DNA from: Bordetella pseudohinzii
GTDB taxonomy: Bacteria > Pseudomonadota > Gammaproteobacteria > Burkholderiales > Burkholderiaceae_B
DNA: 64,000 nt
Assembly (NCBI RefSeq): GCF_000657795.2
Contig: NZ_JHEP02000006.1
Coordinates: forward strand, 186,001 to 250,000
Direction: 5' to 3'
Part shown: positions 1 through 64,000 of the stretch, piece by piece
Layout of the letters: each line of letters opens with the position of its first letter
Position numbering within the stretch: the first letter of the stretch is position 1
Notes under the pieces: generated by a model
Seen by the model: the letters and a program-made list of their open reading frames with translations, nothing else
What the model was told of the DNA's origin: nothing
Databases searched by the model: none
Translations under genes and position numbers: made by a program

Positions 1-654
1 GGGGAAGAGGAACATATTCACCACCGAGTGCTCGAAGCCCATGGCGAAGAACAGCATGATGGGCATCCACATGGCGATGACCTTGCCGCTCACGCTGGTG
101 GAGATCATGGCCCCGACCACGCCCAGCGATACCATCCAGTTGCACAGCACGGCCCGGATAAAGATGGTCAGCATGCCGGCCGCGCCGTATTCCTTGTAGC
201 CCAGGGTGCGGTTCTCGCCGATATGCGAGATGACCTCGCCCACTTTGTTGGGCGGGGTCGAAAAACCGTAGGTGAAGACGATGGACATCATCAGGGCCAC
301 GGTCAGCGCGCCCAGGAAGTTGCCGGTGAAGACCACGCCCCAATGCTTGAGCACGGCCTTGGGCGTGACGCCCGGGCGGCGTTCGATGAGGGCCAGCGGC
401 GTGAGCACGAAGACGCCCGTCAGCAGGTCGAAACCCATGAGGTAGAGGATGCAGAAACCCACCGGGAACAGCGCCGCGCCCAGAATGGCCGAGCCGGTCT
501 GCACGGTGACCGTGACGGCGAAGACCGCCGCCAGGGCGAGGATGCCGCCCGCCATGTAGGAGCGGATCAGGACATCGCGCGTGGCCATGTGGATCTTGGA
601 CTCGCCGGCGTCGACCATCTTGGTGACGAACTCGGAAGGAACAATGTAGGACAT
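1..654 (-). CDS. Formate/nitrite transporter (FNT family), 3' end cut by the window edge
   Basis: Membrane channel of the FocA/NirC family, expected to move nitrite or formate across the inner membrane. 218 residues are visible, beginning MSYIVPSEFVTKM, with several long hydrophobic segments. The pieces GNFLGAL and RAVLCNWMVSLGV match conserved FNT helix-break regions. The gene lies 36 nt downstream of nirD on the same strand, so it is probably the nitrite importer or exporter (nirC-type) of the nirBD operon. The C-terminus lies beyond base 1. Substrate is inferred from context only; a formate channel cannot be excluded. Confidence 0.88.
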   Translation of the reverse strand, partial: MSYIVPSEFVTKMVDAGESKIHMATRDVLIRSYMAGGILALAAVFAVTVTVQTGSAILGAALFPVGFCILYLMGFDLLTGVFVLTPLALIERRPGVTPKAVLKHWGVVFTGNFLGALTVALMMSIVFTYGFSTPPNKVGEVISHIGENRTLGYKEYGAAGMLTIFIRAVLCNWMVSLGVVGAMISTSVSGKVIAMWMPIMLFFAMGFEHSVVNMFLFP

Positions 655-690
655 GATGGAACCCCTTGCTTGGTATGGGACAACGTGGAA

Positions 691-1026
691 TCAGGCTGTG
701 AAGCAGACCTCGACGGTCTCGCCATTGAGCCGGGCGGGCCAGGCCGGCAGGTGTTCGGCGGGCTGCTCCACGCAGGAGCCGTCGCGCAAACGGAAGTGCT
801 GTTTGTAGAGCGGCGAGGCCACGACCAGCTCGCCCGCCATCCGGCCGAGAATGCCGCGGCCGATGACATTGGCGCCGGAGCGCGGATCCCGGTTGCCCAC
901 GGCGTAGACGGCCTCGTCTTCGGGCAGGTAGAAGAGGGCGATCTGCTGCCCGTCCAGCCAGGCCACCACGCCGGAATGGGCCACCAGGTCACGGCGCAGG
1001 CAGAGCGCTTGCCAGTCTTGGCTCAT
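691..1026 (-). CDS. nirD: Nitrite reductase (NADH) small subunit NirD
   Basis: Small subunit of the cytoplasmic assimilatory or dissimilatory NADH-nitrite reductase, partner of NirB in reducing nitrite to ammonium. The 111 residues form a Rieske-like fold typical of NirD; no CxH/CxxH cluster ligands are visible, as is usual in this family. Its ATG shares one base with the nirB stop codon (TGATG arrangement), so the pair is translationally coupled. The FNT transporter follows 36 nt downstream. Confidence 0.93.
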   Translation of the reverse strand: MSQDWQALCLRRDLVAHSGVVAWLDGQQIALFYLPEDEAVYAVGNRDPRSGANVIGRGILGRMAGELVVASPLYKQHFRLRDGSCVEQPAEHLPAWPARLNGETVEVCFTA

Positions 1027-3566
1027 CAGGTCTGCTCCTCGACAGCCAGGGATTCGGCGCGCGCCGGCCGGCGCTGGCCTCTTTCCTCGACAAAGCGGAT
1101 ATCGGGATCGGCGCGCCCGTCATTGACAAAGGTGCGGAAGCGCTTGAGTTTCTCCGGGTCGGACAGGGTGTTGGCCCATTCGCATTCGTAGCGGTCGACG
1201 ACGTCCTGCATCTGCTGCTCCAATTCCGCGCCCAGGCCCAGGCTGTCCTCGAGCACCACGGCTTTCAGGTAGTCCAGCCCGCCTTCCAGCGATTCGCGCC
1301 ATACCGATGTGCGTTGCAGCTTGTCGGCGGTGCGGATGTAGAACATCAGCAGGCGGTCGATGGCGCGGATCAGCGCGGCGTCGTCCAGGTCGGTGGCGAA
1401 GAGCTCGGCATGGCGCGGGCGCATGCCGCCGTTGCCGCAGACATAGAGGTTCCAGCCTTTCTCGGTGGCGATGACGCCGATGTCCTTGCTCTGGGCCTCG
1501 GCGCATTCGCGGGTGCAGCCCGAGACCGCGAACTTCAGCTTGTGCGGCGCGCGCAGGCCCTTGTAGCGGTCCTCCAGGCGCAGGGCCATGGCCACGCTGT
1601 CCTGTACGCCGTAGCGGCACCAGGTGCTGCCCACGCAGGATTTCACGGTGCGCGTGGCCTTGCCATAGGCATGGCCGGTCTCGAAACCCGCGGCGATGAG
1701 TTCGGCCCAGATGTCGGGCAGTTCGTGCAGTTGCGCGCCGAACAGGTCGATACGCTGGCCGCCGGTGATTTTCGTGTAGAGCTGGTATTTCCTGGCCACC
1801 GTGCCGATGGCGATGAGGCCTTCGGGCGTGATTTCGCCGCCCGGGATGCGCGGCACCACGGAATAGCTGCCGTTTTTCTGCATATTGGCCATGAAGGTGT
1901 CATTGGTGTCCTGCAGCGGCACCAGCGGGGGATCCTGGATGGGCTGGTTCCAGCAGGAAGCGAGAATGGAGGCCACGGCGGGTTTGCAGATATCGCAGCC
2001 TATGCTGCCCTTGCCGTGGCGCGCCAGCACCGCTTCGAAGCTCCGCAGGCCCTGCACGCGCACCAGGGCATAGATTTCCTGCCGCGTATGCGGGAAGTGT
2101 TCGCAGAGGCTGTGGTCCACCTTGACCCCGCGCGCGCCGAGCTCATGCTCGACCACCTGCTTGAGCAGCGTGGCGCAGCCGCCGCAGCCCGAGGCGGCCT
2201 TGGTGCAGGCCTTGACCGCGCCCAGGTCGCCGCAGCCCTGGTCCAGGGCTGCCTGTATGGCCGCCTTGCTGACGTTGTGGCAGGAGCAGATGGTGGCCGC
2301 CGCCGGCAGGGCCGCGGGCCCGAGCAGGGGCGCGCCTTCGCCGCGCGGCAGGATCAGGCTGGCCGGATCGGCCGGCGCGGCCAGGCCGTTCTGGACATAT
2401 TGCAGCAGGGTGTCGTAGTAGCTGTTGTCGCCCACCAGCACCGCGCCCAGCACGGTCTTGCCGTCGCCGGACACCACCAGCCTGCGATAGCCCGCGCCGG
2501 CTTCGTCGATGTAACGGTAGCTGCGTGAACCGGGGGTCTTGCCGTGCGCGTCGCCGATCGAGCCCACGTCCACGCCCAGCAGCTTGAGCCGGGTCGACAT
2601 ATCGGCGCCGCCGAAGGCTTCGGCGGCCTGGCCGCAAAGCGCGGCCGCGACGCAGCGCGCCATCTGGTAGCCAGGCGCGACCAGGCCATACACCGCGCCG
2701 TTCACGGCGGCGCATTCACCGATGGCGTAGATGTCCGGGTCGCTGCTGAGGCACCGGGCATCGACGGCCACGCCGCCGCGCTCGCCCAGGGCCAGGCCGG
2801 CGCTGCGCGCCAGGCCGTCGCGCGGCCGGATGCCGGCCGAGAACACCACCAGGTCGGTTTCCAGCGGCTCGTGGTCGACGAAACGCAGCCGGTAGCGGTG
2901 GCGGCTGCCGGGCCGTATCGCCTCGGTGGCCCGCGACAGGTGCACGCCCACGCCCAGCGCCTCGATGCGCGCCTTCAGCGCCGCGCCCCCGGCTTCGTCC
3001 AGCTGCACGGGCATCAGCCGGGGCGCGAACTCCACCACATGCGCCTCCAGGCCCAGATGCTTGAGCGCATTGGCGGCTTCCAGGCCGAGCAGGCCGCCGC
3101 CCACCACCGTGCCGCGCCGGGCGCCCTGCGAGGCCGCCAGCCGTATGCGGTCCAGGTCCTGCAGCGTGCGGTAGACCAGCGGCTCATCCGGCGCGCCGGC
3201 GATGGCCGGCACGAAAGGGAAGGAGCCGGTGGCGAGCACCAGCTTGTCATAAGCATGCTCGCCCTGCGCGGTGCTGACCACGCGGCGCTGTCGGTCGATC
3301 CGCGTGACGCGCTCGGCCAGGCGCAGCGTGATGCCGGGCTGGCGGTAGAGGCTGCCATCATCCAGCGACATGGCGGCGGCGTCGCGTCCGGCCAGATAGT
3401 CGGAGAGATGGACACGGTCGTAGGCGCGCTGGGGCTCTTCGCCCAGGACCAGGACCTGCCATTGCGCCAGGCCGTCCCGCGCGGCGAGTTGTTCGACGAA
3501 GTGATGGCCGACCATGCCGTTGCCGATCACGATCAGGCGGGGTTTGGCGGAGGTGCTGTCTTGCAT
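1026..3566 (-). CDS. nirB: Nitrite reductase (NADH) large subunit NirB
   Basis: Siroheme- and FAD-containing catalytic subunit that reduces nitrite to ammonium with NADH. 846 residues, the usual NirB size. From the N-terminus: a pyridine-nucleotide-disulphide oxidoreductase domain (GNGMVGHHFVE, TVVGGGLLGLEAA, YAIGECA), a BFD-like [2Fe-2S] region (CSCHNVSK, SGCGGCA), a second small Cys-rich piece (IGCDICKPAVASI), then the nitrite/sulphite reductase domains with the Fe4S4-siroheme ligands in KSCVGSTWCRYG and VSGCTRECAEAQSKDIG. The open frame runs back to 3836, but MQDSTSAKPR at 3566 is the natural start of the flavoprotein domain and has GGAT about 8 nt upstream. The leader carries a terminator-like hairpin (see 3597-3635). 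Confidence 0.95.
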   Translation of the reverse strand: MQDSTSAKPRLIVIGNGMVGHHFVEQLAARDGLAQWQVLVLGEEPQRAYDRVHLSDYLAGRDAAAMSLDDGSLYRQPGITLRLAERVTRIDRQRRVVSTAQGEHAYDKLVLATGSFPFVPAIAGAPDEPLVYRTLQDLDRIRLAASQGARRGTVVGGGLLGLEAANALKHLGLEAHVVEFAPRLMPVQLDEAGGAALKARIEALGVGVHLSRATEAIRPGSRHRYRLRFVDHEPLETDLVVFSAGIRPRDGLARSAGLALGERGGVAVDARCLSSDPDIYAIGECAAVNGAVYGLVAPGYQMARCVAAALCGQAAEAFGGADMSTRLKLLGVDVGSIGDAHGKTPGSRSYRYIDEAGAGYRRLVVSGDGKTVLGAVLVGDNSYYDTLLQYVQNGLAAPADPASLILPRGEGAPLLGPAALPAAATICSCHNVSKAAIQAALDQGCGDLGAVKACTKAASGCGGCATLLKQVVEHELGARGVKVDHSLCEHFPHTRQEIYALVRVQGLRSFEAVLARHGKGSIGCDICKPAVASILASCWNQPIQDPPLVPLQDTNDTFMANMQKNGSYSVVPRIPGGEITPEGLIAIGTVARKYQLYTKITGGQRIDLFGAQLHELPDIWAELIAAGFETGHAYGKATRTVKSCVGSTWCRYGVQDSVAMALRLEDRYKGLRAPHKLKFAVSGCTRECAEAQSKDIGVIATEKGWNLYVCGNGGMRPRHAELFATDLDDAALIRAIDRLLMFYIRTADKLQRTSVWRESLEGGLDYLKAVVLEDSLGLGAELEQQMQDVVDRYECEWANTLSDPEKLKRFRTFVNDGRADPDIRFVEERGQRRPARAESLAVEEQT

Positions 3567-3596
3567 CGCATATCCATGGCAAGGCAGGCCCAATGC

Positions 3597-3635
3597 AAAA
3601 AGGCGCCCGTGACCTGGAGAGGTCGGGGCGCCTTT
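3597..3635 (-). terminator. Intrinsic-terminator-like hairpin in the nirB leader (candidate attenuator)
   Basis: Read on the minus strand, AAAGGCGCCC pairs perfectly with GGGCGCCTTT, an inner GACC/GGTC stem closes a six-base loop, and the distal arm runs into five T residues. It ends about 30 nt before the nirB ATG. This is the form of a Rho-independent terminator inside the leader of the gene it precedes. It could instead end an upstream minus-strand small RNA. Confidence 0.6.
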
Positions 3636-3752
3636 GCCTGGGGACTGCACGGTTTGTCTGTTGGCGGAGACCGCCATGAAAAGGATCAAGCAAGCTTTGT
3701 GCCAGGCGGCCGCGCCAGGGGGCGCGGGCGGCGCGTCATGTTGCGCTGCACG

Positions 3753-3778
3753 ATGCTGGTGCGCGGGCGCACCAGCAT
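3753..3778. promoter_or_regulatory. 26-bp near-perfect palindrome between nirB and usp
   Basis: ATGCTGGTGCGC is followed by its reverse complement across a 2-bp centre, so 12 of 13 base pairs match. It may be a protein-binding site or, in the nirB leader RNA, a very stable hairpin upstream of the terminator-like stem. Confidence 0.45.
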
Positions 3779-3822
3779 GGTTCCGGTCTTGCGCCATGAG
3801 GGGGCCCGGTTTGCGCGCGGCC

Positions 3823-3836
3823 TTGATCCGGCGCAA
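3823..3836 (+). promoter_or_regulatory. Imperfect FNR/ANR-type box upstream of usp
   Basis: TTGATCCGGCGCAA matches 8 of 10 defined positions of the FNR consensus TTGAT-N4-ATCAA. It sits 79 bp before the usp start codon. The second usp gene in this window has a perfect box (39341-39354), which supports reading this one as genuine. Confidence 0.4.
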
Positions 3837-3914
3837 TATGAGGCAAGCATGGCCGAGTTACTGTGTCGCTCCCCCTGGGCCTGGCGGGCCCGTCATCCAG
3901 AAAGAGGAAGCTCC

Positions 3915-4352
3915 ATGTACAAGCACATCCTGATCCCCACCGACGGTTCCGATCTGGCCGAACGCGCGGTCGAGCAGGGGCTGGCCCTGGCCCGCAAACT
4001 GGGCGCCCGCGTGACGCTGATCCAAGTCATCCAGCCCTTGCGCGCGCCGGCCGGCGAGTCGGTCCAGCTGCGCGGTACCCTGGAAGAATACGAGCGCGAA
4101 GAGCATCGCCAGGCCGAACAATGGCTGGCCCAGGCGGCCGCGCGCGCCGCCGATGCCGGCGTGCCCTGCGAAGCCGTGACGGCCGTCAATGTCCAGCCCT
4201 ATGACGCCATCGTGGCGACCGCAAGCGAAAAAGGCTGCGACCTGATCGCCATCGCCTCGCATGGCCGCAGCGGCCTGTCGGCCATGCTGCTGGGCAGCGT
4301 GACCCAGAAGGTGCTGGCCCATACGGATCTGCCGGTGCTGGTCTACCGCTGA
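3915..4352 (+). CDS. Universal stress protein, UspA family
   Basis: Small cytoplasmic stress protein of 145 residues. It opens with the family hallmark MYKHILIPTDGSDLAERA and carries the ATP-binding motif G-x2-G-x9-G(S) in ASHGRSGLSAMLLGSV near the C-terminus, so it probably binds ATP. ATG 3915 is preceded by AGAGGAAG at a normal distance. It is divergent from nirBD and has an FNR-like box upstream, suggesting expression under oxygen limitation. A second, related usp gene lies at 39430. Confidence 0.92.
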   Translation: MYKHILIPTDGSDLAERAVEQGLALARKLGARVTLIQVIQPLRAPAGESVQLRGTLEEYEREEHRQAEQWLAQAAARAADAGVPCEAVTAVNVQPYDAIVATASEKGCDLIAIASHGRSGLSAMLLGSVTQKVLAHTDLPVLVYR

Positions 4353-4365
4353 TCCGGGCCGCGCG

Positions 4366-4731
4366 TCAGGCGAGATGCGTAATGAAGTAGATCTTCTTGA
4401 CGAACTCGTCGACCTCCCAGTGGCCTTTGTAGCCTTCCGGCATGATGAAGGGATCGCCGGGCCGCAGCTCATGCACCGTGCCGTCGGGATCGACGATGCG
4501 GGCCTGGCCTTCCAGGATGTAGCCGAACTCGATATAGCCCGTCGTGTCGGAGCGGAACTTGCCGGCGCTGCTTTCCCACACCCCGGACAGCACCCGGCCT
4601 TCATTGCCTTCAAAGGCGTTGACGCTGCGGAACTCGGTATTGCCCTCGATGGGGCGGCGCGGCTTGCCGATCTCGGGGTCGGCAAGCGGGCCGGTGCCAA
4701 TGCGCACCAGGCGGGAAGCATTGTGGGACAC
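4366..4731 (-). CDS. Cupin-domain protein
   Basis: A single small beta-barrel (cupin) protein of about 121 residues. Cupin motif 1 is near FGYILEGQARIVDPDG and motif 2 is in RPGDPFIMPEGYKGHWEV. It resembles the DUF861 / EutQ-like cupins described as sugar- or amine-binding, but no substrate can be named. The start is uncertain: the frame stays open to 4806, no ATG precedes the domain, and I chose GTG 4731 because it directly precedes the conserved part. It is convergent with usp, 13 bp away. Confidence 0.75.
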   Translation of the reverse strand: MSHNASRLVRIGTGPLADPEIGKPRRPIEGNTEFRSVNAFEGNEGRVLSGVWESSAGKFRSDTTGYIEFGYILEGQARIVDPDGTVHELRPGDPFIMPEGYKGHWEVDEFVKKIYFITHLA

Positions 4732-4874
4732 GATGGGTAACTCGGGTAAGGGCCGCGCGGCGCGCGGCAAGCGGCATGATACCCGCCGTCTGCTGCGGCG
4801 GCGCAACAGCGCTATGGCGCTTCCCCCTGCTTTGTGTCAGTCTGGTGTCAATGATGTGACGCAGGGGTGGATGT

Positions 4875-5471
4875 ATGCAGGTGCCTTACTTCTCGCAATG
4901 GGAGTCCGCCGATCTGGCGCCGGAGCTGGTGGCCGGCACGGCAACATTGCGCGAGGATCCGTTGTGGCGCGCGTCGGGCGCCGTCACGCAGGACGAATAT
5001 ATCGAATGGGCCAACCACGTCTGCGGCATGGCCTGCCTGAAAATGGTGCTGGCCGCCCGCCTGGGCCGGGTGGAGCCCACGCTGACGCTTGCCCGGCTGG
5101 CCACCCGCTATGGCGCCTACGAAGTCGGCCCCGAGAATATCCGCGGCATGATCTATGCCCCCTTCGTAGCCATGCTGTCGGCCGAATACGGCCTGGCCGC
5201 CGAAATCAAGACGGCGCTGCCCGCCCGCGCGCTGCCCGGCCTGCTGGACCGCGGCCGTCTCTATATGGCGTCGGTGCATGCTTCCATCCGCATGCCGCAA
5301 AGCGCGCCGCCGCGGCGCGGCGGGCATCTGGTGCTGATCACCGAGGCCGACGGGCAGCGCGTGGTCTTTCATAACCCGTCCGGCGACTCCGCCGCATCGC
5401 GCGCCGACGTCTGTCTGCCGGCCGGCGTGTTCGAGCGCTTCTACGCCGAACGCGGGGTGCTCATCCACTGA
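4875..5471 (+). CDS. C39-like papain-fold cysteine peptidase
   Basis: 198-residue protein of the Peptidase_C39_2 type. The probable catalytic Cys lies in NHVCGMACLKMVL near residue 50, the His in RGGHLVLITEA near residue 155, followed by an Asn/Asp position in VVFHNPSG. No signal peptide or transport domain is present, so it is a free-standing cytoplasmic protein rather than a bacteriocin exporter. The frame starts cleanly with ATG 4875. It stands alone between a divergent cupin gene and convergent nudC. Substrate unknown. Confidence 0.75.
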   Translation: MQVPYFSQWESADLAPELVAGTATLREDPLWRASGAVTQDEYIEWANHVCGMACLKMVLAARLGRVEPTLTLARLATRYGAYEVGPENIRGMIYAPFVAMLSAEYGLAAEIKTALPARALPGLLDRGRLYMASVHASIRMPQSAPPRRGGHLVLITEADGQRVVFHNPSGDSAASRADVCLPAGVFERFYAERGVLIH

Positions 5472-5475
5472 GCCT

Positions 5476-6249
5476 TCAGACCTCGACCAGCCGGGCGCCG
5501 GGCGGCAGGTTGGCGCGCACCAGGCGGCCGGCGATCGATTGCACCATGGGGATGTTGGGGATGGCGTCGCCCGGCCCGAACCACTGGGCATCCGAGATTT
5601 CGTCTTCCTGCACGCGGACCTCGCCGCCGTCGTACTCGGCCGTGAAGGCAATCATCAGCGAATGCGGGAAGGGCCAGGACTGGCTGCCGAAATACCGCAG
5701 GTCGCGCAGTTTCAGGCCGACTTCTTCGGCGACTTCGCGGTGCACGGCCTCCTCGATGCTTTCGCCGGCCTCGACGAAACCGGCCAGGGCCGTGTAGCGC
5801 GCCGTGGCGTAACGCGCATGGCGCGCCAGCAGGATGTGCTCGCCGCGCTTGATCAGCACCATCATCGCCGGCGAGATCCGCGGGTAGGCATGCAGGCCGC
5901 AATGGGGGCACTGCAGGCAGAGCTCGCGCGTCGAGTGCTGCATGGGCGTGGCACAGACGCCGCAGAAGCGATGGGTGCGGACCCATTCGGCGATCTGGAA
6001 GGCGCGCCCGGCCAGCGCGGCCTGCTCGCCCAGTTCGGGCAGCAGGGCGCGCAGCTTGCGAAAGGCGTAGCCGCTGGGCGGCTCGATGTCGCGCGCCACG
6101 TGGATGCTGCGGTATGGCGATTCGGGCAGGTGCCACAGCGGCTGCATGGATTCGATGCGTATGCCCAGGAAGGCGCAGACGCTGGCATCGGGCAGTTCGA
6201 TGCCTGCCGCGCGCACCAGCAGCTCGTCGCCGCGAAAAATGAAGTTCAC
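5476..6249 (-). CDS. nudC: NADH pyrophosphatase / RNA deNADding enzyme NudC
   Basis: Nudix hydrolase that cleaves NAD(H) and removes NAD caps from RNA. With the GTG start at 6249 it is 257 residues, the same as the E. coli enzyme. GGAA lies upstream of that GTG; the frame remains open to 6381 but that extension is low-complexity. A zinc ribbon (FCGVCATP ... CLQCPHC) precedes the Nudix box GFVEAGESIEEAVHREVAEEVG. The NudC signature after the box reads SQSWPFPHS, with Ser replacing the usual Pro. It ends 4 bp from the convergent C39-like gene. Confidence 0.93.
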   Translation of the reverse strand: MNFIFRGDELLVRAAGIELPDASVCAFLGIRIESMQPLWHLPESPYRSIHVARDIEPPSGYAFRKLRALLPELGEQAALAGRAFQIAEWVRTHRFCGVCATPMQHSTRELCLQCPHCGLHAYPRISPAMMVLIKRGEHILLARHARYATARYTALAGFVEAGESIEEAVHREVAEEVGLKLRDLRYFGSQSWPFPHSLMIAFTAEYDGGEVRVQEDEISDAQWFGPGDAIPNIPMVQSIAGRLVRANLPPGARLVEV

Positions 6250-6532
6250 GACCGTGTTCCTTGCTTGGCCAGGGAGAGGGCGGCCGGCATGGGGTTGCCG
6301 GTGGCGCAGCGGGCCGCGCCCAGGATAAGGGAGAGGTGAATGCTGTCCTGCATGAGATACCCCTGATGGAGGCACAAGCATATACCAGCGCGGGCCTCTG
6401 ATAGCATACGAGGCAACCGGAGCGGGATAAGCAGCGGCGCTCCGGGCATCCAGAGGTAAAGGGGGACCCGCCGGGCCATGCGCGGCGGGCGCAACAGCGC
6501 AGCGCCGGCCACGGCGGACCTGGGGGTGTTAC

Positions 6533-8629
6533 ATGACTGCGGTCGCCGGCAAATCACATGTCGCGGCTTTTGGGCTGGCCATCGTGCTGGCGGTATCCGG
6601 CGTCGTGCTGGGGATAGGCGGCGTCAAGCTGGCGCTGCTCGGAGGCTCCTGGTATTACGTCCTGACGGGCCTGGCCCTGGTGGCCGCCGGCGTTCTGCTC
6701 TGGCATCGCAATGCCTGGAGCGCCTGGCTTTATGCGGCCACGCTGGCCGGCACTCTGCTTTGGTCCCTGCTGCAGGTGGGCCTGGATTTCTGGGGCCTGC
6801 TGGCCCGGCTTGCCTTTCCCTGTCTGCTGGGCCTGGGTTTCTGGCTGCCGCCGGTGGTGCGCTCGCTGGCGCGCGGGCCGCGTTCCAACCGCGCCGCGCG
6901 TTTCATCACGGCGTTTTTCCTGCTGGTGTTCGCCATCCTGGTCATGGCGAGTGTGCTGCGCGGCGATCCCGCCAGCCCGCCGGAGATTCTGCCGGCCGTG
7001 CTGGCGCGCGTGCCAACGGGGCAGGCCGACGGCGAATGGCCGGGCGATCCGCAAGGCAGGCGTTTTTCCGCGCTGACCCAGGTCGGCCCCGACAATGTGG
7101 CTGGCCTGCGGGTGGCCTGGAGCTACCAGGGCGACGACAGCGACCGCGCCCGTCCTTTCGAGATCGCGCCGCTCAAGGTGGGCGACAGCCTCTATCTGTG
7201 TTCCAGCGCGTTGGTCGCCCTGGACGCCGACACCGGACGGCTGCGCTGGCGGCACCGCGATGAGCAGCGCGGTGCCACGCCGTCCTGCCGCGGCCTGGCC
7301 TATTACCGCGTGCCCGGCATGGAAGAGGGCGCGCTCTGCGCCGCGCGCCTGTACGCCACGACGGCCGACGCGCGCCTGATCGCCGTGGACGCCAAGAGCG
7401 GCCAGCCTTGCCGCAGCTTCGGCGGCCAGGGCCAGATCGACCTGCATCCGGCGGCGCCCATGCCCGGGCAGGAGTACATGGGATCGGCGCCGCGCGTGGT
7501 GCGCGGCAAGGTGGTGGTGGCCGGCTGGCTGCGCGATCAGCGTTCCCAAGCCGAGTCGGCGGGCGCCTTGCGCGCCTTCGATGCCGAGACCGGGCAGGCG
7601 GCATGGAGTTTCAGCCCGGCCACGCCCGACGCTCAGCCCGCGCTGCTGGGTCTGTCGCATGCCGGCGCCCCGCTGTCGGTCGACGAGACCCTGGGCGCCA
7701 TCTATCTGCCGACCGGCAACGCCATGCCCGACTACTATGGCCGCGCCGTCCAGGGCGCGGCCCAGCGCTATTCGAGCGCCGTCGTCGCGCTGGATGCGCA
7801 GACCGGCCAGGAGCGCTGGGTGTTCCAGACCACGCGCCACGATGTCTGGGGCGGCGATCTTGCCGCCCAGCCCACGCTGCTGGATCTGCAGTACAAGGGG
7901 CGCAAGCTGCCTGTGCTGGTGCAGGCCACGCGCCAAGGGCAGCTCTTCCTGCTGGACCGGCGCGACGGCCGGCCCTTGCGTCTGGACGTGGCGCTCAAGC
8001 CGGTCGCGCCGGCCGACGAAGAGTCCATGTGGGGCGTCACGCCCTTTGACCAGCTCTGGTGCCGGGTGCGCCTGCGCGCGGCCGGGCGGGAGGCGGACAA
8101 CCCCTCCTTCCTGCGGCTGCCCGGCCCGCTGGCGCCGTCGAGCTGGGGCGGCGTGGCCGCCGATCCGGAGCGCGGGCTGCTGGTGATCAATTGGGCGCCA
8201 GGCGCGGCCGCGCCCGGCCAGGGTTTGCTGGTCTCTCCGCTGGGCATGTCCTGCAATGCGCCGCCGCACAGCTATCTGACGGGCGTGGACCTGAATGATG
8301 GACACGTCCTGTGGAACACGCGCCTGGCGGCCTCGTACGAAGCGGCCTGGCTGTTCGCGCCCATGCCTACGCCGCCGCCGGCCGGCTCGCTGATCACGGG
8401 CGGCGGCCTGGTCTTCATCGCCACCGGGCAGGAGCAATCGCTGCGCGCCGTGGACCTGCGCTCCGGCGATGTGCTCTGGAAGAGCCGCTTGCCGGCCGGC
8501 TCGCAGGCCACGCCCTTGAGCTACCAGTCGGCCTCGGGCCGCCAGTTTGTCCTGGTGGCCACTGCCAGCCGGTCGCGGCAGGGCGGGGCGCAAGGCGTGC
8601 GGCTGACCGCCTATGCCCTGCCGCGCTGA
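6533..8629 (+). CDS. Membrane-bound PQQ-dependent dehydrogenase (glucose/quinate family)
   Basis: Quinoprotein that oxidises a sugar, polyol or quinate-type substrate in the periplasm and feeds electrons to ubiquinone. Residues 1-130 form about five membrane helices. The rest is the eight-bladed PQQ propeller, with KVGDSLYLCSS, WVFQTTRHDVWGGDLAAQPTLLD, LVQATRQGQLFLLDRRDGRPL and LITGGGLVFIATGQEQSLRAVDLRSGDVLW. At 698 residues it is roughly 100 shorter than glucose dehydrogenases of this type, so the substrate should not be assumed to be glucose. It stands alone, with no PQQ-synthesis genes in the window. Confidence 0.85.
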   Translation: MTAVAGKSHVAAFGLAIVLAVSGVVLGIGGVKLALLGGSWYYVLTGLALVAAGVLLWHRNAWSAWLYAATLAGTLLWSLLQVGLDFWGLLARLAFPCLLGLGFWLPPVVRSLARGPRSNRAARFITAFFLLVFAILVMASVLRGDPASPPEILPAVLARVPTGQADGEWPGDPQGRRFSALTQVGPDNVAGLRVAWSYQGDDSDRARPFEIAPLKVGDSLYLCSSALVALDADTGRLRWRHRDEQRGATPSCRGLAYYRVPGMEEGALCAARLYATTADARLIAVDAKSGQPCRSFGGQGQIDLHPAAPMPGQEYMGSAPRVVRGKVVVAGWLRDQRSQAESAGALRAFDAETGQAAWSFSPATPDAQPALLGLSHAGAPLSVDETLGAIYLPTGNAMPDYYGRAVQGAAQRYSSAVVALDAQTGQERWVFQTTRHDVWGGDLAAQPTLLDLQYKGRKLPVLVQATRQGQLFLLDRRDGRPLRLDVALKPVAPADEESMWGVTPFDQLWCRVRLRAAGREADNPSFLRLPGPLAPSSWGGVAADPERGLLVINWAPGAAAPGQGLLVSPLGMSCNAPPHSYLTGVDLNDGHVLWNTRLAASYEAAWLFAPMPTPPPAGSLITGGGLVFIATGQEQSLRAVDLRSGDVLWKSRLPAGSQATPLSYQSASGRQFVLVATASRSRQGGAQGVRLTAYALPR

Positions 8630-9000
8630 TTGATCTGTCCTCGTGAGCCCTGCGCTTCACGGAAAGCGCCAAGCGCCTGCGGATAAAGTGCAATACACTC
8701 GGCTCGGACGCTGAGTGAGCGATTCCTATTCATCCATGCGCGGCGCTTCTGCGTGGTCATGTCGAGGATACCGCCCCATTTGTGTCAAAGCGTGTCTACA
8801 AATTGCTAATTTTCGTGGTGCCGATAGGTAAATCCATACGGGTGTGATCTACTTTTTTTTACACGAGCGTGTACTGACAAGGTAAGGCAGGACGGTATGA
8901 GATCCGCGTTTTCCATTTCCACGTTTTGCGTATCGGGCCGCGCACCGGCCCTCGCCACGGCTTGCCGTCACGAGCGAGGCCGAAGGTGACGGGCCGCGCC
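8630..9000. other. Intergenic region before the pseudo-receiver regulator (about 370 bp)
   Basis: No gene seen. It holds an AT-rich stretch (about 8779-8860) unlike the surroundings, suitable for a promoter, a run of eight T at 8853-8860, and a small inverted repeat ACACG-AG-CGTGT at 8861-8872. A weak hairpin GCGCTT/AAGCGC follows the dehydrogenase gene but lacks a T tract. Confidence 0.45.
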
Positions 9001-9810
9001 ATGCGTGTCCCGTCCGATTTCTCCGCGGATCCCTCTTCGGCCAGCCAGCCGGTCAGCGCGCCCAACGCGGGCGTGTTGCTGCTGTGCGTGGATTTCGGCC
9101 AGTGCCAGGCCTTGTCCCAGTCGCTGGTGGATTCCGGGTTTCCGGTCGCCAGCTGCACTGAGTTGTCGGTCATGTATGAGCTGCATGGCCAGCACCGCCA
9201 TGGTTTCGTGATTCTCGCGGCTTCGCCGCGGGAGGTGCTGGTGGCCGCGGCGCGTCTGCGTACGCTGGCGCCCAGCGTGGGCATCGTGGCGCTGACCCCG
9301 CCGCTATCTTCTGAAGCGCGGGTGCAGCTGTTGCTGTGCGGCGTCGACACCTGTCTGGAGCAGGGCAGCAGCCACCAGGAGATCGCCGCGGTGCTGCAGG
9401 CGCTCGCGCGGCGCGGCGTGGCCCAGGCCCTGGCATCGCCGCCGGTGCAGCGGCCTTCGTCCCTGCCGGATCCCAACCCGCCGCCCGGCGCGGAAAACGG
9501 CCATGCCGAACGCGGCTGGCGCTTGCTCGAAGACGGTTGGGTATTGGCCAGCCCTGACAATGCGCGGCTGACGCTCACGGGCGCCGAACGCGCCCTGCTG
9601 CAGGCCCTGGTGCAGGCGCCCACGCAGCGGTTGAGCCGCGAAGATCTGCTGGACGTGGTCGACGTCAGGCCCGGCCGCGGCGAACGCGCCCGCCTGCGCT
9701 ATGTGGACGTGCTGATCTGCCGCCTGCGCCGCAAGGCGACGGACAGGCAGTTACGCCTGCCCATCCGCGCCGTGCATGGCTGGGGCTATATGTTCAGCGG
9801 CAACGAATAA
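9001..9810 (+). CDS. OmpR-type winged-helix regulator with degenerate receiver domain
   Basis: About 269 residues. The N-terminal half follows a receiver-like fold (GVLLLCVDFGQCQALSQSL), but the position of the phosphoacceptor Asp reads HGFVILAASP and the Lys region reads CLEQGSS, so phosphorylation is unlikely. The C-terminal half is an OmpR/PhoB winged helix (LTLTGAERALLQALVQAP, RLRYVDVLICRLRRK, IRAVHGWGYMF). No histidine kinase lies nearby. The start is open: ATG 9001 is used, but in-frame GTG 8986 has GAGG 7 nt upstream and is almost as good. Target genes unknown. Confidence 0.8.
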   Translation: MRVPSDFSADPSSASQPVSAPNAGVLLLCVDFGQCQALSQSLVDSGFPVASCTELSVMYELHGQHRHGFVILAASPREVLVAAARLRTLAPSVGIVALTPPLSSEARVQLLLCGVDTCLEQGSSHQEIAAVLQALARRGVAQALASPPVQRPSSLPDPNPPPGAENGHAERGWRLLEDGWVLASPDNARLTLTGAERALLQALVQAPTQRLSREDLLDVVDVRPGRGERARLRYVDVLICRLRRKATDRQLRLPIRAVHGWGYMFSGNE

Positions 9811-9815
9811 GGCGG

Positions 9816-10031
9816 CTAGGCCTCTTCGTCGGGGCGCGACAACGCGCCGGGCAGCACGTCGTCTTCAGGGGTGATTACGCCGGGATCGCCCGGCTGGGTC
9901 ATCACGCGCCCGCTGCGCGGCATGCCGGCGACTTGCCGGTTCGCGCTGGGCATGGGCATTTCCGCGGTGCCCTGGAACCGCCGTTGCTGGGTGACGCTGG
10001 CCGACTGGAGAAACTCACGAGCAATTGCCAT
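9816..10031 (-). CDS. Small protein of unknown function (71 aa)
   Basis: Not recognised. ATG 10031 (MAIAREFLQSASVTQQRR) is preceded by a clear AAGGAGT ribosome site at good spacing, the main reason to believe the gene. The protein is hydrophilic, rich in Pro, Arg and Gln, with an acidic tail ending RPDEEA, and has no membrane segment, signal peptide or Cys pairs. It looks largely disordered. It is divergent from the NadQ-like gene; the shared promoter region contains a 32-bp inverted repeat (10104-10135). Confidence 0.55.
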   Translation of the reverse strand: MAIAREFLQSASVTQQRRFQGTAEMPMPSANRQVAGMPRSGRVMTQPGDPGVITPEDDVLPGALSRPDEEA

Positions 10032-10103
10032 GATCCGACTCCTTGTTGAGCGTGCCGCACGCAGGCCCCGTAAAAAGGCCTGTGGATCCATATTACGCGG
10101 CAG

Positions 10104-10135
10104 TCCGTCACAAGCTCGTGTCCAGGTGTGACGGA
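10104..10135. promoter_or_regulatory. 32-bp inverted repeat in the divergent promoter of the 71-aa gene and nadQ
   Basis: TCCGTCACA and TGTGACGGA are perfect 9-bp reverse complements separated by 14 bp. The right arm lies at the -35 position of the promoter whose -10 is at 10147-10152. The spacing fits a regulator binding as a dimer on one DNA face. It differs in sequence from the nadC operators. Confidence 0.5.
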
Positions 10136-10146
10136 GCGGGGGCCTC

Positions 10147-10152
10147 TATAAT
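10147..10152 (+). promoter_or_regulatory. Consensus -10 box upstream of nadQ
   Basis: TATAAT in otherwise GC-rich DNA, 36 bp before the nadQ start codon. The matching -35 is poor and is covered by the inverted repeat at 10104-10135, as expected for an activated or repressed promoter. Confidence 0.55.
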
Positions 10153-10188
10153 CGGTGACGGCTTGGCCGTGTTTTCTCCGGGACATCC

Positions 10189-11085
10189 TTGACTGACGCC
10201 CTAGACCGCTCTCTTTCCGCCGAACTGGTGGCCGTGCTCGTCGCCGTGACGGCCGGCCAGCCGCGCGTGCTGACCACCGATGGCGGCCAGCTGCTGCCGG
10301 CCGGTCCCTTCGAACTGAGCCACCGTTCGCTGCAGGCCGGTTTGCGCGCCTGGGTCGAGACCCAGACCCATCATCCGCTGGGCTATGTCGAGCAGCTCTA
10401 CACCTTCGCCGACAGCGATCGCTCCAATGCGGCCGGCGCGCGCGTCATCTCGGTCAGCTACCTGGCCCTGACGCGCGAGGCGGGCGACACCGGCGTGGCC
10501 CAGGTCGGCTGGCAGGATTGGTATCGCTATTTCCCGTGGGAAGACCGGCGCGGCGGCCTGCCCGGCGTGCTGGACGATATCGAACGCCGCCTGCGGCAAT
10601 GGGCCGGGCGCGATGCGCGCCGCGGCCAGCGCCTGGCCTACAGCTTTGGGCTGGATGGCGCGCCCTGGAACGAAGATATGGTCTTGCAGCGCTATGAGCT
10701 GCTTTACGAGGCGGGCCTGGTGCCCGAGGCGGGCGCCGGATCGGCGCTGCCCGGCCAGGCCATGGGCCATGACCATCGCCGCATCCTGGCCACCGGCATC
10801 GCGCGGCTGCGCGCCAAGATCAAGTACCGCCCCGTGGTTTTCGAACTCATGCCGGCCGAATTCACCCTGCTGCAATTGCAGACGACCGTCGAGGCCTTGG
10901 CCGGCCGCGAATTGCACAAGCAGAATTTCCGCCGCCTCATCGAGCAGCAGGACCTGGTCGAGGAGACCGGCGGCATGGCCAGCGGCACGGCGGGCCGGCC
11001 GGCCAAGCTCTTCCGCTTTCGGCGCGACGTCATGCTGGAGCGGGCCATCTCCGGCAGCAAGCTGCCTTTGGCGCGGCAATATTGA
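10189..11085 (+). CDS. nadQ: COG4111-type Nudix-fold transcriptional regulator of NAD synthesis (NadQ-like)
   Basis: 298-residue protein with a Nudix-like N-terminal domain lacking a functional Nudix box and a C-terminal winged helix (VFELMPAEFTLLQLQTTVEALAG then LHKQNFRRLIEQQDLVEETGG). This architecture matches the COG4111 regulators called NadQ in comparative regulon work, which repress de novo NAD synthesis genes. The following gene is nadC, and two copies of a 19-bp palindrome lie between them. The start appears to be TTG 10189; no ATG precedes the conserved sequence. The family call is strong; the regulatory role is inferred from family and neighbour. Confidence 0.8.
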   Translation: MTDALDRSLSAELVAVLVAVTAGQPRVLTTDGGQLLPAGPFELSHRSLQAGLRAWVETQTHHPLGYVEQLYTFADSDRSNAAGARVISVSYLALTREAGDTGVAQVGWQDWYRYFPWEDRRGGLPGVLDDIERRLRQWAGRDARRGQRLAYSFGLDGAPWNEDMVLQRYELLYEAGLVPEAGAGSALPGQAMGHDHRRILATGIARLRAKIKYRPVVFELMPAEFTLLQLQTTVEALAGRELHKQNFRRLIEQQDLVEETGGMASGTAGRPAKLFRFRRDVMLERAISGSKLPLARQY

Positions 11086-11115
11086 AGCAAGGGGGCGGCA
11101 ACTGCCCGGGCGGGC

Positions 11116-11145
11116 TTGACAGCTATTTATGCTCAGTATTAGCAT
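11116..11145 (+). promoter_or_regulatory. Probable sigma-70 promoter for nadC
   Basis: A perfect -35 TTGACA at 11116-11121 is followed 18 bp later by TAGCAT at 11140-11145 as a weak -10. Operator 1 (11128-11146) covers the spacer and -10, so a bound repressor would block RNA polymerase. An alternative -10, TATATA at 11182-11187, would give a nearly leaderless nadC mRNA. Confidence 0.5.
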
Positions 11146-11146
11146 A
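11128..11146. promoter_or_regulatory. NadQ-type operator 1
   Basis: TATGCTCAGTATTAGCATA is an 8+3+8 palindrome with one mismatched pair; one flanking T/A pair extends it. It shares the pattern TATRCTCA-N3-TKAGCATA with operator 2, centre to centre 56 bp away. It overlaps the predicted nadC promoter. Confidence 0.65.
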
Positions 11147-11183
11147 AGTCGCAGGGGCATCCCGCCATTTTTTTAACGCCATA

Positions 11184-11202
11184 TATACTCAAAATGAGCA
11201 TA
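11184..11202. promoter_or_regulatory. NadQ-type operator 2, overlapping the nadC start codon
   Basis: TATACTCAAAATGAGCATA is an 8+3+8 palindrome with one mismatched pair. The nadC ATG (11194-11196) lies at its centre, so codons 1-3 are part of the operator. No Shine-Dalgarno sequence can be seen before this ATG. Confidence 0.65.
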
Positions 11203-12084
11203 AAAACCGTCAGCGCCCAGCCCGCCCAGGAGACGGCGCGCATCATCCCCAACCTGCCCCAGGTCATGCTGGAGCCGCTGGTTCGCGCCGCCCTGTTGGA
11301 GGACCTGGGACGCGCGGGCGACATCACCAGCGACGCCATCGTGCCGGCCGAGGCCCGCGGGCAGACCCGCTTGGTGGCGCGCCAGCCGGGCGTGCTGGCC
11401 GGGCTGGAGCTGGCCCGGCTGGCCTTCCGGCTGATCGATCCGGAGATCCGTTTTCAGGTGTTGCTGGCCGACGGCGCGCGCCTGGCGCCCGGCAGTGAGA
11501 TCGCCCTTATCGAAGGCCCGGCGCGCGGCATGTTGACGGCCGAACGCACGGCGCTGAACTTCCTCGGCCACCTGAGCGGCGTGGCCACCGCCACCGCCTC
11601 CATCGCCGACGCCATCGCCCATACGCATTGCAAGGTGACCTGCACGCGCAAGACCTTGCCCGGGCTGCGCGCCGTCCAGAAGTACGCGGTGCGGGTGGGC
11701 GGCGGCAGCAACCATCGCCACGGCCTGGACGACGCGGTGCTGATCAAGGACAACCACGTGGCCTTCGCCGGCGGCGTGACTCAGGCCCTGGCGCGCGCCC
11801 GCGCGGCGGTCGGCCACATGGTCAAGATCGAACTCGAGGTCGACACGCTGGCGCAGCTCGACGAGGCGCTGGCCGCCGGCGTCGATGTAGTGCTGCTGGA
11901 CAACATGGATAACGACACCCTGCGCGAGGCGGTGCGCCGCGTCGGCGGGCGCGCCGTGACCGAGGCGTCGGGCCGCATCACGCCCGAGACCGCGCCGGCC
12001 ATCGCCGCGACCGGGGTCGATCTGATGGCAGTGGGTTGGCTGACGCATAGCGCGCGGGTCCTGGATATCGGCCTGGACAGCTGA
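11194..12084 (+). CDS. nadC: Nicotinate-nucleotide pyrophosphorylase (carboxylating), NadC
   Basis: Quinolinate phosphoribosyltransferase: quinolinate plus PRPP gives nicotinate mononucleotide, the step joining de novo synthesis to NAD. 296 residues, normal length. Visible signatures: [54 protein letters not shown] and the barrel-end motifs [10 protein letters not shown] and EASGRIT. The start at 11194 has no ribosome site and lies within operator 2; a later start at MLEPLV is possible but would drop conserved N-terminal residues. nadA and nadB are not nearby, so the pathway is split on this chromosome. Confidence 0.96.
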
Positions 12085-12158
12085 TCCCGCTTTTTCTTTC
12101 CGCAAGCCGTTGACGGTGCCAGGAGGGCGCCGGGGCGGCGCTCATCCTGAAAAACATC

Positions 12159-13124
12159 ATGCTGCGATTGTTTGCTTCTTTCTTGCTGGCCTTGCTGGCC
12201 GCGTGGGCCGCGCCGGCCCGGGCCGATACGGATTTTCCGGTCCGGCCCATCACCATCATCGTGACCTTCCCGCCGGGCGGCGGCACCGATCTGCTGGCGC
12301 GCAAGCTGGGCGCGGCCTTGCAGCAGGACCTCGGCCAAGCCGTGGTGGTGGAAAACCGGCCCGGCGCCAGCGGCAATATCGGCGCGCGCGCCGTGGCCGA
12401 AGCCAGGCCGGATGGCTACACCCTGCTGATGGTCAACAGTTCCTTTGCCGTCAATCCGGGCGTATTCCGGCATCTGGATTTTTCCCCCGAGCGCGATTTC
12501 ACCGCGGTGATCAATGTGGCCTTCGTGCCCTCCGTCATCGTGACGCGCGCCGGCTCGCCGCTGGGCAGCCTGGGGCAGGCGCTGCGCCTGGGCCTGCCCG
12601 AGGATCCCATGCCTTATGCCTCTTGCGGCAATGGCACGCCGCAGCACCTGGCCGCCGAAATGCTGCGCGCGCGCAGCCGCTCGGCGCTGCAGCAAGTGCC
12701 CTACAAGGGCTGCGGCCCGGCGCTCACGGATGTGATGTCCGGCCATGTGCCCCTGGGCGTGGTGACGGCGTCCAGCGCGGCGCCCTTCATCCGCGCGGGC
12801 AAGCTGCGCGCGTTGGCGGTGACGTCGGCGCGGCGCTCGCCCCTCATGCCGGACGTGCCCACCGTGGCCGAGCAGGGCTGGCCCGGCTATGAACTGGATC
12901 AATGGCATGGCCTGCTGGCGCCGGCGGCCACGCCGCCGGCGGTCGTGGCGCGCCTGAACCGGGCAGTGGCCGCCATCATGGCGCGGCCGGCCACGCAGGC
13001 CGAGCTGCAAGACCTGGGTTTCAATCCGGTGGCGAGCAATCCCGAGGACTTCGAGCGCCTGGTGCAAGCCGACATTCGGCGTTTCCGCGCGCTGACGGCC
13101 AGCATGGCGCTGCGCGCGGACTGA
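12159..13124 (+). CDS. Bug/TctC-family periplasmic solute receptor
   Basis: Extracytoplasmic binding protein of the tripartite tricarboxylate transporter family, greatly expanded in Bordetella. 321 residues with a signal peptide ending about ARA-DTDFP at residue 22-23. Typical Bug features follow: PVRPITIIVTFPPGGGTDLLARKL, VVVENRPGASGNIGA, ARPDGYTLL. Ligand unknown; family members bind carboxylates and some bind nicotinate or amino acids. The position after nadC makes a pyridine carboxylate an attractive but unproven idea. No membrane subunits are adjacent. It ends back to back with the DUF533 gene. Confidence 0.9.
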   Translation: MLRLFASFLLALLAAWAAPARADTDFPVRPITIIVTFPPGGGTDLLARKLGAALQQDLGQAVVVENRPGASGNIGARAVAEARPDGYTLLMVNSSFAVNPGVFRHLDFSPERDFTAVINVAFVPSVIVTRAGSPLGSLGQALRLGLPEDPMPYASCGNGTPQHLAAEMLRARSRSALQQVPYKGCGPALTDVMSGHVPLGVVTASSAAPFIRAGKLRALAVTSARRSPLMPDVPTVAEQGWPGYELDQWHGLLAPAATPPAVVARLNRAVAAIMARPATQAELQDLGFNPVASNPEDFERLVQADIRRFRALTASMALRAD

Positions 13125-13805
13125 TCAGGAAAGCTGGGCCACTTGCGCTTCCAGCTGCTGCTTGAGCGCGGGCGCCAGCTTCAGCTGGCGGGCCAGCTCA
13201 TCGAGGTAGGCGCGTTCCATGAAGCTTTCTTCGTCCACGACGAGCACGCTGGCCAGATACATTTCGGCGGCCATCTCGGGGCTGCGCGCGGCGCGCGCCA
13301 CCGCGGCCGGATCAACCGGGCCGGCCAGCTCGGCCTCCAGCCAGCCGCGGTCGGCGGCATCGCCCGACAGGCGGATGAGCTCCTGTTCGAGCAACTGGCG
13401 CTCCTCGGGGCCGATATGGCCGTCGGCCTTGGCCGCGCCTATCATCGCGACCAGCACGGCATTGCTGTGCGCTTCCGCCTCGGGCGCGGGCAGGCGGTCC
13501 AGGGTCCGGGGTGCTGCGGGCGGCGCGGCCTGGGCCTGCCGCGCCTGGTTTTCCTGCCATTGCCCATAGGCCCGGTAGGCCAGGGCGCCCAGCGCCGCCA
13601 TGCCGCCATACATGGCGACCTTGCCGCCAAGCTTGCGCGCTTTCTTGCTGCCCAGCAGCAGTCCCAGCGCGCCCGCGCCCAGGGCGCCGCCGCCGAGTCC
13701 GGCAAGAAAGGATCCGCCGGCCTGGCCGGTGTCGCGGCCGGCGGCCTGTTGCGCCAGGTTCTGGCCGGACCGCAGCAATTGATCGAGGAGTTGACGGGCG
13801 CTCAA
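13125..13805 (-). CDS. DUF533 (YebE-like) inner-membrane protein with TerB-like domain
   Basis: 226 residues starting at TTG 13805, which is preceded by a good AAGGAG. Without that start the frame would have to extend through low-complexity sequence to 13922. The protein has a Gly/Ala-rich hydrophobic stretch (about residues 30-75, GGGALGAGALGLLLGS) and a C-terminal helical TerB-like region (AMIGAAKADGHIGPEERQLL, YLASVLVVDEESFMERAYLDELA). E. coli YebE is the best-known relative; its function is unclear but linked to envelope or zinc stress. Convergent with the Bug gene, their stop regions touching. Confidence 0.82.
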   Translation of the reverse strand: MSARQLLDQLLRSGQNLAQQAAGRDTGQAGGSFLAGLGGGALGAGALGLLLGSKKARKLGGKVAMYGGMAALGALAYRAYGQWQENQARQAQAAPPAAPRTLDRLPAPEAEAHSNAVLVAMIGAAKADGHIGPEERQLLEQELIRLSGDAADRGWLEAELAGPVDPAAVARAARSPEMAAEMYLASVLVVDEESFMERAYLDELARQLKLAPALKQQLEAQVAQLS

Positions 13806-13903
13806 GAGGGGCTCCTTGCGGGACAAAAACCCTCTGACCCCTGCGCGGGCGCGAAAGTTCAGCCCGCTGTCAGCAAACGGGGGCGCAGGCTCGCCCGAGC
13901 CGC

Positions 13904-13929
13904 AAAAAAAAGGGCGCCGCAAGGCGCCC
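13904..13929 (-). terminator. Rho-independent terminator of fabI
   Basis: On the minus strand GGGCGCC-TTGC-GGCGCCC is followed by eight T. It begins 21 bp after the fabI stop codon. Confidence 0.9.
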
Positions 13930-13949
13930 TCTGTAGCTCGGTCAGGCGT

Positions 13950-14735
13950 TCATTCTTCCATGCCCGGGACGACGGTCGAGAAGCCCGCATCGACGTGGGT
14001 GATCTCGCCGGTCACGCCCGCCGCCAGGTCCGAAAGCATGAAGGCGGCGACATTGCCGACGTCTTCGATGGTCACGTTACGGCGCAAGGGCGCATTGGCT
14101 TCGACGAACTTCAGGATGGACGAGAAGTCTTTGATGCCGCTGGCGGCCAGGGTCTTGATGGGACCGGCCGAGATGCCGTTGGCGCGGATGCCGCGCGGGC
14201 CCAGCGCCGTGGCCAGGTAGCGCACGCTGGCTTCCAGCGAGGCCTTGGCCAGGCCCATGGTGTTGTAGTTGGAGACTACGCGCTCGGCGCCCAGATAGGT
14301 CAGCGTGAGGACCGATGCCTTGCGGCCTTCCATCAGGGGCAGGGCGGCCTTGGCCATGGCCGGAAAGCTGTAGGCCGAGATGTCGTGCGCGATGCGGAAG
14401 GCTTCGCGCGACAGGCCTTCGAGGAAATCGCCGGCGATGGCTTCGCGCGGCGCGAAACCGATGGAATGGACCAGGCCGTCCAGGCCGTCCCAGCGCTCCT
14501 TGAGGGAGGCGAAAGCGGCTTCGATCTGGCTGTCTTCGGCCACGTCGCAGGGCAGCACGATGTCGCTGCCGAAGTCGGCGGCGAATTCGGTGATGCGGTC
14601 CTTGAAGCGGTCGCCGACATAGGTGAAAGCGAGTTCGGCGCCTTGTTGGTGGCAGGCGCGAGCGATGCCGTAGGCGATGGAGCGGTTCGAGAGCACCCCG
14701 GTGACGAGGATGCGCTTGCCAGCGAGAAAGCCCAT
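13950..14735 (-). CDS. fabI: Enoyl-[acyl-carrier-protein] reductase (NADH) FabI
   Basis: Catalyses the last, NADH-dependent reduction in each round of fatty-acid elongation; it is the target of triclosan. 261 residues, full length. Rossmann start [20 protein letters not shown], active-site Tyr/Lys in the Y-x6-K spacing of FabI ([13 protein letters not shown]), and the substrate loop [17 protein letters not shown]. It is monocistronic, with its own intrinsic terminator just downstream. Confidence 0.97.
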
Positions 14736-14793
14736 AGTGTTTTCCTTAGGTTGCCTTGCTTGAAGGCCGTTATTTTACGGGCATTGCGCCGGG

Positions 14794-16209
14794 TCAGCCG
14801 CGGGTGCCGGTGCCGGGCACGCGCAATTGCGAGCCGACCTTCAGGTTATTGCCCTTCAGGTTGTTCAAGGCGCGCAGCGCGTCCACCGTGGTGCCGTAGC
14901 GCTTGGCCAGGCTGAACAGGGTGTCGCCCGAGCTCACTTTGTGGGTGCGGACATTGGGCCGCGCGCTGCCGCCGCGCGCCGCGGTGGCCGGCAACGCGCG
15001 GGCGCTGGCCTTGGGGGCGGCGGGTTTGTCCAGCGCGCCCACGGGCGGGGACAGCGAGGCCAGCTGGACGGCGTCGCTGGTGTCGGGCTTGTTGGCCGCG
15101 CCGGCGGCCGGCACCAGCAGCACCTGGCCGGCGGCGACTTTCTGGCGCGAAGACACTTCATTGATCTCGCGCAGGCGGGCCTCGGAGACGCCGTGGCGCT
15201 TGGCGATGGCCGCGTAGCTCTCGCCGCGGCGGGTCGCATAGGTCGACCAGCTGCTCAGGTCGCCCTTGTAGTTCTGCAGATTGGCATTGAAGACGGCCAG
15301 CCGGTCGGCCGGCAGCAGCAGCGTGGGCTCATGCTCGCCGCGGATCATGGGGCGGTTGAAGGAGGGATTGAGCGCCTTGAACTCATCGAGCGGCATTTCG
15401 GCGAACTTGGCGGCCAGCTCGATATCGATGTCGCGGTTTTTCTGGACCGTCACGAAATACGGCGTGTTGTCGACCTTGGGCAGGGCCACGGCGTACTTGC
15501 GCGGGTCGGCGATGATGTTCTTGATGGCCTGCAGCTTGGGCACGTAGTTGCGCGTCTCGTCGGGCATGGTCAGCGACAGATAGTCCGTCGCCAGGCCGGC
15601 GGCCTCGTTCTTGGCCATGGCCCGCTGCACCGAGCCTTCGCCCCAGTTATAGGAGGCCAGGGCCAGGTACCAGTCGCCCTGCATCTCGAACAGCTTTTCC
15701 AGATAGTCCAGCGCCGCATAGGTCGAGGCGATGGGGTCGCGCCGCTCGTCTCGCCACCAGTCCTGCTTCAGGTTGAAATGCTGGCCGGTGGCCGGCACGA
15801 ACTGCCACAGGCCGGAGGCTTGCGAGCGCGACAGCGCGGTCGGGTTGTAGGCGCTCTCGACAAAGGGCAGCAGCGCCAGCTCGGTGGGCAGCCCGCGGCG
15901 GTTGACCTCATCGACGATGAAATACAGATACTTGCCGGCCCGTTCGGCCATGCGCCGCACCGACTCGGGGTGGGCGGCGTAGTACTCCGTCCACTGCTGG
16001 GACAGATCGGTATTCAGGTTGGGGATGGCGAAACCGCGGCGGATGCGGTCCCAGGCGTCGCGCGGCGGACTGGTCAGGTCCACCGTGCGCGAGGTGTCCT
16101 TGGCCACATAGCGCGAGGAATTGCCTTCGGCGTTCTGCTTTTGCCCGGTGCCGGCGCAACCGGCAAGGACCACGAGAAGGACGGGTAGCAGAAGTCGGAG
16201 AAGGCTCAT
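14794..16209 (-). CDS. mltD: Membrane-bound lytic murein transglycosylase D (lipoprotein)
   Basis: Cleaves peptidoglycan glycan strands to 1,6-anhydro-muropeptides. 471 residues from ATG 16209; this start gives a lipoprotein signal MSLLRLLLPVLLVVLAGCAG, while the upstream frame to 16260 overlaps gloB. The transglycosylase domain shows PFVESAYNPTALSRSQASGLWQF (catalytic Glu in VES) and SYNWGEGSVQRAM. Two LysM peptidoglycan-binding repeats occupy the C-terminal third (RRGESYAAIAKRHGVS and SSGDTLFSLAKRYGTT). The order mltD-gloB is common in betaproteobacteria. Confidence 0.95.
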   Translation of the reverse strand: MSLLRLLLPVLLVVLAGCAGTGQKQNAEGNSSRYVAKDTSRTVDLTSPPRDAWDRIRRGFAIPNLNTDLSQQWTEYYAAHPESVRRMAERAGKYLYFIVDEVNRRGLPTELALLPFVESAYNPTALSRSQASGLWQFVPATGQHFNLKQDWWRDERRDPIASTYAALDYLEKLFEMQGDWYLALASYNWGEGSVQRAMAKNEAAGLATDYLSLTMPDETRNYVPKLQAIKNIIADPRKYAVALPKVDNTPYFVTVQKNRDIDIELAAKFAEMPLDEFKALNPSFNRPMIRGEHEPTLLLPADRLAVFNANLQNYKGDLSSWSTYATRRGESYAAIAKRHGVSEARLREINEVSSRQKVAAGQVLLVPAAGAANKPDTSDAVQLASLSPPVGALDKPAAPKASARALPATAARGGSARPNVRTHKVSSGDTLFSLAKRYGTTVDALRALNNLKGNNLKVGSQLRVPGTGTRG

Positions 16210-16216
16210 CGGTGGG

Positions 16217-17026
16217 TCACTTGAAATTGTTCTTCCATTCGCGCAGGGCGGCAAAGACATCCACGGCGCTGGACAAAGGGTGTCCGGCCCATCCTATGGC
16301 GGCTTTGGCAACCTCTGCCTGTTGGGTACGCAAAAACGGATTGGTGTCCTTTTCCTTGCCGATGCTCGAAGGCAGGGTGGGACGGCCGTCTGCGCGCATT
16401 TGGCGGGCCTGTGCTTGCCACTGTTGCAGGGTGAGATTGGCGGGTTCTACCGTCGTGGCCCAGCGCAAATTCGCTAGAGTGTACTCGTGTGCGCAGAAAA
16501 CCAGTGTATCTTCCGGTAAAGTCCCCAATTTCTCCAGAGAAGCGTGCATTTGCGCCGGCGTGCCCTCGAACAGCCGCCCACAGCCCGCGGCGAACAGCGT
16601 GTCGCCACAGAAGAGCAGGGGGGCGCCGCCCGCATGCCCCGCATAGGCGATATGGCCGGCCGTATGGCCCGGCACGTCCAGCACCGTCAGGGAAAGCCCC
16701 AGCTCAGGGATTTCCACGAGATCGCCTTCCTCCAGGCGGAAATCGCAATGCGGCAGGGACTCGCGCGCCGGCCCATAGACCGGCACGGGCGCCTGGGCCA
16801 GTAGGTCCAGGACGCCGCCGACGTGGTCGCCGTGGTGGTGCGTGAGTAGAATGGCGCGCAGCCGCAGCCCCTGTCCGGCCAGGAAATCCTGCACGGGCTG
16901 GGCCTGGCCGGGATCGACCACGACGGCCCAGCCGTCGCGGACCACGGCCCATATATAGTTGTCGGTGAAGGCCTCGATGGGCACGACCAGGCTGGCCTGG
17001 CCCGTGGTGTGGGAATGGGCTGGCAT
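16217..17026 (-). CDS. gloB: Hydroxyacylglutathione hydrolase (glyoxalase II)
   Basis: Hydrolyses S-lactoylglutathione to lactate and glutathione in methylglyoxal detoxification. 269 residues. Metal-binding THHHGDHVGG, DVPGHTAGHIAY, FCGDTLF and the C-terminal CAHEYTLANLRWA place it firmly in the glyoxalase II branch of the metallo-beta-lactamase fold. ATG 17026 is chosen over the TTG at 17059, which would run into the divergent methyltransferase gene. The two divergent start codons are 17 bp apart. Confidence 0.95.
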   Translation of the reverse strand: MPAHSHTTGQASLVVPIEAFTDNYIWAVVRDGWAVVVDPGQAQPVQDFLAGQGLRLRAILLTHHHGDHVGGVLDLLAQAPVPVYGPARESLPHCDFRLEEGDLVEIPELGLSLTVLDVPGHTAGHIAYAGHAGGAPLLFCGDTLFAAGCGRLFEGTPAQMHASLEKLGTLPEDTLVFCAHEYTLANLRWATTVEPANLTLQQWQAQARQMRADGRPTLPSSIGKEKDTNPFLRTQQAEVAKAAIGWAGHPLSSAVDVFAALREWKNNFK

Positions 17027-17043
17027 CGTATGAGGAAGGCGAA

Positions 17044-17808
17044 GTGGCGGAAATGACAACGCCGATTGTAGAACTGGCCGAGTGGTTCCAGACCCCGCCG
17101 GGCAAATATGTCCTGGACTGGGAGCGCGCCCGCTTCGACGAAGAAGTGGCCGATGTGTTCGGCTTCTACGCCTGGCAGATGGGCCTGGACGCCCCTGATC
17201 TGCTGGCCTGCAACCGTATGCCCTTCAAGGGCTGGGTCGGGGCCGATCCGCTCGAAGGCGAGGTGGCCTGGCAGGCCCGCGTGCTGGCCCAGCCCGAGGC
17301 GTTGCCTTTCGAGTCGCAAAGCGTGGACCTGCTGTTGCTGCCCCATGTGCTGGAGTGCGCCGAGGCCCCGCATCTGGTGCTGCGCGAGGCCGAGCGCGTG
17401 CTCATGCCCGAGGGCCGCGTCGTGATTTCCGGTTTCAATCCCTGGAGTTTGTGGGGCGCGCGCAATGCCTTGCCGGGCATGGAGCCCTGGCTGCCCGTGC
17501 CGCTGAAGTCCCAGGTGGCGCTGCCGCGCCTGCGCGACTGGCTCAAGCTGCTGTCCTTCGAGGTCGACCGCGGCCGCCATGGCCGCTTCGTGCCGGCCTG
17601 CCGCGGCGAGCAATGGATACGGCGCTGGCATTTCATGGAGGGCATGGGCGAGCGCTGGTGGCGCATGGCCGGGGCGGTCTATGTGGTCTCGGCCGTCAAG
17701 CGCGTGGGCGGCATGCGCCTGATCGGGCCGGCCTGGAAGAAAAAACGCAAGACCGCCCAGGCGGCCTCGGTGGTGGTCAACCGCCAGGCCAGCGATGGCG
17801 GGAGCTGA
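17044..17808 (+). CDS. SAM-dependent methyltransferase
   Basis: 254 residues with a class I methyltransferase core, although motif I is degenerate. Best preserved are the post-motif strand [43 protein letters not shown] split over motifs II-III. Proteins in this position, between gloB and rnhA, are widespread in proteobacteria (YafS-type) and have no established substrate. GTG 17044 has GAGGAAGG 5 nt upstream, favouring it over ATG 17053. Divergent from gloB with almost no intergenic space. Confidence 0.85.
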
Positions 17809-17876
17809 AGGCGGCGCCGCTGCGCGGCCGGGCGAAATCCGGTATTGTCTTCGGCCTGTTTTCACCTTGGAATGCC

Positions 17877-18338
17877 ATGTCGACCCCTCCTGCCGCCGCC
17901 GATCTCGTTGAAATGTGGACCGATGGAGCCTGCAAGGGCAATCCCGGCCCGGGGGGCTGGGGCGTGCTCATGCGCTCCGGCGGGCACGAGAAGACCTTTT
18001 TTGGCGGCGACCCCAAGACCACCAACAACCGCATGGAAATCCTGGCGGTCATCGAAGGGCTGCGCGCCCTGAAGCGGCCGTGCACGGTCATCGTCCACAC
18101 CGATTCGCAATATGTCATGAAGGGCATGACCGAATGGTTGCCCAACTGGAAGCGCCGCGGCTGGCTGACCGCCGACAAAAAGCCGGTCAAGAATGTCGAG
18201 CTCTGGCAGGAGCTCGACGCCCAGGTCGCGCGCCATCAGGTCAGCTGGCGCTGGGTGCGCGGCCATAACGGCGATCCTGGCAATGAAATGGCCGATATGC
18301 TGGCCAACCAGGGCGTGGCCAGCGTGTCGGGCCGCTGA
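17877..18338 (+). CDS. rnhA: Ribonuclease HI
   Basis: Degrades RNA in RNA:DNA hybrids. 153 residues. All four catalytic acids are visible: Asp in [17 protein letters not shown], Glu in [14 protein letters not shown], Asp in [14 protein letters not shown] and the final Asp in [18 protein letters not shown] 17877 is the only start leaving a normal N-terminus. In many relatives dnaQ follows directly; here an RND efflux pair is interposed. Confidence 0.97.
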
Positions 18339-18466
18339 GGCACAGGGGAAACCCCCTAGGGAATTGACGCCGCGGATCTGTGCCAGGATGTAAATCCGGA
18401 TGCTACAGTGCCAGGCTTCTATTCCCATGCCTGCGCGCCCTGTGCGCCGGCGCTTCACATCCCAGC

Positions 18467-19540
18467 ATGAAAAAAGCAGCATTGCTCGCCACCCTCGCGG
18501 TCGGCCTGGCCGCTGGGGCGGCCGCGGGCGTCTATCTTCCTCGTTGGCTGGCCGGCGCCGCGCCCGCGCCCGCCAAGACAGCCGCCGCGCCCAGCGCCAC
18601 GCGCGTCGAGGTCGCCAAGGTCGAGACGCGGCCCTTCGCCCGCGGCCTGTCCGCCGTGGGCAGCCTGCGCTCCGACGAGTCGGTGGTGTTGCGCCCGGAG
18701 GTTGCCGGCCGCATCCAGCGGATCGACTTCAAGGAAGGCGAGGCCGTGCGGGCCAACCAGGTCCTGATCCGCCTGGATGATTCCATCCCCAGCGCCGAAC
18801 TGCAGCAGGCGCGCGCCAATCTGGCGCTGGCCGAGAGCCAGTACCGCCGCGCCGTGGATCTGCATGGCCGCGGCTTCGTGAGCCAGCAGGCCCGGGACGA
18901 GTCGGCCAGCACGCTCAAGGTGCAGCAGGCCGCCGCCGTGCTGGCGCAGGCCAAGCTCGACAAAATGACCATACGCGCGCCCTTCGCCGGCATGGTCGGT
19001 CTGCGCAATGTGTCGGTGGGCGACTACGTCAACCAGGGACAGGACCTGGCGCCGCTGGAGGCCATCGATCCGCTGAAAGTGGATTTCCGCGTGCCCGAGA
19101 TGTATCTGAGCAAGCTGCGGGTGGGGCAGTCGCTGGCCGTGCGGCTCGACGCCATGCCGGGCCAGGAGCGCGGCGGCCAGGTCTATGCCGTGAGCCCGCT
19201 GGTCGATGCCGGCGGGCGCTCCATCCTGTTGCGCGCCACCGTGCCCAATGCCGATCACGTTTTGCGCCCGGGGATGTTCGCGCGTGTTCAGCTGCAATTC
19301 GGCGAGGATCCCGCCCTGGTGGTCCCCGAGACCGCCCTGGCGCCCGCGGGGCAGAACCAATATGTCTTTCGCGTGCGCGACGGCCGGGCCGAGAAGATCG
19401 AGGTCAGCGTCGGCGAGCGCCGCGAGGGCCGCGCCGAAATCCTCACCGGCGTGGCCGCGGGCGACCAGGTCGTCATCGCGGGCCTGCAGCGCCTGACCGA
19501 CGGCGCGCCGGTCAGCATTGTCAACGGCGGGGCCAAGTAA
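18467..19540 (+). CDS. RND efflux periplasmic adaptor (membrane fusion protein)
   Basis: Links an inner-membrane RND pump to an outer-membrane channel. 357 residues with an N-terminal membrane anchor (KKAALLATLAVGLAAGAAAG), a split lipoyl domain (VVLRPEVAGRIQRIDFKEGEAV and MTIRAPFAGMVGLRNVSVGDYV), a short coiled-coil hairpin and the beta-barrel/MP domains. ATG 18467 follows a stretch without coding signal. The permease gene starts 15 bp downstream. No regulator lies next to the pair; a possible promoter with -35 TTGACG lies at 18364. Confidence 0.93.
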   Translation: MKKAALLATLAVGLAAGAAAGVYLPRWLAGAAPAPAKTAAAPSATRVEVAKVETRPFARGLSAVGSLRSDESVVLRPEVAGRIQRIDFKEGEAVRANQVLIRLDDSIPSAELQQARANLALAESQYRRAVDLHGRGFVSQQARDESASTLKVQQAAAVLAQAKLDKMTIRAPFAGMVGLRNVSVGDYVNQGQDLAPLEAIDPLKVDFRVPEMYLSKLRVGQSLAVRLDAMPGQERGGQVYAVSPLVDAGGRSILLRATVPNADHVLRPGMFARVQLQFGEDPALVVPETALAPAGQNQYVFRVRDGRAEKIEVSVGERREGRAEILTGVAAGDQVVIAGLQRLTDGAPVSIVNGGAK

Positions 19541-19555
19541 GCGAGGAGGCCGGCC

Positions 19556-22500
19556 ATGGTCCTATCCGAAGTCTGTATCCGCAGGCCGGTGTTCGCCTCG
19601 GTGCTGTCGCTGATCATCATCCTGGTCGGCCTGATCTCTTATTCCCGCCTGACGGTGCGCGAGTATCCCAAGATCGACGAACCCATCGTCTCGGTGGACA
19701 CGACCTATAAGGGCGCTTCTCCCGAGGTGATCGAGTCCCAGGTCACCAAGCCGCTGGAAGACCAGCTGGCCGGCATCGAGGGCGTGGACGTGATGACCTC
19801 GCGCAGCCGCTCCGAGCGCAGCCTGATCAACATCAAGTTCAACCTGTCGCGCAGCCCCGACGCCGCGGCGGCCGAGGTGCGCGACAAGGTTTCGCGCGCG
19901 CGCCGCTTCCTGCCCGACGAGATCGATGAGCCCATCATCGGCAAGGTCGAGGCCGACTCCCAGCCCATCATCTATATCGCGGTGGAGTCCGGGCCGTATT
20001 CGGCCATCCAGACCTCCGATTACATCAATCGCTATGTCAAGACGCGCCTGTCGGTGCTGCCCGGGGCGGCCGAGGTGCGGGTCTTCGGCGAGCGGCTGCC
20101 GTCCATGCGCATCTATGTCGATCGCGACAAACTGGCCGGCTACAACCTGACGGTCCAGGATGTCGAATCGTCGCTGCGCAGCCAGAACGTCGAAATCCCG
20201 GCCGGGCGGATCGAGTCGCGGGCGCGCGAGTTTTCGGTGGTGTCCTCCACCGACCTGCAGACGATCACGCAGTTCGAGAACATCATCATCGCCAACGTCA
20301 AGGGCTATCCCGTGCGCATGCGCGACGTGGCGCGGGTCCAGATCGATGCGGCCAATGACCGGGTGCTCTCGCGTTTCAATGGCAAGAACGCCATCAATAT
20401 CGGCATCACGCGCCAATCCACCGCCAATCCGCTTGAGCTGTCGGCGGCTGCCCGGGCCGAGGTCGAACGCCTCAACGAAAGCCTGCCGGCCGGCATGAAG
20501 CTGAACATCTCCTACGACACCTCGGTCTTCATCGAGCGCTCCATCGATTCGGTGTATCACACCATCGGCGAAGCCATCGTGCTGGTGGTGCTGGTGATCT
20601 TCTTCTTCCTGCGCAATCTGCGCGCCAGCCTGGTGCCCATCGTCACCATCCCCGTGTCCCTGATCGGCGCCTGCGCCATCATGTACATGTTCGGCTTCTC
20701 CATCAACACGCTCACGCTGCTGGCCATGGTGCTGGCCATCGGCCTGGTGGTCGACGACGCCATCGTGGTGCTGGAGAATATCTTCCGCCATATCGAAAAC
20801 GGCATGCCGCGCCGCCAGGCGGCCATCCAGGGCTCGCGCGAAATCGGCTTCGCGGTCGTGGCCATGACGATGACCCTGGTCACGGTGTATGCGCCGCTGG
20901 CCTTTGCCACCGGCCGCACCGGGCGCCTGTTCATCGAGTTCGCGCTGACGCTGGCCGCCGCCGTGCTGGTTTCCGGCTTCGTGGCGCTGACCCTCACCCC
21001 CATGATGTGTTCGGTGCTGTTGCGGCACCAGGCCAGCCACAACCGCGGCTACAACCTGATCGAAGGCTGGCTGGAAGCCCTGGCGCGGGGCTATCGCCGC
21101 GCGCTGGGCTGGTCGCTGGCGCATCGCGGGGTGGTGATCGGCATTGGCCTGGCCGTGGCCCTGGCCAGCGGCGTGCTTTTCAAGGTCGTCAAAAGCGAGC
21201 TCACCCCCATCGAAGACCGGGGCGTGATCTTCGGCATCGTCAGCGCGCCCGAGGGCGCCACGCTGGGCTATACCCTGGACAGCATGCTGGCGATCGAGAA
21301 GTTCTACGACGCCATCCCCGAGGCCAGCGTCAGCCAGACCACGGTGGGCTTTCCCACGGTCACTGACGGCACGGCCATCCTGCGCCTGAAATCCTGGGAA
21401 GAGCGCGGCCGGCGCCAGCAGGACATCGCGCGCGAGCTGCAGCCCAAGTTCGCCTCGCTGCCGGGCGTGCGCGCCTTCCCGACCAATCCGCCCTCGCTGG
21501 GGCAGTCGGCGCGCTCCAAACCGGTCGAGTTCATCATCATGAGCCAGGCCTCCTATCCGGAACTGGCCAAGCTGGTGGGCGTTTTCGTCGATGCCCTGCG
21601 CGACTACCCGGGCCTGCAGAACCTGGACACCGACCTGCGCCTGAACACCCCCGAACTGCGCGTGCACGTCGACCGCGACAAGATGGCCGACGTCGGCGCC
21701 AACGTCGATGTCGTGGGCCGCACCCTGGAGTCCATGCTGGGCGGGCGCCAGGTCACGCGCTACAAGGACGAGGGCGAGCAATACGACGTGATCGTGCAGG
21801 TCACGCCGCGCGACCGCGCCACGCCCACCGATATTTCGGGCATCTATGTCCGCGCCCGCGACGGCAGCATGGTGCAGTTGGACAATTTGCTGGCCGTGCG
21901 CGAGAGCGTCTCGCCGCAATCGCTCAACCACTTCAACCGCCTGCGCGCGGTCAAGGTGGACGCCTCGGTGGCGCCGGGCTACGCCCTGGGCGAAGTGCTG
22001 GCCCATATGCACGAGGTGGCGCGCGAGGTCCTGCCGCACACCGTCGTCACCGACCTGGACGGCCAGTCGCGCGAATTCCGCGACTCCTCCGGCAGCATCT
22101 ACCTCGTCTTCGCCATGGCGCTGGCCTTCATCTACCTGGTGCTGGCCGCCCAGTTCGAGAGCTGGCGCAATCCCTTCATCATCATGCTGTCGGTGCCGCT
22201 GTCCATGACCGGCGCCCTGCTGGCGCTCTGGCTCACGGGAGGGACGCTGTCCATCTACAGTCAGATCGGCCTGATCACCCTGGTGGGCCTGATCACCAAG
22301 CATGGCATTCTGATCGTGGAATTCGCCAACCAGCTGCGCGAAGAGGGCAAGGACATCATGCAGGCCGTGGTGGAGGCGAGCGTGCTGCGCCTGCGTCCCA
22401 TCCTGATGACCACCGGCGCCATGGTGCTGGGTACCGTCCCCCTGGCGGTGGCCAGCGGGGCGGGGGCGGAATCGCGCCAGCAGATCGGCTGGGTGCTGGT

Positions 22501-22621
22501 GGGCGGGCTGAGCCTGGGTACACTATTGACCTTGTTCGTGGTCCCGGTGGCGTACTCGCTCATCGCGGCCGCGCGGCCGGCCCCCGGGGGCCAGGCCGAA
22601 ACCACACCCGCTTCAGAGTAG
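19556..22621 (+). CDS. RND multidrug efflux permease (AcrB/MexF-like, HAE1)
   Basis: Proton-driven inner-membrane pump of 1021 residues with the 12-helix, two-large-loop architecture of the HAE1 class. Start MVLSEVCIRRPVFASVLSLI is typical. TM4 carries the proton-relay pair in AIGLVVDDAIVVLENIFRHIE, and the duplicated half ends with IGLITLVGLITKHGILIVEFAN. Single-component permeases with this N-terminus resemble the MdtB/MuxB-TriC range; the substrate cannot be predicted. No outer-membrane factor is encoded in this operon, so it probably shares one. Confidence 0.94.
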   Translation: MVLSEVCIRRPVFASVLSLIIILVGLISYSRLTVREYPKIDEPIVSVDTTYKGASPEVIESQVTKPLEDQLAGIEGVDVMTSRSRSERSLINIKFNLSRSPDAAAAEVRDKVSRARRFLPDEIDEPIIGKVEADSQPIIYIAVESGPYSAIQTSDYINRYVKTRLSVLPGAAEVRVFGERLPSMRIYVDRDKLAGYNLTVQDVESSLRSQNVEIPAGRIESRAREFSVVSSTDLQTITQFENIIIANVKGYPVRMRDVARVQIDAANDRVLSRFNGKNAINIGITRQSTANPLELSAAARAEVERLNESLPAGMKLNISYDTSVFIERSIDSVYHTIGEAIVLVVLVIFFFLRNLRASLVPIVTIPVSLIGACAIMYMFGFSINTLTLLAMVLAIGLVVDDAIVVLENIFRHIENGMPRRQAAIQGSREIGFAVVAMTMTLVTVYAPLAFATGRTGRLFIEFALTLAAAVLVSGFVALTLTPMMCSVLLRHQASHNRGYNLIEGWLEALARGYRRALGWSLAHRGVVIGIGLAVALASGVLFKVVKSELTPIEDRGVIFGIVSAPEGATLGYTLDSMLAIEKFYDAIPEASVSQTTVGFPTVTDGTAILRLKSWEERGRRQQDIARELQPKFASLPGVRAFPTNPPSLGQSARSKPVEFIIMSQASYPELAKLVGVFVDALRDYPGLQNLDTDLRLNTPELRVHVDRDKMADVGANVDVVGRTLESMLGGRQVTRYKDEGEQYDVIVQVTPRDRATPTDISGIYVRARDGSMVQLDNLLAVRESVSPQSLNHFNRLRAVKVDASVAPGYALGEVLAHMHEVAREVLPHTVVTDLDGQSREFRDSSGSIYLVFAMALAFIYLVLAAQFESWRNPFIIMLSVPLSMTGALLALWLTGGTLSIYSQIGLITLVGLITKHGILIVEFANQLREEGKDIMQAVVEASVLRLRPILMTTGAMVLGTVPLAVASGAGAESRQQIGWVLVGGLSLGTLLTLFVVPVAYSLIAAARPAPGGQAETTPASE

Positions 22622-22628
22622 CTCCGCC

Positions 22629-23363
22629 ATGCGCCAGATCATCTTCGATACCGAAACCACCGGCCTGGACCCCGCCCAGGGCCATCGCATCGTCGAAATC
22701 GGCTGCGTCGAGATCGTCAACCGCGCGGTCACCGGCCGCAACCTGCACATCTACCTGAACCCGGACCGCGACAGCGACCCCGAAGCGCTGGCCGTCCACG
22801 GCCTGACCACCGAGTTCCTGTCGGACAAGCCGCGTTTCGGCGATGTGGCCGAGCAGTTCATCAGCTTCATCGAGGGCGCCGAACTCATCGCCCACAACGC
22901 CGGCTTCGACGTCAAGTTCTTCAATGCCGAGCTGCAGAAGATCGGGCGCAAGACCATAGACAGCTATTGCGACAGCGTGATCGACTCGCTGGCCCATGCG
23001 CGCACCCTCTATCCGGGCAAGCGCAATTCGCTCGACGCCTTGTGCGACCGCTATGGCATCTCCAATGCCCACCGCACGCTGCACGGCGCCTTGCTGGATT
23101 CGCAGCTGCTCGCCGAGGTCTGGCTGGCCATGACGCGCGGGCAGGATGCCCTGCTCATCGATGTCGACGACAGCCAGGGCGCCGGCGGCGCCCAGGTCGA
23201 GCTGGGCCGCTTCGATGCTTCCGTACTGCCGGTCATCGCCGCGGCCGGCGAAGACCTGGCCGAGCACGAGGCCTATCTCGCCGCGCTGGACAAAGCCGTG
23301 GGCGGCGCCTGCCTGTGGCGCGGCCTCGACGCCAGCGCCGAGACGGCGCCACAGACGGTGTGA
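22629..23363 (+). CDS. dnaQ: DNA polymerase III epsilon subunit (3'-5' proofreading exonuclease)
   Basis: Proofreading subunit of the replicative polymerase. 244 residues. DEDDh exonuclease motifs: FDTETTGLD, IAHNAGFDVKFF, and the His/Asp of HRTLHGALLDSQLLAEV. The C-terminal tail that binds the alpha subunit is present. It starts 8 bp after the RND permease, so it may be transcribed with the pump, an odd pairing for an essential replication gene. Confidence 0.95.
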   Translation: MRQIIFDTETTGLDPAQGHRIVEIGCVEIVNRAVTGRNLHIYLNPDRDSDPEALAVHGLTTEFLSDKPRFGDVAEQFISFIEGAELIAHNAGFDVKFFNAELQKIGRKTIDSYCDSVIDSLAHARTLYPGKRNSLDALCDRYGISNAHRTLHGALLDSQLLAEVWLAMTRGQDALLIDVDDSQGAGGAQVELGRFDASVLPVIAAAGEDLAEHEAYLAALDKAVGGACLWRGLDASAETAPQTV

Positions 23364-23372
23364 TTGTCCTGT

Positions 23373-23402
23373 TTGCGCAGGGCAAAAAAATCGTGCTAGA
23401 AT
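23373..23402 (+). promoter_or_regulatory. Promoter of tRNA-Val
   Basis: TTGCGC at 23373-23378 and TAGAAT at 23397-23402 are separated by 18 bp. The expected transcript start is a few bases before the mature tRNA 5' end at 23416. Confidence 0.55.
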
Positions 23403-23415
23403 CTCGCTTCTTTCA

Positions 23416-23490
23416 GGGTGGTTAGCTCAGTGGTAGAGCACTGCCTTCACACGGCAGGGGTCACAAGTTCGAAACTTGTACCACCCACCA
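23416..23490 (+). tRNA. tRNA-Val, anticodon CAC
   Basis: Full cloverleaf of 75 nt including an encoded CCA. Acceptor GGGTGGT pairs with ACCACCC. The anticodon arm CTGCC/GGCAG encloses TTCACAC, giving anticodon CAC (reads GUG). The T arm contains GTTCGAA. A strong intrinsic terminator follows 11 nt downstream. Confidence 0.97.
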
Positions 23491-23817
23491 GACACCTGAG
23501 AAAGCCCGCTGCGATCCAGCGGGCTTTTTCTTTTTCTCCTGGGCCCAAGATCGCGCCGGCGCTTGCCCGTGGCGCCTGCGCCGCTTTTGTCCCGCCCCCT
23601 TTTTCGTGTATGGTCGTGGCAGCCCTGCCCGTGCATGAGCAGTGCTTGATCTGACGCAAGACCCGCCGGGGTGTGTGCGCACCGCGCATGCCGGCCGGCG
23701 GATAACATGACATTGCCGGGCGCTAGGCAGGTTAGATCGCAAGCGACGCGGGGGCTTACCGCGCGACTTACGGCACTGCGCCGCGTCCGAGCATCCGCCG
23801 TCTGTCGTGGAGATCGG
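23491..23817. other. Intergenic region between tRNA-Val and the ABC exporter operon (327 bp)
   Basis: Contains the tRNA terminator and then about 280 bp with no convincing gene. I see no integrase, no repeat of the tRNA 3' end and no strong promoter match; the exporter promoter presumably lies in 23640-23810. Confidence 0.5.
23502..23534 (+). terminator. Rho-independent terminator of tRNA-Val
   Basis: AAGCCCGCTG, a five-base loop, CAGCGGGCTT and then a T-rich tract. A perfect 10-bp stem. Confidence 0.93.
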
Positions 23818-24804
23818 ATGAAAAAGTCGCTGGTTTGGGGATCGGTGGCCGTGCTGCTTGCGCTGGCTGCCGCGGGAGCGGTCTGGGTCAACCAGTACCG
23901 CTCGCAGGACATGCCGCGGAACATCGGCAGCGCCAATGGCCGGCTGGAAGTCGGCCGCATCGATATCGCCACCAAATACGCCGGGCGCCTGCAGGAGCTG
24001 CTGGTGCGCGAGGGCGATAGCGTGGCCAGCGGGCAGGTGCTGGCCCGGCTGGACACCGCCGAGCTGCGCACGCAGCTGGCCGCCGCCCAGGCCGCCCAGG
24101 GCCGCGCCGACCAGGCGGTGGCCCGCGCCCAGGCCGAGACCGAGGCGCGCCAGGCGCGCGAGAAACTCGCCCAGATCGAACTCAAGCAGACCCAGGGCCT
24201 GCGCAGCGACGCGCTGGTCTCGCAGATCGAATTGCAGCGCCGCCAATTGTCCTTGCAGGGCGAAAGCGCCGGCCTGGCCGCCGCGGGCGCGGCCGTCGGC
24301 GAGGCCAGGGCCGCTGGCCTGGAGGCCCAGGCCCAGATCGCCCGCGTCCAGAGCGTCATCGACGACATGGATCTGCGCGCGCCGGTGGCCGGCCGGATCG
24401 AGTACCGGGTGGTCGAGGTGGGGGCGGTCCTGCCGGGCGGCGGACGGGTGCTGACGCTGCTGAATACCTCCGATATCTATATGACGGTCTTCTGGCCGGC
24501 GCGGGTGGCCGGCCGCCTCAAGGTGGGGCAGCAAGCCCGCATCGTGCTCGACGGCGTGCCCGGAGCTGTCTTCCCGGCCAAGGTGGGTTTCGTGGCGGCC
24601 GAGGCCCAGTTCACGCCCAAGTATGTCGAGACGGTCAACGAGCGCGACAAGCTCATGTACCGCGTCAAGCTGCAAGTGCCGGAAGACCTCGCCGGCCGCT
24701 ACGCCACGCTGCTCAAGGCCGGCATGACGGGCAACGGCTATGTCAATCTGCAGGCCGACGCGGCCTGGCCCGCCGAGCTGGACATCTCGCTGCCCAAGGA
24801 GTGA
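23818..24804 (+). CDS. HlyD-family membrane fusion protein (YhiI-like)
   Basis: Periplasmic adaptor of an ABC exporter, 328 residues, anchored by one N-terminal helix (KKSLVWGSVAVLLALAAAGAV). Lipoyl halves are YAGRLQELLVREGDSVASGQ and DDMDLRAPVAGRIEYRVVEVG, separated by a long Ala/Gln-rich coiled coil (about residues 80-180). The order adaptor, fused double-ATPase/permease, ABC-2 permease equals E. coli yhiI-rbbA-yhhJ. ATG 23818 is the only start that gives a clean membrane anchor. The next gene begins 3 bp after the stop. Confidence 0.9.
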   Translation: MKKSLVWGSVAVLLALAAAGAVWVNQYRSQDMPRNIGSANGRLEVGRIDIATKYAGRLQELLVREGDSVASGQVLARLDTAELRTQLAAAQAAQGRADQAVARAQAETEARQAREKLAQIELKQTQGLRSDALVSQIELQRRQLSLQGESAGLAAAGAAVGEARAAGLEAQAQIARVQSVIDDMDLRAPVAGRIEYRVVEVGAVLPGGGRVLTLLNTSDIYMTVFWPARVAGRLKVGQQARIVLDGVPGAVFPAKVGFVAAEAQFTPKYVETVNERDKLMYRVKLQVPEDLAGRYATLLKAGMTGNGYVNLQADAAWPAELDISLPKE

Positions 24805-24807
24805 GCG

Positions 24808-27528
24808 ATGGACGCCATCGTCCTGGAGCAGGTCTCGCATCGCTACGGCGCCGTGTGGGCGCTGCGCGATGTGTCGCTGGCCCTGCCCAAGGGCAAGACC
24901 ATAGGGCTGATCGGCCCGGACGGGGTGGGCAAATCCACCCTGCTGTCCCTGGTCGCCGGGGTCAAGCGCCTGCAATCGGGCAAGGTCCAGGTGCTGGGCG
25001 GCGACATCGCGCGCCGCGGCTTCCGCAATGAACTCGCCTCGCGGCTGGCCTTCATGCCGCAAGGGCTGGGGCGCAATCTCTATCCCACGCTCTCGGTCTA
25101 CGAGAACGTGGACTTCTTCGCCCGCCTCTATGGCCTGAACCCGCAAGCCCGCAACAGCCGCATCGAAAGGCTGCTGCGCGCCACTGGGCTGGCGCCTTTC
25201 CCCGAGCGCCCGGCCGGCAAGCTGTCCGGCGGCATGAAGCAGAAGCTCAGCCTGTGCTGCGCCCTGGTCCACAATCCGGAGCTGCTCATCCTGGACGAGC
25301 CCACCACCGGGGTGGATCCGCTGTCGCGGCGCCAGTTCTGGGCCCTGGTCGACGCCTTGCGCGCCGAGCTGCCCGGCATGACGGTGGTGGTGGCCACGGC
25401 CTATATGGAGGAGGCGCAGCGCTTCGAGCACCTCGTGGCGCTGGATGCCGGCAAAGTGCTGGTCAGCGACGCCACCGAGGCGGTCATGCGGCGCGCCGGC
25501 GCGCAGACCCTGGAGCAGGCCTATATCAGCCTCCTGCCGCAAGGCCAGGCGGACGGACTGGCGCCCCTGGACATCACGCCTTTTGAACCCCGGCCCGGGC
25601 CGCCCGCCATCGAAGCCTCCGAACTGACGCGCCGATTCGGCAGTTTCGTGGCCGTGGACCGGGTGAGCTTCCGCATCGAGCGCGGCGAGATTTTCGGCTT
25701 CCTGGGCTCCAACGGCTGCGGCAAGACCACCACCATGAAGATGCTCACCGGGCTGCTGGACGTCTCCAGCGGCACGGCCAAGCTGCTGGGTCAGCCGGTC
25801 GATGCCGGCGACATGGCGACCCGCATGAAGGTCGGCTATATGTCGCAATCCTTCTCGCTCTATGAAGAGCTGACGGTGCGCAAGAACCTGGAGCTGCATG
25901 CGCATCTGTACCGCATGGAGGGCGAGGCGGCGCGCCAGGCGGTGGCGCGCGCGCTGGACCAGTTCGAACTGAGCGAGGTGGCCGGCACCGATCCGGCCAG
26001 CCTGCCGCTGGGCATGCGCCAGCGCCTGCAATTGGCCGCCGCCTGCCTGCACGGACCGGAAGTCCTCATCCTGGACGAGCCCACTTCGGGCGTGGACCCG
26101 GCCGCGCGCGATATGTTCTGGCGCCACTTGCTGCGCCTGTCGCGCCAGGAGCGGGTGACGATTTTCGTGTCCACCCACTTCATGAATGAAGCGCAGCGCT
26201 GCGACCGCATTTCCTTCATGCATCGCGGGCGCGTGCTCGCCGTGGGCACACCCGAATCCCTCACCGAAAGCCAGCACGCCGCCACGCTTGAAGACGCCTT
26301 CGTGGCCTATCTGGAGCAGGCCGACCCCGAACAGACCGTGGAGCAGGCCGGGCAGGGCGCGGCCGATCTGGCCGGCGCCGCGGCGCCGGCGCCCGGCGGC
26401 CTGGCGGCCTGGTGGCGCCGGACCTGGGCATTCGCGCAGCGCGAGTCGCTGGAATTGCGGCGCGACCGCATGCGCCTGGCCTTCGCGCTGCTCGGTCCCA
26501 TCGTGCTCCTGTGCATCGCCGCCTGGAGCGTGTCCTTCGACGTCGAGAACGTGCGTTATGCGGTCCTGGACCGCGACCATAGCCTGGAGAGCCGCCGTCT
26601 GCTCGAACACTTTTCCGGTTCGCGCTATTTCCGCGAAGACGCGCCCCTGGCAAGCGACGCGGAGATCGTCGAGCGCCTGCGGGGCACGCCCGCCAAGCTC
26701 GTCATCGACATTCCTCCCGGCTATGGGCGCGACCTGCTGGCCGGCCGCGGTCCCCAGGTTGGTTTCTATATCGACGGCGCCCAGCCCTTCACGGCCGAGA
26801 ACGTGCGCGGCTACGTCACCGGCATCATGCTGGAATACACGGCCAGGCTCATGGCCGCCAGCCCCCTGGGCGGACTGTCCCTGCCGGCGCGCGTGGAGTC
26901 GCGCTTTGCCTATAACCAGGAGTTCCGCAGCATCTACGCCATCACGCCGGGCATCCTGATGCTGGCCATGATCCTCATCCCGACCATGTTGACGGCGCTG
27001 GGCGTGGTGCGCGAGAAGGAGATGGGCTCGATCACCAATCTCTACGCCTCGCCGGCCTCGGTCGGGCAGTACTTGCTGGGCAAGCAGATGCCCTATGTCG
27101 CGCTGGCGATGATGAGTTATCTCACGCTGGTGTTTCTGTGCATCGTGCTGCTGCGAGTGCCTTTGCGCGGCTCGTTTCTCGGCCTCTCGCTGGGCGCGCT
27201 GCTCTTCGTGCTGGCCGCCACCGCCCTGGGGCTGCTCATGTCCACCTTCGTGCGCTCGCAAGTGGCCGCCATCTTCGGCACGGCCATACTCTGCCTCATT
27301 CCCTCGGTCAATTTTTCCGGCCTGCTCTATCCCGTCTCCACGCTGACGGGCAGCAGCTATTGGGTGGGCGTGGGCTTTCCCTCGTCGTGGTTCCAGCTCA
27401 TCAGCCTGGGCGGCTTCACCAAGGGGCTGGACTGGCGCGGTTTTCTGTCCATGTACGCGGCCCTGGCGGCATTCGCCCTGGCCTATATCGGCGCGGCGCG
27501 CCTGCTGTTGCGCAAGCAGGAGGCCTGA
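24808..27528 (+). CDS. ABC exporter: two ATPase domains fused to an ABC-2 permease (RbbA/YhiH-like)
   Basis: 906 residues, matching E. coli RbbA (about 911). ATPase 1 (residues 1-230): Walker A GPDGVGKST, signature LSGGMKQKLSLC, Walker B LLILDEPTTGVD. ATPase 2 (about 270-490): Walker A GSNGCGKTT, Walker B VLILDEPTSGVD; its signature reads LPLGMRQRLQLA, departing from LSGGQ. The remaining 370 residues are an ABC-2 permease with six helices and a large periplasmic loop. RbbA was first described as ribosome-associated, but the operon with adaptor, second permease and outer-membrane factor argues for an efflux machine. Confidence 0.9.
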   Translation: MDAIVLEQVSHRYGAVWALRDVSLALPKGKTIGLIGPDGVGKSTLLSLVAGVKRLQSGKVQVLGGDIARRGFRNELASRLAFMPQGLGRNLYPTLSVYENVDFFARLYGLNPQARNSRIERLLRATGLAPFPERPAGKLSGGMKQKLSLCCALVHNPELLILDEPTTGVDPLSRRQFWALVDALRAELPGMTVVVATAYMEEAQRFEHLVALDAGKVLVSDATEAVMRRAGAQTLEQAYISLLPQGQADGLAPLDITPFEPRPGPPAIEASELTRRFGSFVAVDRVSFRIERGEIFGFLGSNGCGKTTTMKMLTGLLDVSSGTAKLLGQPVDAGDMATRMKVGYMSQSFSLYEELTVRKNLELHAHLYRMEGEAARQAVARALDQFELSEVAGTDPASLPLGMRQRLQLAAACLHGPEVLILDEPTSGVDPAARDMFWRHLLRLSRQERVTIFVSTHFMNEAQRCDRISFMHRGRVLAVGTPESLTESQHAATLEDAFVAYLEQADPEQTVEQAGQGAADLAGAAAPAPGGLAAWWRRTWAFAQRESLELRRDRMRLAFALLGPIVLLCIAAWSVSFDVENVRYAVLDRDHSLESRRLLEHFSGSRYFREDAPLASDAEIVERLRGTPAKLVIDIPPGYGRDLLAGRGPQVGFYIDGAQPFTAENVRGYVTGIMLEYTARLMAASPLGGLSLPARVESRFAYNQEFRSIYAITPGILMLAMILIPTMLTALGVVREKEMGSITNLYASPASVGQYLLGKQMPYVALAMMSYLTLVFLCIVLLRVPLRGSFLGLSLGALLFVLAATALGLLMSTFVRSQVAAIFGTAILCLIPSVNFSGLLYPVSTLTGSSYWVGVGFPSSWFQLISLGGFTKGLDWRGFLSMYAALAAFALAYIGAARLLLRKQEA

Positions 27529-27529
27529 C

Positions 27530-28657
27530 ATGATGCAATGGCTGCGCAATGTGATGCGCCTGTGCGGCAAGGAGTTCCACAGCCTGGCCGGCGACTACAC
27601 CCTGATGCTGCTCATCGTGTTCGCCTTCTCGGCCGCCATTTACTCGGTCGCCAGCGGCGTGAAGGCCGAGGTGGCCAATGCCTCGGTGGCGGTGCTGGAT
27701 GGCGACCGCTCCAATCTGTCCTTCCGCCTGCGCGACGCCATCCTGCCGCCGTATTTCAAGCCGCCGCAGGCCATCAGCCGCGATGAGGTGGACGACGCCC
27801 TGGATCGTGGCCGCTATATTTTCGTGATCGAGATCCCGCCGAATTTCGAGCGCGACGTGCTCGCGGGCCGCCAGCCGGCCGTGCAGATCCTGGTGGACGC
27901 CACCGCGATGACCCAGGCCGGCCTGGGCATGACCTACCTGAACGAAATCATCGCGCGCGAAGTCCTGGGTTTCCTCAACGCGCAAGGCATCGAGGCCCGG
28001 TTGCCGGTCGTGCCGGTCACGCGCCAGCTCTTCAATCCCAATGCCCAGTCGTCGTGGTACACGGCGGTGATGCAGATCGTGACCAATGTCACCGTGCTGG
28101 CCATCATCCTGGTCGGGGCGGCCGTCATCCGCGAGCGCGAGCATGGCACCATCGAGCACCTGCTGGTCATGCCGGTGCGCGCCAGCGAAATCGCCATGGC
28201 CAAGATTCTTTCCAACGGCGCCGTGATCCTGCTGGCCGCCATGCTGTCGCTGCGCTGGGTCGTGCACGCGGGCCTGGGCATTCCCCTGCATGGATCCCAG
28301 CTGCTATTCATGGCCGGCCTGGCGCTCTATCTCTTCTCGGTGACCGCCCTCGGCATGTATCTGGCGACCCTGGCGCCCACCATGCCGCAGTTCGGCCTGC
28401 TGGCCGTGCCCGTGTATGTGGTGGCCTACCTGCTGTCCGGCGCGGCCACGCCCGTCGAAAGCATGCCGCCGCTGATGCAAAGCCTCGTGCCCATTCTTCC
28501 GACCACGCAGTTCGTCATGCTGACCCAGGCCGTCCTGTACCGGGGCGCGGGCTTTGCCGTCGTCTGGCCGCAATTCCTGGCCATCGCCGTGTGCGGGGCG
28601 CTCTTTCTCGGCCTGGCGCTGCATCGTTTCCGTTCCATGCTGGCGCAGCAGGGATAG
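27530..28657 (+). CDS. ABC-2 type permease (YhhJ-like)
   Basis: Second transmembrane subunit of the exporter, 375 residues. One N-terminal helix (DYTLMLLIVFAFSAAIYSV), a periplasmic domain of about 140 residues, then five C-terminal helices with the ABC-2 signature region IREREHGTIEHLLVMPVRASEI. Two consecutive ATGs mark the start, one base after the upstream TGA. It would pair with the permease half of the preceding fused protein. Confidence 0.92.
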   Translation: MMQWLRNVMRLCGKEFHSLAGDYTLMLLIVFAFSAAIYSVASGVKAEVANASVAVLDGDRSNLSFRLRDAILPPYFKPPQAISRDEVDDALDRGRYIFVIEIPPNFERDVLAGRQPAVQILVDATAMTQAGLGMTYLNEIIAREVLGFLNAQGIEARLPVVPVTRQLFNPNAQSSWYTAVMQIVTNVTVLAIILVGAAVIREREHGTIEHLLVMPVRASEIAMAKILSNGAVILLAAMLSLRWVVHAGLGIPLHGSQLLFMAGLALYLFSVTALGMYLATLAPTMPQFGLLAVPVYVVAYLLSGAATPVESMPPLMQSLVPILPTTQFVMLTQAVLYRGAGFAVVWPQFLAIAVCGALFLGLALHRFRSMLAQQG

Positions 28658-28661
28658 CCTC

Positions 28662-30080
28662 ATGATGCCGACCCACCGACTTTTCCTGATCTTGTTGCCG
28701 GCCTGGCTGGCCGCCTGCGCGGTGCGCGTGGAAGCGCCGCCCCAGCGCGCCCTGCCGGACCGCTTCGACCAGATGCCGGCCGAGGCCGCGCCGCAGGCGC
28801 TGGACGCCTGGTGGCAGGCCTGGAACGACCCCGTCCTCACCGATCTCATCGAGCGCGGCCTGGCGCACAGCAATGATCTCAAGCAGGCCCAGGCCAGCCT
28901 GCGCGAGGCCCGCGCCATGGCCGCCGTGGTGGACTCCGCGCTCTATCCCAATCTGGCGGCCAACGCGGGCGGGCAGCGCGGCAAGCTGGAGCTCCGGCAG
29001 CCGCGCCCCTTGCCGCAGGACACGGCCATGGTCACCGACTACCTGGCCGGGGTGGCGGCGGTCTGGGAGGTCGATGTGTTCGGCGGGCGCCGCAGCGACT
29101 CGGTCGCCGCCAGCGAGGCCGCGGCCAGCGAACAGGAACGGCTCTACGGCGCGCGCATGCTGGTGGCCGCCGACATCGCCCAGGCCTATCTGGAGGCGCG
29201 GGGCCTGCAGGCGCGGCTGCGCGTGCTCGATGCCAGCATCGCCGCCAGCGACAGGCTGCTGCGCTATGCGCAAGGGCGTTTCCGCGCCGGGCAGGCCACC
29301 CGCTACGAGGTCGACCGCGCCCAGGCGCAGGCCGAACATATCCGCGCCCAGCGGCCGCTGCTGGTCAGCCAGCATGAGGTGCGCCTGCGGCGCCTGGCCG
29401 TGCTCACGGGGCAGGCGCCGCAAGGCCAGGCGGCATTGCCGCCGCTTCCGGCCGCGGCCGGCATCCCCGCGGCGCCCGGCGGCATGCTGCCTTCGGACGT
29501 CCTGGCCAGGCGGCCCGATGTGCGCGGCCGCGCGCACGAAGTCAGCGCCTACGCCGCCAGGCTGGGCAGCGCCAAGGCGCAGTGGCTGCCGCGGTTTTCC
29601 ATCAATTTCCTGCTGCAGGATGGACGCCTGGATATCGCCGGCCTGCCCGCCCTGCAAGGCACGGCCGGCCTGCTGGGCGTCGGCGTCACGCTGCCCATCT
29701 TCACGGCCGGACGCATCGCGGCCAATGTCGAGGCGGCCGATGCCCGCCTGCAAGGGGCGCTGGCGCGTTACGATCAGAGCATTCTGGATGCCTTGCGGGA
29801 TGTGGACGACGCCTATGGCATGCGGCGCGGGCTGGATGAGCGCGAGCAGTTGCTCGCGCAAGCGGCCGCCACGGCGCGCCGCAACGCCGCCCAGGCCGGA
29901 CGCCTCTATGACGCGGGGCGGCAGACGCTGCAGGATGTGCTCGAAGCCCAGCTGGACGCCTTGCGCCGCGATGATGAACTGGCCCAGGTGCATACCGCAA
30001 GGGCCCAGGTGACGGTCAAGCTATATCAGGCGCTGGGAGGGGGATGGACCCGCGCCGGCAGTACTCAACCAGGAGAATGA
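28662..30080 (+). CDS. Outer-membrane efflux lipoprotein, NodT/OprM family
   Basis: TolC-like outer-membrane channel, 472 residues. Lipoprotein signal ends in LAAC-AVRVEAPP (Cys about residue 19). The duplicated helical-hairpin OEP domains follow, each with the NLKQA/NAAQA-type pattern (HSNDLKQAQASLREARAM, ARRNAAQAGRLYDAG), plus the RRPDVRGRAHEV motif typical of NodT. It starts 5 bp after the permease, so this operon encodes a full envelope-spanning tripartite exporter, unlike the E. coli locus, which lacks a linked channel. Confidence 0.92.
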   Translation: MMPTHRLFLILLPAWLAACAVRVEAPPQRALPDRFDQMPAEAAPQALDAWWQAWNDPVLTDLIERGLAHSNDLKQAQASLREARAMAAVVDSALYPNLAANAGGQRGKLELRQPRPLPQDTAMVTDYLAGVAAVWEVDVFGGRRSDSVAASEAAASEQERLYGARMLVAADIAQAYLEARGLQARLRVLDASIAASDRLLRYAQGRFRAGQATRYEVDRAQAQAEHIRAQRPLLVSQHEVRLRRLAVLTGQAPQGQAALPPLPAAAGIPAAPGGMLPSDVLARRPDVRGRAHEVSAYAARLGSAKAQWLPRFSINFLLQDGRLDIAGLPALQGTAGLLGVGVTLPIFTAGRIAANVEAADARLQGALARYDQSILDALRDVDDAYGMRRGLDEREQLLAQAAATARRNAAQAGRLYDAGRQTLQDVLEAQLDALRRDDELAQVHTARAQVTVKLYQALGGGWTRAGSTQPGE

Positions 30081-30084
30081 CACG

Positions 30085-30261
30085 ATGCACCCGAATACCA
30101 ATACGATGCTCATCATCGTGAGCCTGGCGGTGGCGCTCATGCTGGTGGGCTTTGGGCTGCGCGACCGCAACCTCGGTCTGGGCCTGATGGGTCTGGGCCT
30201 GATCGTGGCCGTGCTGACCATACTCTACAAGGCCTATATCACCTTCAGCTCTTTTTACTGA
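30085..30261 (+). CDS. 58-aa two-helix membrane protein at the end of the exporter operon
   Basis: Too short for routine gene calls but convincing. ATG 30085 has AGGAG 9 nt upstream and lies 4 bp after the outer-membrane factor stop. The product MHPNTNTMLIIVSLAVALML... has two hydrophobic helices (about residues 8-25 and 30-47) around a short basic turn GLRDRN. The second helix is Gly/Leu-rich. No family recognised. Small membrane proteins often modulate transporters, which is a guess here. Its last 7 bp overlap the convergent GNAT gene. Confidence 0.75.
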   Translation: MHPNTNTMLIIVSLAVALMLVGFGLRDRNLGLGLMGLGLIVAVLTILYKAYITFSSFY

Positions 30262-30770
30262 AACGGGATGTCGCGGGCCATGTAGACGGCGCCGGCGCCA
30301 TAGCCGGCCAGCTTGGCCGCCAGCGGCGCCGAGGGGGTTGCCGGCACATAGCCGAGCTTGGTCCAGTAGCGCACGGCCGGCGCCAGCGACACCAGGCTGG
30401 CGCGGGTCAATCCTGCCCGGGCCGCCGCGCGGGCGCTGTCCCGCAGCATCAGGCCGGCCACGCCGGCGCCCTGGGCCTGCGGCGCCACCGCGCAATCATG
30501 CACGAACCAGCTGTCGGCATCCGCCGGCAGCGCCTGCAGCGGCAGGTTCAGCGCCGGCGGCAGGCCGGACCGCCAGGGGTAGGCGACCAGATACCCGACC
30601 AGGCTGCCGCCGCGCAGGGCCACCCGGCAGGTGGCGGACGCCAGCTCAAGGCGGTTAAGGAAGAAATCCGCGGTTTCGAGGAGATCCTCGGGGTAGACGG
30701 CCGCCTGCAGGCGCAAAATCAGGGGCAGATCGTCAGCGGCCAGCGGCCGGCAACGCAGGGCGTGGGGCAT
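30255..30770 (-). CDS. GNAT-family N-acetyltransferase
   Basis: 171 residues with the GNAT core: RPLAADDLPLILRLQAAVYPE at the N-terminus and the acetyl-CoA loop in VHDCAVAPQAQGAGVAGLMLRDS (Q/R-x2-G-x-G/A, here QAQGAG). The C-terminal strand VSLAPAVRYWTKLGYV is also typical. Substrate unknown. Only one ATG precedes the domain. Convergent with the exporter operon, sharing 7 bp. Confidence 0.85.
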   Translation of the reverse strand: MPHALRCRPLAADDLPLILRLQAAVYPEDLLETADFFLNRLELASATCRVALRGGSLVGYLVAYPWRSGLPPALNLPLQALPADADSWFVHDCAVAPQAQGAGVAGLMLRDSARAAARAGLTRASLVSLAPAVRYWTKLGYVPATPSAPLAAKLAGYGAGAVYMARDIPFQ

Positions 30771-30848
30771 GAAAAAATCAATGAAAACATCGGCTTGGCC
30801 GTATTCTAGCGCGCCGGCGCCGGGAGCGTTTTGGGTCGACGCGCTTCT

Positions 30849-30860
30849 TTTCGTAGGAAT
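30849..30860. promoter_or_regulatory. Possible BvgA-like inverted heptad upstream of the lgm-like cluster
   Basis: TTTCGTAGGAAT is nearly an inverted pair of TTTCCTA-type half sites. It lies 76 bp before the glycosyltransferase start. The lgm genes of Bordetella are reported as BvgAS-activated, which is why this resemblance is recorded. Nearby -35-like elements are TTGATA (30869) and TTGACA (30880). Confidence 0.3.
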
Positions 30861-30935
30861 GGGCTGATTTGATAAAAATTTGACAGTGGGATTTGCATAC
30901 TTGCCGCATATTCAACCCTCTTATGGGTAAGCACT

Positions 30936-31982
30936 ATGCAAGTCGAATTCCGCTCTCAGGCATTTCCGGCCTCGCTGCCGCCCTCCGAGGCGCCCCTCGA
31001 AATGGCCAGAGAGGTCCGCTCTTTCTACGTCGAGGCGCAGGTCAGCTGCATCGTGCCCTGCCTGAATGAAGCGGACAACCTGCGCGTGCTGCTGCCGGCC
31101 TTGCGCAGCCGCCTGGACGCCATGTGTTCGGCCTGGGAGATCATCGTCATCGATGACGGCAGCAGCGACGCCACGCCCGAGCTGATGGCCGAATGGGCCG
31201 CGCTCGACGGTTTCCGCTACATCCAGCTGTCCCGCAATTTCGGCAAGGAGGCCGCGATCAGCGCCGGCCTGGAGGCCGCCGACGGCGATGTGGTGGTCTG
31301 CCTGGATGCCGACATGCAGCATCCGCCGGCCCTCATCGAAGAAATGCTGCGCCGCTGGCGTGCCGGCGCTGAAATGGTTTACGCCGTGCGCCGGGATCGC
31401 AACGACGAAAGCCGCTTCAAGCGGCTGGGCTCGCATTGGTTCTACCGCATGCTCTCGGGCAGCCGGGTGGCCGTGCCGGCCGGCGCGGGCGATTTCCGCC
31501 TGATGGACCGCCGCGTGGTCGAGGCCCTGGTGGCCCTGCCCGAACGCACCCGCTTCATGAAGGGTCTCTACGCATGGGTGGGTTTCAAGAGCGAAGCCTT
31601 GCCGTATACGCCGGATAGCCGCATGCACGGCCGCAGCCACTTCCGGCCCATGCGTCTGTTCGGCCTGGCCCTCGACGGCCTGACCGCCTTCACCACCTGG
31701 CCGCTGCGCGTCGTCAGCCTGCTGGGCGTGCTGTTCGCGCTGCTTTCCATGGTCTATGGCGGCTATCTGGTGGGCGCCTACCTGATCGTCGGCAACGCCG
31801 TCTCGGGCTGGACCACCATCATGACGGCCTTGCTGTTCTTTGCCGGCATCAACCTCATCTCCCTGGGCGTGGTCGGCGAATACGTCGCCCGCATCTTCGA
31901 TGAGGTCAAGGACCGGCCGCTCTACGTCGCCCGCCAGCGGCGCGGACGCGCCCGTATGGCGCGCAAGGTGCGCATGCAATGA
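30936..31982 (+). CDS. lgmA: Family 2 glycosyltransferase, undecaprenyl-phosphate sugar transferase (LgmA-like)
   Basis: ArnC/dolichol-phosphate-mannose-synthase type enzyme, 348 residues. The GT-A domain shows VSCIVPCLNEADNLRVLL, IVIDDGSSDAT and the metal-binding LDADMQHPP; two C-terminal membrane helices (about 240-265 and 275-300) anchor it. In the Bordetella lgm pathway this enzyme loads N-acetylglucosamine on undecaprenyl phosphate. Its TGA overlaps the next ATG by 4 bp, so the two are translationally coupled. The symbol rests on cluster content and domain match. Confidence 0.82.
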   Translation: MQVEFRSQAFPASLPPSEAPLEMAREVRSFYVEAQVSCIVPCLNEADNLRVLLPALRSRLDAMCSAWEIIVIDDGSSDATPELMAEWAALDGFRYIQLSRNFGKEAAISAGLEAADGDVVVCLDADMQHPPALIEEMLRRWRAGAEMVYAVRRDRNDESRFKRLGSHWFYRMLSGSRVAVPAGAGDFRLMDRRVVEALVALPERTRFMKGLYAWVGFKSEALPYTPDSRMHGRSHFRPMRLFGLALDGLTAFTTWPLRVVSLLGVLFALLSMVYGGYLVGAYLIVGNAVSGWTTIMTALLFFAGINLISLGVVGEYVARIFDEVKDRPLYVARQRRGRARMARKVRMQ

Positions 31983-33568
31983 GCAGCGTCGCCTTGCCCA
32001 TGTCCGACGCCGCGCGTCACCGCATCCCTGCCTGGCTGGTCCTGGCGGCCATTGCGCTCTGGCTGGCCGGCCTGGCCTGGTCGCGCCCGCTGACGCTGCC
32101 CGACGAGGGGCGTTATGCCGGCGTGGCCTGGGAGATGCTGCGCAGCCACTCCTATTTCGTGCCGCTCATGGACGGCATGCCTTATTTCCACAAGCCGCCG
32201 CTGTACTACTGGCTGGCCCAGCTGTCCTTCGCCGTCTTCGGCTTATCAGAGTGGGCCGCGCGCCTGCCTTCGTTGCTGATCGCCTGGGCCAGCATCGCCG
32301 GCGTCTATGGCTTTGCGCGCCGCTACCGCGGCGAGCGCTTCGCCCTCTGCGCCGTGCTGGTGCTCTCCAGCATGCCCTTTTTCTATGGCGGGGCGCAGTT
32401 CGCCAACATGGATATGTCGGTCGCCGGCATGATCACGCTCTGCGTGCTGGCCGGCGCGGACACCATCATGCGGGTGGCCGCCGGCCTGCCCTGGCGCGCG
32501 ATGTCGCTGGCCACGGCCTTGCTGGCGGCCCTGGCCGTGCTGGCCAAGGGGCTGATCGGCATCGTCCTGCCGGCGGCCATCCTGTTTTTCTGGCTGCTGA
32601 TGCGGCGCGACTTCCGCGGTTTCAAGGCCCTGGTCTGGCCGCCGGCCATCGCGCTCTTCCTGCTGGCGGCGCTGCCCTGGTTCGTGGACATGCAGCTGCG
32701 CTATCCCGGGTTTTTCCACTATTTCTTCGTCTATCAGCACTTTGAGCGTTTCGCGCTGTCGGGCTTCAACAATATGCAGCCCTTCTGGTTCTATCCGCCC
32801 GTGCTGGCCGGGCTGGCCCTGCCGTGGTCGCTCTGGATGGGCGGCACGCTGCGCCGCGGGTTCTGGGGCGCCGAGGACGGCGATGGCCTGCGCCGCCTGA
32901 TGCTGATCTGGCTGGTGGTCGTCCTGGGCTTTTTCTCGCTGCCCAGTTCCAAGCTGATCGGCTACATCCTGCCCGCCGTGCCCGCCTTGGCCTTTCTGGT
33001 CGCCGAGCTGGTGCTTGCGGCCTGGGAGCGGGGGCAGCGCCGCCGGGTCCGGATCTCCCTGGGCGTGGCCATGGCCCTGTGCGTGACGGCCATCCTGGTC
33101 GCCACGTTCAACCCGCGCGGCGGCAACGGGCCGCTGGGCGAACAGGTCCGCGGCGAAACCGGTCCCCATGACACCATGGTGGCCTTGCACCACTTTCCCT
33201 TCGACCTGGGCATATACACGGCCTCGACCGAGCCGCTGTGGGTGGTCGACGACTGGTCCAACCCGGAAATCCCGACGCGCGACAACTGGCGCAAGGAGCT
33301 CTACGACGCCGCGATCTTCGAGCCCGAGGTCGGCAAGCGCGTCCTGGTCTCCAATGTGGTCTTCAATGAGCGTTTGTGCGCCGCACCCACGGGCGCGCGT
33401 TTCTGGGTCTGGGGGCAGACCTCGGATGGAGACGCTTATGCGGCCATCCGGGGCGAAGCGCCGCGCTTCGTCGACGGACGCCGCCAGGTATGGCGCATCG
33501 ATGTCAACGATGCGGTCCGGCAGCGGGTTTGTGGCGGAAAGCCCATAGGCGGCTCGCCACAAAAGTAA
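31979..33568 (+). CDS. lgmB: ArnT-like lipid A glycosyltransferase (LgmB-like)
   Basis: Polytopic GT83/PMT-type transferase of 529 residues that moves a sugar from undecaprenyl phosphate to lipid A phosphates on the periplasmic side. The first periplasmic loop has the catalytic LTLPDEGRYAGVAWEML (Asp/Glu pair) and YFHKPPLYYWL, both hallmarks of ArnT. About 11-12 helices are followed by a soluble tail. In Bordetella the homologue adds glucosamine, which raises resistance to cationic peptides. The last 65 bp overlap the convergent GtrA-like gene. Confidence 0.85.
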   Translation: MSSVALPMSDAARHRIPAWLVLAAIALWLAGLAWSRPLTLPDEGRYAGVAWEMLRSHSYFVPLMDGMPYFHKPPLYYWLAQLSFAVFGLSEWAARLPSLLIAWASIAGVYGFARRYRGERFALCAVLVLSSMPFFYGGAQFANMDMSVAGMITLCVLAGADTIMRVAAGLPWRAMSLATALLAALAVLAKGLIGIVLPAAILFFWLLMRRDFRGFKALVWPPAIALFLLAALPWFVDMQLRYPGFFHYFFVYQHFERFALSGFNNMQPFWFYPPVLAGLALPWSLWMGGTLRRGFWGAEDGDGLRRLMLIWLVVVLGFFSLPSSKLIGYILPAVPALAFLVAELVLAAWERGQRRRVRISLGVAMALCVTAILVATFNPRGGNGPLGEQVRGETGPHDTMVALHHFPFDLGIYTASTEPLWVVDDWSNPEIPTRDNWRKELYDAAIFEPEVGKRVLVSNVVFNERLCAAPTGARFWVWGQTSDGDAYAAIRGEAPRFVDGRRQVWRIDVNDAVRQRVCGGKPIGGSPQK

Positions 33569-33911
33569 GAACCGCCAGGCCGATCAGGATCAAAGCCAGC
33601 AGGAGGTCATAGGGCAGGCGCGTCGCGTGCAACAGCCAGACGTAGGCGGCCTCGTTCAAGGCGAATCCCGCGGCTGACACAATGAAGAAACGCCGGGCGG
33701 CTACGATCCAGGAAAGCGTCAAATGACGAAACGTCAGGCGGTAGTGCCCACTGAAGGACACCACGAAGGCCACCAGCCAGCCCGCCACATTGGCCCAGGC
33801 TGGCGCCAGGCCGGCGTATTCGACGCAGAGCACGGCGACCAGCCAGTGCGTTGCGGCGGCGGCGCAGCCGACAAAGACGAACCAGGCAATTTGACGAAAC
33901 AAGGCGGGCAT
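33504..33911 (-). CDS. GtrA-like four-helix membrane protein (candidate lipid-linked sugar flippase, LgmD-like)
   Basis: 135 residues with four hydrophobic helices and GtrA features: RQIAWFVFVGCAAAATHWLVA, NVAGWLVAFVVSFSGHYRLTF, FFIVSAAGFALNEA and VLTFVASRLWAF. GtrA proteins are thought to flip undecaprenyl-phosphate sugars. It is encoded opposite to the rest of the cluster: its 3' end overlaps lgmB by 65 bp and its start codon is 6 bp from the divergent deacetylase start. No clear ribosome site is seen for ATG 33911. The match to LgmD is inferred from context. Confidence 0.82.
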   Translation of the reverse strand: MPALFRQIAWFVFVGCAAAATHWLVAVLCVEYAGLAPAWANVAGWLVAFVVSFSGHYRLTFRHLTLSWIVAARRFFIVSAAGFALNEAAYVWLLHATRLPYDLLLALILIGLAVLTFVASRLWAFRHKPAAGPHR

Positions 33912-33917
33912 GCGGAA

Positions 33918-34838
33918 ATGAAGGTAATGGATACGACGATAAAGGCTTCGGCCCACGGCCGGCGTATTGCCGTCTGCGGCGACGATTTTGGCATGGATGT
34001 CAGCATTGACCACGCGATTTTTCAGTTGGTCGATGCGGGCCGGCTGAGCGCCGTGAGCTGCATGTCGGCCGGCCCGAGCTTTGCCCGCCACGCCGCCGAG
34101 CTCAAGCATCGCGCCGCGGATATCGGCTTGCATCTCAATTTCACCCAAGCCTTCTCGCCGGCCGACGCCGACATGCTGCCGCTCAAGACACTCTTGCTGC
34201 GCGCCTACACCGGCCGCCTGGACCGCGCCCAGGTCCGCCAGCAGATCGATCGCCAGCTCGATGCCTTTGAAGACCAGATGGGCCAGGCGCCGCACTATGT
34301 CGATGGACACCAGCATGTCCATCAATTGCCCGGCGTGCGCGGCCCCCTGCTGGAGGCCTTGCGGCAGCGCTATCCCCGGCAGCGTCCCTGGCTGCGCCTG
34401 ACGCCGGCCGGCGCCATGCAGGGCCTGCCCCTGCCCGCCGTCTTCAAGGCGCATGCCATCGCGGGCCTGGGTGGCCATGCGCTGGCCGCCCAGGCCCGCC
34501 AGGAAGGCTGGCCCGGCAACCGGCGTTTCCTTGGGGTCTACGGCTTCGCGGGCGGACGGCGCGCTTATGCTGGCCTATTGCATCATTGGCTGTTCAACGC
34601 CCTGGACGGCGACCTGCTCATGTGCCACCCGGCCTTGCCCGGCCCCATCGAGCATGCCGAGCAGCGCGTGGCGGAATTCGAAGTCCTGTCCAGCCCTGAG
34701 TTGGGCGAGTGGCTGGCCGCCAATGGCTTGTCCGTGGCGCGCTTCAGCCAGGTGGCCGCGACGGGCTTGCGCGAGGCGGGCATCGGGGCCGGCCTCAAGC
34801 GGCAGGCCTGGAGGACGGCCCCGCTGGTCAGCCGCTGA
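33918..34838 (+). CDS. lgmC: ChbG/YdjC-family carbohydrate deacetylase (LgmC-like)
   Basis: Deacetylase of the YdjC/ChbG fold, 306 residues. Metal-site residues are visible in RRIAVCGDDFGMDVS (Asp pair), DIGLHLNFT (His) and YVDGHQHVHQLP (His); LLMCHPALP supplies the C-terminal His. In the lgm pathway the equivalent enzyme converts undecaprenyl-phosphate GlcNAc to GlcN before transfer to lipid A. ATG 33918 is used; ATG 33927, 9 bp later, is also possible. Its end overlaps the convergent hydrolase gene by 11 bp. Confidence 0.83.
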   Translation: MKVMDTTIKASAHGRRIAVCGDDFGMDVSIDHAIFQLVDAGRLSAVSCMSAGPSFARHAAELKHRAADIGLHLNFTQAFSPADADMLPLKTLLLRAYTGRLDRAQVRQQIDRQLDAFEDQMGQAPHYVDGHQHVHQLPGVRGPLLEALRQRYPRQRPWLRLTPAGAMQGLPLPAVFKAHAIAGLGGHALAAQARQEGWPGNRRFLGVYGFAGGRRAYAGLLHHWLFNALDGDLLMCHPALPGPIEHAEQRVAEFEVLSSPELGEWLAANGLSVARFSQVAATGLREAGIGAGLKRQAWRTAPLVSR

Positions 34839-35724
34839 TGCCGGCGCCGCCGGCGCGCCAGGCGGCGCCGGCGTCGCGCACGAAATCCGCCACCGCGCGG
34901 TCATACAGGCTGCCGGCGCGCACGCCGCCGGAGTGCGAGCCTCCCTCTATCTTCACCAGCCGCCTGAGTTCCGGCGGCACCTGGATGGCGGCCGCGTAGA
35001 GCTCGTCGCTCATGCTGTCGGGCACGACGCGGTCGGCCGTGCCATGCAACAGCAGCAGCGGAGTGGACAGGCGGGCGAGTTTGCCCACCGAATCAAAATG
35101 CTGGGTCAGCAGCCAGGATGCGCCGGGCAGCTTGCCCCATTTGTATTGCGCCATCATGGCCGCGATGCTCGTGAAGCTGGATTCCACGATCAGGCCGGCG
35201 ACCTCCGTCTGCCTGGGCTGCGACACCAGGTCGATGGCGATGGCGCCGCCCAGGCTGTGTCCATAGACGAAGCGGCGCGCCGGATCCGGCTGGCGCCGCG
35301 CCAATTCGTTCAGGGCCGCCTGGGCATCCTGCAGGGCCGAGCGTTCCGAGGGCAGGCGCGGCGTGGAGGCGCCGAAGCCGCGATAGTCGATGGCCAGCAC
35401 CGAATAGCCCAGGCGGGTCCAGGCTTCCATGCGAAACACGCTGCCGTTCAGGTTCCAGCGGGCGCCATGCAGATACAGCACCGTGGGGGCCTGGGGCAGC
35501 GGGCTTTGCCAATACCAGGCGCGGATGGCCTCGCCGTCGACGACCGGCAGGTCGAAGACCTGTGTGCCGTCGGGCGGTTCGCGCCACCAGCGCTGCTGCT
35601 CGGCTTCGGGCGAAAAAATCGCCTGGCGCTGCCAGCTGTCCAGCTCGGAGCAGCCGACGACGCCGGCGGCGATGAGCGCGGCCGAACCGGCCAGGCGGCG
35701 CGATGTGCGGGAAAAGGCAACCAT
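34828..35724 (-). CDS. Alpha/beta-hydrolase, probable lipoprotein
   Basis: 298 residues. The N-terminus ends a lipobox-like GVVGC at about residue 25, so it is probably lipid-anchored in the envelope. The hydrolase core has VLYLHGARWNLNG (oxyanion), nucleophile elbow YGHSLGGAIA, Asp in LLLLHGTADRVVP and His in EGGSHSGG. It resembles the BEM46/FrsA-like group of esterases and thioesterases. No substrate can be named. Last gene of its strand before the lgm-like cluster, overlapping the deacetylase by 11 bp. Confidence 0.83.
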   Translation of the reverse strand: MVAFSRTSRRLAGSAALIAAGVVGCSELDSWQRQAIFSPEAEQQRWWREPPDGTQVFDLPVVDGEAIRAWYWQSPLPQAPTVLYLHGARWNLNGSVFRMEAWTRLGYSVLAIDYRGFGASTPRLPSERSALQDAQAALNELARRQPDPARRFVYGHSLGGAIAIDLVSQPRQTEVAGLIVESSFTSIAAMMAQYKWGKLPGASWLLTQHFDSVGKLARLSTPLLLLHGTADRVVPDSMSDELYAAAIQVPPELRRLVKIEGGSHSGGVRAGSLYDRAVADFVRDAGAAWRAGGAGISG

Positions 35725-35773
35725 GATGGAATCTCGGACTCGCCGCGGCGGCTCCAGGTTCCCTGCGGCGGCC

Positions 35774-36406
35774 TCAATGATGCAGCACTTCCAGGACGAT
35801 GGGGTAGAGGGAGATCACCAGCAGCAAGGCCATGATCATGTTGAAGGCGCGCACGGCGCCGGGCCGGTGCAGCACGCGGCGCAAGGCCATCCCGAAAGAC
35901 ACCCAGATCGAGATGCTGGGCAGGTTGATCAGGCCGCAGACCAGGGCCGCCACCCACAGATTGGCCAGGAAGCCCTGCTGGGGCGTGTAGGTGGCCACCA
36001 CCCCCACCGTCATGACCCAGGCCTTGGGATTGACCCACTGGAACAGCGCGGCCTGCATGAAGGTCAGCGGCCGGGCCCGTTGCGAGCCGTCTTCCATGGG
36101 GCCGGACCGCGCGATTTTCCAGGCCAGGTAGAGCAGATAGGCCGCGCCGCCATATTTGAGCGCCGTATACAGCCACGGGAATTGGCTGAACAGCGCGCCC
36201 AGGCCCAGCCCCACCAGCAGGATCATGACCGAGAAGCCGATGGTCACGCCCAGCATGTGAGGAACGGTGCGCCGAAAACCGAAGGTCAGCCCCGAGGATG
36301 CCAGCATCACGTTATTGGGGCCTGGCGTAATGGACGAGACCAGGGCGAACAAGGCCAGGGGGCCCAGCAGCGAAAGCGAGAGGATGGGGATGGTGTCGGT
36401 CAACAT
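35774..36406 (-). CDS. LysE/RhtB-family amino-acid exporter
   Basis: 210 residues, six membrane helices. The family hallmark SSITPGPNNVMLASSGLTFGFRRT spans the end of helix 1 and the loop after it. Members export amino acids such as homoserine, threonine, lysine or arginine. It lies 24 bp downstream of the EamA transporter, so both are probably expressed from the divergent promoter next to the MocR gene. Confidence 0.9.
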   Translation of the reverse strand: MLTDTIPILSLSLLGPLALFALVSSITPGPNNVMLASSGLTFGFRRTVPHMLGVTIGFSVMILLVGLGLGALFSQFPWLYTALKYGGAAYLLYLAWKIARSGPMEDGSQRARPLTFMQAALFQWVNPKAWVMTVGVVATYTPQQGFLANLWVAALVCGLINLPSISIWVSFGMALRRVLHRPGAVRAFNMIMALLLVISLYPIVLEVLHH

Positions 36407-36430
36407 GCGGATCTACCGGGAGCAAAAGGG

Positions 36431-37315
36431 CTAGCGTGTCTGGATCAGGGCGCGGCGGCCGCCGGCGATGACCAGCACGACCGCCAGCGCGAACACAAAG
36501 GTCTCGGGCGTGACCCGCTCCTGGAAGAGCACGGCCGCGGCCAGCACCGTCAGGAAAGGCTGCAGCAGCTGGACCTGGCCCACCCGCGCGATGCCGCCCA
36601 CCGCCAGGCCCCGATACCAGGCAAAAAAGCCCAGGAACATCGAGAAGAACGCCAGATAGCCGAAGGCCCAGAGCGCCGGCGGGCTGGGCAGGGGCGCGCG
36701 CGCCGCCATCCACCAGACCGGCCCGGCCAGAAAGGGGGCGCTGACCACGAGGGCCCAGCAGATCGTGCGCCAGCCGCCCAGCGTGCGCGAGGCGCGCGCG
36801 CCCTCGGCATAGCCCATGCCGCCCAGCACCACGGCCAGCAAAAGCCAGAGATCCCCGCTTTGCAGGCTGCCATGGCCCTGGCTCAGGATGAAACCCACCA
36901 CCAGGACGGCGCCCAGCAAGGCCCAGCCCCAGAACGCGGGCGAGGGACGCTCGCCGCTGCGCCAGCAGGCGAACAGGGCTGTGGACAGCGGCAGCAGGCC
37001 GTTGACGACCGCGCCATGCGAAGACGGCACGCTGGCCATGGCCAGGGTCGAGGTCAGGGGCCATCCCACCACAATGCCGGCCGCGGCCAGGACAATGCCG
37101 CTGAACTCGGAACGGGTGGGCCAGCGGCTGCGGCTGGCCAGCAACAGCAGCGCGGCCGGCACGGCGGCCGCCAGGGCGCGCCCCAGTCCGACCAGCAGGG
37201 GCGGCATTTCGGCCACGGTCAGGCGCGTCATGGGCAGGGTGAGGGAGAACACGAGGACTCCCAGCAGGCCGAAGGCATAGCCTTCGAAAGAGGGGGCGGC
37301 AGGGCTTCGGGACAT
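36431..37315 (-). CDS. EamA/DMT-superfamily permease
   Basis: 294 residues, ten predicted helices in two EamA repeats (helix 1 FGLLGVLVFSLTLPMTRLTVAEMPP, helix 10 ETFVFALAVVLVIAGGRRALI). Family members export amino acids and other metabolites; the substrate is unknown. It is divergent from the MocR regulator, and the 127-bp gap holds a perfect 17-bp palindrome, so the regulator probably controls it. Confidence 0.88.
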   Translation of the reverse strand: MSRSPAAPSFEGYAFGLLGVLVFSLTLPMTRLTVAEMPPLLVGLGRALAAAVPAALLLLASRSRWPTRSEFSGIVLAAAGIVVGWPLTSTLAMASVPSSHGAVVNGLLPLSTALFACWRSGERPSPAFWGWALLGAVLVVGFILSQGHGSLQSGDLWLLLAVVLGGMGYAEGARASRTLGGWRTICWALVVSAPFLAGPVWWMAARAPLPSPPALWAFGYLAFFSMFLGFFAWYRGLAVGGIARVGQVQLLQPFLTVLAAAVLFQERVTPETFVFALAVVLVIAGGRRALIQTR

Positions 37316-37381
37316 AAGCGGGGCAGAATTGAGGGTCGGGGCTTGCCGGGCAAGGGGAAGCCTGTCACTCTACGCACAGTC

Positions 37382-37398
37382 ATCGGTACAGTACCGAT
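37382..37398. promoter_or_regulatory. Perfect 17-bp palindrome between the EamA and MocR genes
   Basis: ATCGGTACAGTACCGAT has 8-bp perfect arms around a single base. It covers the -35 position of a possible MocR promoter (-10 TTTAAT at 37416-37421). The likely ligand is the MocR protein itself, controlling both divergent transcripts. Confidence 0.65.
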
Positions 37399-37442
37399 AC
37401 ACTTTGACGATTCACTTTAATCACTGGCCTGGTCAAACTGCC

Positions 37443-38924
37443 ATGACAGTTGCACTCGAACCCGCAGTCTCCCCCCAATTGCCCGCCGACTGGCAGCCCG
37501 TGCGCGAGGGCGACGCGACCCTGGTGACGCAGTTGGCCGACGATCTGGCCCGGCGCATCGACGAACAGGGCCTGCGGCCGGGCACCCGGCTGCCGTCCAT
37601 ACGCCGCATGGCTGAACAATCCGGCGTCAGCCGCTTCACCGTGGTCGAGGCCTATGACCGCCTGGTGGCGCGGGGCCTGGTCCAGTCGCGGCGCGGCGCG
37701 GGGTTTTTCGTGCGCGCGCGCAGCAGCGGTTCGCTGGCGCCCGCGCTTGCCGCCTCGCCCGGGTTGGCGGTGCCGGCGCGCGTGGATGTCACCTGGCTGC
37801 TGCGCAGCATGTTCCGCGACACCACACCCGGCTCGCCGGGCGGCGCCGGGCTGTTGCCGGCCGACTGGCTGGACCCGGAGATGGTGGCCGGGGCCATCCG
37901 CGCGGTGGGGCGCTCGGCCCGGGCCAATCTGGTGTCCTATGGGCGGCAGCAGGGCTTTTTGCCGCTGCGCCAGCAGATCGCGTCCATGCTCCAAGGCGAT
38001 GGCGTGCCGGCGCATCCCGAGCACCATCTGCTCACGACCAATGGCGTGACCCATGGGCTGGATCTTATCGCCCGGCACCTAGTCAAGCCCGGGGATACCG
38101 TGCTGGTCGAAGACCCCGCCTGGTTTGTCTTCTTCGGCCGGCTGGCGACCTTCGGCGCGCGCGTGATCGGCGTGCCGCGCGGCCCGGACGGCCCGGACCT
38201 CGGCCTATTGGAGCGGCTGGCGGCCGAACACAAGCCCAAGCTTTTCATCATCAACGGCGCGGTGCACAACCCGACCGGCCACACCCTGTCGGCCGGCGCG
38301 GCCTATGGGGTGCTGCGCTTGGCCGAACGCCATGATTTCATCGTGGTCGAGGACGACACCTACGGCGAAATGCATCCCGGCGGCGCGATGCGCCTGGCCG
38401 CGCTGGACCGCCTCAACCGGGTCATCCTGGTGGGCGGTTTTTCCAAGATGCTGGCGGCCAGCTTGCGCGTGGGCTATGTGGCGGCCCATGCCGACATCCT
38501 GCAGCCCCTGGCCGACCTCAAGATGCTCGCCGGCCTGACGACGCCCGAGCTGGGCGAGCGGGTCGTGCACCGTATTCTGGTCGATGGGCAATACCGCCGC
38601 CACCTCGACCGGGTGCGGGCGAAAGTGGACGAAGCGCGGCGCGCCTGCCTGCGCCGGCTGCAGGCCCTGGGTTTCGCCGTCCCGCATGAGCCCTATGCCG
38701 GTATGTTCGTCTGGGCCGATTGCGGGCGCGACTCCGAAATCCTCGCCCGCCAGGCGGCCGACCGAGGGATGCTGCTTGCTCCGGGCACGCTTTTCTCGCC
38801 CACCCAGCAGCCCTCGACCATGCTGCGCTTCTCGGTCGCCATGATCGATTCGCCCGAGGCCTGGCGCATCCTGGCCGATCTCATGACGGAGCCCGCCGGC
38901 AAGCCCGGGCCCACTATACTTTGA
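37443..38924 (+). CDS. MocR-type regulator (GntR winged helix fused to a PLP aminotransferase domain)
   Basis: 493 residues. An N-terminal GntR domain (QLADDLARRIDEQGLRPGTRLPSIRRMAEQSGVSR, split here at QGLRPG) is joined to a fold-type I aminotransferase domain with LFIINGAVHNPTGHTLS and the PLP lysine in ILVGGFSKMLAASLRVGY. Such regulators sense a PLP-linked metabolite or amino compound. ATG 37443 follows the palindromic control region. The divergent EamA and LysE exporters are the likely regulon, suggesting control of amino-acid export. Confidence 0.9.
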   Translation: MTVALEPAVSPQLPADWQPVREGDATLVTQLADDLARRIDEQGLRPGTRLPSIRRMAEQSGVSRFTVVEAYDRLVARGLVQSRRGAGFFVRARSSGSLAPALAASPGLAVPARVDVTWLLRSMFRDTTPGSPGGAGLLPADWLDPEMVAGAIRAVGRSARANLVSYGRQQGFLPLRQQIASMLQGDGVPAHPEHHLLTTNGVTHGLDLIARHLVKPGDTVLVEDPAWFVFFGRLATFGARVIGVPRGPDGPDLGLLERLAAEHKPKLFIINGAVHNPTGHTLSAGAAYGVLRLAERHDFIVVEDDTYGEMHPGGAMRLAALDRLNRVILVGGFSKMLAASLRVGYVAAHADILQPLADLKMLAGLTTPELGERVVHRILVDGQYRRHLDRVRAKVDEARRACLRRLQALGFAVPHEPYAGMFVWADCGRDSEILARQAADRGMLLAPGTLFSPTQQPSTMLRFSVAMIDSPEAWRILADLMTEPAGKPGPTIL

Positions 38925-38928
38925 GTAT
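38916..38928. promoter_or_regulatory. 13-bp palindrome upstream of the DUF442 phosphatase gene
   Basis: ATACT-TTG-AGTAT, perfect arms, 72 bp before the next start codon and overlapping the end of the MocR gene. TATACT within it could also be a -10 box. The family's known repressor (BigR in other bacteria) is not encoded nearby. Confidence 0.35.
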
Positions 38929-38999
38929 TGTTCCCGCCCTGCGCGGGCCGCGCTCCCGTGGGGCCGGCGCGCGGGGGCCACTCCCCAAGGAATTTCCTC

Positions 39000-39344
39000 A
39001 TGAACCTGCCGATTCGTCCCTTGACCGAAAACTTCGCCGTGGCGCCCCAGCTCGGCCCCGATGACATGGCCGGCGTGGCCGAAGCCGGCTATAAAAGCGT
39101 GATCATCAACCGCCCCGACTTCGAAGGCGGCCCGGACCAACCCACCGCCGCCGATGTGGCCAAGGCGGCGCAGGCCGCCGGCCTGGCCGTCGAATACCAG
39201 CCCGTGGTGGGCAGCGCCATGACGGCCGCCGACGTGGCGCGTTTCGCCGAGCTGCTGCGCGACTTGCCCGGCCCCGTGCTGGCCTATTGCCGCACCGGCA
39301 CGCGCTGCACCAACCTCTTCGTGGCGGCCCAGCAGCTGGCTTGA
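39000..39344 (+). CDS. DUF442 / TIGR01244-type phosphatase (beta-lactamase-hydrolase-like)
   Basis: 114-residue dual-specificity-phosphatase fold protein. The P-loop CRTGTRC fits C-x5-R with Cys near residue 99. The N-terminus NLPIRPLTENFAVAPQLGPDD is typical of the family. Related domains are fused to sulphur dioxygenases in the Blh proteins of sulphide metabolism; here it is free-standing. ATG 39000 has AAGGAA upstream. Its stop codon lies inside the FNR box of the next gene, so the two genes are tightly packed but probably separately controlled. Confidence 0.85.
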   Translation: MNLPIRPLTENFAVAPQLGPDDMAGVAEAGYKSVIINRPDFEGGPDQPTAADVAKAAQAAGLAVEYQPVVGSAMTAADVARFAELLRDLPGPVLAYCRTGTRCTNLFVAAQQLA

Positions 39345-39354
39345 TGCCCATCAA
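39341..39354 (+). promoter_or_regulatory. Perfect FNR/ANR box upstream of usp
   Basis: TTGATGCCCATCAA matches the FNR consensus TTGAT-N4-ATCAA at all ten positions. It is centred 82 bp before the usp ATG. With the -10 candidate TAGCAT at 39395-39400 it would sit about 60 bp before the transcript start, the class I activator position. Confidence 0.75.
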
Positions 39355-39429
39355 GCCTGCGGGTCATTTCGCGCGTGCGGCCGGGGTTTTCCGGTAGCAT
39401 GTAGATTCCTACTAGAAGGAGCAGGCAGC

Positions 39430-39894
39430 ATGTTCAAGAAGATCCTGATTCCCACCGACGGTTCCCCGCTTTCCGCGCAAGCCGCCAACGCCGGCATCAG
39501 CTTTGCCCGTTCGGTCGGCGCCGAAGTCGTCGCTTTGCACGTGACCCAGCCCTTCGCGGCCACCATCGGCTTTGACGGCATGGCCGCGGCCTATGCCATC
39601 ACCGACGAGGACTACGAAAAGGCGGCGGCCGAGCAGGCCGAAAAATACCTGAAGCAGATCGTCGATCGCGCCCATACCGCGGGCGTGACGGTCGAGGCGC
39701 GCGCGGTGTCCAATTTCAATGTCGCCGACGGCGTGGTGCAGGCTGCCGCCGACACCGGCTGCGACCTGATCTTCATTGGCAGCCACGGCCGCAGCGGCCT
39801 GTCGCGCCTGTTGCTGGGCAGCGTCACGGCCAAGGTGCTGTCGCTGGCCACCACGGCGGTGCTGGTCTACCGCGTCAAGGAAGAAAAGAAGTAA
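39430..39894 (+). CDS. Universal stress protein, UspA family
   Basis: 154 residues beginning MFKKILIPTDGSPLSAQA, with the ATP-binding motif in IGSHGRSGLSRLLLGSVTAKV. It is clearly paralogous to the protein at 3915, with a longer middle segment. A strong AGAAGGAG ribosome site precedes ATG 39430. The perfect FNR/ANR box upstream predicts induction when oxygen is low, as known for usp genes controlled by Anr in Pseudomonas. An intrinsic terminator follows. Confidence 0.93.
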   Translation: MFKKILIPTDGSPLSAQAANAGISFARSVGAEVVALHVTQPFAATIGFDGMAAAYAITDEDYEKAAAEQAEKYLKQIVDRAHTAGVTVEARAVSNFNVADGVVQAAADTGCDLIFIGSHGRSGLSRLLLGSVTAKVLSLATTAVLVYRVKEEKK

Positions 39895-39920
39895 GCGAGC
39901 GCCTTTTCCGCGCTTGACGA

Positions 39921-39957
39921 CCCCGCGTGCCGCTTGCCGGCGCGCGGGGTTTCTTTA
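39921..39957 (+). terminator. Rho-independent terminator of usp
   Basis: CCCCGCG and CGCGGGG form a 7-bp stem with an inner GC-rich stem-loop, followed by TTTCTTT. It starts 27 bp after the stop codon. Confidence 0.8.
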
Positions 39958-40121
39958 TTGGGCGGCCGCCCCGGCATGGCGCAATGACCCGGAGGCAGTT
40001 GAGGTCAAGTGCTGCGTCCGGGCGGTCTCCGTACTATGCTAATCAGTCTGGGCTCTGTCCAGGACACAACGGTTTTTCCTGTTGCGCCTTCAATGATCCA
40101 ACGCCTTGAGTAGGGGCCACC

Positions 40122-42236
40122 ATGACTCGCAGGACGCCAATCGAGCTTTACCGGAATATCGGCATCAGCGCTCACATCGATGCCGGCAAGACCACGACGA
40201 CCGAGCGCATCCTTTTCTACACCGGGATCACCCACAAGCTGGGCGAAGTGCACGAGGGCGCCGCCGTCATGGACTGGATGGAGCAGGAGCAGGAACGCGG
40301 CATCACCATCACCTCGGCGGCCACCACGGCGTTCTGGCGCGGCATGGCGGGCAATTACCCCGAACATCGCATCAACATCATCGATACCCCGGGCCACGTG
40401 GACTTCACCATCGAGGTGGAGCGTTCCATGCGCGTGCTCGACGGCGCCTGCATGGTCTACGACTCGGTGGGCGGCGTGCAGCCCCAGTCCGAAACCGTGT
40501 GGCGCCAGGCCAATAAATACGGCGTGCCGCGGATCGCCTTCGTCAACAAGATGGACCGCGTGGGCGCGGACTTCCTGCGCGTGCAGCGCCAGATCGTCGA
40601 GCGCCTCAAGGGCGACGCCGTGCCGGTGCAGCTGCCGCTGGGCGCCGAGGACCACTTCCGCGGCGTGATCGACCTGGTCAAGATGAAGTCCATCCTCTGG
40701 GATGACGCCAGCCAGGGCGTGCGTTTCGAATATGCCGACATCCCGGCTGATATGCTGGCCCAGGCCCTGCAATGGCGCGAGAAGCTGGTCGAGAAGGCGG
40801 CCGAGGCCAATGAAGTGCTGCTCGAAAAATACCTCTCCGGCGAGACGCTCACCGAAGAGGAGATCAAGGCCGGCCTGCGTCAGCGCACCATCGCCAACGA
40901 GATCGTGCCCATGCTCTGTGGCAGCGCCTTCAAGAACAAGGGCGTGCAGGCCATGCTGGACGCGGTCATCGATTATCTGCCCTCGCCGGTGGACGTGCCG
41001 GCCATCAAGGGCCACGATGAGCACGACAAGGAAATCGAGCGTCACCCGTCCGACAAGGATCCCTTCTCGGCGCTGGCCTTCAAGATCATGACCGACCCCT
41101 TTGTCGGGCAGCTGGTGTTCTTCCGCGCCTACTCCGGCGTCGTCAAATCCGGCGACTCGGTGCTCAACCCGCTCAAGAACAAGAAAGAGCGCCTGGGCCG
41201 CATCCTGCAGATGCATGCCAACGAGCGCAAGGAAATCAGCGAAGTCTATGCGGGCGATATCGCCGCCGCCGTGGGCCTGAAGGATGTCACCACCGGCGAC
41301 ACCCTCACCGATCCCGGCCATGTCATCGTGCTCGAGCGCATGGTCTTCCCCGAGCCCGTGATCTCGCAGGCCGTGGAGCCCAAGACCAAGGCCGACCAGG
41401 AAAAAATGAGCCTGGCCCTGAACCGCCTGGCCCAGGAGGATCCTTCATTCCGGGTGCGCACCGACGAAGAATCGGGGCAGACCATCATCTCCGGCATGGG
41501 CGAGCTGCACCTGGAGATCCTGGTCGACCGCATGAAGCGCGAGTTCGGCGTCGAGGCCACGGTGGGCAAGCCCCAGGTGGCCTACCGCGAAACCATACGC
41601 AAGAAGGTCGAGGGCGTCGAAGGCAAGTTCGTCAAGCAATCGGGCGGGCGCGGCCAGTACGGCCATGCCGTCATCACCGTCGAGCCGCAGGCGCCGGGCA
41701 AGGGCTTCGAGTTCGTCGACGCGATCAAGGGCGGGGTCATCCCGCGCGAATTCATTCCCGCGGTGGAGCGCGGCATCGTCGATACCCTCAATACCGGCGT
41801 GCTGGCGGGTTATCCGGTGGTGGACGTCAAGGTGACGCTGACCTTCGGCTCCTATCACGATGTGGACTCCAACGAGAACGCCTTCCGCATGGCGGGCTCC
41901 ATGGCCTTCAAGGAGGGCATGCGCCGCGCCGATCCGGTTCTGCTAGAACCCATGATGCAGGTGGAGGTCGAGACGCCGGAAGACTTCACCGGCAATGTGA
42001 TGGGCGATCTGTCCTCGCGGCGCGGCATGGTGCAAGGCATGGAAGATATCGCCGGCGGAGGCGGCAAGTTGGTGCGCGCCGAAGTCCCCCTGGCAGAGAT
42101 GTTCGGCTATTCGACCTCGCTGCGTTCGCTGACCCAGGGCCGGGCCACCTACTCGATGGAGTTCAAGCATTACGCCGAAGCGCCCAGGCAGGTGGCCGAG
42201 CAGGTCATCGCCGCGCGCTCGGGCGGGCGCGGCTGA
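40122..42236 (+). CDS. fusA: Translation elongation factor G (second-locus type)
   Basis: Ribosomal translocase GTPase, 704 residues, full five-domain EF-G. G1 [16 protein letters not shown]3 [10 protein letters not shown]4 NKMDR; domain IV has the tip region [11 protein letters not shown]. It stands alone rather than with rpsL, rpsG and tuf, so it is probably the second EF-G copy carried by many betaproteobacteria (the other would be in the str operon, not in this window). It could therefore be specialised in elongation or recycling. ATG 40122 is the natural start ([18 protein letters not shown]). Confidence 0.95.
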
Positions 42237-42368
42237 GGGTTTCAGGCGGCGGCCACGGCCATGAGCAGTTTTTGCGCAAGCGGCGCTCTCGCCTGCCTGG
42301 CCTGCGCCATAGCCGTTCGACTTTCGTGCTCAAACGCCTGAAGCAAGTCGCTTCGGGGCGGCTTGAAC

Positions 42369-43166
42369 TCAGGCCAGGAAGTCGAGGATGGCCTGGTTGA
42401 AGGCGCGCGGGTTGCCGAGGTTCATGCCATGCGAAGACCCGGCGATCCTCACGCGCTCGGCCTGCGGCAGCAGGCCCTGCAGGCGGTCCAGCGTGGCGGG
42501 GTAGGGCGCCGGGCTCAGGGCGCCGCCGATGAGCAGCACGGGCATGGACAGCGCGGCCACATCGCCCAGCGGCGCGGCCGGTTCGCGGGCCTGGCCCAGC
42601 AGGGTGGCCGCATTGTCGCGCACCATGTCCTTGAACCAGGGCACCATGCGGCGCCAGGTGTCGGGGCCGGTCACCGTGTCGATGAACAGCGCCAGCCCGG
42701 CTTCGCTGTCTCCGGCCTGGATCAGGGCGAGCGCGCGCTGGCGGAAGTCGCCGCGCTCGTCTTCGCCTGGACGCGACAGGCCAGGATCGGCCAGCACCAG
42801 GCTGCGCACGCGGGCCGGCGCGCGCAGGGCGGCTTCCACGGCGATGCGCCCGCCGCGCGAGTGGCCCACGAGATGCGCCGCGCCGCCGGCGACCGCATCG
42901 ATGAAGGCGAGCACGTCCTCGGTATGCCGTGCGATGGAAAAGCCTTCGCCCGCCCCGTCCCAGCGTTCCGGCCAGTAATGCCGCAGGGATAGCGACAGCA
43001 CGCGGAAATGCCGCGATAAGGCGCTCAGCTGGGGTTTCCAATAGCGGCAGTCGCACAGAGAGCCGTGCAGCAGCACCAGCGGGTCGCCGCGGCCGGCTTC
43101 GGCATAGGTCAAGGGATAGCCGTCCAGATCGACGGTTTGCAGCTCAAGTTGGGGTTCGGAACGCAT
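42369..43166 (-). CDS. Alpha/beta-hydrolase
   Basis: 265 residues of the classic AB-hydrolase_1 fold. Oxyanion/HG motif LVLLHGSLCDCRYW, nucleophile elbow VGHSRGGRIA, acid in the LLIGGALSPAPY region and His in AGSSHGMNLG. Related to haloperoxidase/esterase-like hydrolases; substrate unknown. ATG 43166 precedes the domain; the frame continues upstream through the divergent ybaK region without coding sense. Confidence 0.85.
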   Translation of the reverse strand: MRSEPQLELQTVDLDGYPLTYAEAGRGDPLVLLHGSLCDCRYWKPQLSALSRHFRVLSLSLRHYWPERWDGAGEGFSIARHTEDVLAFIDAVAGGAAHLVGHSRGGRIAVEAALRAPARVRSLVLADPGLSRPGEDERGDFRQRALALIQAGDSEAGLALFIDTVTGPDTWRRMVPWFKDMVRDNAATLLGQAREPAAPLGDVAALSMPVLLIGGALSPAPYPATLDRLQGLLPQAERVRIAGSSHGMNLGNPRAFNQAILDFLA

Positions 43167-43263
43167 GGATGGAGATTTCGGCACTGTCGCGCCAGATTGT
43201 AGTGCGGGCGGGGATACGGCCGGCTGATACACTGGCTGCCCGCCCTTGTTCCGGAGTCCCTCC

Positions 43264-43761
43264 ATGCATGCCACCGCCATCGACGAGTTGCCGGATTCGG
43301 CGCGCCGCGTCGCCTTGTTGCTGCAATCGCTGGGCCACGATAAGCCCGTGGTCATGCTTGCCGGGACGGGCAAGACCTCCGCGGAGGCGGCCGCCGGGCT
43401 GGGTTGCTCCGTGGCGCAGATCGCCAAATCCATCGTCTTTCGGCGCCTGGCCGACAATGCGCCGGTCCTGGTGGTGGCCAGCGGCGTGAACCGGGTCGAC
43501 GAAGCCAAGGTCGCCGCCCGGGTCGGAGAACTGGGCAAGGCCGACGCCAAGTTCGTGCGCGAGGCCACCGGCTATGCCATTGGCGGCGTCTGCCCCATCG
43601 GGCATGCCGTGGCGCCGGTGATGCTGCTCGACAGCGATCTCTTCCAGTACGAGAGCCTGTGGGCGGCTGCCGGCCACCCTCACGCCGTCTTCAATCTCAC
43701 GCCCTGGCAATTGGCCGCCATGACGGGCGCCGAGGCCGCCGACGTTGCCCTGCGCGCCTGA
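43264..43761 (+). CDS. YbaK/EbsC-family aminoacyl-tRNA deacylase
   Basis: 165-residue editing-domain protein. Members such as YbaK and ProX remove wrongly attached amino acids from tRNA. Visible are TGKTSAEAAAGLGCSVAQIAKSIVF (split at the conserved Lys region QIAKS), and the GYAIGGVCPIGHA loop with the conserved GxxPxGH-type motif. ATG 43264 has GGAG upstream. Divergent from the hydrolase and convergent with cpoB. Confidence 0.9.
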   Translation: MHATAIDELPDSARRVALLLQSLGHDKPVVMLAGTGKTSAEAAAGLGCSVAQIAKSIVFRRLADNAPVLVVASGVNRVDEAKVAARVGELGKADAKFVREATGYAIGGVCPIGHAVAPVMLLDSDLFQYESLWAAAGHPHAVFNLTPWQLAAMTGAEAADVALRA

Positions 43762-43776
43762 GGGCCGACAGGCCGC

Positions 43777-44463
43777 TCAGAGCAGCTGCAGCCGGCTCTT
43801 GGCGGTGTTGGCCGCCGGAGAATTCGGATAGTCGCGCACGATGCGCTGCAGGGTCGTCTTGGCGCCGGCGCGGTTGTTCAGCTCGATCTGGCTGCCGGCG
43901 ATCACCAGCAGCGCGTCGGGCGCGCGCGCATTGTCGGGCGACTTCTGCAACAGGCTGTTCAACTGCTCGATGGCGCCTTTGTAGTCGCGCGACGCATAGC
44001 GGGCGCTGCCCAGGTAAAACTGCGCCGTGGGAGCCAGCTGGCTGTTGGGGTAGAGCGCGATAAAGGCGGCCAGCGACTCCGCGGCCTCTTTGTATTGGCC
44101 CTTGCGGTACAGATCGGTGGCGCCATCGAAGGCGGCCTGTTCCTGCGCATCCCCGACTTCCACGCCTTGCGGGTTGCCCGGATGCTGCTGGCCCTGTCCC
44201 TGGGCATTGGGCTGCTGGCGCGACACCAGCTCAAGCTGGTCGCGCAATTGGGTGATCTCTTGCTGGAGCGACTGGAGTTGGTCCGCCAGCTGCAGGCGGG
44301 CACGCGAATTCTGTTCGTTCTGCTGCTGCAATTGCTGGCGCAGATCCAGGATGGCCCGCCGCGCTTCGTCATCGGAAAAGGCATGAGCCGGCGCGGCCAG
44401 GGTGGCCATGGCGATGCTGGCGGCCAGGGTCAGGTTACGCAGGGAGAGAACTCGATCGTGCAT
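43777..44463 (-). CDS. cpoB: Tol-Pal system protein CpoB (YbgF)
   Basis: Periplasmic coordinator of peptidoglycan synthesis and outer-membrane constriction. 228 residues. Signal peptide ends APAHA-FSDDE (about residue 28), then a Gln-rich coiled coil (LRQQLQQQNEQNSRARLQL) for trimerisation, a linker rich in Gln and Gly, and C-terminal TPR repeats (GATDLYRKGQYKEAAESLAAF, GSARYASRDYKGAIEQLNSL). Start MHDRVLS fits the signal peptide. Last gene of the tol-pal operon. Confidence 0.95.
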   Translation of the reverse strand: MHDRVLSLRNLTLAASIAMATLAAPAHAFSDDEARRAILDLRQQLQQQNEQNSRARLQLADQLQSLQQEITQLRDQLELVSRQQPNAQGQGQQHPGNPQGVEVGDAQEQAAFDGATDLYRKGQYKEAAESLAAFIALYPNSQLAPTAQFYLGSARYASRDYKGAIEQLNSLLQKSPDNARAPDALLVIAGSQIELNNRAGAKTTLQRIVRDYPNSPAANTAKSRLQLL

Positions 44464-44549
44464 AGAAATTCCAGGTCTCTGAAAGCAAAACGCCGGGACG
44501 GCCGGTAGACCGTCCCGACGCAAGTGGGGCTCTTGATTACCGCTGGAAA

Positions 44550-45044
44550 TCAGCGCTGATAGACGATATCGGCGCGGCGGTTTTCAGCGAAATCAGCTTC
44601 GGTCGAACCGTTGGCCTTGGGCTTTTCTTTGCCGAAGGAAATCGTTTCGATCTGCGTGTCGGTGACGCCCAGGAGGGTCATCATACGACGAACGGCATCA
44701 GCACGGCGCTGGCCCAGGGCCAGGTTGTACTCGGCGCCACCGCGTTCATCGGTGTTGCCTTCGATCTTGATGCGCTGCTGCGGATGCGAGGCCAGGTAAC
44801 GGGCGTGGGTTTCGACCAGGCCGCGGTACTGATCCGACACCGAGTAGCTGTCGAAATCAAAGTACACCGAGCGCTGCTGCGCCAGGATGCTTTGGGGGTT
44901 GAAGGGATCCAGGATTTGACCGGTGGTCGAACCCTGGGTGCCGCTACCTTGACCGGCTTTGTCGTCGAGAGGGACGGAGCTGCAAGCGGCCAGGGTGGCA
45001 GCCAGGGCAGCAATGGTTAGGCTTTTGGCAATGCGCGACTTCAT
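44550..45044 (-). CDS. pal: Peptidoglycan-associated lipoprotein Pal
   Basis: Outer-membrane lipoprotein binding peptidoglycan and TolB. 164 residues. Lipobox LAAC-SSVPLDD, a flexible linker, then an OmpA-like domain with VYFDFDSYSVSDQYRGLVE, IEGNTDERGGAEYNLALGQRRADAV. ATG 45044 is preceded by AGGAA. Start codon and lipobox together leave no doubt about the N-terminus. Confidence 0.97.
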   Translation of the reverse strand: MKSRIAKSLTIAALAATLAACSSVPLDDKAGQGSGTQGSTTGQILDPFNPQSILAQQRSVYFDFDSYSVSDQYRGLVETHARYLASHPQQRIKIEGNTDERGGAEYNLALGQRRADAVRRMMTLLGVTDTQIETISFGKEKPKANGSTEADFAENRRADIVYQR

Positions 45045-45075
45045 GATAGTTCCTTTGCAAAGAGAGTCACACGTG

Positions 45076-46392
45076 TTATCGGGTAAATGGGCCCCACGTA
45101 GGTTCACGTATTTCCCCATTCAGGACTGACAGGGTCTGCCGCACGCGGCCATCGCTCGATACTCCTGCAAGCACGCTACGGCCATTTTGAATGGTCGCGT
45201 AGAGCACCTGCATGCCGTTCGGCGCGAAACTCGGCGACTGGTCATCACGACCATCGGTCAGCAGCGTTTCGGTGCCAGAGGACAGGTTTAGCGAAGCGAT
45301 TCGGAACGCGCCGTCGCGTCTTGCAACGTACAGCAGCGTCGATCCATCAGGAGAAATTCGGGGTGAAATGTTGTAACTACCGTTAAACGTCAGTCGGCGG
45401 GCGTCTCCGCCATCAAGGCCGACTTGGTAGATTTGCGGTCCGCCACTACGGTCACTGGTAAAGATAATGGAACGGCCGTCAGGCGTAAAGCTCGGCTCGG
45501 TGTCGATCCCAGGAGAACGGGTAATACGGCGCGGTTTGGCGCTGCCGTCGGCCGAGACGATGTAAATTTGCGACAAACCGTCCTGGGTCAGTGCAACCGC
45601 AAGCTGCGAACCGTCAGGCGACCAGGCCGGCGCGCTGTTGTTGCCCTTGAAGTTGGCCACCGGGAGCTGCGAGCGGCTGGCCAGGGTCTGCACATAGACC
45701 ACGGGCTTGCCGGAGTGGAAACTCACATAGGCCAGTTTGGAGCCATCGGGCGCCCAGGTCGGCGAGATGATGGGTTCGCGCGAGCGCAGGGCGACCTGCG
45801 GATTCTGGCCATCGGCGTCGGCGACCTGCAGCTCATAGGTGCTGCCTTGCTTGAGCACATAGGCGATGCGGGTGGCGAAGACGCCGCGCACGCCGGTGAT
45901 CTTTTCATAGATGCGGTCGGCGATCTGGTGGGCGATGCGGCGCAGCTCCTGTTCGGTGCCCGAAAAAGCCACGCCGTCGAGCTGGCCCTTCTTGACGGTA
46001 TCGGCCAGACGGTAGCGGATTTCATAGCGGCCATCGGCGCCGCGATTGATGCTGCCATAGGCCAGGAAATCCGCGCCGCGGCCGCGCCATTCGTCGTAGC
46101 CGATGGGCGAGTCGACGGTCAGGCCGGCGCCGGCGGTATTGATGAGGCGGAACTGGCCGGTGCGGGTCAGGTCGGCGCGGATGACATCGGCCAGGGCGCG
46201 GCCGCGCACATCGTCGCCGGCGAAGTCGGCGATGCCGATCGGATATTGGGTGGCGCCGGTGCCGGAAATGTCGACACGCAGCTGCGCATGGGCCGGTTGC
46301 CAGGCGACGAGAGCGGCCAGGAGCAGCAGCAGCGCGAGGCCATACGATCGCAAGACTCCCGGCAGGGAGGCTCGGCGGGAAGCGGTTGTCAT
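45076..46392 (-). CDS. tolB: Tol-Pal translocation protein TolB
   Basis: Periplasmic beta-propeller protein that contacts Pal and TolA. 438 residues, signal peptide ending QPAHA-QLRVDISG near residue 37. N-terminal domain then six-bladed propeller with repeated SPTWAPDGSKLAYVSFHSGKP-like blades (SPDGSQLAV, TPDGRSIIFTSDRSGGPQIY, SPDGSTLLYVARR). ATG 46392 has AGGAG 10 nt upstream. The stop lies 31 bp before the pal start. Confidence 0.97.
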   Translation of the reverse strand: MTTASRRASLPGVLRSYGLALLLLLAALVAWQPAHAQLRVDISGTGATQYPIGIADFAGDDVRGRALADVIRADLTRTGQFRLINTAGAGLTVDSPIGYDEWRGRGADFLAYGSINRGADGRYEIRYRLADTVKKGQLDGVAFSGTEQELRRIAHQIADRIYEKITGVRGVFATRIAYVLKQGSTYELQVADADGQNPQVALRSREPIISPTWAPDGSKLAYVSFHSGKPVVYVQTLASRSQLPVANFKGNNSAPAWSPDGSQLAVALTQDGLSQIYIVSADGSAKPRRITRSPGIDTEPSFTPDGRSIIFTSDRSGGPQIYQVGLDGGDARRLTFNGSYNISPRISPDGSTLLYVARRDGAFRIASLNLSSGTETLLTDGRDDQSPSFAPNGMQVLYATIQNGRSVLAGVSSDGRVRQTLSVLNGEIREPTWGPFTR

Positions 46393-46408
46393 GGTCGGCA
46401 ATCTCCTG

Positions 46409-47479
46409 TCAATCATACATACGGTATACGACGTCGATGATGGGCTCGTAGCGGCCCGTCGAAGGCTTGGGGAAGGGGTTGCAGCGCCGGATGCCGGTCT
46501 CGACCGCGCGGTCAAAGGCGGTATTGCCGGAGGAGCGCTTCAGCGTCACGTTGCCCACCCTGCCATCACTTCCTAACTGTACCCGGTATTCCGCCGTGGG
46601 ATTGGCCGAGCCGGCGCGCGGCGGCGCCGGATATGCCACACCGGGCTGCACGCAGGCGCGGACCTTGGCGCCATAGCCATCGTCGCGGCCGCCGCCTGCC
46701 TGGTTGCGGTCCGCGGTGCCGCCGGGGCGGCCCGCGGTGCCGAGGATGTCGTTGCGGAAGGCATCGCGCAGCGCCTTGTCGGCGGCGGCCTTCTTGGCGG
46801 CTTCTTCCTTGGCCTTCTTCTCGGCGGCAGCCTTCTTGGCCGCCTCTTCCTTGGCTTTCTGCTCCGCGGCTTTTTCCGCGGCGGCCTTCTCGGCAGCAGC
46901 CTTTTCGGCGGCGGCCTTCTTGGCGGCGTCTTCCTTGGCCTTCTTGTCGGCCTCTTCCTTGGCTTTCTGTTCGGCGGCCTTGCGCTCTTGCTCCAGGCGC
47001 TGCTTTTCCTTCAGCTCGGCCTGACGGCGTTCTTCTTCCCGGCGCGCCTTTTCTTTCGCGGCTTCAGCGGCCTGGCGGGCTTTTTCTTCCTGTTCGCGTT
47101 TCTTGCGAGCCTCTTCGAGCGCGATCTCGGGATCGGGCTGAGGCTCGGGCTGGGCCTGGGGAGGCGGCGGGGGCTCCGGCTTGGGTTCGGGCTTGGGCGG
47201 CTCCGGTTCCGGCTGGGGCTTGGGGGGCTCGGGCTGCGGCTTGGGCGGCTCGGGCTCGGGTTCGGGCGTGGGGGTGGGCGGCGCCGCGTCGGGCGTGTCG
47301 CCGTCCATCCACAGTTCGACCTGCACCGGGCCGGGGTTCTGCGTATGCCAGTTCAGGCCGAAGAAAAGCACGACGATCAACAGGATGTGCACCAGCGTCG
47401 CCAGGCCCAGGGACTTGGCATTGTCCTTGCGCTCTGGGGACCACGGGGTTTTGCTGTCGGATCGAATAATCGGTGGCAT
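46409..47479 (-). CDS. tolA: Tol-Pal protein TolA
   Basis: Inner-membrane protein spanning the periplasm to energise the outer membrane. 356 residues: one helix (LATLVHILLIVVLFFGLNW, about residues 25-45), a Pro/Glu/Lys-rich stretch (about 65-115), a long Ala/Lys/Glu helical domain II (about 120-245, coded by near-repeats at 46785-47100) and a C-terminal domain III (VRACVQPGVAYPAPPR ... VGNVTLKRSSGNTAFDRAVE). The Pro-rich insert resembles TonB proteins and is longer than in E. coli TolA. Confidence 0.95.
   Translation of the reverse strand: MPPIIRSDSKTPWSPERKDNAKSLGLATLVHILLIVVLFFGLNWHTQNPGPVQVELWMDGDTPDAAPPTPTPEPEPEPPKPQPEPPKPQPEPEPPKPEPKPEPPPPPQAQPEPQPDPEIALEEARKKREQEEKARQAAEAAKEKARREEERRQAELKEKQRLEQERKAAEQKAKEEADKKAKEDAAKKAAAEKAAAEKAAAEKAAEQKAKEEAAKKAAAEKKAKEEAAKKAAADKALRDAFRNDILGTAGRPGGTADRNQAGGGRDDGYGAKVRACVQPGVAYPAPPRAGSANPTAEYRVQLGSDGRVGNVTLKRSSGNTAFDRAVETGIRRCNPFPKPSTGRYEPIIDVVYRMYD
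46785..47100 (-). repeat. Degenerate internal repeats coding TolA domain II
   Basis: Imperfect 6- to 18-bp units coding KAKEEA, KKAAAEKAA and similar runs. Such coding repeats can expand or contract by slippage, so domain II length may vary between strains. Confidence 0.7.
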
Positions 47480-47514
47480 GGGCTTGCGGGGTCAGGCGGG
47501 CGGCGGGGCGCCGG

Positions 47515-47976
47515 TCAGCGTTTCTTGGCGGGCGTGGGTTGCGGCTGCGAATTGCCGCCCTGGTCCACCAGCAGGCCGAGGCGGGTCACGCCATTGCTGC
47601 GCAACTCGTCCATTACCTTGACCACGGTTTCATAGGGGACCTTGCCGTCGGCGGCGATCACCACCGGGGTTTCGGCCGTGATGCGCGAACGCACCTGGCT
47701 GACCAATTCGGCGCGCGCGATATCCTGCAGTTCGGCGCCCGGTTCGCGCATGCGCAGGGCGATCTGGCCGTCCTGCGAAATCTGCACTTCCAGCGGCTTG
47801 GCCGGCACATCGGAGGCCGCGCCCACCGAGGGCAGCTGGATCAGGCCAGGGGTGATGAGCGGCGCGGTGACCATGAAGATCACCAGCAGCACCAGCATCA
47901 CGTCGATGTAGGGCACGACGTTGATGTCGGCCTTCATGCGGCGGCCGCCGCGGCCGCTGGAGCGTACCGAAGACAT
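47515..47976 (-). CDS. tolR: TolR proton-channel subunit (ExbD family)
   Basis: 153 residues: one N-terminal helix with the essential membrane Asp in INVVPYIDVMLVLLVIFMV, then a periplasmic domain (VVIAADGKVPYETVVKVMDELRSNGVTRLGLL). With TolQ it forms the proton-driven motor. Its ATG overlaps the tolQ stop by one base (TAATG). Confidence 0.97.
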   Translation of the reverse strand: MSSVRSSGRGGRRMKADINVVPYIDVMLVLLVIFMVTAPLITPGLIQLPSVGAASDVPAKPLEVQISQDGQIALRMREPGAELQDIARAELVSQVRSRITAETPVVIAADGKVPYETVVKVMDELRSNGVTRLGLLVDQGGNSQPQPTPAKKR

Positions 47977-48650
47977 TAGCGTACCTGCCGCTGCAAGATG
48001 TTCAGGAATTCGTCGACGAAGCTGTCGAAGCGGATCGACAGGCGGTCGATGTCGTTGGTGAAGCGGTTATAGGCCACCACGGCGGGGATGGCGGCGAACA
48101 GGCCGATGGCCGTGGCGATCAGGGCTTCGGCGATGCCGGGCGCCACCGAGGCCAGGGTGGCCTGCTGCATGTTCGACAGGCCGATGAAGGCGTGCATGAT
48201 GCCCCAGACCGTGCCCAGCAGGCCGATGTAGGGGCTGACCGAGCCCGCCGAGGCCAGGAAGTTCAGGTGGGACTCCAGCGAATCCATCTCGCGCTGGTAG
48301 GCGGCGCGCATGGCGCGGCGCGGGCCGTCGAGCTGGGCGGTGGAATCGCCGCCGCCGCGGCGGGCCTTGAGGAACTCGGTCATGCCGGCATCGAAGATGC
48401 GGGCCAGGGCGCCTTGTTCGTCGCGGCGGCTGGCCACGGCCTGCTGCAGCATGGCAAGGTCGCCGCCCGACCAGAAATCATCCTCGAAGCGGCGGGTCTG
48501 CTGGTGCGCGCGCTTGATCGCCATTCGCTTGGCGAAAATATACGTCCAGGACATGATCGAGATGCCCAGGAGCAGCAGCATGATCAGCTGGACCGGCACG
48601 CTGGCATTGAAAATCAGCGAAGACAACGACATGTCGCTGGTGACTTGCAT
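47976..48650 (-). CDS. tolQ: TolQ proton-channel subunit (ExbB family)
   Basis: 224 residues, three helices: LIFNASVPVQLIMLLLLGISI at the N-terminus and the pair SVSPYIGLLGTVWGIMHAFIGL / ASVAPGIAEALIATAIGLFAAIPAVVAY, which form the MotA/TolQ/ExbB signature with the conserved Thr and Pro residues. Follows ybgC by 2 bp. Confidence 0.97.
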   Translation of the reverse strand: MQVTSDMSLSSLIFNASVPVQLIMLLLLGISIMSWTYIFAKRMAIKRAHQQTRRFEDDFWSGGDLAMLQQAVASRRDEQGALARIFDAGMTEFLKARRGGGDSTAQLDGPRRAMRAAYQREMDSLESHLNFLASAGSVSPYIGLLGTVWGIMHAFIGLSNMQQATLASVAPGIAEALIATAIGLFAAIPAVVAYNRFTNDIDRLSIRFDSFVDEFLNILQRQVR

Positions 48651-48652
48651 GG

Positions 48653-49075
48653 TTATTCCTGAGTGAATTCCAGTAGGGCGCGGAGGAAATCGGGCAGCCC
48701 CGCGGGTCGCATGCGCTCCGAGTCTACGCAGCAGACTTGGATTTGCCCTTCGGCCAGCAGTTCCCCGTCCCGCTCGGCGCGCTGCGCGAAGTGTATCGAA
48801 GCTCGGCCCAGTCGTGTGACACGGCTGCGGATCGTGAGCAGGTCATCGAGCCGGGCCGGCCGCCGATAGGCCATGTCCAGCCCCTGGACAACAAACAGCC
48901 GTTTGTCCTCGCGCGCCAGCCGTGACTGATCCACGCCGAGACCCCGCAGCCATTCGGTGCGGGCGCGCTCAAAGAACTTGAGGTAGTTGGCGTAGAAAAC
49001 CACTCCGCCGGCGTCGGTGTCTTCATAGTAGACACGCACGCTCAGAGTGGATTCGGCAGACGTCGGCTGGCTCAC
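48653..49075 (-). CDS. ybgC: Acyl-CoA thioesterase YbgC (tol-pal operon)
   Basis: Hot-dog-fold thioesterase of 140 residues. The active Asp lies in YYEDTDAGGVVFYANYLKFFE, the 4-hydroxybenzoyl-CoA thioesterase signature. First gene of the tol-pal operon, as in most proteobacteria; it acts on short or medium acyl-CoA or acyl-ACP and may link phospholipid metabolism to the envelope. The start seems to be GTG 49075; no ATG is available before the domain. Confidence 0.93.
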   Translation of the reverse strand: MSQPTSAESTLSVRVYYEDTDAGGVVFYANYLKFFERARTEWLRGLGVDQSRLAREDKRLFVVQGLDMAYRRPARLDDLLTIRSRVTRLGRASIHFAQRAERDGELLAEGQIQVCCVDSERMRPAGLPDFLRALLEFTQE

Positions 49076-49128
49076 GGTGGATAAACGGCCTAGGGGAAAC
49101 CCGGATCAATAATGACCCGGGGCGCAGT

Positions 49129-50859
49129 CTACAGCGTTTCGAGCTTGTCCAGTATCTCTTTCAGTGCCGAATCCACCGAAATTTTTGCAGCCTCTGTATC
49201 GCGGCGGCCTTGCAGTTCGACGATGCCGCCGGCCAGGCCGCGGTCGCCGATGGTCACCCGCAGGGGCACGCCAATCAACTCCCATTCAGCAAACATCACG
49301 CCTGGACGGGCATCGCGGTCGTCGAGGATGACGTCCACGCCGCGCTCGCGCAGGGCGGTGTAAAGCGCCTCGGCTTTGTTACGAACAGTTTCACTTTTGC
49401 CCCAGCCGACCGGGCAGATCACGACCTCGAAGGGGGCGATCGCGCGCGGCCAGATGATGCCCTTGCTGTCGAAATTCTGCTCGATGGCCGCGCCGACGAT
49501 ACGGGTCACGCCGATGCCATAGCAGCCCATCTGCATGAGGGCGGGCTTGCCGGTCTCGTCCAGGAAGGTGGCCTTCAGGGCTTCGGAATACTTGGTGCCC
49601 AGGAAAAACACGTGGCCGACCTCGATGCCGCGCTGGATGGCCAGCGTGCCCTTGCCGTCGGGCGAGGGGTCGCCCGCCACGACGTTGCGCAGATCCGCCA
49701 CCAATTCCGGCTCGGGCAGGTCGCGGCCCCAGTTCACGCCGCGGATGTGGAAATCCTCGCGGTTGGCGCCGCAGACGAAATCCGCCATATTGGCCACGGT
49801 GCGGTCGGCGACGATGCGCACCGGCTTGGCCGTGCGGATCGGGCCCAGATAGCCGGGTTTGCAGCCGAAATGCTCGACGATCTCCGCTTCGGTGGCGAAG
49901 CGGAAACCCTTCAGGCCAGGCAGCTTGCCCGCCTTGATTTCATTGAGTTCGTGGTCGCCGCGCAGCAGCAGCAGCCAGATCTGCACGCCGTCCTTCTCGG
50001 ATTCGGTGGCCAGCACGATGGATTTGATGGTCTGCGACAGGGGCAGGCCGAGCAGCTTGGCCACGTCCTCGCACTTGGCCGCGCCGGGGGTGGGGACTTC
50101 CTGCAGGGGCTCGCCGGGCGCGGCGCGCTCGGCCAGCAGGCAGGGCGCCTCGGCCAGCTCGATATTGGCCGCGTATTCCGAGTCGGGATTGAAGACCAGC
50201 AGGTCCTCGCCGGTATCCGCGATCACCTGGAACTCGTGGCTGCGCGTGCCGCCGATGGAGCCGGTGTCGGCCGCCACGGCGCGGAACGCCAGCCCGAGCC
50301 GGCGGAAGATCCGCTGATAGGCGTCGTACATGACTTCGTAGCTGCGGCCCGCGCCGGCTTCGTCGCGGTCGAAGGAATAGGCGTCCTTCATGGTGAATTC
50401 GCGGCCGCGCATCACCCCGAAGCGGGGGCGGCGCTCGTCCCGGAACTTGGTCTGGATGTGATAGAAGTTCACCGGCAGCTGGCGATAGCTGTGGATTTCG
50501 TTGCGGGCGATGTCGGTGATGACTTCTTCGGAGGTCGGCTGCAGCACGAAATCGCGCTGGTGCCGGTCCTTGATGCGCAGCAATTCGGGGCCGTATTGCT
50601 CCCAGCGGCCCGATTCCACCCAGAGCTCGGCCGGCTGCACCACCGGCATCAACAGCTCGATGGCGCCGGCGGCGTTCATCTCGTCGCGGATGATGCCTTC
50701 GACCTTGCGGATGACCCTCAGGCCTAGCGGCATATAGGTGTAGATGCCGCCGGCCAGCTTCCGGATCATGCCGGCCCGCGTCATGAGTTTATGGCTGGCG
50801 ACTTCTGCCTCGGCAGGCGCCTCTTTCAGGGTGTTGATGTGGTAGTTGGATGCGCGCAT
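49129..50859 (-). CDS. proS: Prolyl-tRNA synthetase
   Basis: Charges tRNA-Pro. 576 residues, the bacterial form with an inserted editing (INS) domain between class II motifs 2 and 3. Motif 1 surrounds [21 protein letters not shown], motif 2 [25 protein letters not shown] (split at RPRFG), motif 3 [16 protein letters not shown]; the anticodon-binding domain is C-terminal. The free YbaK-like protein at 43264 may complement its editing. Divergent from rppH. Confidence 0.97.
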
Positions 50860-50882
50860 GTTTAAAGGTGGCAGCAGATACG

Positions 50883-50888
50883 TATAAT
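50883..50888 (+). promoter_or_regulatory. Consensus -10 box of rppH
   Basis: TATAAT, 37 bp before the rppH ATG, in the 65-bp divergent gap to proS. The -35 region is weak (GTTTAA at 50860). Confidence 0.5.
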
Positions 50889-50924
50889 CGTCCGTAATTG
50901 TATTGAATTCGGTGGGGGTGGCCC

Positions 50925-51494
50925 ATGCTTGATCGCGAAGGCTACCGTCCCAATGTCGGCATCATTCTCGTCAACGGTAAAAACGAGGTCTTTTGGGGCA
51001 AGCGGATCAGGGAGCATGCCTGGCAATTCCCGCAGGGCGGCATCAAATATGGCGAAAGCCCGGTGCAGGCCATGTATCGCGAACTCCATGAGGAAGTGGG
51101 CCTCAAGCCCGAGCATGTCCGTATTTTGGGGCGTACACGTGACTGGTTACGTTATAACGTGCCGGATCACTTCGTCCGGCGTGAGTGGCGTGGCCACTAT
51201 AAAGGACAAAAACAGATTTGGTTCCTGCTGCGGCTGGTCGGGCGCGACAGCGACGTATGCCTGCGCTCGACGCAGCATCCGGAGTTCGACGCCTGGCGCT
51301 GGAGCCAGTATTGGGTTCCCTTGGATGCGGTGATCGAGTTCAAGCGCGATGTGTACACGCAAGCCTTGAACGAGCTGGCCGCCATCCTGTTCCGCAGGCA
51401 TCACGAAACCCGCTATCTGCGGCAACGTGTGCACGGACCTCGCTCTTCTGATAATTCCGCGGAAACAGACGGACATGCGCATATTGCTGGTTGA
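50925..51494 (+). CDS. rppH: RNA pyrophosphohydrolase RppH
   Basis: Nudix enzyme that removes pyrophosphate from the 5' end of mRNA and starts RNase E-dependent decay. 189 residues. N-terminus [16 protein letters not shown] is diagnostic; Nudix box [22 protein letters not shown] (22 residues, split at SPVQ); [12 protein letters not shown] follows. Its last 20 bp overlap the start of the response-regulator gene, so the regulator may be co-transcribed. Confidence 0.95.
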
Positions 51495-52161
51495 AGATGA
51501 GCGCGACATGGCCTCGTGGCTTATGCGCGCGCTTGCGCAAAGCGGCTTCCTGCCCGATCACGCGCCGGATGCGCGCACCGCCGAAGGCCTGATGGCCGGC
51601 AATGAGTACGACGCCATCGTCATGGATCTGCGCTTGCCGGACAAGCATGGCCTGGTGCTGCTGCGCGAAATGCGCAACCGCGACGACCGCACGCCGGTGC
51701 TCCTCTTGACCGCCCAGGGCGCCTTGCAGGACCGTGTGCGCGGCCTGAACCTGGGCGCCGACGATTTCCTGACCAAGCCCTTCGCGCTCGAAGAGCTGGA
51801 GGCGCGCCTGACCGCCCTGGTGCGGCGCAGCCGCGGCCGCCAGCATCCGCGCCTGCAATGCGGCTCGCTTTCCTATGACGGCGAAAGCCGGGCGTTCACC
51901 CTGGACGGCTCGCTGCTCTTCCTGACGCCGCGCGAGCATGCCGCGCTGGCGGCGCTGCTGACCCGCAGCGGCTATCCGGTGGACAAGGCGCAGCTGTTCG
52001 GCAAGGTGTTCACGCACGACAGCGAGGCCAATCCCGACGCCATCGAGGTGGTGCTGCACCGCCTGCGCAAGAAACTTGCCGGCAGCGATGTGCGTATCGT
52101 GACCGTGCGTGGCCTGGGCTATATGCTCGAAAGCGTGGCGCGTGAGTCCTCCGAGTCCTGA
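51475..52161 (+). CDS. tctD: OmpR-family response regulator, TctD-like
   Basis: 228 residues. Receiver domain with the acidic pair in [11 protein letters not shown], phosphoacceptor Asp in [19 protein letters not shown] and Lys in [13 protein letters not shown]; winged helix ends [10 protein letters not shown] and [11 protein letters not shown]-type sequence ([12 protein letters not shown]). It precedes a sensor kinase and TctB/TctA genes, the arrangement of the TctDE systems that activate tricarboxylate uptake. ATG 51475 lies within rppH. Confidence 0.88.
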
Positions 52162-53686
52162 GCGCAGCTGGCGGCGGCCCCTGCTGGGCATCCGGACGCT
52201 GCTGATCTCCCTGTTGCTGCCTGGCGTGATTCTTCTGCTGGTCATCGACAGCCTGAACGACTACCGCACGCTGTCCTCGATCACCAACGAAGCCTATGAC
52301 TCGGCCTTGCTGGAGCCGGCGCGCGTGCTCGAAAGCAGTCTGGAGTTCAATCCGGACGGCAGCCTGCAGGTGGCCACGCCCCTGTATGCCCAGGTCATGC
52401 TTGAATCCCGCGCGGGCCTGCGCAAGTATTTCCGTATCGAGGAAATCGACCCGCCCTGGCCCGACGGCCGCAAGGGCGAGCCGCCGCCCGGCCACAGCCT
52501 GGCCGGCATGCCCGAGATGCCGCGCCCGCCGCAATGGCCCCTGGGCAATGGGCAGCCCGTGTTCTATGACGCGGTCTACCGCAATGATCCGGTGCGCGCT
52601 GTGGCGGTGCTGCGCGACCTCTACTATCACGGCCAGCATCGCCAGGTCCTGGTGATCGTCGCCGAGAGCATGGGCAAGCGCCTGGCGGCCGAGACGGCGG
52701 CCCAGCGCCAGGAGATCCTGCGCGATGCGCGCATGCTGGCCCTGGTGGCGCTCCTGGTCTGGTGGGGCGTGACCTGGGCGCTGCGGCCGCTCGTGCGCCT
52801 GCGCAACGACATCCGCTCGCGGCGCCAGGATGACCTGACAGCGCTGGACGCTTCGCGCGTGCCCAGCGAAGTGGCGCCCCTGGTCGAGGCGGTCAACTAC
52901 CACATTGCCCGCCATCGCCACGTCATCGATGAACAATCGCAGTTTCTGGCCGACGCCTCGCACCAGCTGCGCACGCCCCTGGCCATCATGCTCACGCAGG
53001 CGCAGTATGCGCTGCGCGAGCGCGACCCGGCGCGCGCGCAGGAGGGCTTGCGGGCCATCGTGGACCAACTGCGCCGCACGCGGCGGCTGACCGAGCAGCT
53101 GCTGTCGCTGGCGCACGCCAACCAGGCCGAGGTCATGCCGCGCCAGGTCCTGGATCTCAACGACCTGGCGCGCGAGGCCGTGCTGCAGTATCTGCCCCTG
53201 GCGCACGACAAACGCCAGGATCTCGGCTGGGTGGACGCCCGTGGCGAGGATACGGCGCACGAGGATGGCGGCGCGGCCGTCGTGCCGGTGCTGGGCAGCG
53301 AGGCCGAACTGCACGAACTGCTTTCCAATCTCGTGCACAACGCCATCAACTACGCGCCGGTCGGCGCCCGGATCACGGTGTCCGTCGTGAAGAAAACCGA
53401 TCGCGCCGAAGTCATCGTCGCCGACAATGGGCCGGGTATCGATCCCCCGCTGCGCGCCCGGGCCTTTGCGCGCTTTGACCGCATCGGCGGCGAGCGCTCG
53501 GCCGCCTCTTCGGGCACCGGGCTGGGTCTGGCCATCGCGCGCGGCTTTGCGCGCCGCAATGACGGCGATATCGAGCTGCGCGACGGCGAGCCCAATGACC
53601 AGGGCGGACATGGCCTGGCCGCCGTCTTCTGGATCCCCCTGGCCCATGCCAAGCCGTCCGATCCGGGCGCGGACGCCCACGCCTGA
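52142..53686 (+). CDS. tctE: Sensor histidine kinase, TctE-like
   Basis: 514 residues. Helix 1 (GIRTLLISLLLPGVILLLVI), a periplasmic sensor region of about 155 residues, helix 2 (MLALVALLVWWGVTWAL), then HisKA with the phospho-His in FLADASHQLRTPLAIM and the ATPase domain (ELLSNLVHNAINYAP, VADNGPGIDPP, GTGLGLAIARGFA). The start is GTG 52142, 20 bp inside the regulator gene; no ATG is available. Expected to sense extracellular carboxylates; the ligand is unknown. Confidence 0.88.
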   Translation: MSPPSPERSWRRPLLGIRTLLISLLLPGVILLLVIDSLNDYRTLSSITNEAYDSALLEPARVLESSLEFNPDGSLQVATPLYAQVMLESRAGLRKYFRIEEIDPPWPDGRKGEPPPGHSLAGMPEMPRPPQWPLGNGQPVFYDAVYRNDPVRAVAVLRDLYYHGQHRQVLVIVAESMGKRLAAETAAQRQEILRDARMLALVALLVWWGVTWALRPLVRLRNDIRSRRQDDLTALDASRVPSEVAPLVEAVNYHIARHRHVIDEQSQFLADASHQLRTPLAIMLTQAQYALRERDPARAQEGLRAIVDQLRRTRRLTEQLLSLAHANQAEVMPRQVLDLNDLAREAVLQYLPLAHDKRQDLGWVDARGEDTAHEDGGAAVVPVLGSEAELHELLSNLVHNAINYAPVGARITVSVVKKTDRAEVIVADNGPGIDPPLRARAFARFDRIGGERSAASSGTGLGLAIARGFARRNDGDIELRDGEPNDQGGHGLAAVFWIPLAHAKPSDPGADAHA

Positions 53687-53870
53687 CGCGATTCGGGCCC
53701 AGACCTCCTAGGGATAACCCCGGGATTCAGGAACCCGACAGTCAATAGAAAGCGGATTAGCAGCTTCGCTTCGTATTCTGCCTGCCGGTCTCGTTGAACA
53801 CGGGACCGGCCGCGCCCGCATTCTGGAGCGCCGGCAGAACAACCGCGCCCAGGGCGCGCGAGGAGCAAGA

Positions 53871-54362
53871 GTGGACTTATCTAGTTATAAAAAGGATTAC
53901 TACGGGGGAGCGTTGATGGTGCTGGTCGGCCTGGGGGCCGTCTACGCCGGTACTGACTACCATCTGGGTTCTTTGTCCCATATGGGCCCGGGATTCTTTC
54001 CCGCGGCGGTAGGCGCTCTGTTGGCCTTTGTCGGCCTGTTGATTGCCGTATCGGCGCGCGCCAAGGGCGCGGCCGACCTGGGCGAGGAGGAAAAGGCTCC
54101 GGAGCCCGGCGGGCATAGCCATGCTTTTCCGGATCTGCGCGGCAGCTTCTGCATCCTGCTGGGCATCCTGGCCTTTCTGCTCCTGGGCGAGTGGGGCGGC
54201 CTGTTGCCGGCCACGTTCGCCATTGTGTTCATCTCGGCGCTGGGCGATCGCACCAACACCTTGAAGCAGGCCCTGTTCCTGTCCGTGTCGATGTGCGTGA
54301 TCGCCGTCGTTGTCTTCTGGTGGGCGCTGCAGCTGCAGTTGCCGCTGTTTCGCTGGGGTTGA
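53871..54362 (+). CDS. tctB: Tripartite tricarboxylate transporter small membrane subunit TctB
   Basis: 163 residues, four helices (GGALMVLVGLGAVYAG, FFPAAVGALLAFVGLLIAV, FCILLGILAFLLLGEWGG, ALFLSVSMCVIAVVVFWWAL). The start is GTG 53871 with AGGAG 5 nt upstream. A poorly conserved acidic/Gly loop (EEEKAPEPGGHSH) separates the halves. It follows the kinase gene by 184 bp and precedes tctA by 5 bp. Confidence 0.9.
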   Translation: MDLSSYKKDYYGGALMVLVGLGAVYAGTDYHLGSLSHMGPGFFPAAVGALLAFVGLLIAVSARAKGAADLGEEEKAPEPGGHSHAFPDLRGSFCILLGILAFLLLGEWGGLLPATFAIVFISALGDRTNTLKQALFLSVSMCVIAVVVFWWALQLQLPLFRWG

Positions 54363-54367
54363 ACGCC

Positions 54368-55891
54368 ATGATCATGCAATCCTTGACCGACCTCTGGTAT
54401 GGCTTCGGCATCGCCTTCCAGTGGCATAACCTGATGTGGTCGTTCTTCGGCGTGCTGGTGGGCAACCTCATCGGCGTGCTGCCCGGCATGGGCGCGCTGT
54501 CGGCGATCTCCATCCTGCTGCCCCTGACCTACGTCATGCATCCGGTGCCCGCCATCCTGATGCTGGCCGGCATCTTCTACGGCTCGCAATATGGCGGCGC
54601 CATCGGCGCGATCCTGCTGAACCTGCCCTCGCACCCGCCGCATGCCGTGACCTGCCTGGACGGCTATCCGCTGACCAAGCAGGGCAAGGGCGGCACGGCC
54701 CTGGGCATCACGATGATCTGCTCGTTCTTTGCCGCGTCCGTGGGCATCATCGTGATGATTTTCGCCTCGCCCCTGCTGGTCGAGGTGGCCTTCAAGTTCG
54801 GCCCGACCGAGATCTTCTCCATCATGCTGCTGGGCCTGCTGGCCGGCGCCACCATGTCGCGCGGCTCGCCGCTGCGCGGCGTGGCCATGACGCTGTTCGG
54901 CCTGCTGTGCGGCGTGGTGGGCACCGACGTGAACACGGGCACCATCCGCTTCTCGTTCGGCCTGCTGGACCTCTCCGACGGCCTGGAACTGGTGGCCATC
55001 TCCATGGGCCTGTTCGGCGTGGCCGACTTCCTCATGAGCGTCAACCGCATGGCCGCCATCAGCACCGGCGCCAAGCTGCGCGTGCGCGACATGCGGCCCA
55101 GCAAGGCCGAGATGAAGCAAGCCTTCATGCCCATGGTGCGCGGCACCCTGGTGGGCACGGTGTTCGGCGCCATGCCCGGCACGGGCCCGACCATCACCAC
55201 CTTCATCGCCTACGCCCTGGAGCGCAAGATCTCCAAGACCCCCGAGAAATTCGGCACCGGCATGATAGGCGGCGTGGCCGCGCCCGAGGCGGCCTCGCAC
55301 TCCAAGACGCAGGTCGATTTCATTCCGACGATGAGCCTGGGGATCCCGGGCGACGCCGTGATGGCCCTGATCCTGGGCGCGCTGCTTATCCAGGGCATCC
55401 AGCCCGGTCCGCAGCTGATCACCGAGCATCCGGATATCTTCTGGGGCCTGATCGCCAGTTTCTGGGTCGGCAACGTGCTGCTCATGGTGCTCAACGTGCC
55501 GCTGATCGGCGTCTGGGTCAAGCTGCTGCAAGTCCCTTACCGCTATCTGTTCCCATCGGCGCTGTTCTTTATCGCGGTGGGCGTCTTCAGCACCCAGAAC
55601 AGCCTGTTCCAGATCTGGGAAGTGCTGGCCTTCGGCGTGATCGGCGCCTTGCTCATGTTCCTGGACTTCTCGGTGGCGCCCATTCTGCTGGGCTTCGTGC
55701 TTGGCCCCATGGTCGAGGAGAACTTCCGGCGGGCCCTGCTGTTGTCGCGCGGCGACATGATGATCTTCGTGGAGCGTCCGATCAGCGCCTGGTTCATGGC
55801 CGCCAGCGCCCTGCTGATCCTTCTGCAGATCTGGGCATTCCTGCGCCGCAACCGCAAAAAGCCCCAGGCCTCGGCGCAGACGGCGGCCTGA
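54368..55891 (+). CDS. tctA: Tripartite tricarboxylate transporter large membrane subunit TctA
   Basis: 507 residues, about 11-12 helices, the conducting subunit. Family motifs: LVGNLIGVLPGMGALSAISILLPL (split at LPGMG), FYGSQYGGAIGAILLNLP, GTVFGAMPGTGPTIT, TMSLGIPGDAVMALILGAL and the C-terminal LGPMVEENFRRALLLSRGD. The periplasmic receptor TctC/Bug is missing from this operon, so the pair must use one encoded elsewhere. A strong terminator follows. Confidence 0.95.
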   Translation: MIMQSLTDLWYGFGIAFQWHNLMWSFFGVLVGNLIGVLPGMGALSAISILLPLTYVMHPVPAILMLAGIFYGSQYGGAIGAILLNLPSHPPHAVTCLDGYPLTKQGKGGTALGITMICSFFAASVGIIVMIFASPLLVEVAFKFGPTEIFSIMLLGLLAGATMSRGSPLRGVAMTLFGLLCGVVGTDVNTGTIRFSFGLLDLSDGLELVAISMGLFGVADFLMSVNRMAAISTGAKLRVRDMRPSKAEMKQAFMPMVRGTLVGTVFGAMPGTGPTITTFIAYALERKISKTPEKFGTGMIGGVAAPEAASHSKTQVDFIPTMSLGIPGDAVMALILGALLIQGIQPGPQLITEHPDIFWGLIASFWVGNVLLMVLNVPLIGVWVKLLQVPYRYLFPSALFFIAVGVFSTQNSLFQIWEVLAFGVIGALLMFLDFSVAPILLGFVLGPMVEENFRRALLLSRGDMMIFVERPISAWFMAASALLILLQIWAFLRRNRKKPQASAQTAA

Positions 55892-55914
55892 TCCAACGCG
55901 GTTTCAATGTGTGG

Positions 55915-55938
55915 GGCGGCCTTCGGGCCGCCTTTTTT
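55915..55938 (+). terminator. Rho-independent terminator of tctBA
   Basis: GGCGGCC-TTCG-GGCCGCC with a stable UUCG tetraloop, followed by six T. It starts 23 bp after the tctA stop codon. Confidence 0.95.
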
Positions 55939-56004
55939 GCGCCCGCGCCGACGGGGGCGTCCTGTAGAATCGGGCGCTGGTTTCCACACTTTCCGCGGGC
56001 GAGA

Positions 56005-56754
56005 TTGGACAAGACATTTCTTAAAGGCCTGGTGCTCCTGGAAGCCATGGCCCGCAACGAAAAAGGCTCCGGAGTCAGCGAACTGGCCTCGCAGCTGCTG
56101 CTCAACAAGAGCAACGTCCATCGTCTGCTGCAAGCCCTGGTGCATCAGGGCTTTGCCCGCAAGAATCCCGACACCGGCCGCTATGAGCTCACCATGAAGC
56201 TATGGGAGCTGGGGGCGCGCATCGCCGATCGCCTCGATGTGCGCACCGAGGCCCTGCCTTTCATGCGCGAGCTGGCGCAGGAATCCCTTGAGACTGTCCA
56301 TCTCTCCATTCTCGAAGGATCCGAGGTGCTCTATATCGAAAAGATAGACAGTCCGCAGCCGGTGCGCGCCTATACCACCGTCGGCGGCCGGGCGCCCGCG
56401 CAATGCGTCGCCACGGGCAAGGCCTTGCTGGCCTGGGCCGGCGAGCCGGCGCTGGCAGCGGTCAAGAGCCGTCTCAAGCCGCATACCGGCAAGTCCCTCA
56501 TGCGTCTGGGCGATTTGCGCCGCGAACTCGAAGCCATCCGCGCCCAGGGTTTTGCCATCAATCGCGGCGAGTGGCGCGAGCAGGTCGTGGGGGCGGCGGC
56601 GCCCATCCGCGATGCCTCGGCCAGCGTCGTGGCCGCCGTGGGCATCTCCGGTCCGGCCGAGCGCCTGGATCAACAGAAACTGGTCCAGGCGGGCAAGCGC
56701 GTGCGCGAGATCGCCGATACGATCTCGCGTCGCCTGGGCTATAGCGGCGCCTAG
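56005..56754 (+). CDS. IclR-family transcriptional regulator
   Basis: 249 residues from TTG 56005. Winged helix (FLKGLVLLEAMARNEKGSG, VSELASQLLLNKSNVHRLLQ), then the IclR effector domain (VHLSILEGSEVLYIEKIDS, APAQCVATGKALLAW, INRGEWREQVVGAAAPIRDA). The frame is open far upstream through tctA, but the conserved N-terminus and the terminator at 55938 fix the gene start here. Possible targets are the adjacent tct genes or the convergent CoA-ester genes. Overlaps the convergent hydratase gene by 4 bp. Confidence 0.88.
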   Translation: MDKTFLKGLVLLEAMARNEKGSGVSELASQLLLNKSNVHRLLQALVHQGFARKNPDTGRYELTMKLWELGARIADRLDVRTEALPFMRELAQESLETVHLSILEGSEVLYIEKIDSPQPVRAYTTVGGRAPAQCVATGKALLAWAGEPALAAVKSRLKPHTGKSLMRLGDLRRELEAIRAQGFAINRGEWREQVVGAAAPIRDASASVVAAVGISGPAERLDQQKLVQAGKRVREIADTISRRLGYSGA

Positions 56755-57473
56755 CTGGTCGCGCGAAAGGCGCGGATCCGGTCCTTGAGGCCGGGCTGCG
56801 AGGCCGAGCGCGCCAGCGCCGCCATATCGCCATCCGGATTGCCGCCGCGCGTGAGCGAGCGCAGCCAGTGGCGGCCGGCCGGCGGCAGGGACAAGACGCT
56901 TTCGCGGGCGCGCGCGATCCGCTCGTCCCAGCTGCCGGTCTGCGCCACGCCCTGCAGAAAGCCGATCTCCACGGCCTGCGCCGCATCGAAGCCGCGGGCG
57001 CTCTCCAGCAAGTCGTAGGCGTGCTGTTCGCCCACGAGTTCGGCCAGGCGGCGCGTGCCCAGCGCCAGGCCGAACTTCAGGCCCGGCATGCGAAAGCGCG
57101 CATCGGGCGCGGCCCAGCGCTGGCGGCAGGCCGCGATGAGGTCCACGCCCGCGCCGAAATTGCCGCCATGGGCCAGCGCCAGCGTCGCGCAAGCGCCATA
57201 GGCCACTGTCTGCAGCAGGGTCTCGATGCGGATGAAGCGCAGCACCAGGTCGCCTTCGCTCAAGTCCTCGAAGCCGGTGAAATCAAAGCCGGCCGAGAAG
57301 TTGCTGCCCGCGCCGCGCAGCACCAGCAGCGGCACCTGTTCGGCCTGCGCGGCCAGCACGGCATCGAGCAGGCGTTCGACCAGCTCGGCCGACAGGGCGT
57401 TGCGTTTTTCCGGGCGGTTGAGCGTCAGGACCCAATAGGCCTCATGCCGGTCGATTGTCAGCACCTCGCTCAT
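56751..57473 (-). CDS. Enoyl-CoA hydratase/isomerase-family protein with altered active site
   Basis: 240 residues of the crotonase fold: RPEKRNALSAELVERLL, the first oxyanion loop SNFSAGFDF and the second GGNFGAGVDLIAAC. The two catalytic glutamates of rat-type hydratase appear as Asp (GVDL) and Gly (RMPGLKFG), so water addition is doubtful; isomerase, dehalogenase, decarboxylase or hydrolase chemistry is possible. Its start overlaps the stop of the CoA-transferase gene by 4 bp (ATGA), indicating an operon acting on one CoA thioester. Confidence 0.85.
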   Translation of the reverse strand: MSEVLTIDRHEAYWVLTLNRPEKRNALSAELVERLLDAVLAAQAEQVPLLVLRGAGSNFSAGFDFTGFEDLSEGDLVLRFIRIETLLQTVAYGACATLALAHGGNFGAGVDLIAACRQRWAAPDARFRMPGLKFGLALGTRRLAELVGEQHAYDLLESARGFDAAQAVEIGFLQGVAQTGSWDERIARARESVLSLPPAGRHWLRSLTRGGNPDGDMAALARSASQPGLKDRIRAFRATS

Positions 57474-58618
57474 GCCTGCGTCTCCGGAAGAATCTCCGCA
57501 TTGTGCTCGCCCAGGGCGGGCGGATTGCGGCGCACGGGCAGGCCCTGGCCGTTGATCTTGATCGGCGAGGTGAAGGTGCGGGTGACGTGGTCGCCGGGCA
57601 GTGTGATTTCCTGCACCCATTGCATGTGCGCGACCTGGGGGTCGGCCAGGACTTGCGAGTAGGTGTTGATGGGCGCGCTGGGCACGCCGGCCTCCTGGAA
57701 ACACCGCAGCCAGTGCGCCGCGTCCTGCGTGACGAAGACGGTCTCCAGCAGGTCGCGCAGGGCGGCCTGGTTGCGGGCGCGCAGCGTCGTGCTCTGGAAG
57801 CGCTCATCGTTGAGCAGCTCCGGCCGTTGGACCACCTGGCACACCGAACGCCACAGGGCATCGTTGCCGGCGGCCATGGCGAAATAGCCGTCTCGGCAGC
57901 GGAAGGCCTGATAGGGCGCATTGCGCGGGTGGGCCGAACCCAGCTTGGCGGGATCCTTGCCGCTGCCGAAGTATTCGGAGGTCTGCAAGGCGGCGATGGC
58001 CAGAGTGGTGCCCAGCATGGGCACGTCGATATGCGCGCCCTGGCCGGTCTGCTGCACCTGGCGCAACGAGGCGGCGATGGAGAAGGCGGCATACAGGCCG
58101 GCCGCGAAATCGGCCAGCGGCACGCCGCACTTGACCGGCGCGCCATCGGCTTCGCCCGTCACGCTCATGACGCCGCCCATGGCCTGGATGGTGAGGTCGA
58201 AACCGCCCTCCGCCGCGCGCGGCCCCGATTGCCCATAGGCCGAGATCGAACAATAAAGCAGGCGCGGATTGATGGCCTTCAGGCTTGCGTAGTCCAGCCC
58301 CAGACGTTGCATGACGCCCGGCCGGTTGTTCTCCAGGAGCACATCGGCCTCGGCGGCGAGCGCGCGCGCCTGGGCCTGGCCGGCGGGGGATTTCAGATCC
58401 AGCGTCACCGAGCGCTTGTTGCGGTTGAGCGAAGCGAAATTCTCGCTATAGCCGTTGTTGATCGGCGGCCAGGCGCGCAGCGTGTCGCCGCCGCCGGGGT
58501 GTTCGATCTTCACCAGGTCCGCGCCCATGTCGGCCAGCAGCATGCCGCAATAGGGGCCGGCCGCGACATTGCAGAACTCAAGCACGCGGATGCCTTGCAA
58601 GGGGAGGGGGGTGTCCAC
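57470..58618 (-). CDS. Class III (CaiB/BaiF) CoA-transferase
   Basis: 382 residues, the formyl-CoA/carnitine-CoA transferase family. GIRVLEFCNVAAGPYCGMLLADMGADLVKIEHP (split at GPYC) gives the N-terminal fold; the catalytic Asp is expected in FDLTIQAMGGVMSVTG. GTG 58618 has GGAG 8 nt upstream. It probably activates a carboxylic acid by transfer from another CoA ester, after which the hydratase-like protein acts. A palindromic site (58659-58675) lies upstream of this operon. Confidence 0.9.
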   Translation of the reverse strand: MDTPLPLQGIRVLEFCNVAAGPYCGMLLADMGADLVKIEHPGGGDTLRAWPPINNGYSENFASLNRNKRSVTLDLKSPAGQAQARALAAEADVLLENNRPGVMQRLGLDYASLKAINPRLLYCSISAYGQSGPRAAEGGFDLTIQAMGGVMSVTGEADGAPVKCGVPLADFAAGLYAAFSIAASLRQVQQTGQGAHIDVPMLGTTLAIAALQTSEYFGSGKDPAKLGSAHPRNAPYQAFRCRDGYFAMAAGNDALWRSVCQVVQRPELLNDERFQSTTLRARNQAALRDLLETVFVTQDAAHWLRCFQEAGVPSAPINTYSQVLADPQVAHMQWVQEITLPGDHVTRTFTSPIKINGQGLPVRRNPPALGEHNAEILPETQA

Positions 58619-58658
58619 CGCATCTTCTCCAAAGGGCTGTTCACTGCCCAGCCATGAT

Positions 58659-58675
58659 GTTCCAGATATTGGAAC
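58659..58675. promoter_or_regulatory. Candidate LysR operator before the CoA-transferase operon
   Basis: GTTCCAGATATTGGAAC: perfect 6-bp arms around five bases, containing the T-N11-A pattern of LysR-type sites. It lies 41 bp upstream of the CoA-transferase start. Its arms match those of the site at 59733-59748. Confidence 0.65.
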
Positions 58676-58798
58676 GGCGTTTTTAATTTATGCGTATTTT
58701 TAGAGCGATCCCGATTGTAGGCAAGAACGCCGGCGGGTCAAGGCCGGTCCCGGACAGGCCTGTATTTCACGGGAGACAGCTGGTCTGGAGGGCTGGCC

Positions 58799-59728
58799 TT
58801 AGCGCGTAAGGGGCTTCATGCCCATGCGCTCATAGCTGGGCGCCAGGCGCTCGAATAGAAAGTCGAGAAAGGCGCGCACCGCCGGGATCATGCCGCGCCG
58901 CGAAGGATAGATGCAGTGCACGATGCCCTCGGGCGAACGCCAGTCGGGCAGCACGGGCACGAGTTCGCCGCGGCGCAGCTCCGCCTGGGTGGCGACCGAG
59001 GGCAGCAAGGCGATGCCGCGCCCGCGCACGGCGGCTTCGGTCAGGACAATGAAATCATTGCAGCACAGGCGCGGCGTCACCGTGATCGCGCGCTCCTTGC
59101 CCTCGCCGTTGTGCAGCGACCAGACGACCTCGGTCTGCGGATCATTGAAGCTCAAGGTCGTGTGATGGACCAGGTCCTCCGGCGTGTCCGGCGCGCCATG
59201 GCGCTGCAGATAGGCCGGGCTGGCGACCAGGGTGCCGCTGGCCGCGCCCAATTGGCGCACCACCAGCTCCGCGTCGGTGTCCAGCTTGGTCCGCACCCGC
59301 AAGGCCAGGTCCACGCCTTCGTTGATCAGGTCCACCCGCCGGTTGGTCGCCAGCATCTGGATGGAGACCTCCGGCCAAGTGTCCATGAATTCCGGCAGCA
59401 AAGGGGCCAGCAGCTGCTGGGCGATGGAAATCGGGCAGCTCACCACCACCGGGCCCGAAGGCTGTGTCTGCAATTGCCGCATGGCCTCCTCGGCGGCGCG
59501 CGCCGAGGCGGTCATCTCGCGGCAGTAATGCAGGTAGCGCTCGCCGGCCGTGGTCAGGCGCAGGCGGCGCGTCGTGCGCTGTAAAAGCCTCACCCCCAGC
59601 CTTGCTTCAAGCTGCGAGATGCGGCGCGACAACCGCGATTTGGGGATATCGAGCACGCGCGCGGCGGCGCTGAATCCGCCCTGGTCGACGACTTGCGAGA
59701 AATAGAAAAGGTCGTTGAGATCTTGCAT
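58799..59728 (-). CDS. LysR-family transcriptional regulator
   Basis: 309 residues. The N-terminal HTH is FYFSQVVDQGGFSAAARVLDIPKSRLSRRISQLE (split at GGFSAA), followed by the substrate-binding domain (GPVVVSCPISIAQQLLAPLLPEF, GVDLALRVRTKLDTDAELVVRQLG). It resembles the group of LysR proteins that hold two effector subdomains with a short C-terminus. It precedes the CoA-transferase/hydratase operon on the same strand, and similar palindromes occur before both units. Confidence 0.92.
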   Translation of the reverse strand: MQDLNDLFYFSQVVDQGGFSAAARVLDIPKSRLSRRISQLEARLGVRLLQRTTRRLRLTTAGERYLHYCREMTASARAAEEAMRQLQTQPSGPVVVSCPISIAQQLLAPLLPEFMDTWPEVSIQMLATNRRVDLINEGVDLALRVRTKLDTDAELVVRQLGAASGTLVASPAYLQRHGAPDTPEDLVHHTTLSFNDPQTEVVWSLHNGEGKERAITVTPRLCCNDFIVLTEAAVRGRGIALLPSVATQAELRRGELVPVLPDWRSPEGIVHCIYPSRRGMIPAVRAFLDFLFERLAPSYERMGMKPLTR

Positions 59729-59732
59729 GAAT

Positions 59733-59748
59733 GTTCTAAAGATGGAAC
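59733..59748. promoter_or_regulatory. Candidate LysR operator before lysR itself
   Basis: GTTCTAAAGATGGAAC: arms GTTCTA and TGGAAC, one mismatched pair, four-base centre. It lies 5 bp upstream of the lysR start codon, consistent with autorepression. A further GAACGTTC palindrome overlaps its right end (59745-59752). Confidence 0.55.
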
Positions 59749-59856
59749 GTTCAGTTCATCATAGACCTGTTTATGGTGTTCGCGGCGCCGGCCGATAACA
59801 TCAGCCCGAGGGCATTCCCGAAGGCCGGGCCCCGGCTCGCCCGAGGCGGACGGCGC

Positions 59857-59882
59857 AAAAAAAAGACGAGGCAAGCCTCGTC
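59857..59882 (-). terminator. Rho-independent terminator of the beta-hydroxyacid dehydrogenase gene
   Basis: On the minus strand GACGAGGC-TT-GCCTCGTC is followed by eight T. It begins 20 bp after the stop codon. A short T run on the other side may allow some bidirectional use. Confidence 0.9.
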
Positions 59883-59901
59883 CCTTTTGATGTCCGCCGC
59901 T

Positions 59902-60807
59902 TCAGCTGCGCAGGCGGGTGATGAGGCTGGAGGTGTCCCAGCGGCCGCCGCCGTTTTTCTGCACGTCGCCGTAGAACTGATCCACCAGCGCGGTCAGCGG
60001 CAGGCGGGCGCCGTTGTGGCGGGCTTCGGCAAGCACCAGGCCCAGGTCCTTGCGCATCCAGTCCACGGCGAAGCCGAAATCGAACTTGCCATCGACCATG
60101 GTGCCGCCGCGGTTTTCCATTTGCCAGCTTTGCGCGGCGCCCTTGCTGATCACGTCGAGCACCAGCTTCATGTCCAGGTCGGCCGCCTGGCCGAAGGCGA
60201 TGGCTTCGGCCAGCCCTTGCACCACGCCGGCGATACAGATCTGGTTGACCATCTTGGCCAGCTGGCCGGCGCCGGGCGCGCCCACCAGCGTGACCGCGCG
60301 GCCGTAGGCCGCCGCCACCGGCTTGATGGCGTCGAACACCGGGGCCTCGCCGCCGCACATGATGGTCAGCACGCCATTGACCGCGCCGGCCTGGCCGCCC
60401 GACACCGGGGCATCCACGAAGTTCAGGCCCAGCGCCTTGGCGCGCGCGTACAGCTCGCGAGCCACATCGGCCGAGGCCGTGGTGTGGTCCACAAACGTGG
60501 CGCCCTGGGCCATGCCGGCAAACGCGCCCTCATCGCCCAGCACCACGCTGCGCAGGTCTTCGTCATTGCCCACGCAGGCGAAAACGATCTGCGCGCCTTG
60601 CGCGGCCTGGCGGGGCGTGGCGGCCGACTTGCCGCCGAACTCCTGCACCCAGGCTTGCGCCTTGGCCGGGCTGCGGTTGTAGACGGTGACCTCGTGACCG
60701 GCGCGCGCGAGGTGGCCGGCCATGGGCAGGCCCATGACGCCCAGGCCGAGGAAGGCGACTTTCTTAGCCGCGACGTTGTCATAGGTTTTCGAGCCGATGC
60801 TTGCCAT
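59902..60807 (-). CDS. Beta-hydroxyacid dehydrogenase (3-hydroxyisobutyrate / tartronate-semialdehyde reductase family)
   Basis: 301 residues. NAD(P)-binding VAFLGLGVMGLPMAGHLARAG (start of Rossmann fold, split at GLPMA), substrate motif FVDAPVSGGQAGAVNG, catalytic Lys in GQLAKMVNQICIAG. Members reduce or oxidise small beta-hydroxy acids; tartronate semialdehyde or 3-hydroxyisobutyrate are the commonest substrates and cannot be separated by sight. It lies 75 bp after the short-chain dehydrogenase on the same strand and ends at a strong terminator. Confidence 0.9.
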   Translation of the reverse strand: MASIGSKTYDNVAAKKVAFLGLGVMGLPMAGHLARAGHEVTVYNRSPAKAQAWVQEFGGKSAATPRQAAQGAQIVFACVGNDEDLRSVVLGDEGAFAGMAQGATFVDHTTASADVARELYARAKALGLNFVDAPVSGGQAGAVNGVLTIMCGGEAPVFDAIKPVAAAYGRAVTLVGAPGAGQLAKMVNQICIAGVVQGLAEAIAFGQAADLDMKLVLDVISKGAAQSWQMENRGGTMVDGKFDFGFAVDWMRKDLGLVLAEARHNGARLPLTALVDQFYGDVQKNGGGRWDTSSLITRLRS

Positions 60808-60882
60808 GCCAGAGTTTCCCGGTAGAAGTAAGACAGCAAAGCCGATAACTTACCTTAATCGTCCGCCGGCCGCGAGCCGCGC

Positions 60883-61737
60883 CTAGCGGCGGGGCAGGGA
60901 GGGCAAGGGCAGGTGGGCATTGCGGTCGGTCGCCAGCGTCACCACGCGCCAGCGCAGTTCGGCCTCGGTGCGCTCCACGTCCGCCTGCCCGGCCTGCCGC
61001 AGCGCATCGCTGCCCAGCAGCAGATGGGCGGGCGGCGCGCTGTGATAGGCCAGGCGCAGCACGATCTGCGCCACGCGCGCCGGGTCGCCCGTTTCCTTGC
61101 CCGCCAGGTGGATGAATTGCTTATGCCCGGCTTCCATGGTGGGGCGGTATTCCGGCAGCCAGGCGCCTTCTTCGATGCTGCGGGGCAGGTCGCGCGCCAG
61201 GTCGCCGGGCTCGATGCAGCACAGCTTGATGCCAAAGGCGGCGACCTCGCGCGCCAGCGCTTCGGTAAAGCCGCCGACCGCCCATTTCGAGGCCTGGTAG
61301 GCGGCCAGCCCCGGCGCGCCGAAGCGTCCGCCCACGGACGATACGTTGATGATGTGCCCGCTGCGCTGCTGGCGCATGATGGGCAATACCGCGCGCGTCA
61401 GATTGACCAGGCCGAAGAAGTGCTCGTCCATCTCGGCGCGGAAATCGCCGTCCTCGATCTGCTCGAACGGCGCCATCCGGCCTGGCCCGGCTGTGTTGAC
61501 CAGCACATCCACCCGGCCAAAACACTCCAGCGCGGCCTGCGCCAGCCCGCGCGCGGTGATGTCATCGGCCGCTTGCGGCAGCACGCAGAGCCGCGCGCCA
61601 TACAGGGCTTGCAGGTCGGCCAGGCGTTCGGCGCTGCTGGCCGTGGCCAGGACATGTTCGCCCGCGACCAGTGCCGCCTCGGCGATATATCGTCCCAGGC
61701 CGCGCTCCCCACCCGTGATCAGCCACACTTTCGCCAT
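60883..61737 (-). CDS. Short-chain dehydrogenase/reductase (SDR)
   Basis: 284 residues, classical SDR. Cofactor motif WLITGGERGLGRYIA, NTAGPGR, catalytic Ser in INVSSVGGRFG and Y-x3-K in AYQASKWAVGGF. The pattern resembles oxidoreductases annotated as retinol- or 3-oxoacyl-type, with no reliable substrate. It follows the TetR gene by 72 bp; a TetR-type operator (61754-61767) matching that of tetR lies just before its ATG. Confidence 0.92.
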   Translation of the reverse strand: MAKVWLITGGERGLGRYIAEAALVAGEHVLATASSAERLADLQALYGARLCVLPQAADDITARGLAQAALECFGRVDVLVNTAGPGRMAPFEQIEDGDFRAEMDEHFFGLVNLTRAVLPIMRQQRSGHIINVSSVGGRFGAPGLAAYQASKWAVGGFTEALAREVAAFGIKLCCIEPGDLARDLPRSIEEGAWLPEYRPTMEAGHKQFIHLAGKETGDPARVAQIVLRLAYHSAPPAHLLLGSDALRQAGQADVERTEAELRWRVVTLATDRNAHLPLPSLPRR

Positions 61738-61753
61738 GATGGTTTCCTTTTAA

Positions 61754-61767
61754 TGACTACGTACTCA
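61754..61767. promoter_or_regulatory. Candidate TetR operator before the SDR gene
   Basis: TGACTACGTACTCA, palindromic except for one pair, 16 bp before the SDR start codon. It matches the site before tetR (62393-62406) at 10 of 14 positions. The adjoining ACTCACTCATTTA also recurs there in reverse with one mismatch. Confidence 0.6.
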
Positions 61768-61809
61768 CTCATTTAAGGTCGGTAATGCCCGATGGTCGCC
61801 GCCTTTGCT

Positions 61810-62379
61810 TCAGGCCGTGATGGCGTTCCAGAAGGCTTCGAAGCCGGCGGCCGAGTAATCATCGGCCCGTTGCGGTTCGCGCGCCATGAAGCCCATTGTT
61901 GTCTCCGCCACCACGGTCATCAGGGTGGACACGAACAGCCAGGGAACGGCCAGCAGCGCCGGGTTGCTGACGCTTTCTTCGAGCACCGACTGCAGGGCCG
62001 TGTAATGCTGCCGGCACTCAGCCTTGACGTCCTCGCGAATGCGGTCCGACACGCCCAGCTGCGTCACCGCCTTGAACTTCTGCGGATAATGCGCGCCCCA
62101 TTGCACATAGCGGTTCCACATATGGCGCAGCCGCTCGCGCGCGGAGGCGTCCCGCGGATAGCCGGCCATCATGGTCTGGCTCAATTCCAGCTTGACCTCC
62201 CGGTACAAGGCGTTGAGCAGCTCGTCCTTGTTCGGGAAATAGGTGAACAGGCTGCCCTCGGCGATGCCTGCCTCCCTGGCGATCCGGGCCGTGGGCGCGG
62301 CGATGCCTTGCCGCGCGATCACATGGGCCGCGCTGGCGAGGATGGCATTGCGTTTGTCTTCGCTGCGGGGCCTGGCCAT
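61810..62379 (-). CDS. TetR-family transcriptional regulator
   Basis: 189 residues. HTH in ARIAREAGIAEGSLFTYFPN with the usual KDELLNALY continuation; a helical ligand domain follows. It probably represses itself and the downstream SDR gene, since both have the same operator-like sequence before their start codons. Ligand unknown. Confidence 0.92.
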   Translation of the reverse strand: MARPRSEDKRNAILASAAHVIARQGIAAPTARIAREAGIAEGSLFTYFPNKDELLNALYREVKLELSQTMMAGYPRDASARERLRHMWNRYVQWGAHYPQKFKAVTQLGVSDRIREDVKAECRQHYTALQSVLEESVSNPALLAVPWLFVSTLMTVVAETTMGFMAREPQRADDYSAAGFEAFWNAITA

Positions 62380-62392
62380 GATGCTAAATGAA

Positions 62393-62406
62393 TGAGTGCT
62401 TGCTCA
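62393..62406. promoter_or_regulatory. Candidate TetR operator before tetR
   Basis: TGAGTGCTTGCTCA, imperfect palindrome, 13 bp before the tetR start codon. Together with 61754-61767 it gives the pattern TGASTRCKTRCTCA. Confidence 0.6.
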
Positions 62407-62446
62407 ATTATAGAAAACCACGTCCGCCCTCCGCAAGCCCCCGGGC

Positions 62447-62473
62447 AAAAAAAAACCGGGCCCGAGGGCCCGG
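62447..62473 (-). terminator. Rho-independent terminator of the minus-strand tctA
   Basis: On the minus strand CCGGGCCC-TC-GGGCCCGG is followed by nine T. It lies 19 bp after the stop codon and separates tctA from the tetR promoter. Confidence 0.95.
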
Positions 62474-62492
62474 CGTGTAAAAACAGTCTTGC

Positions 62493-63998
62493 TTAGTCTT
62501 CTTCGACGAAGGTCTCTTCGCGCTTCTTGCGGATGGCCGGCAGCGCGACCAGCACCACCAGGGCCAGGGCCAGGGCCAGCAGCGAGGCCGACAGCGGACG
62601 GCTGATGAAGGTCGAGAAGTCACCGCGCGACAGCAGCAGGGCGCGGCGGAAGTTCTCTTCCATCATGGGGCCCAGCACCAGACCCAGCAGCAGCGGCGCG
62701 CCTTCGCACTTCAGCTTCGCCCAGACGTAGCCGACCACACCGAAGGCCGCCGTCATGAAGATATCGAAGGTGTTGTAGTTAAGCGAGTACACACCGATGG
62801 TGCAGAACACCAGGATGGCCGGGAAGAGGATGCGGTAGGGCACCTTCAGCAGCTTGACCCACAGGCCGATCAGCGGCAGGTTCAGCACCACCAGCATCAG
62901 GTTGCCGATCCACATGGAGGCGATCAGGCCCCAGAACAGCTCGGGGTGGCTGGACATCACCTGCGGACCCGGCTGGATGTTGTGGATGGTCATGGCGCCG
63001 ACCATCAGCGCCATCACGGCGTTGCCCGGGATGCCCAGGGTCAGCAGCGGGATGAAGGAGGTCTGGGCCGCGGCGTTATTGGCCGATTCCGGACCCGCCA
63101 GGCCGGCCGGGTGGCCCTTGCCGAAGCGCTCGGGGTTCTTCGAGATCTTCTTTTCCAGCGTGTAGGAGGCGAACGACGACAGCACGGCGCCGCCGCCGGG
63201 CAGGATGCCCAGGGCCGAGCCCAGGGCGGTGCCACGGATCACGGCCGGCGCGGCTTCCTTGAACTCCTGCTTATTGGGGTACAGGGAGCCGATCTTGTCG
63301 GTGATGTCGACGCGGTTTTCCTTCTGCTCGAGGTTGGTCATGATTTCGGAGAAACCGAACACGCCCATGGCCACGATGGCGAAGTCAATACCGTCCTGCA
63401 GTTCGGGGATGCCGAAATCGAAGCGGGCGACACCCGAGTTCACGTCGGTGCCCACCATGCCCAGCAGCAGGCCGAGGATGATCATGGCGATCGCCTTGGG
63501 CAGCGAGCCCGAAGCCAGCACCACGGCGCCCACCAGGCCCAGCACCATCAGCGAGAAGTATTCGGCGGGGCCGAACTTGAAGGCCACTTCGGCCAGCGGG
63601 GGCGCGAAGGCGGCCAGCAGCAGCGTGGCCACGCAGCCGGCGAAGAAAGAGCCCAGGGCGGCGATGGCCAGGGCGGCGCCGGCGCGGCCATTGCGCGCCA
63701 TCTGGTGGCCGTCCAGCACGGTCACCACCGCGGATGTCTCACCGGGCAGCGCCACCAGGATGGCGGTGGTCGAGCCGCCGTACTGGGCGCCGTAATAGAT
63801 GCCGGCCAGCATGATCAGGCCAGCCACCGGCGGCAGCACATAGGTGATGGGCAGCAGCATGGCGATGGTCGGCACGGGGCCGATGCCCGGCAGCACGCCG
63901 ATCAGCGTGCCCAGGATGCAGCCCAGCAGGGCGTAGGCGAGGTTCTCGGGGCTGATGGCCACCGAAAAACCCAGCATGAGATTGTCAAACAGTTCCAT
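62493..63998 (-). CDS. tctA: Tripartite tricarboxylate transporter large membrane subunit TctA (second copy)
   Basis: 501 residues, complete, starting MELFDNLMLGFSVAISPEN two bases from the window edge. Motifs as in the other copy: GTLIGVLPGIGPVPTIAMLLP (split at GPVP), YYGAQYGGSTTAILVALPGE, LGILPGGGAVLSSF, LLTLGIPGNAVMALMVGAM, LGPMMEENFRRALLLSRGD. It is clearly diverged from the 54368 copy, so it is not a recent duplication. tctB and tctC, if present, lie beyond the right edge. Confidence 0.95.
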   Translation of the reverse strand: MELFDNLMLGFSVAISPENLAYALLGCILGTLIGVLPGIGPVPTIAMLLPITYVLPPVAGLIMLAGIYYGAQYGGSTTAILVALPGETSAVVTVLDGHQMARNGRAGAALAIAALGSFFAGCVATLLLAAFAPPLAEVAFKFGPAEYFSLMVLGLVGAVVLASGSLPKAIAMIILGLLLGMVGTDVNSGVARFDFGIPELQDGIDFAIVAMGVFGFSEIMTNLEQKENRVDITDKIGSLYPNKQEFKEAAPAVIRGTALGSALGILPGGGAVLSSFASYTLEKKISKNPERFGKGHPAGLAGPESANNAAAQTSFIPLLTLGIPGNAVMALMVGAMTIHNIQPGPQVMSSHPELFWGLIASMWIGNLMLVVLNLPLIGLWVKLLKVPYRILFPAILVFCTIGVYSLNYNTFDIFMTAAFGVVGYVWAKLKCEGAPLLLGLVLGPMMEENFRRALLLSRGDFSTFISRPLSASLLALALALVVLVALPAIRKKREETFVEED

Positions 63999-64000
63999 GG

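Follow-up and report, generated by a model that had tools for sequence, protein, structure and literature searches.

Paired predicted NadQ operators at the promoter and the start codon of nadC in Bordetella pseudohinzii

The window, i.e., the whole stretch of DNA that was analysed, comprises 64,000 nucleotides of the Bordetella pseudohinzii genome. It contains a presumed regulator gene, nadQ, followed on the same strand by nadC and by a gene for a periplasmic binding protein. Two predicted operators, called box 1 and box 2, lie around the predicted promoter and the start of nadC. The features discussed below are the following, in window coordinates.

10189..11085, + strand: nadQ, presumed repressor gene, 298 amino acids, with a TTG start according to the open reading frame tool (NrtR_WHD and 7q91 matches)
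11116..11121, + strand: predicted -35 hexamer TTGACA of the nadC promoter (promoter search of 11000-11300; loci of relatives)
11128..11146, + strand: box 1 (O1), predicted NadQ operator TATGCTCA-GTA-TTAGCATA (match to pattern and consensus)
11140..11145, + strand: predicted -10 hexamer TAGCAT, common to the right half of box 1 (loci of relatives)
11152..11153, + strand: predicted nadC transcription start (placed from the -10 hexamer)
11168..11174, + strand: T-tract, seven T, ending 10 bp 5' of the 17-mer core of box 2 (kept in relatives)
11184..11202, + strand: box 2 (O2), predicted NadQ operator TATACTCA-AAA-TGAGCATA, holding the nadC start codon (match to pattern and consensus)
11194..12084, + strand: nadC, quinolinate phosphoribosyltransferase, 296 amino acids (TIGR00078; frame in relatives)
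12159..13124, + strand: gene for a Bug/TctC-type periplasmic binding protein (Bug69/Bug27-like), 3' of nadC (PF03401; Bug27 2qpq)

Further upstream, positions 8926-9810 (+) encode a protein with an OmpR-type DNA-binding C-terminus, in which a receiver domain is absent by Pfam. A 91-aa open reading frame without a Pfam match lies 5' of nadQ on the opposite strand, at 9816-10091 (-).

The gene upstream of nadC had been described as NadQ-like (COG4111), and this assignment holds. Residues 10-296, nearly the whole length of the protein, match the NadQ transcription factor of PDB entry 7q91 (E 3.6e-113), and the C-terminus carries an NrtR-like winged helix (PF21906, NrtR_WHD, 84.5 bits versus a cut-off of 27). 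The score for the equivalog of the ADP-ribose-responsive NrtR (NF050029) was 52.3 bits, below the cut-off of 400. Among the best 80 of 330 relatives kept, the closest named NadQ comes from B. hinzii (98% identity). NadQ reportedly binds DNA and responds to ATP. As for its neighbors, nadC was recognized by TIGR00078 (328.3 bits versus a cut-off of 198.4), and the gene 3' of nadC belongs to PF03401, its closest solved chain being Bug27 (2qpq, E 4.4e-115). In B. bronchiseptica, a NadQ-family repressor and nicotinic acid are said to affect nadC expression. A nadQ-nadC-bug69 operon occurs in Bordetella and Achromobacter (PMC11452294), and the available text of the same paper states, citing RegPrecise, that NadQ controls nadC and tctC in Delftia and Comamonas.

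The other de novo NAD genes were sought in the genome from which the window was taken. nadA was absent by a search whose control was positive in 12 of 14 genomes. The best nadB match stayed below the cut-off (358 versus 453 bits; only 5 of 13 control matches pass it) and is a succinate dehydrogenase (sdhA, 878 bits, cut-off 727); the second-best match reached 35 bits. By these searches, nadC is the only de novo NAD gene that this Bordetella retains, and its operator anatomy is now given.

The preliminary description had pointed to two matching 19-mers before nadC. These are found at 11128-11146 and 11184-11202, 56 bp apart from start to start. With up to three mismatches, the pattern derived from them gave four strand-hits in the window at two places, which are boxes 1 and 2. 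Shuffled versions of the window yielded a mean of 0.28 strand-hits and at most 2, and four were reached in 0 of 100 shuffles. In the whole genome (4,538,520 bases, 48 contigs), where a search for the pattern had been proposed, boxes 1 and 2 are the only places matched without mismatch. The stricter palindrome ATRCTCANNNTGAGYAT has box 2 as its sole exact place in the genome; with one mismatch it occurs at three places, box 1 among them and the other two within long open reading frames. An Rfam search of 10900-11400 returned two matches, both far below their gathering scores.

The NadQ consensus has been given as ttATRCTCannntGAGYATaa, with nadABC as core targets, in the available text on the NadQ regulon (PMC5343134). 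Box 2 matches the core of this consensus at 14 of 14 positions and box 1 at 13 of 14. Because of this match and the NadQ identity of the neighboring gene, the boxes are probably NadQ operators of the known kind. The occurrence of the same box before nadA in relatives points in the same direction, and on these sequence grounds the earlier reading of the boxes as NadQ operators is retained.

The boxes were followed through a set of related loci. NadQ was sought in 121 family genomes, with a match in 67, and in named genome contigs, from which the best 80 of 330 relatives were kept; 36 further stretches were added. Of the 146 nadQ loci, 24 lack a nadC downstream of nadQ in the same orientation within the stretch; the other 122 nadQ-nadC loci comprise 101 distinct sequences. 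A first counting rule, in which letters were partly fixed (AG[CT]AT was required and GA excluded in box 1), gave two boxes in 93 of the 101. A neutral rule without fixed box halves took the highest-scoring box around the nadC start, provided that it reached 11/14, together with the best one upstream thereof. It gave 94 two-box and 7 one-box loci, so that the counts hardly differ; denominators of 94 refer below to the neutral rule and those of 93 to the first. Many loci are closely related, one cluster alone holding about 30 similar Achromobacter leaders, and locus counts are therefore not independent events. Alignment of the nadQ-nadC gaps across relatives, suggested at the outset, shows the paired boxes kept in 94 of 101 distinct loci. 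Along with the genome-wide pattern search, this speaks against the possibility, raised in the preliminary description, that the motif is poorly conserved or scattered at random through the genome.

Box 1 had been placed over the likely promoter, and the comparison bears this out. If the box were symmetric, its right half would read GAGCAT. It reads TAGCAT in 84 of 94 loci and TAGTAT in 5, with other sequences in the remaining 5. A TTGACA-like hexamer with at least 5 of 6 matches stands 17-19 bp 5' of this half in 87 of 94 loci, compared with 8 of 94 before the right half of box 2, and a -35 match of 5/6 occurs at 0.7% of random places in nadQ. The conserved TTGACA-N17/18-TAGCAT promoter sits 49-78 bp 5' of the ATG, and the pair of the window, with an 18-bp spacer, is the only promoter-like site in 11000-11300. 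The predicted -10 hexamer lies within the right half of box 1, and the asymmetry of the box is explained, as far as sequence comparison goes, by this predicted double use. Since the right half doubles as the -10, the first T in the right half-site of the original pattern (TKAGCATA) is the first base of the hexamer. Transcription of nadC is predicted to start at 11152 or 11153. Given this promoter, a leader of about 41 nt is expected rather than a leaderless message. A small group of loci deviates (L093, L098, L190, L191): box 1 lacks TAGCAT, the start codon lies outside box 2, and the T-tract is kept. In L093 and L098, TTGACA is found further upstream than usual. In this group, the left half TATGCT may act as the -10.

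Box 2 contains the ATG at 11194 and, as had been noted, no Shine-Dalgarno sequence precedes it in the window. The relatives agree, with a Shine-Dalgarno-like string before the box 2 codon in 1 of 93 loci. The central codon of the box is ATG in 83 of 94 loci, TTG in 6, GTG in 3, CTG in 1 and ACG in 1, and in 91 of 94 it lies in the NadC frame. By the first rule (93 loci), the codon is in frame in 91; none of these has a stop within 60 codons, and a tail of 24-47 codons was found in the 87 loci where the EDLG motif was found. With the frame open from the box 2 codon in these 91 of 93 loci, a start of nadC at Met25 is not favored. Where the box holds a codon other than ATG, an in-frame ATG follows 12-15 nt further downstream in 8 of 10 loci; judging from these sequences, this ATG is the likelier start. 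The right half of box 2 begins with G in 94 of 94 loci. The full score of 14/14 is reached by box 2 in 81 of 94 loci and by box 1 in none of 94. Owing to its better fit to the consensus and to its freedom from double use as a -10, box 2 is probably the stronger site.

Between the boxes, the T-tract keeps a fixed position relative to box 2. In 77 of 94 loci, at least 6 of the 7 positions from -16 to -10 of the box 2 17-mer are T, and at least five T stand at this offset in 87 of 93. The background of such T-rich 7-mers in the loci is 0.145%, and none were found at 2148 other leader positions examined. At the same offset before box 1, five T occur in 1 of 93 loci and more in none; the mirrored count of A 3' of box 2 never exceeds 4 (93 loci). 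The ATG follows the tract at a distance of about 19-25 nt.

The same arrangement was found at other genes. Exact boxes are present in 54 of the 121 family genomes, and 20 stretches were taken from exact boxes not adjoining nadQ, plus that of genome G072. According to HMM searches, 8 of the 20 boxes stand before nadA (L217-L220, L222-L225), one of the genes at which the preliminary description had proposed to look for the pattern. A further 5 lie before a gene for a branched-chain amino-acid-type periplasmic binding protein (L209, L211, L212, L213, L227) and one before nadC (L210, the identical place to L192). The other six (L214, L215, L216, L221, L226, L228) fall within open reading frames and seem to be there by chance. 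From -17 to -10, each of the 8 nadA boxes has T at seven or all eight positions; the start codon lies outside the box and, in L222, follows AAGGAG. The five transporter boxes have 6-7 T in these 8 positions. The gene behind them is a candidate NAD-precursor transporter under NadQ control. The five genomes concerned are without a close nadC. In L222 and L223, before nadA, a longer palindrome, with a predicted stem of about 13-16 pairs, encloses box 1, and 7-8 T come a few bases after it; such an operator might by itself fold into a terminator-like hairpin.

When the start codon has moved out of box 2, six or all seven positions of the tract are still T in 8 of 10 loci, and the tract also persists in L190 and L191. 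Its presence before the nadA boxes and its persistence where the nadC codon has moved tie the tract to the operator and not to the start codon. A role as terminator of nadQ is disfavored, since the tract is kept where nadQ does not adjoin (L102, with 2.4 kb between; L190-L192). Among 299 genomes of the phylum, 44 have a box, many of these probably by chance, and 4 have T5 at about the offset of the tract (the own genome, two of the same order and one other). This scarcity suggests that the tract is a feature of this order and not of NadQ binding, on a sample with few near relatives among the 299.

Taken together, the locus is best read as a case of double repression of nadC by NadQ at two operators, an interpretation that we consider probable. 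NadQ at box 1 would cover the spacer and the -10 and thereby keep RNA polymerase off the nadC promoter. Box 2 lies downstream of the transcription start as predicted from the conserved promoter; NadQ bound there, about 32 bp past that start and on the start codon, would stop a polymerase that had already started. Upon release of NadQ, nadC would be transcribed with a short leader without a Shine-Dalgarno sequence. Control would extend to nadC and probably also to the Bug-type gene behind it, presumably by co-transcription. Roadblock repression is established for PurR, GalR, CcpA, CodY and LacI (PMC10310618, PMC4132739, available text). A LacI roadblock 30 bp from the start leaks more than distant ones (PMC4132739), from which it follows that box 2 might block only weakly by itself.

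Several loci argue against the simple form of this model. One box only is present in 7 of the 101 distinct loci, and nadC is lacking behind nadQ, within the stretch, in 24 of 146. A search for nadC in 26 further genomes found a match in 15. In G100, G120 and G050, boxes and tract stand before a nadC located away from nadQ. In G084, G115, G022 and G040, which have nadQ, nadC is 69-72% identical to that of the window and no NadQ box above 11/14 was found. A nadC match was absent in eight NadQ-bearing genomes (G042, G072, G102, G011, G063, G079, G013, G030).

The double-repression model leaves the T-tract to be accounted for, and several roles can be weighed. Tentatively, the tract and box 2 might form a composite element, in which NadQ stalls the polymerase near a U-rich, often hairpin-led stretch and release ensues, roadblock and weak terminator working together. 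A U-tract before a roadblock could aid the release of the polymerase. This idea is in line with the fixed offset of the tract to box 2, with its company to box 2 when the start codon moves and also at nadA, and with its orientation, the T being on the coding strand without a mirrored A-tract. It would also meet the leakiness of LacI roadblocks near a promoter, for which the authors consider a sigma-retaining, Mfd-resistant polymerase or easier dislodging, the latter being favored by their fits (PMC4132739, available text). Hairpins give a mixed answer. The best hairpin ending at the tract was compared with 60 dinucleotide shuffles in 40 leader clusters covering 89 loci. It was stabler than the shuffled mean in 34 of the 40 (sign test 8e-6), under rules chosen after the sequences had been seen and with clusters that are not fully independent. 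However, single clusters reached p 0.05 in only 6 of 40 cases, and the Stouffer combination gave p = 1, owing to some p values of exactly 1. Moreover, the hairpin of the window itself has 3 bp (p 0.33), no intrinsic terminator was called there, and several loci have the tract without any hairpin. It is therefore with reserve that we propose a roadblock-coupled release element which might let a roadblock act near a promoter, reused before nadC, nadA and perhaps the transporter gene in Alcaligenaceae and Comamonadaceae.

Less likely, the tract could, as a U-rich stretch, help ribosomes to bind a message that lacks a Shine-Dalgarno sequence. Its distance from the ATG and the near absence of Shine-Dalgarno-like strings (1 of 93 loci) would suit such a function. 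A translation role is nevertheless weakened by the loci in which the codon has moved 12-15 nt downstream and the tract has stayed with box 2 (8 loci; L190, L191), and by the nadA boxes, whose start codon is not part of the box and in L222 comes after AAGGAG.

A/T tracts bend DNA. NadQ dimers at both boxes could loop the DNA with the T-tract as a bend, which we regard as similarly unlikely. Nearly all loci have two boxes, and the spacings appear phased over the 93 related loci (R 0.57). The suggestion of a loop, made in the preliminary description, is weakened by the spacing, for which 30 different values between 45 and 201 bp were counted (93 loci). Over these values helical phase is not significant (R 0.30, p about 0.06), and the 93 loci are not independent; fixed-phase looping is thus not supported by the box spacings. 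Furthermore, it is from box 2 alone that the tract keeps its distance, and box 1 has no comparable tract before it. The tract may otherwise take part in DNA bending or in stopping readthrough.

The earlier proposal of a leaderless nadC mRNA begun from TATATA/TATACT in box 2 is very improbable: TATATA is indeed found at 11182-11187, spaced to put +1 on the ATG, and a Shine-Dalgarno sequence is lacking, but for the left half of box 2 taken as a -10, a -35 matching at 4/6 or better is present in 1 of 93 loci, whereas the better, conserved promoter upstream at box 1 has one of at least 5/6 in 88 of 93.

In regulator, operator and target, the case belongs to a known kind. It shares the regulator family, the palindrome of 17-21 bp and the targets nadC and nadA with the NadQ (COG4111) regulon described for alpha- and betaproteobacteria (PMC5343134); to the available text of that account, the paired boxes, the start-codon box, the common -10 and the T-tract are added here. 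The gene order of the window is identical to that of nadQ-nadC-bug69 in Bordetella and Achromobacter (PMC11452294), and in comparison with the available text of that paper the operator anatomy is given only here. The succession of promoter box, T-tract and start-codon box is new with respect to the available portions of both accounts, RegPrecise entries and supplements aside. As these entries and supplements lie outside the literature comparison, an earlier notice of the paired boxes is possible. In the roadblocks by PurR, GalR, CcpA, CodY and LacI, as described in the available text (PMC10310618, PMC4132739), the repressor site lies past the transcription start, in the path of the polymerase, as is predicted here. 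What sets box 2 apart from those sites is its overlap with the start codon about 32 bp past the predicted +1, the conserved T-tract in front of it and the second operator at the promoter. This conserved tract before the proximal NadQ box is unaccounted for in the available text of PMC5343134 and PMC11452294. The locus is a compact system in which to study how a repressor can block elongation at a very short distance from a promoter, at which LacI roadblocks are leaky.

In L116 and L118, nadC lies about 1.6 kb from nadQ. A single exact box stands there behind a hairpin and a short T run, and a Shine-Dalgarno-like string and an ATG are located downstream of the box.
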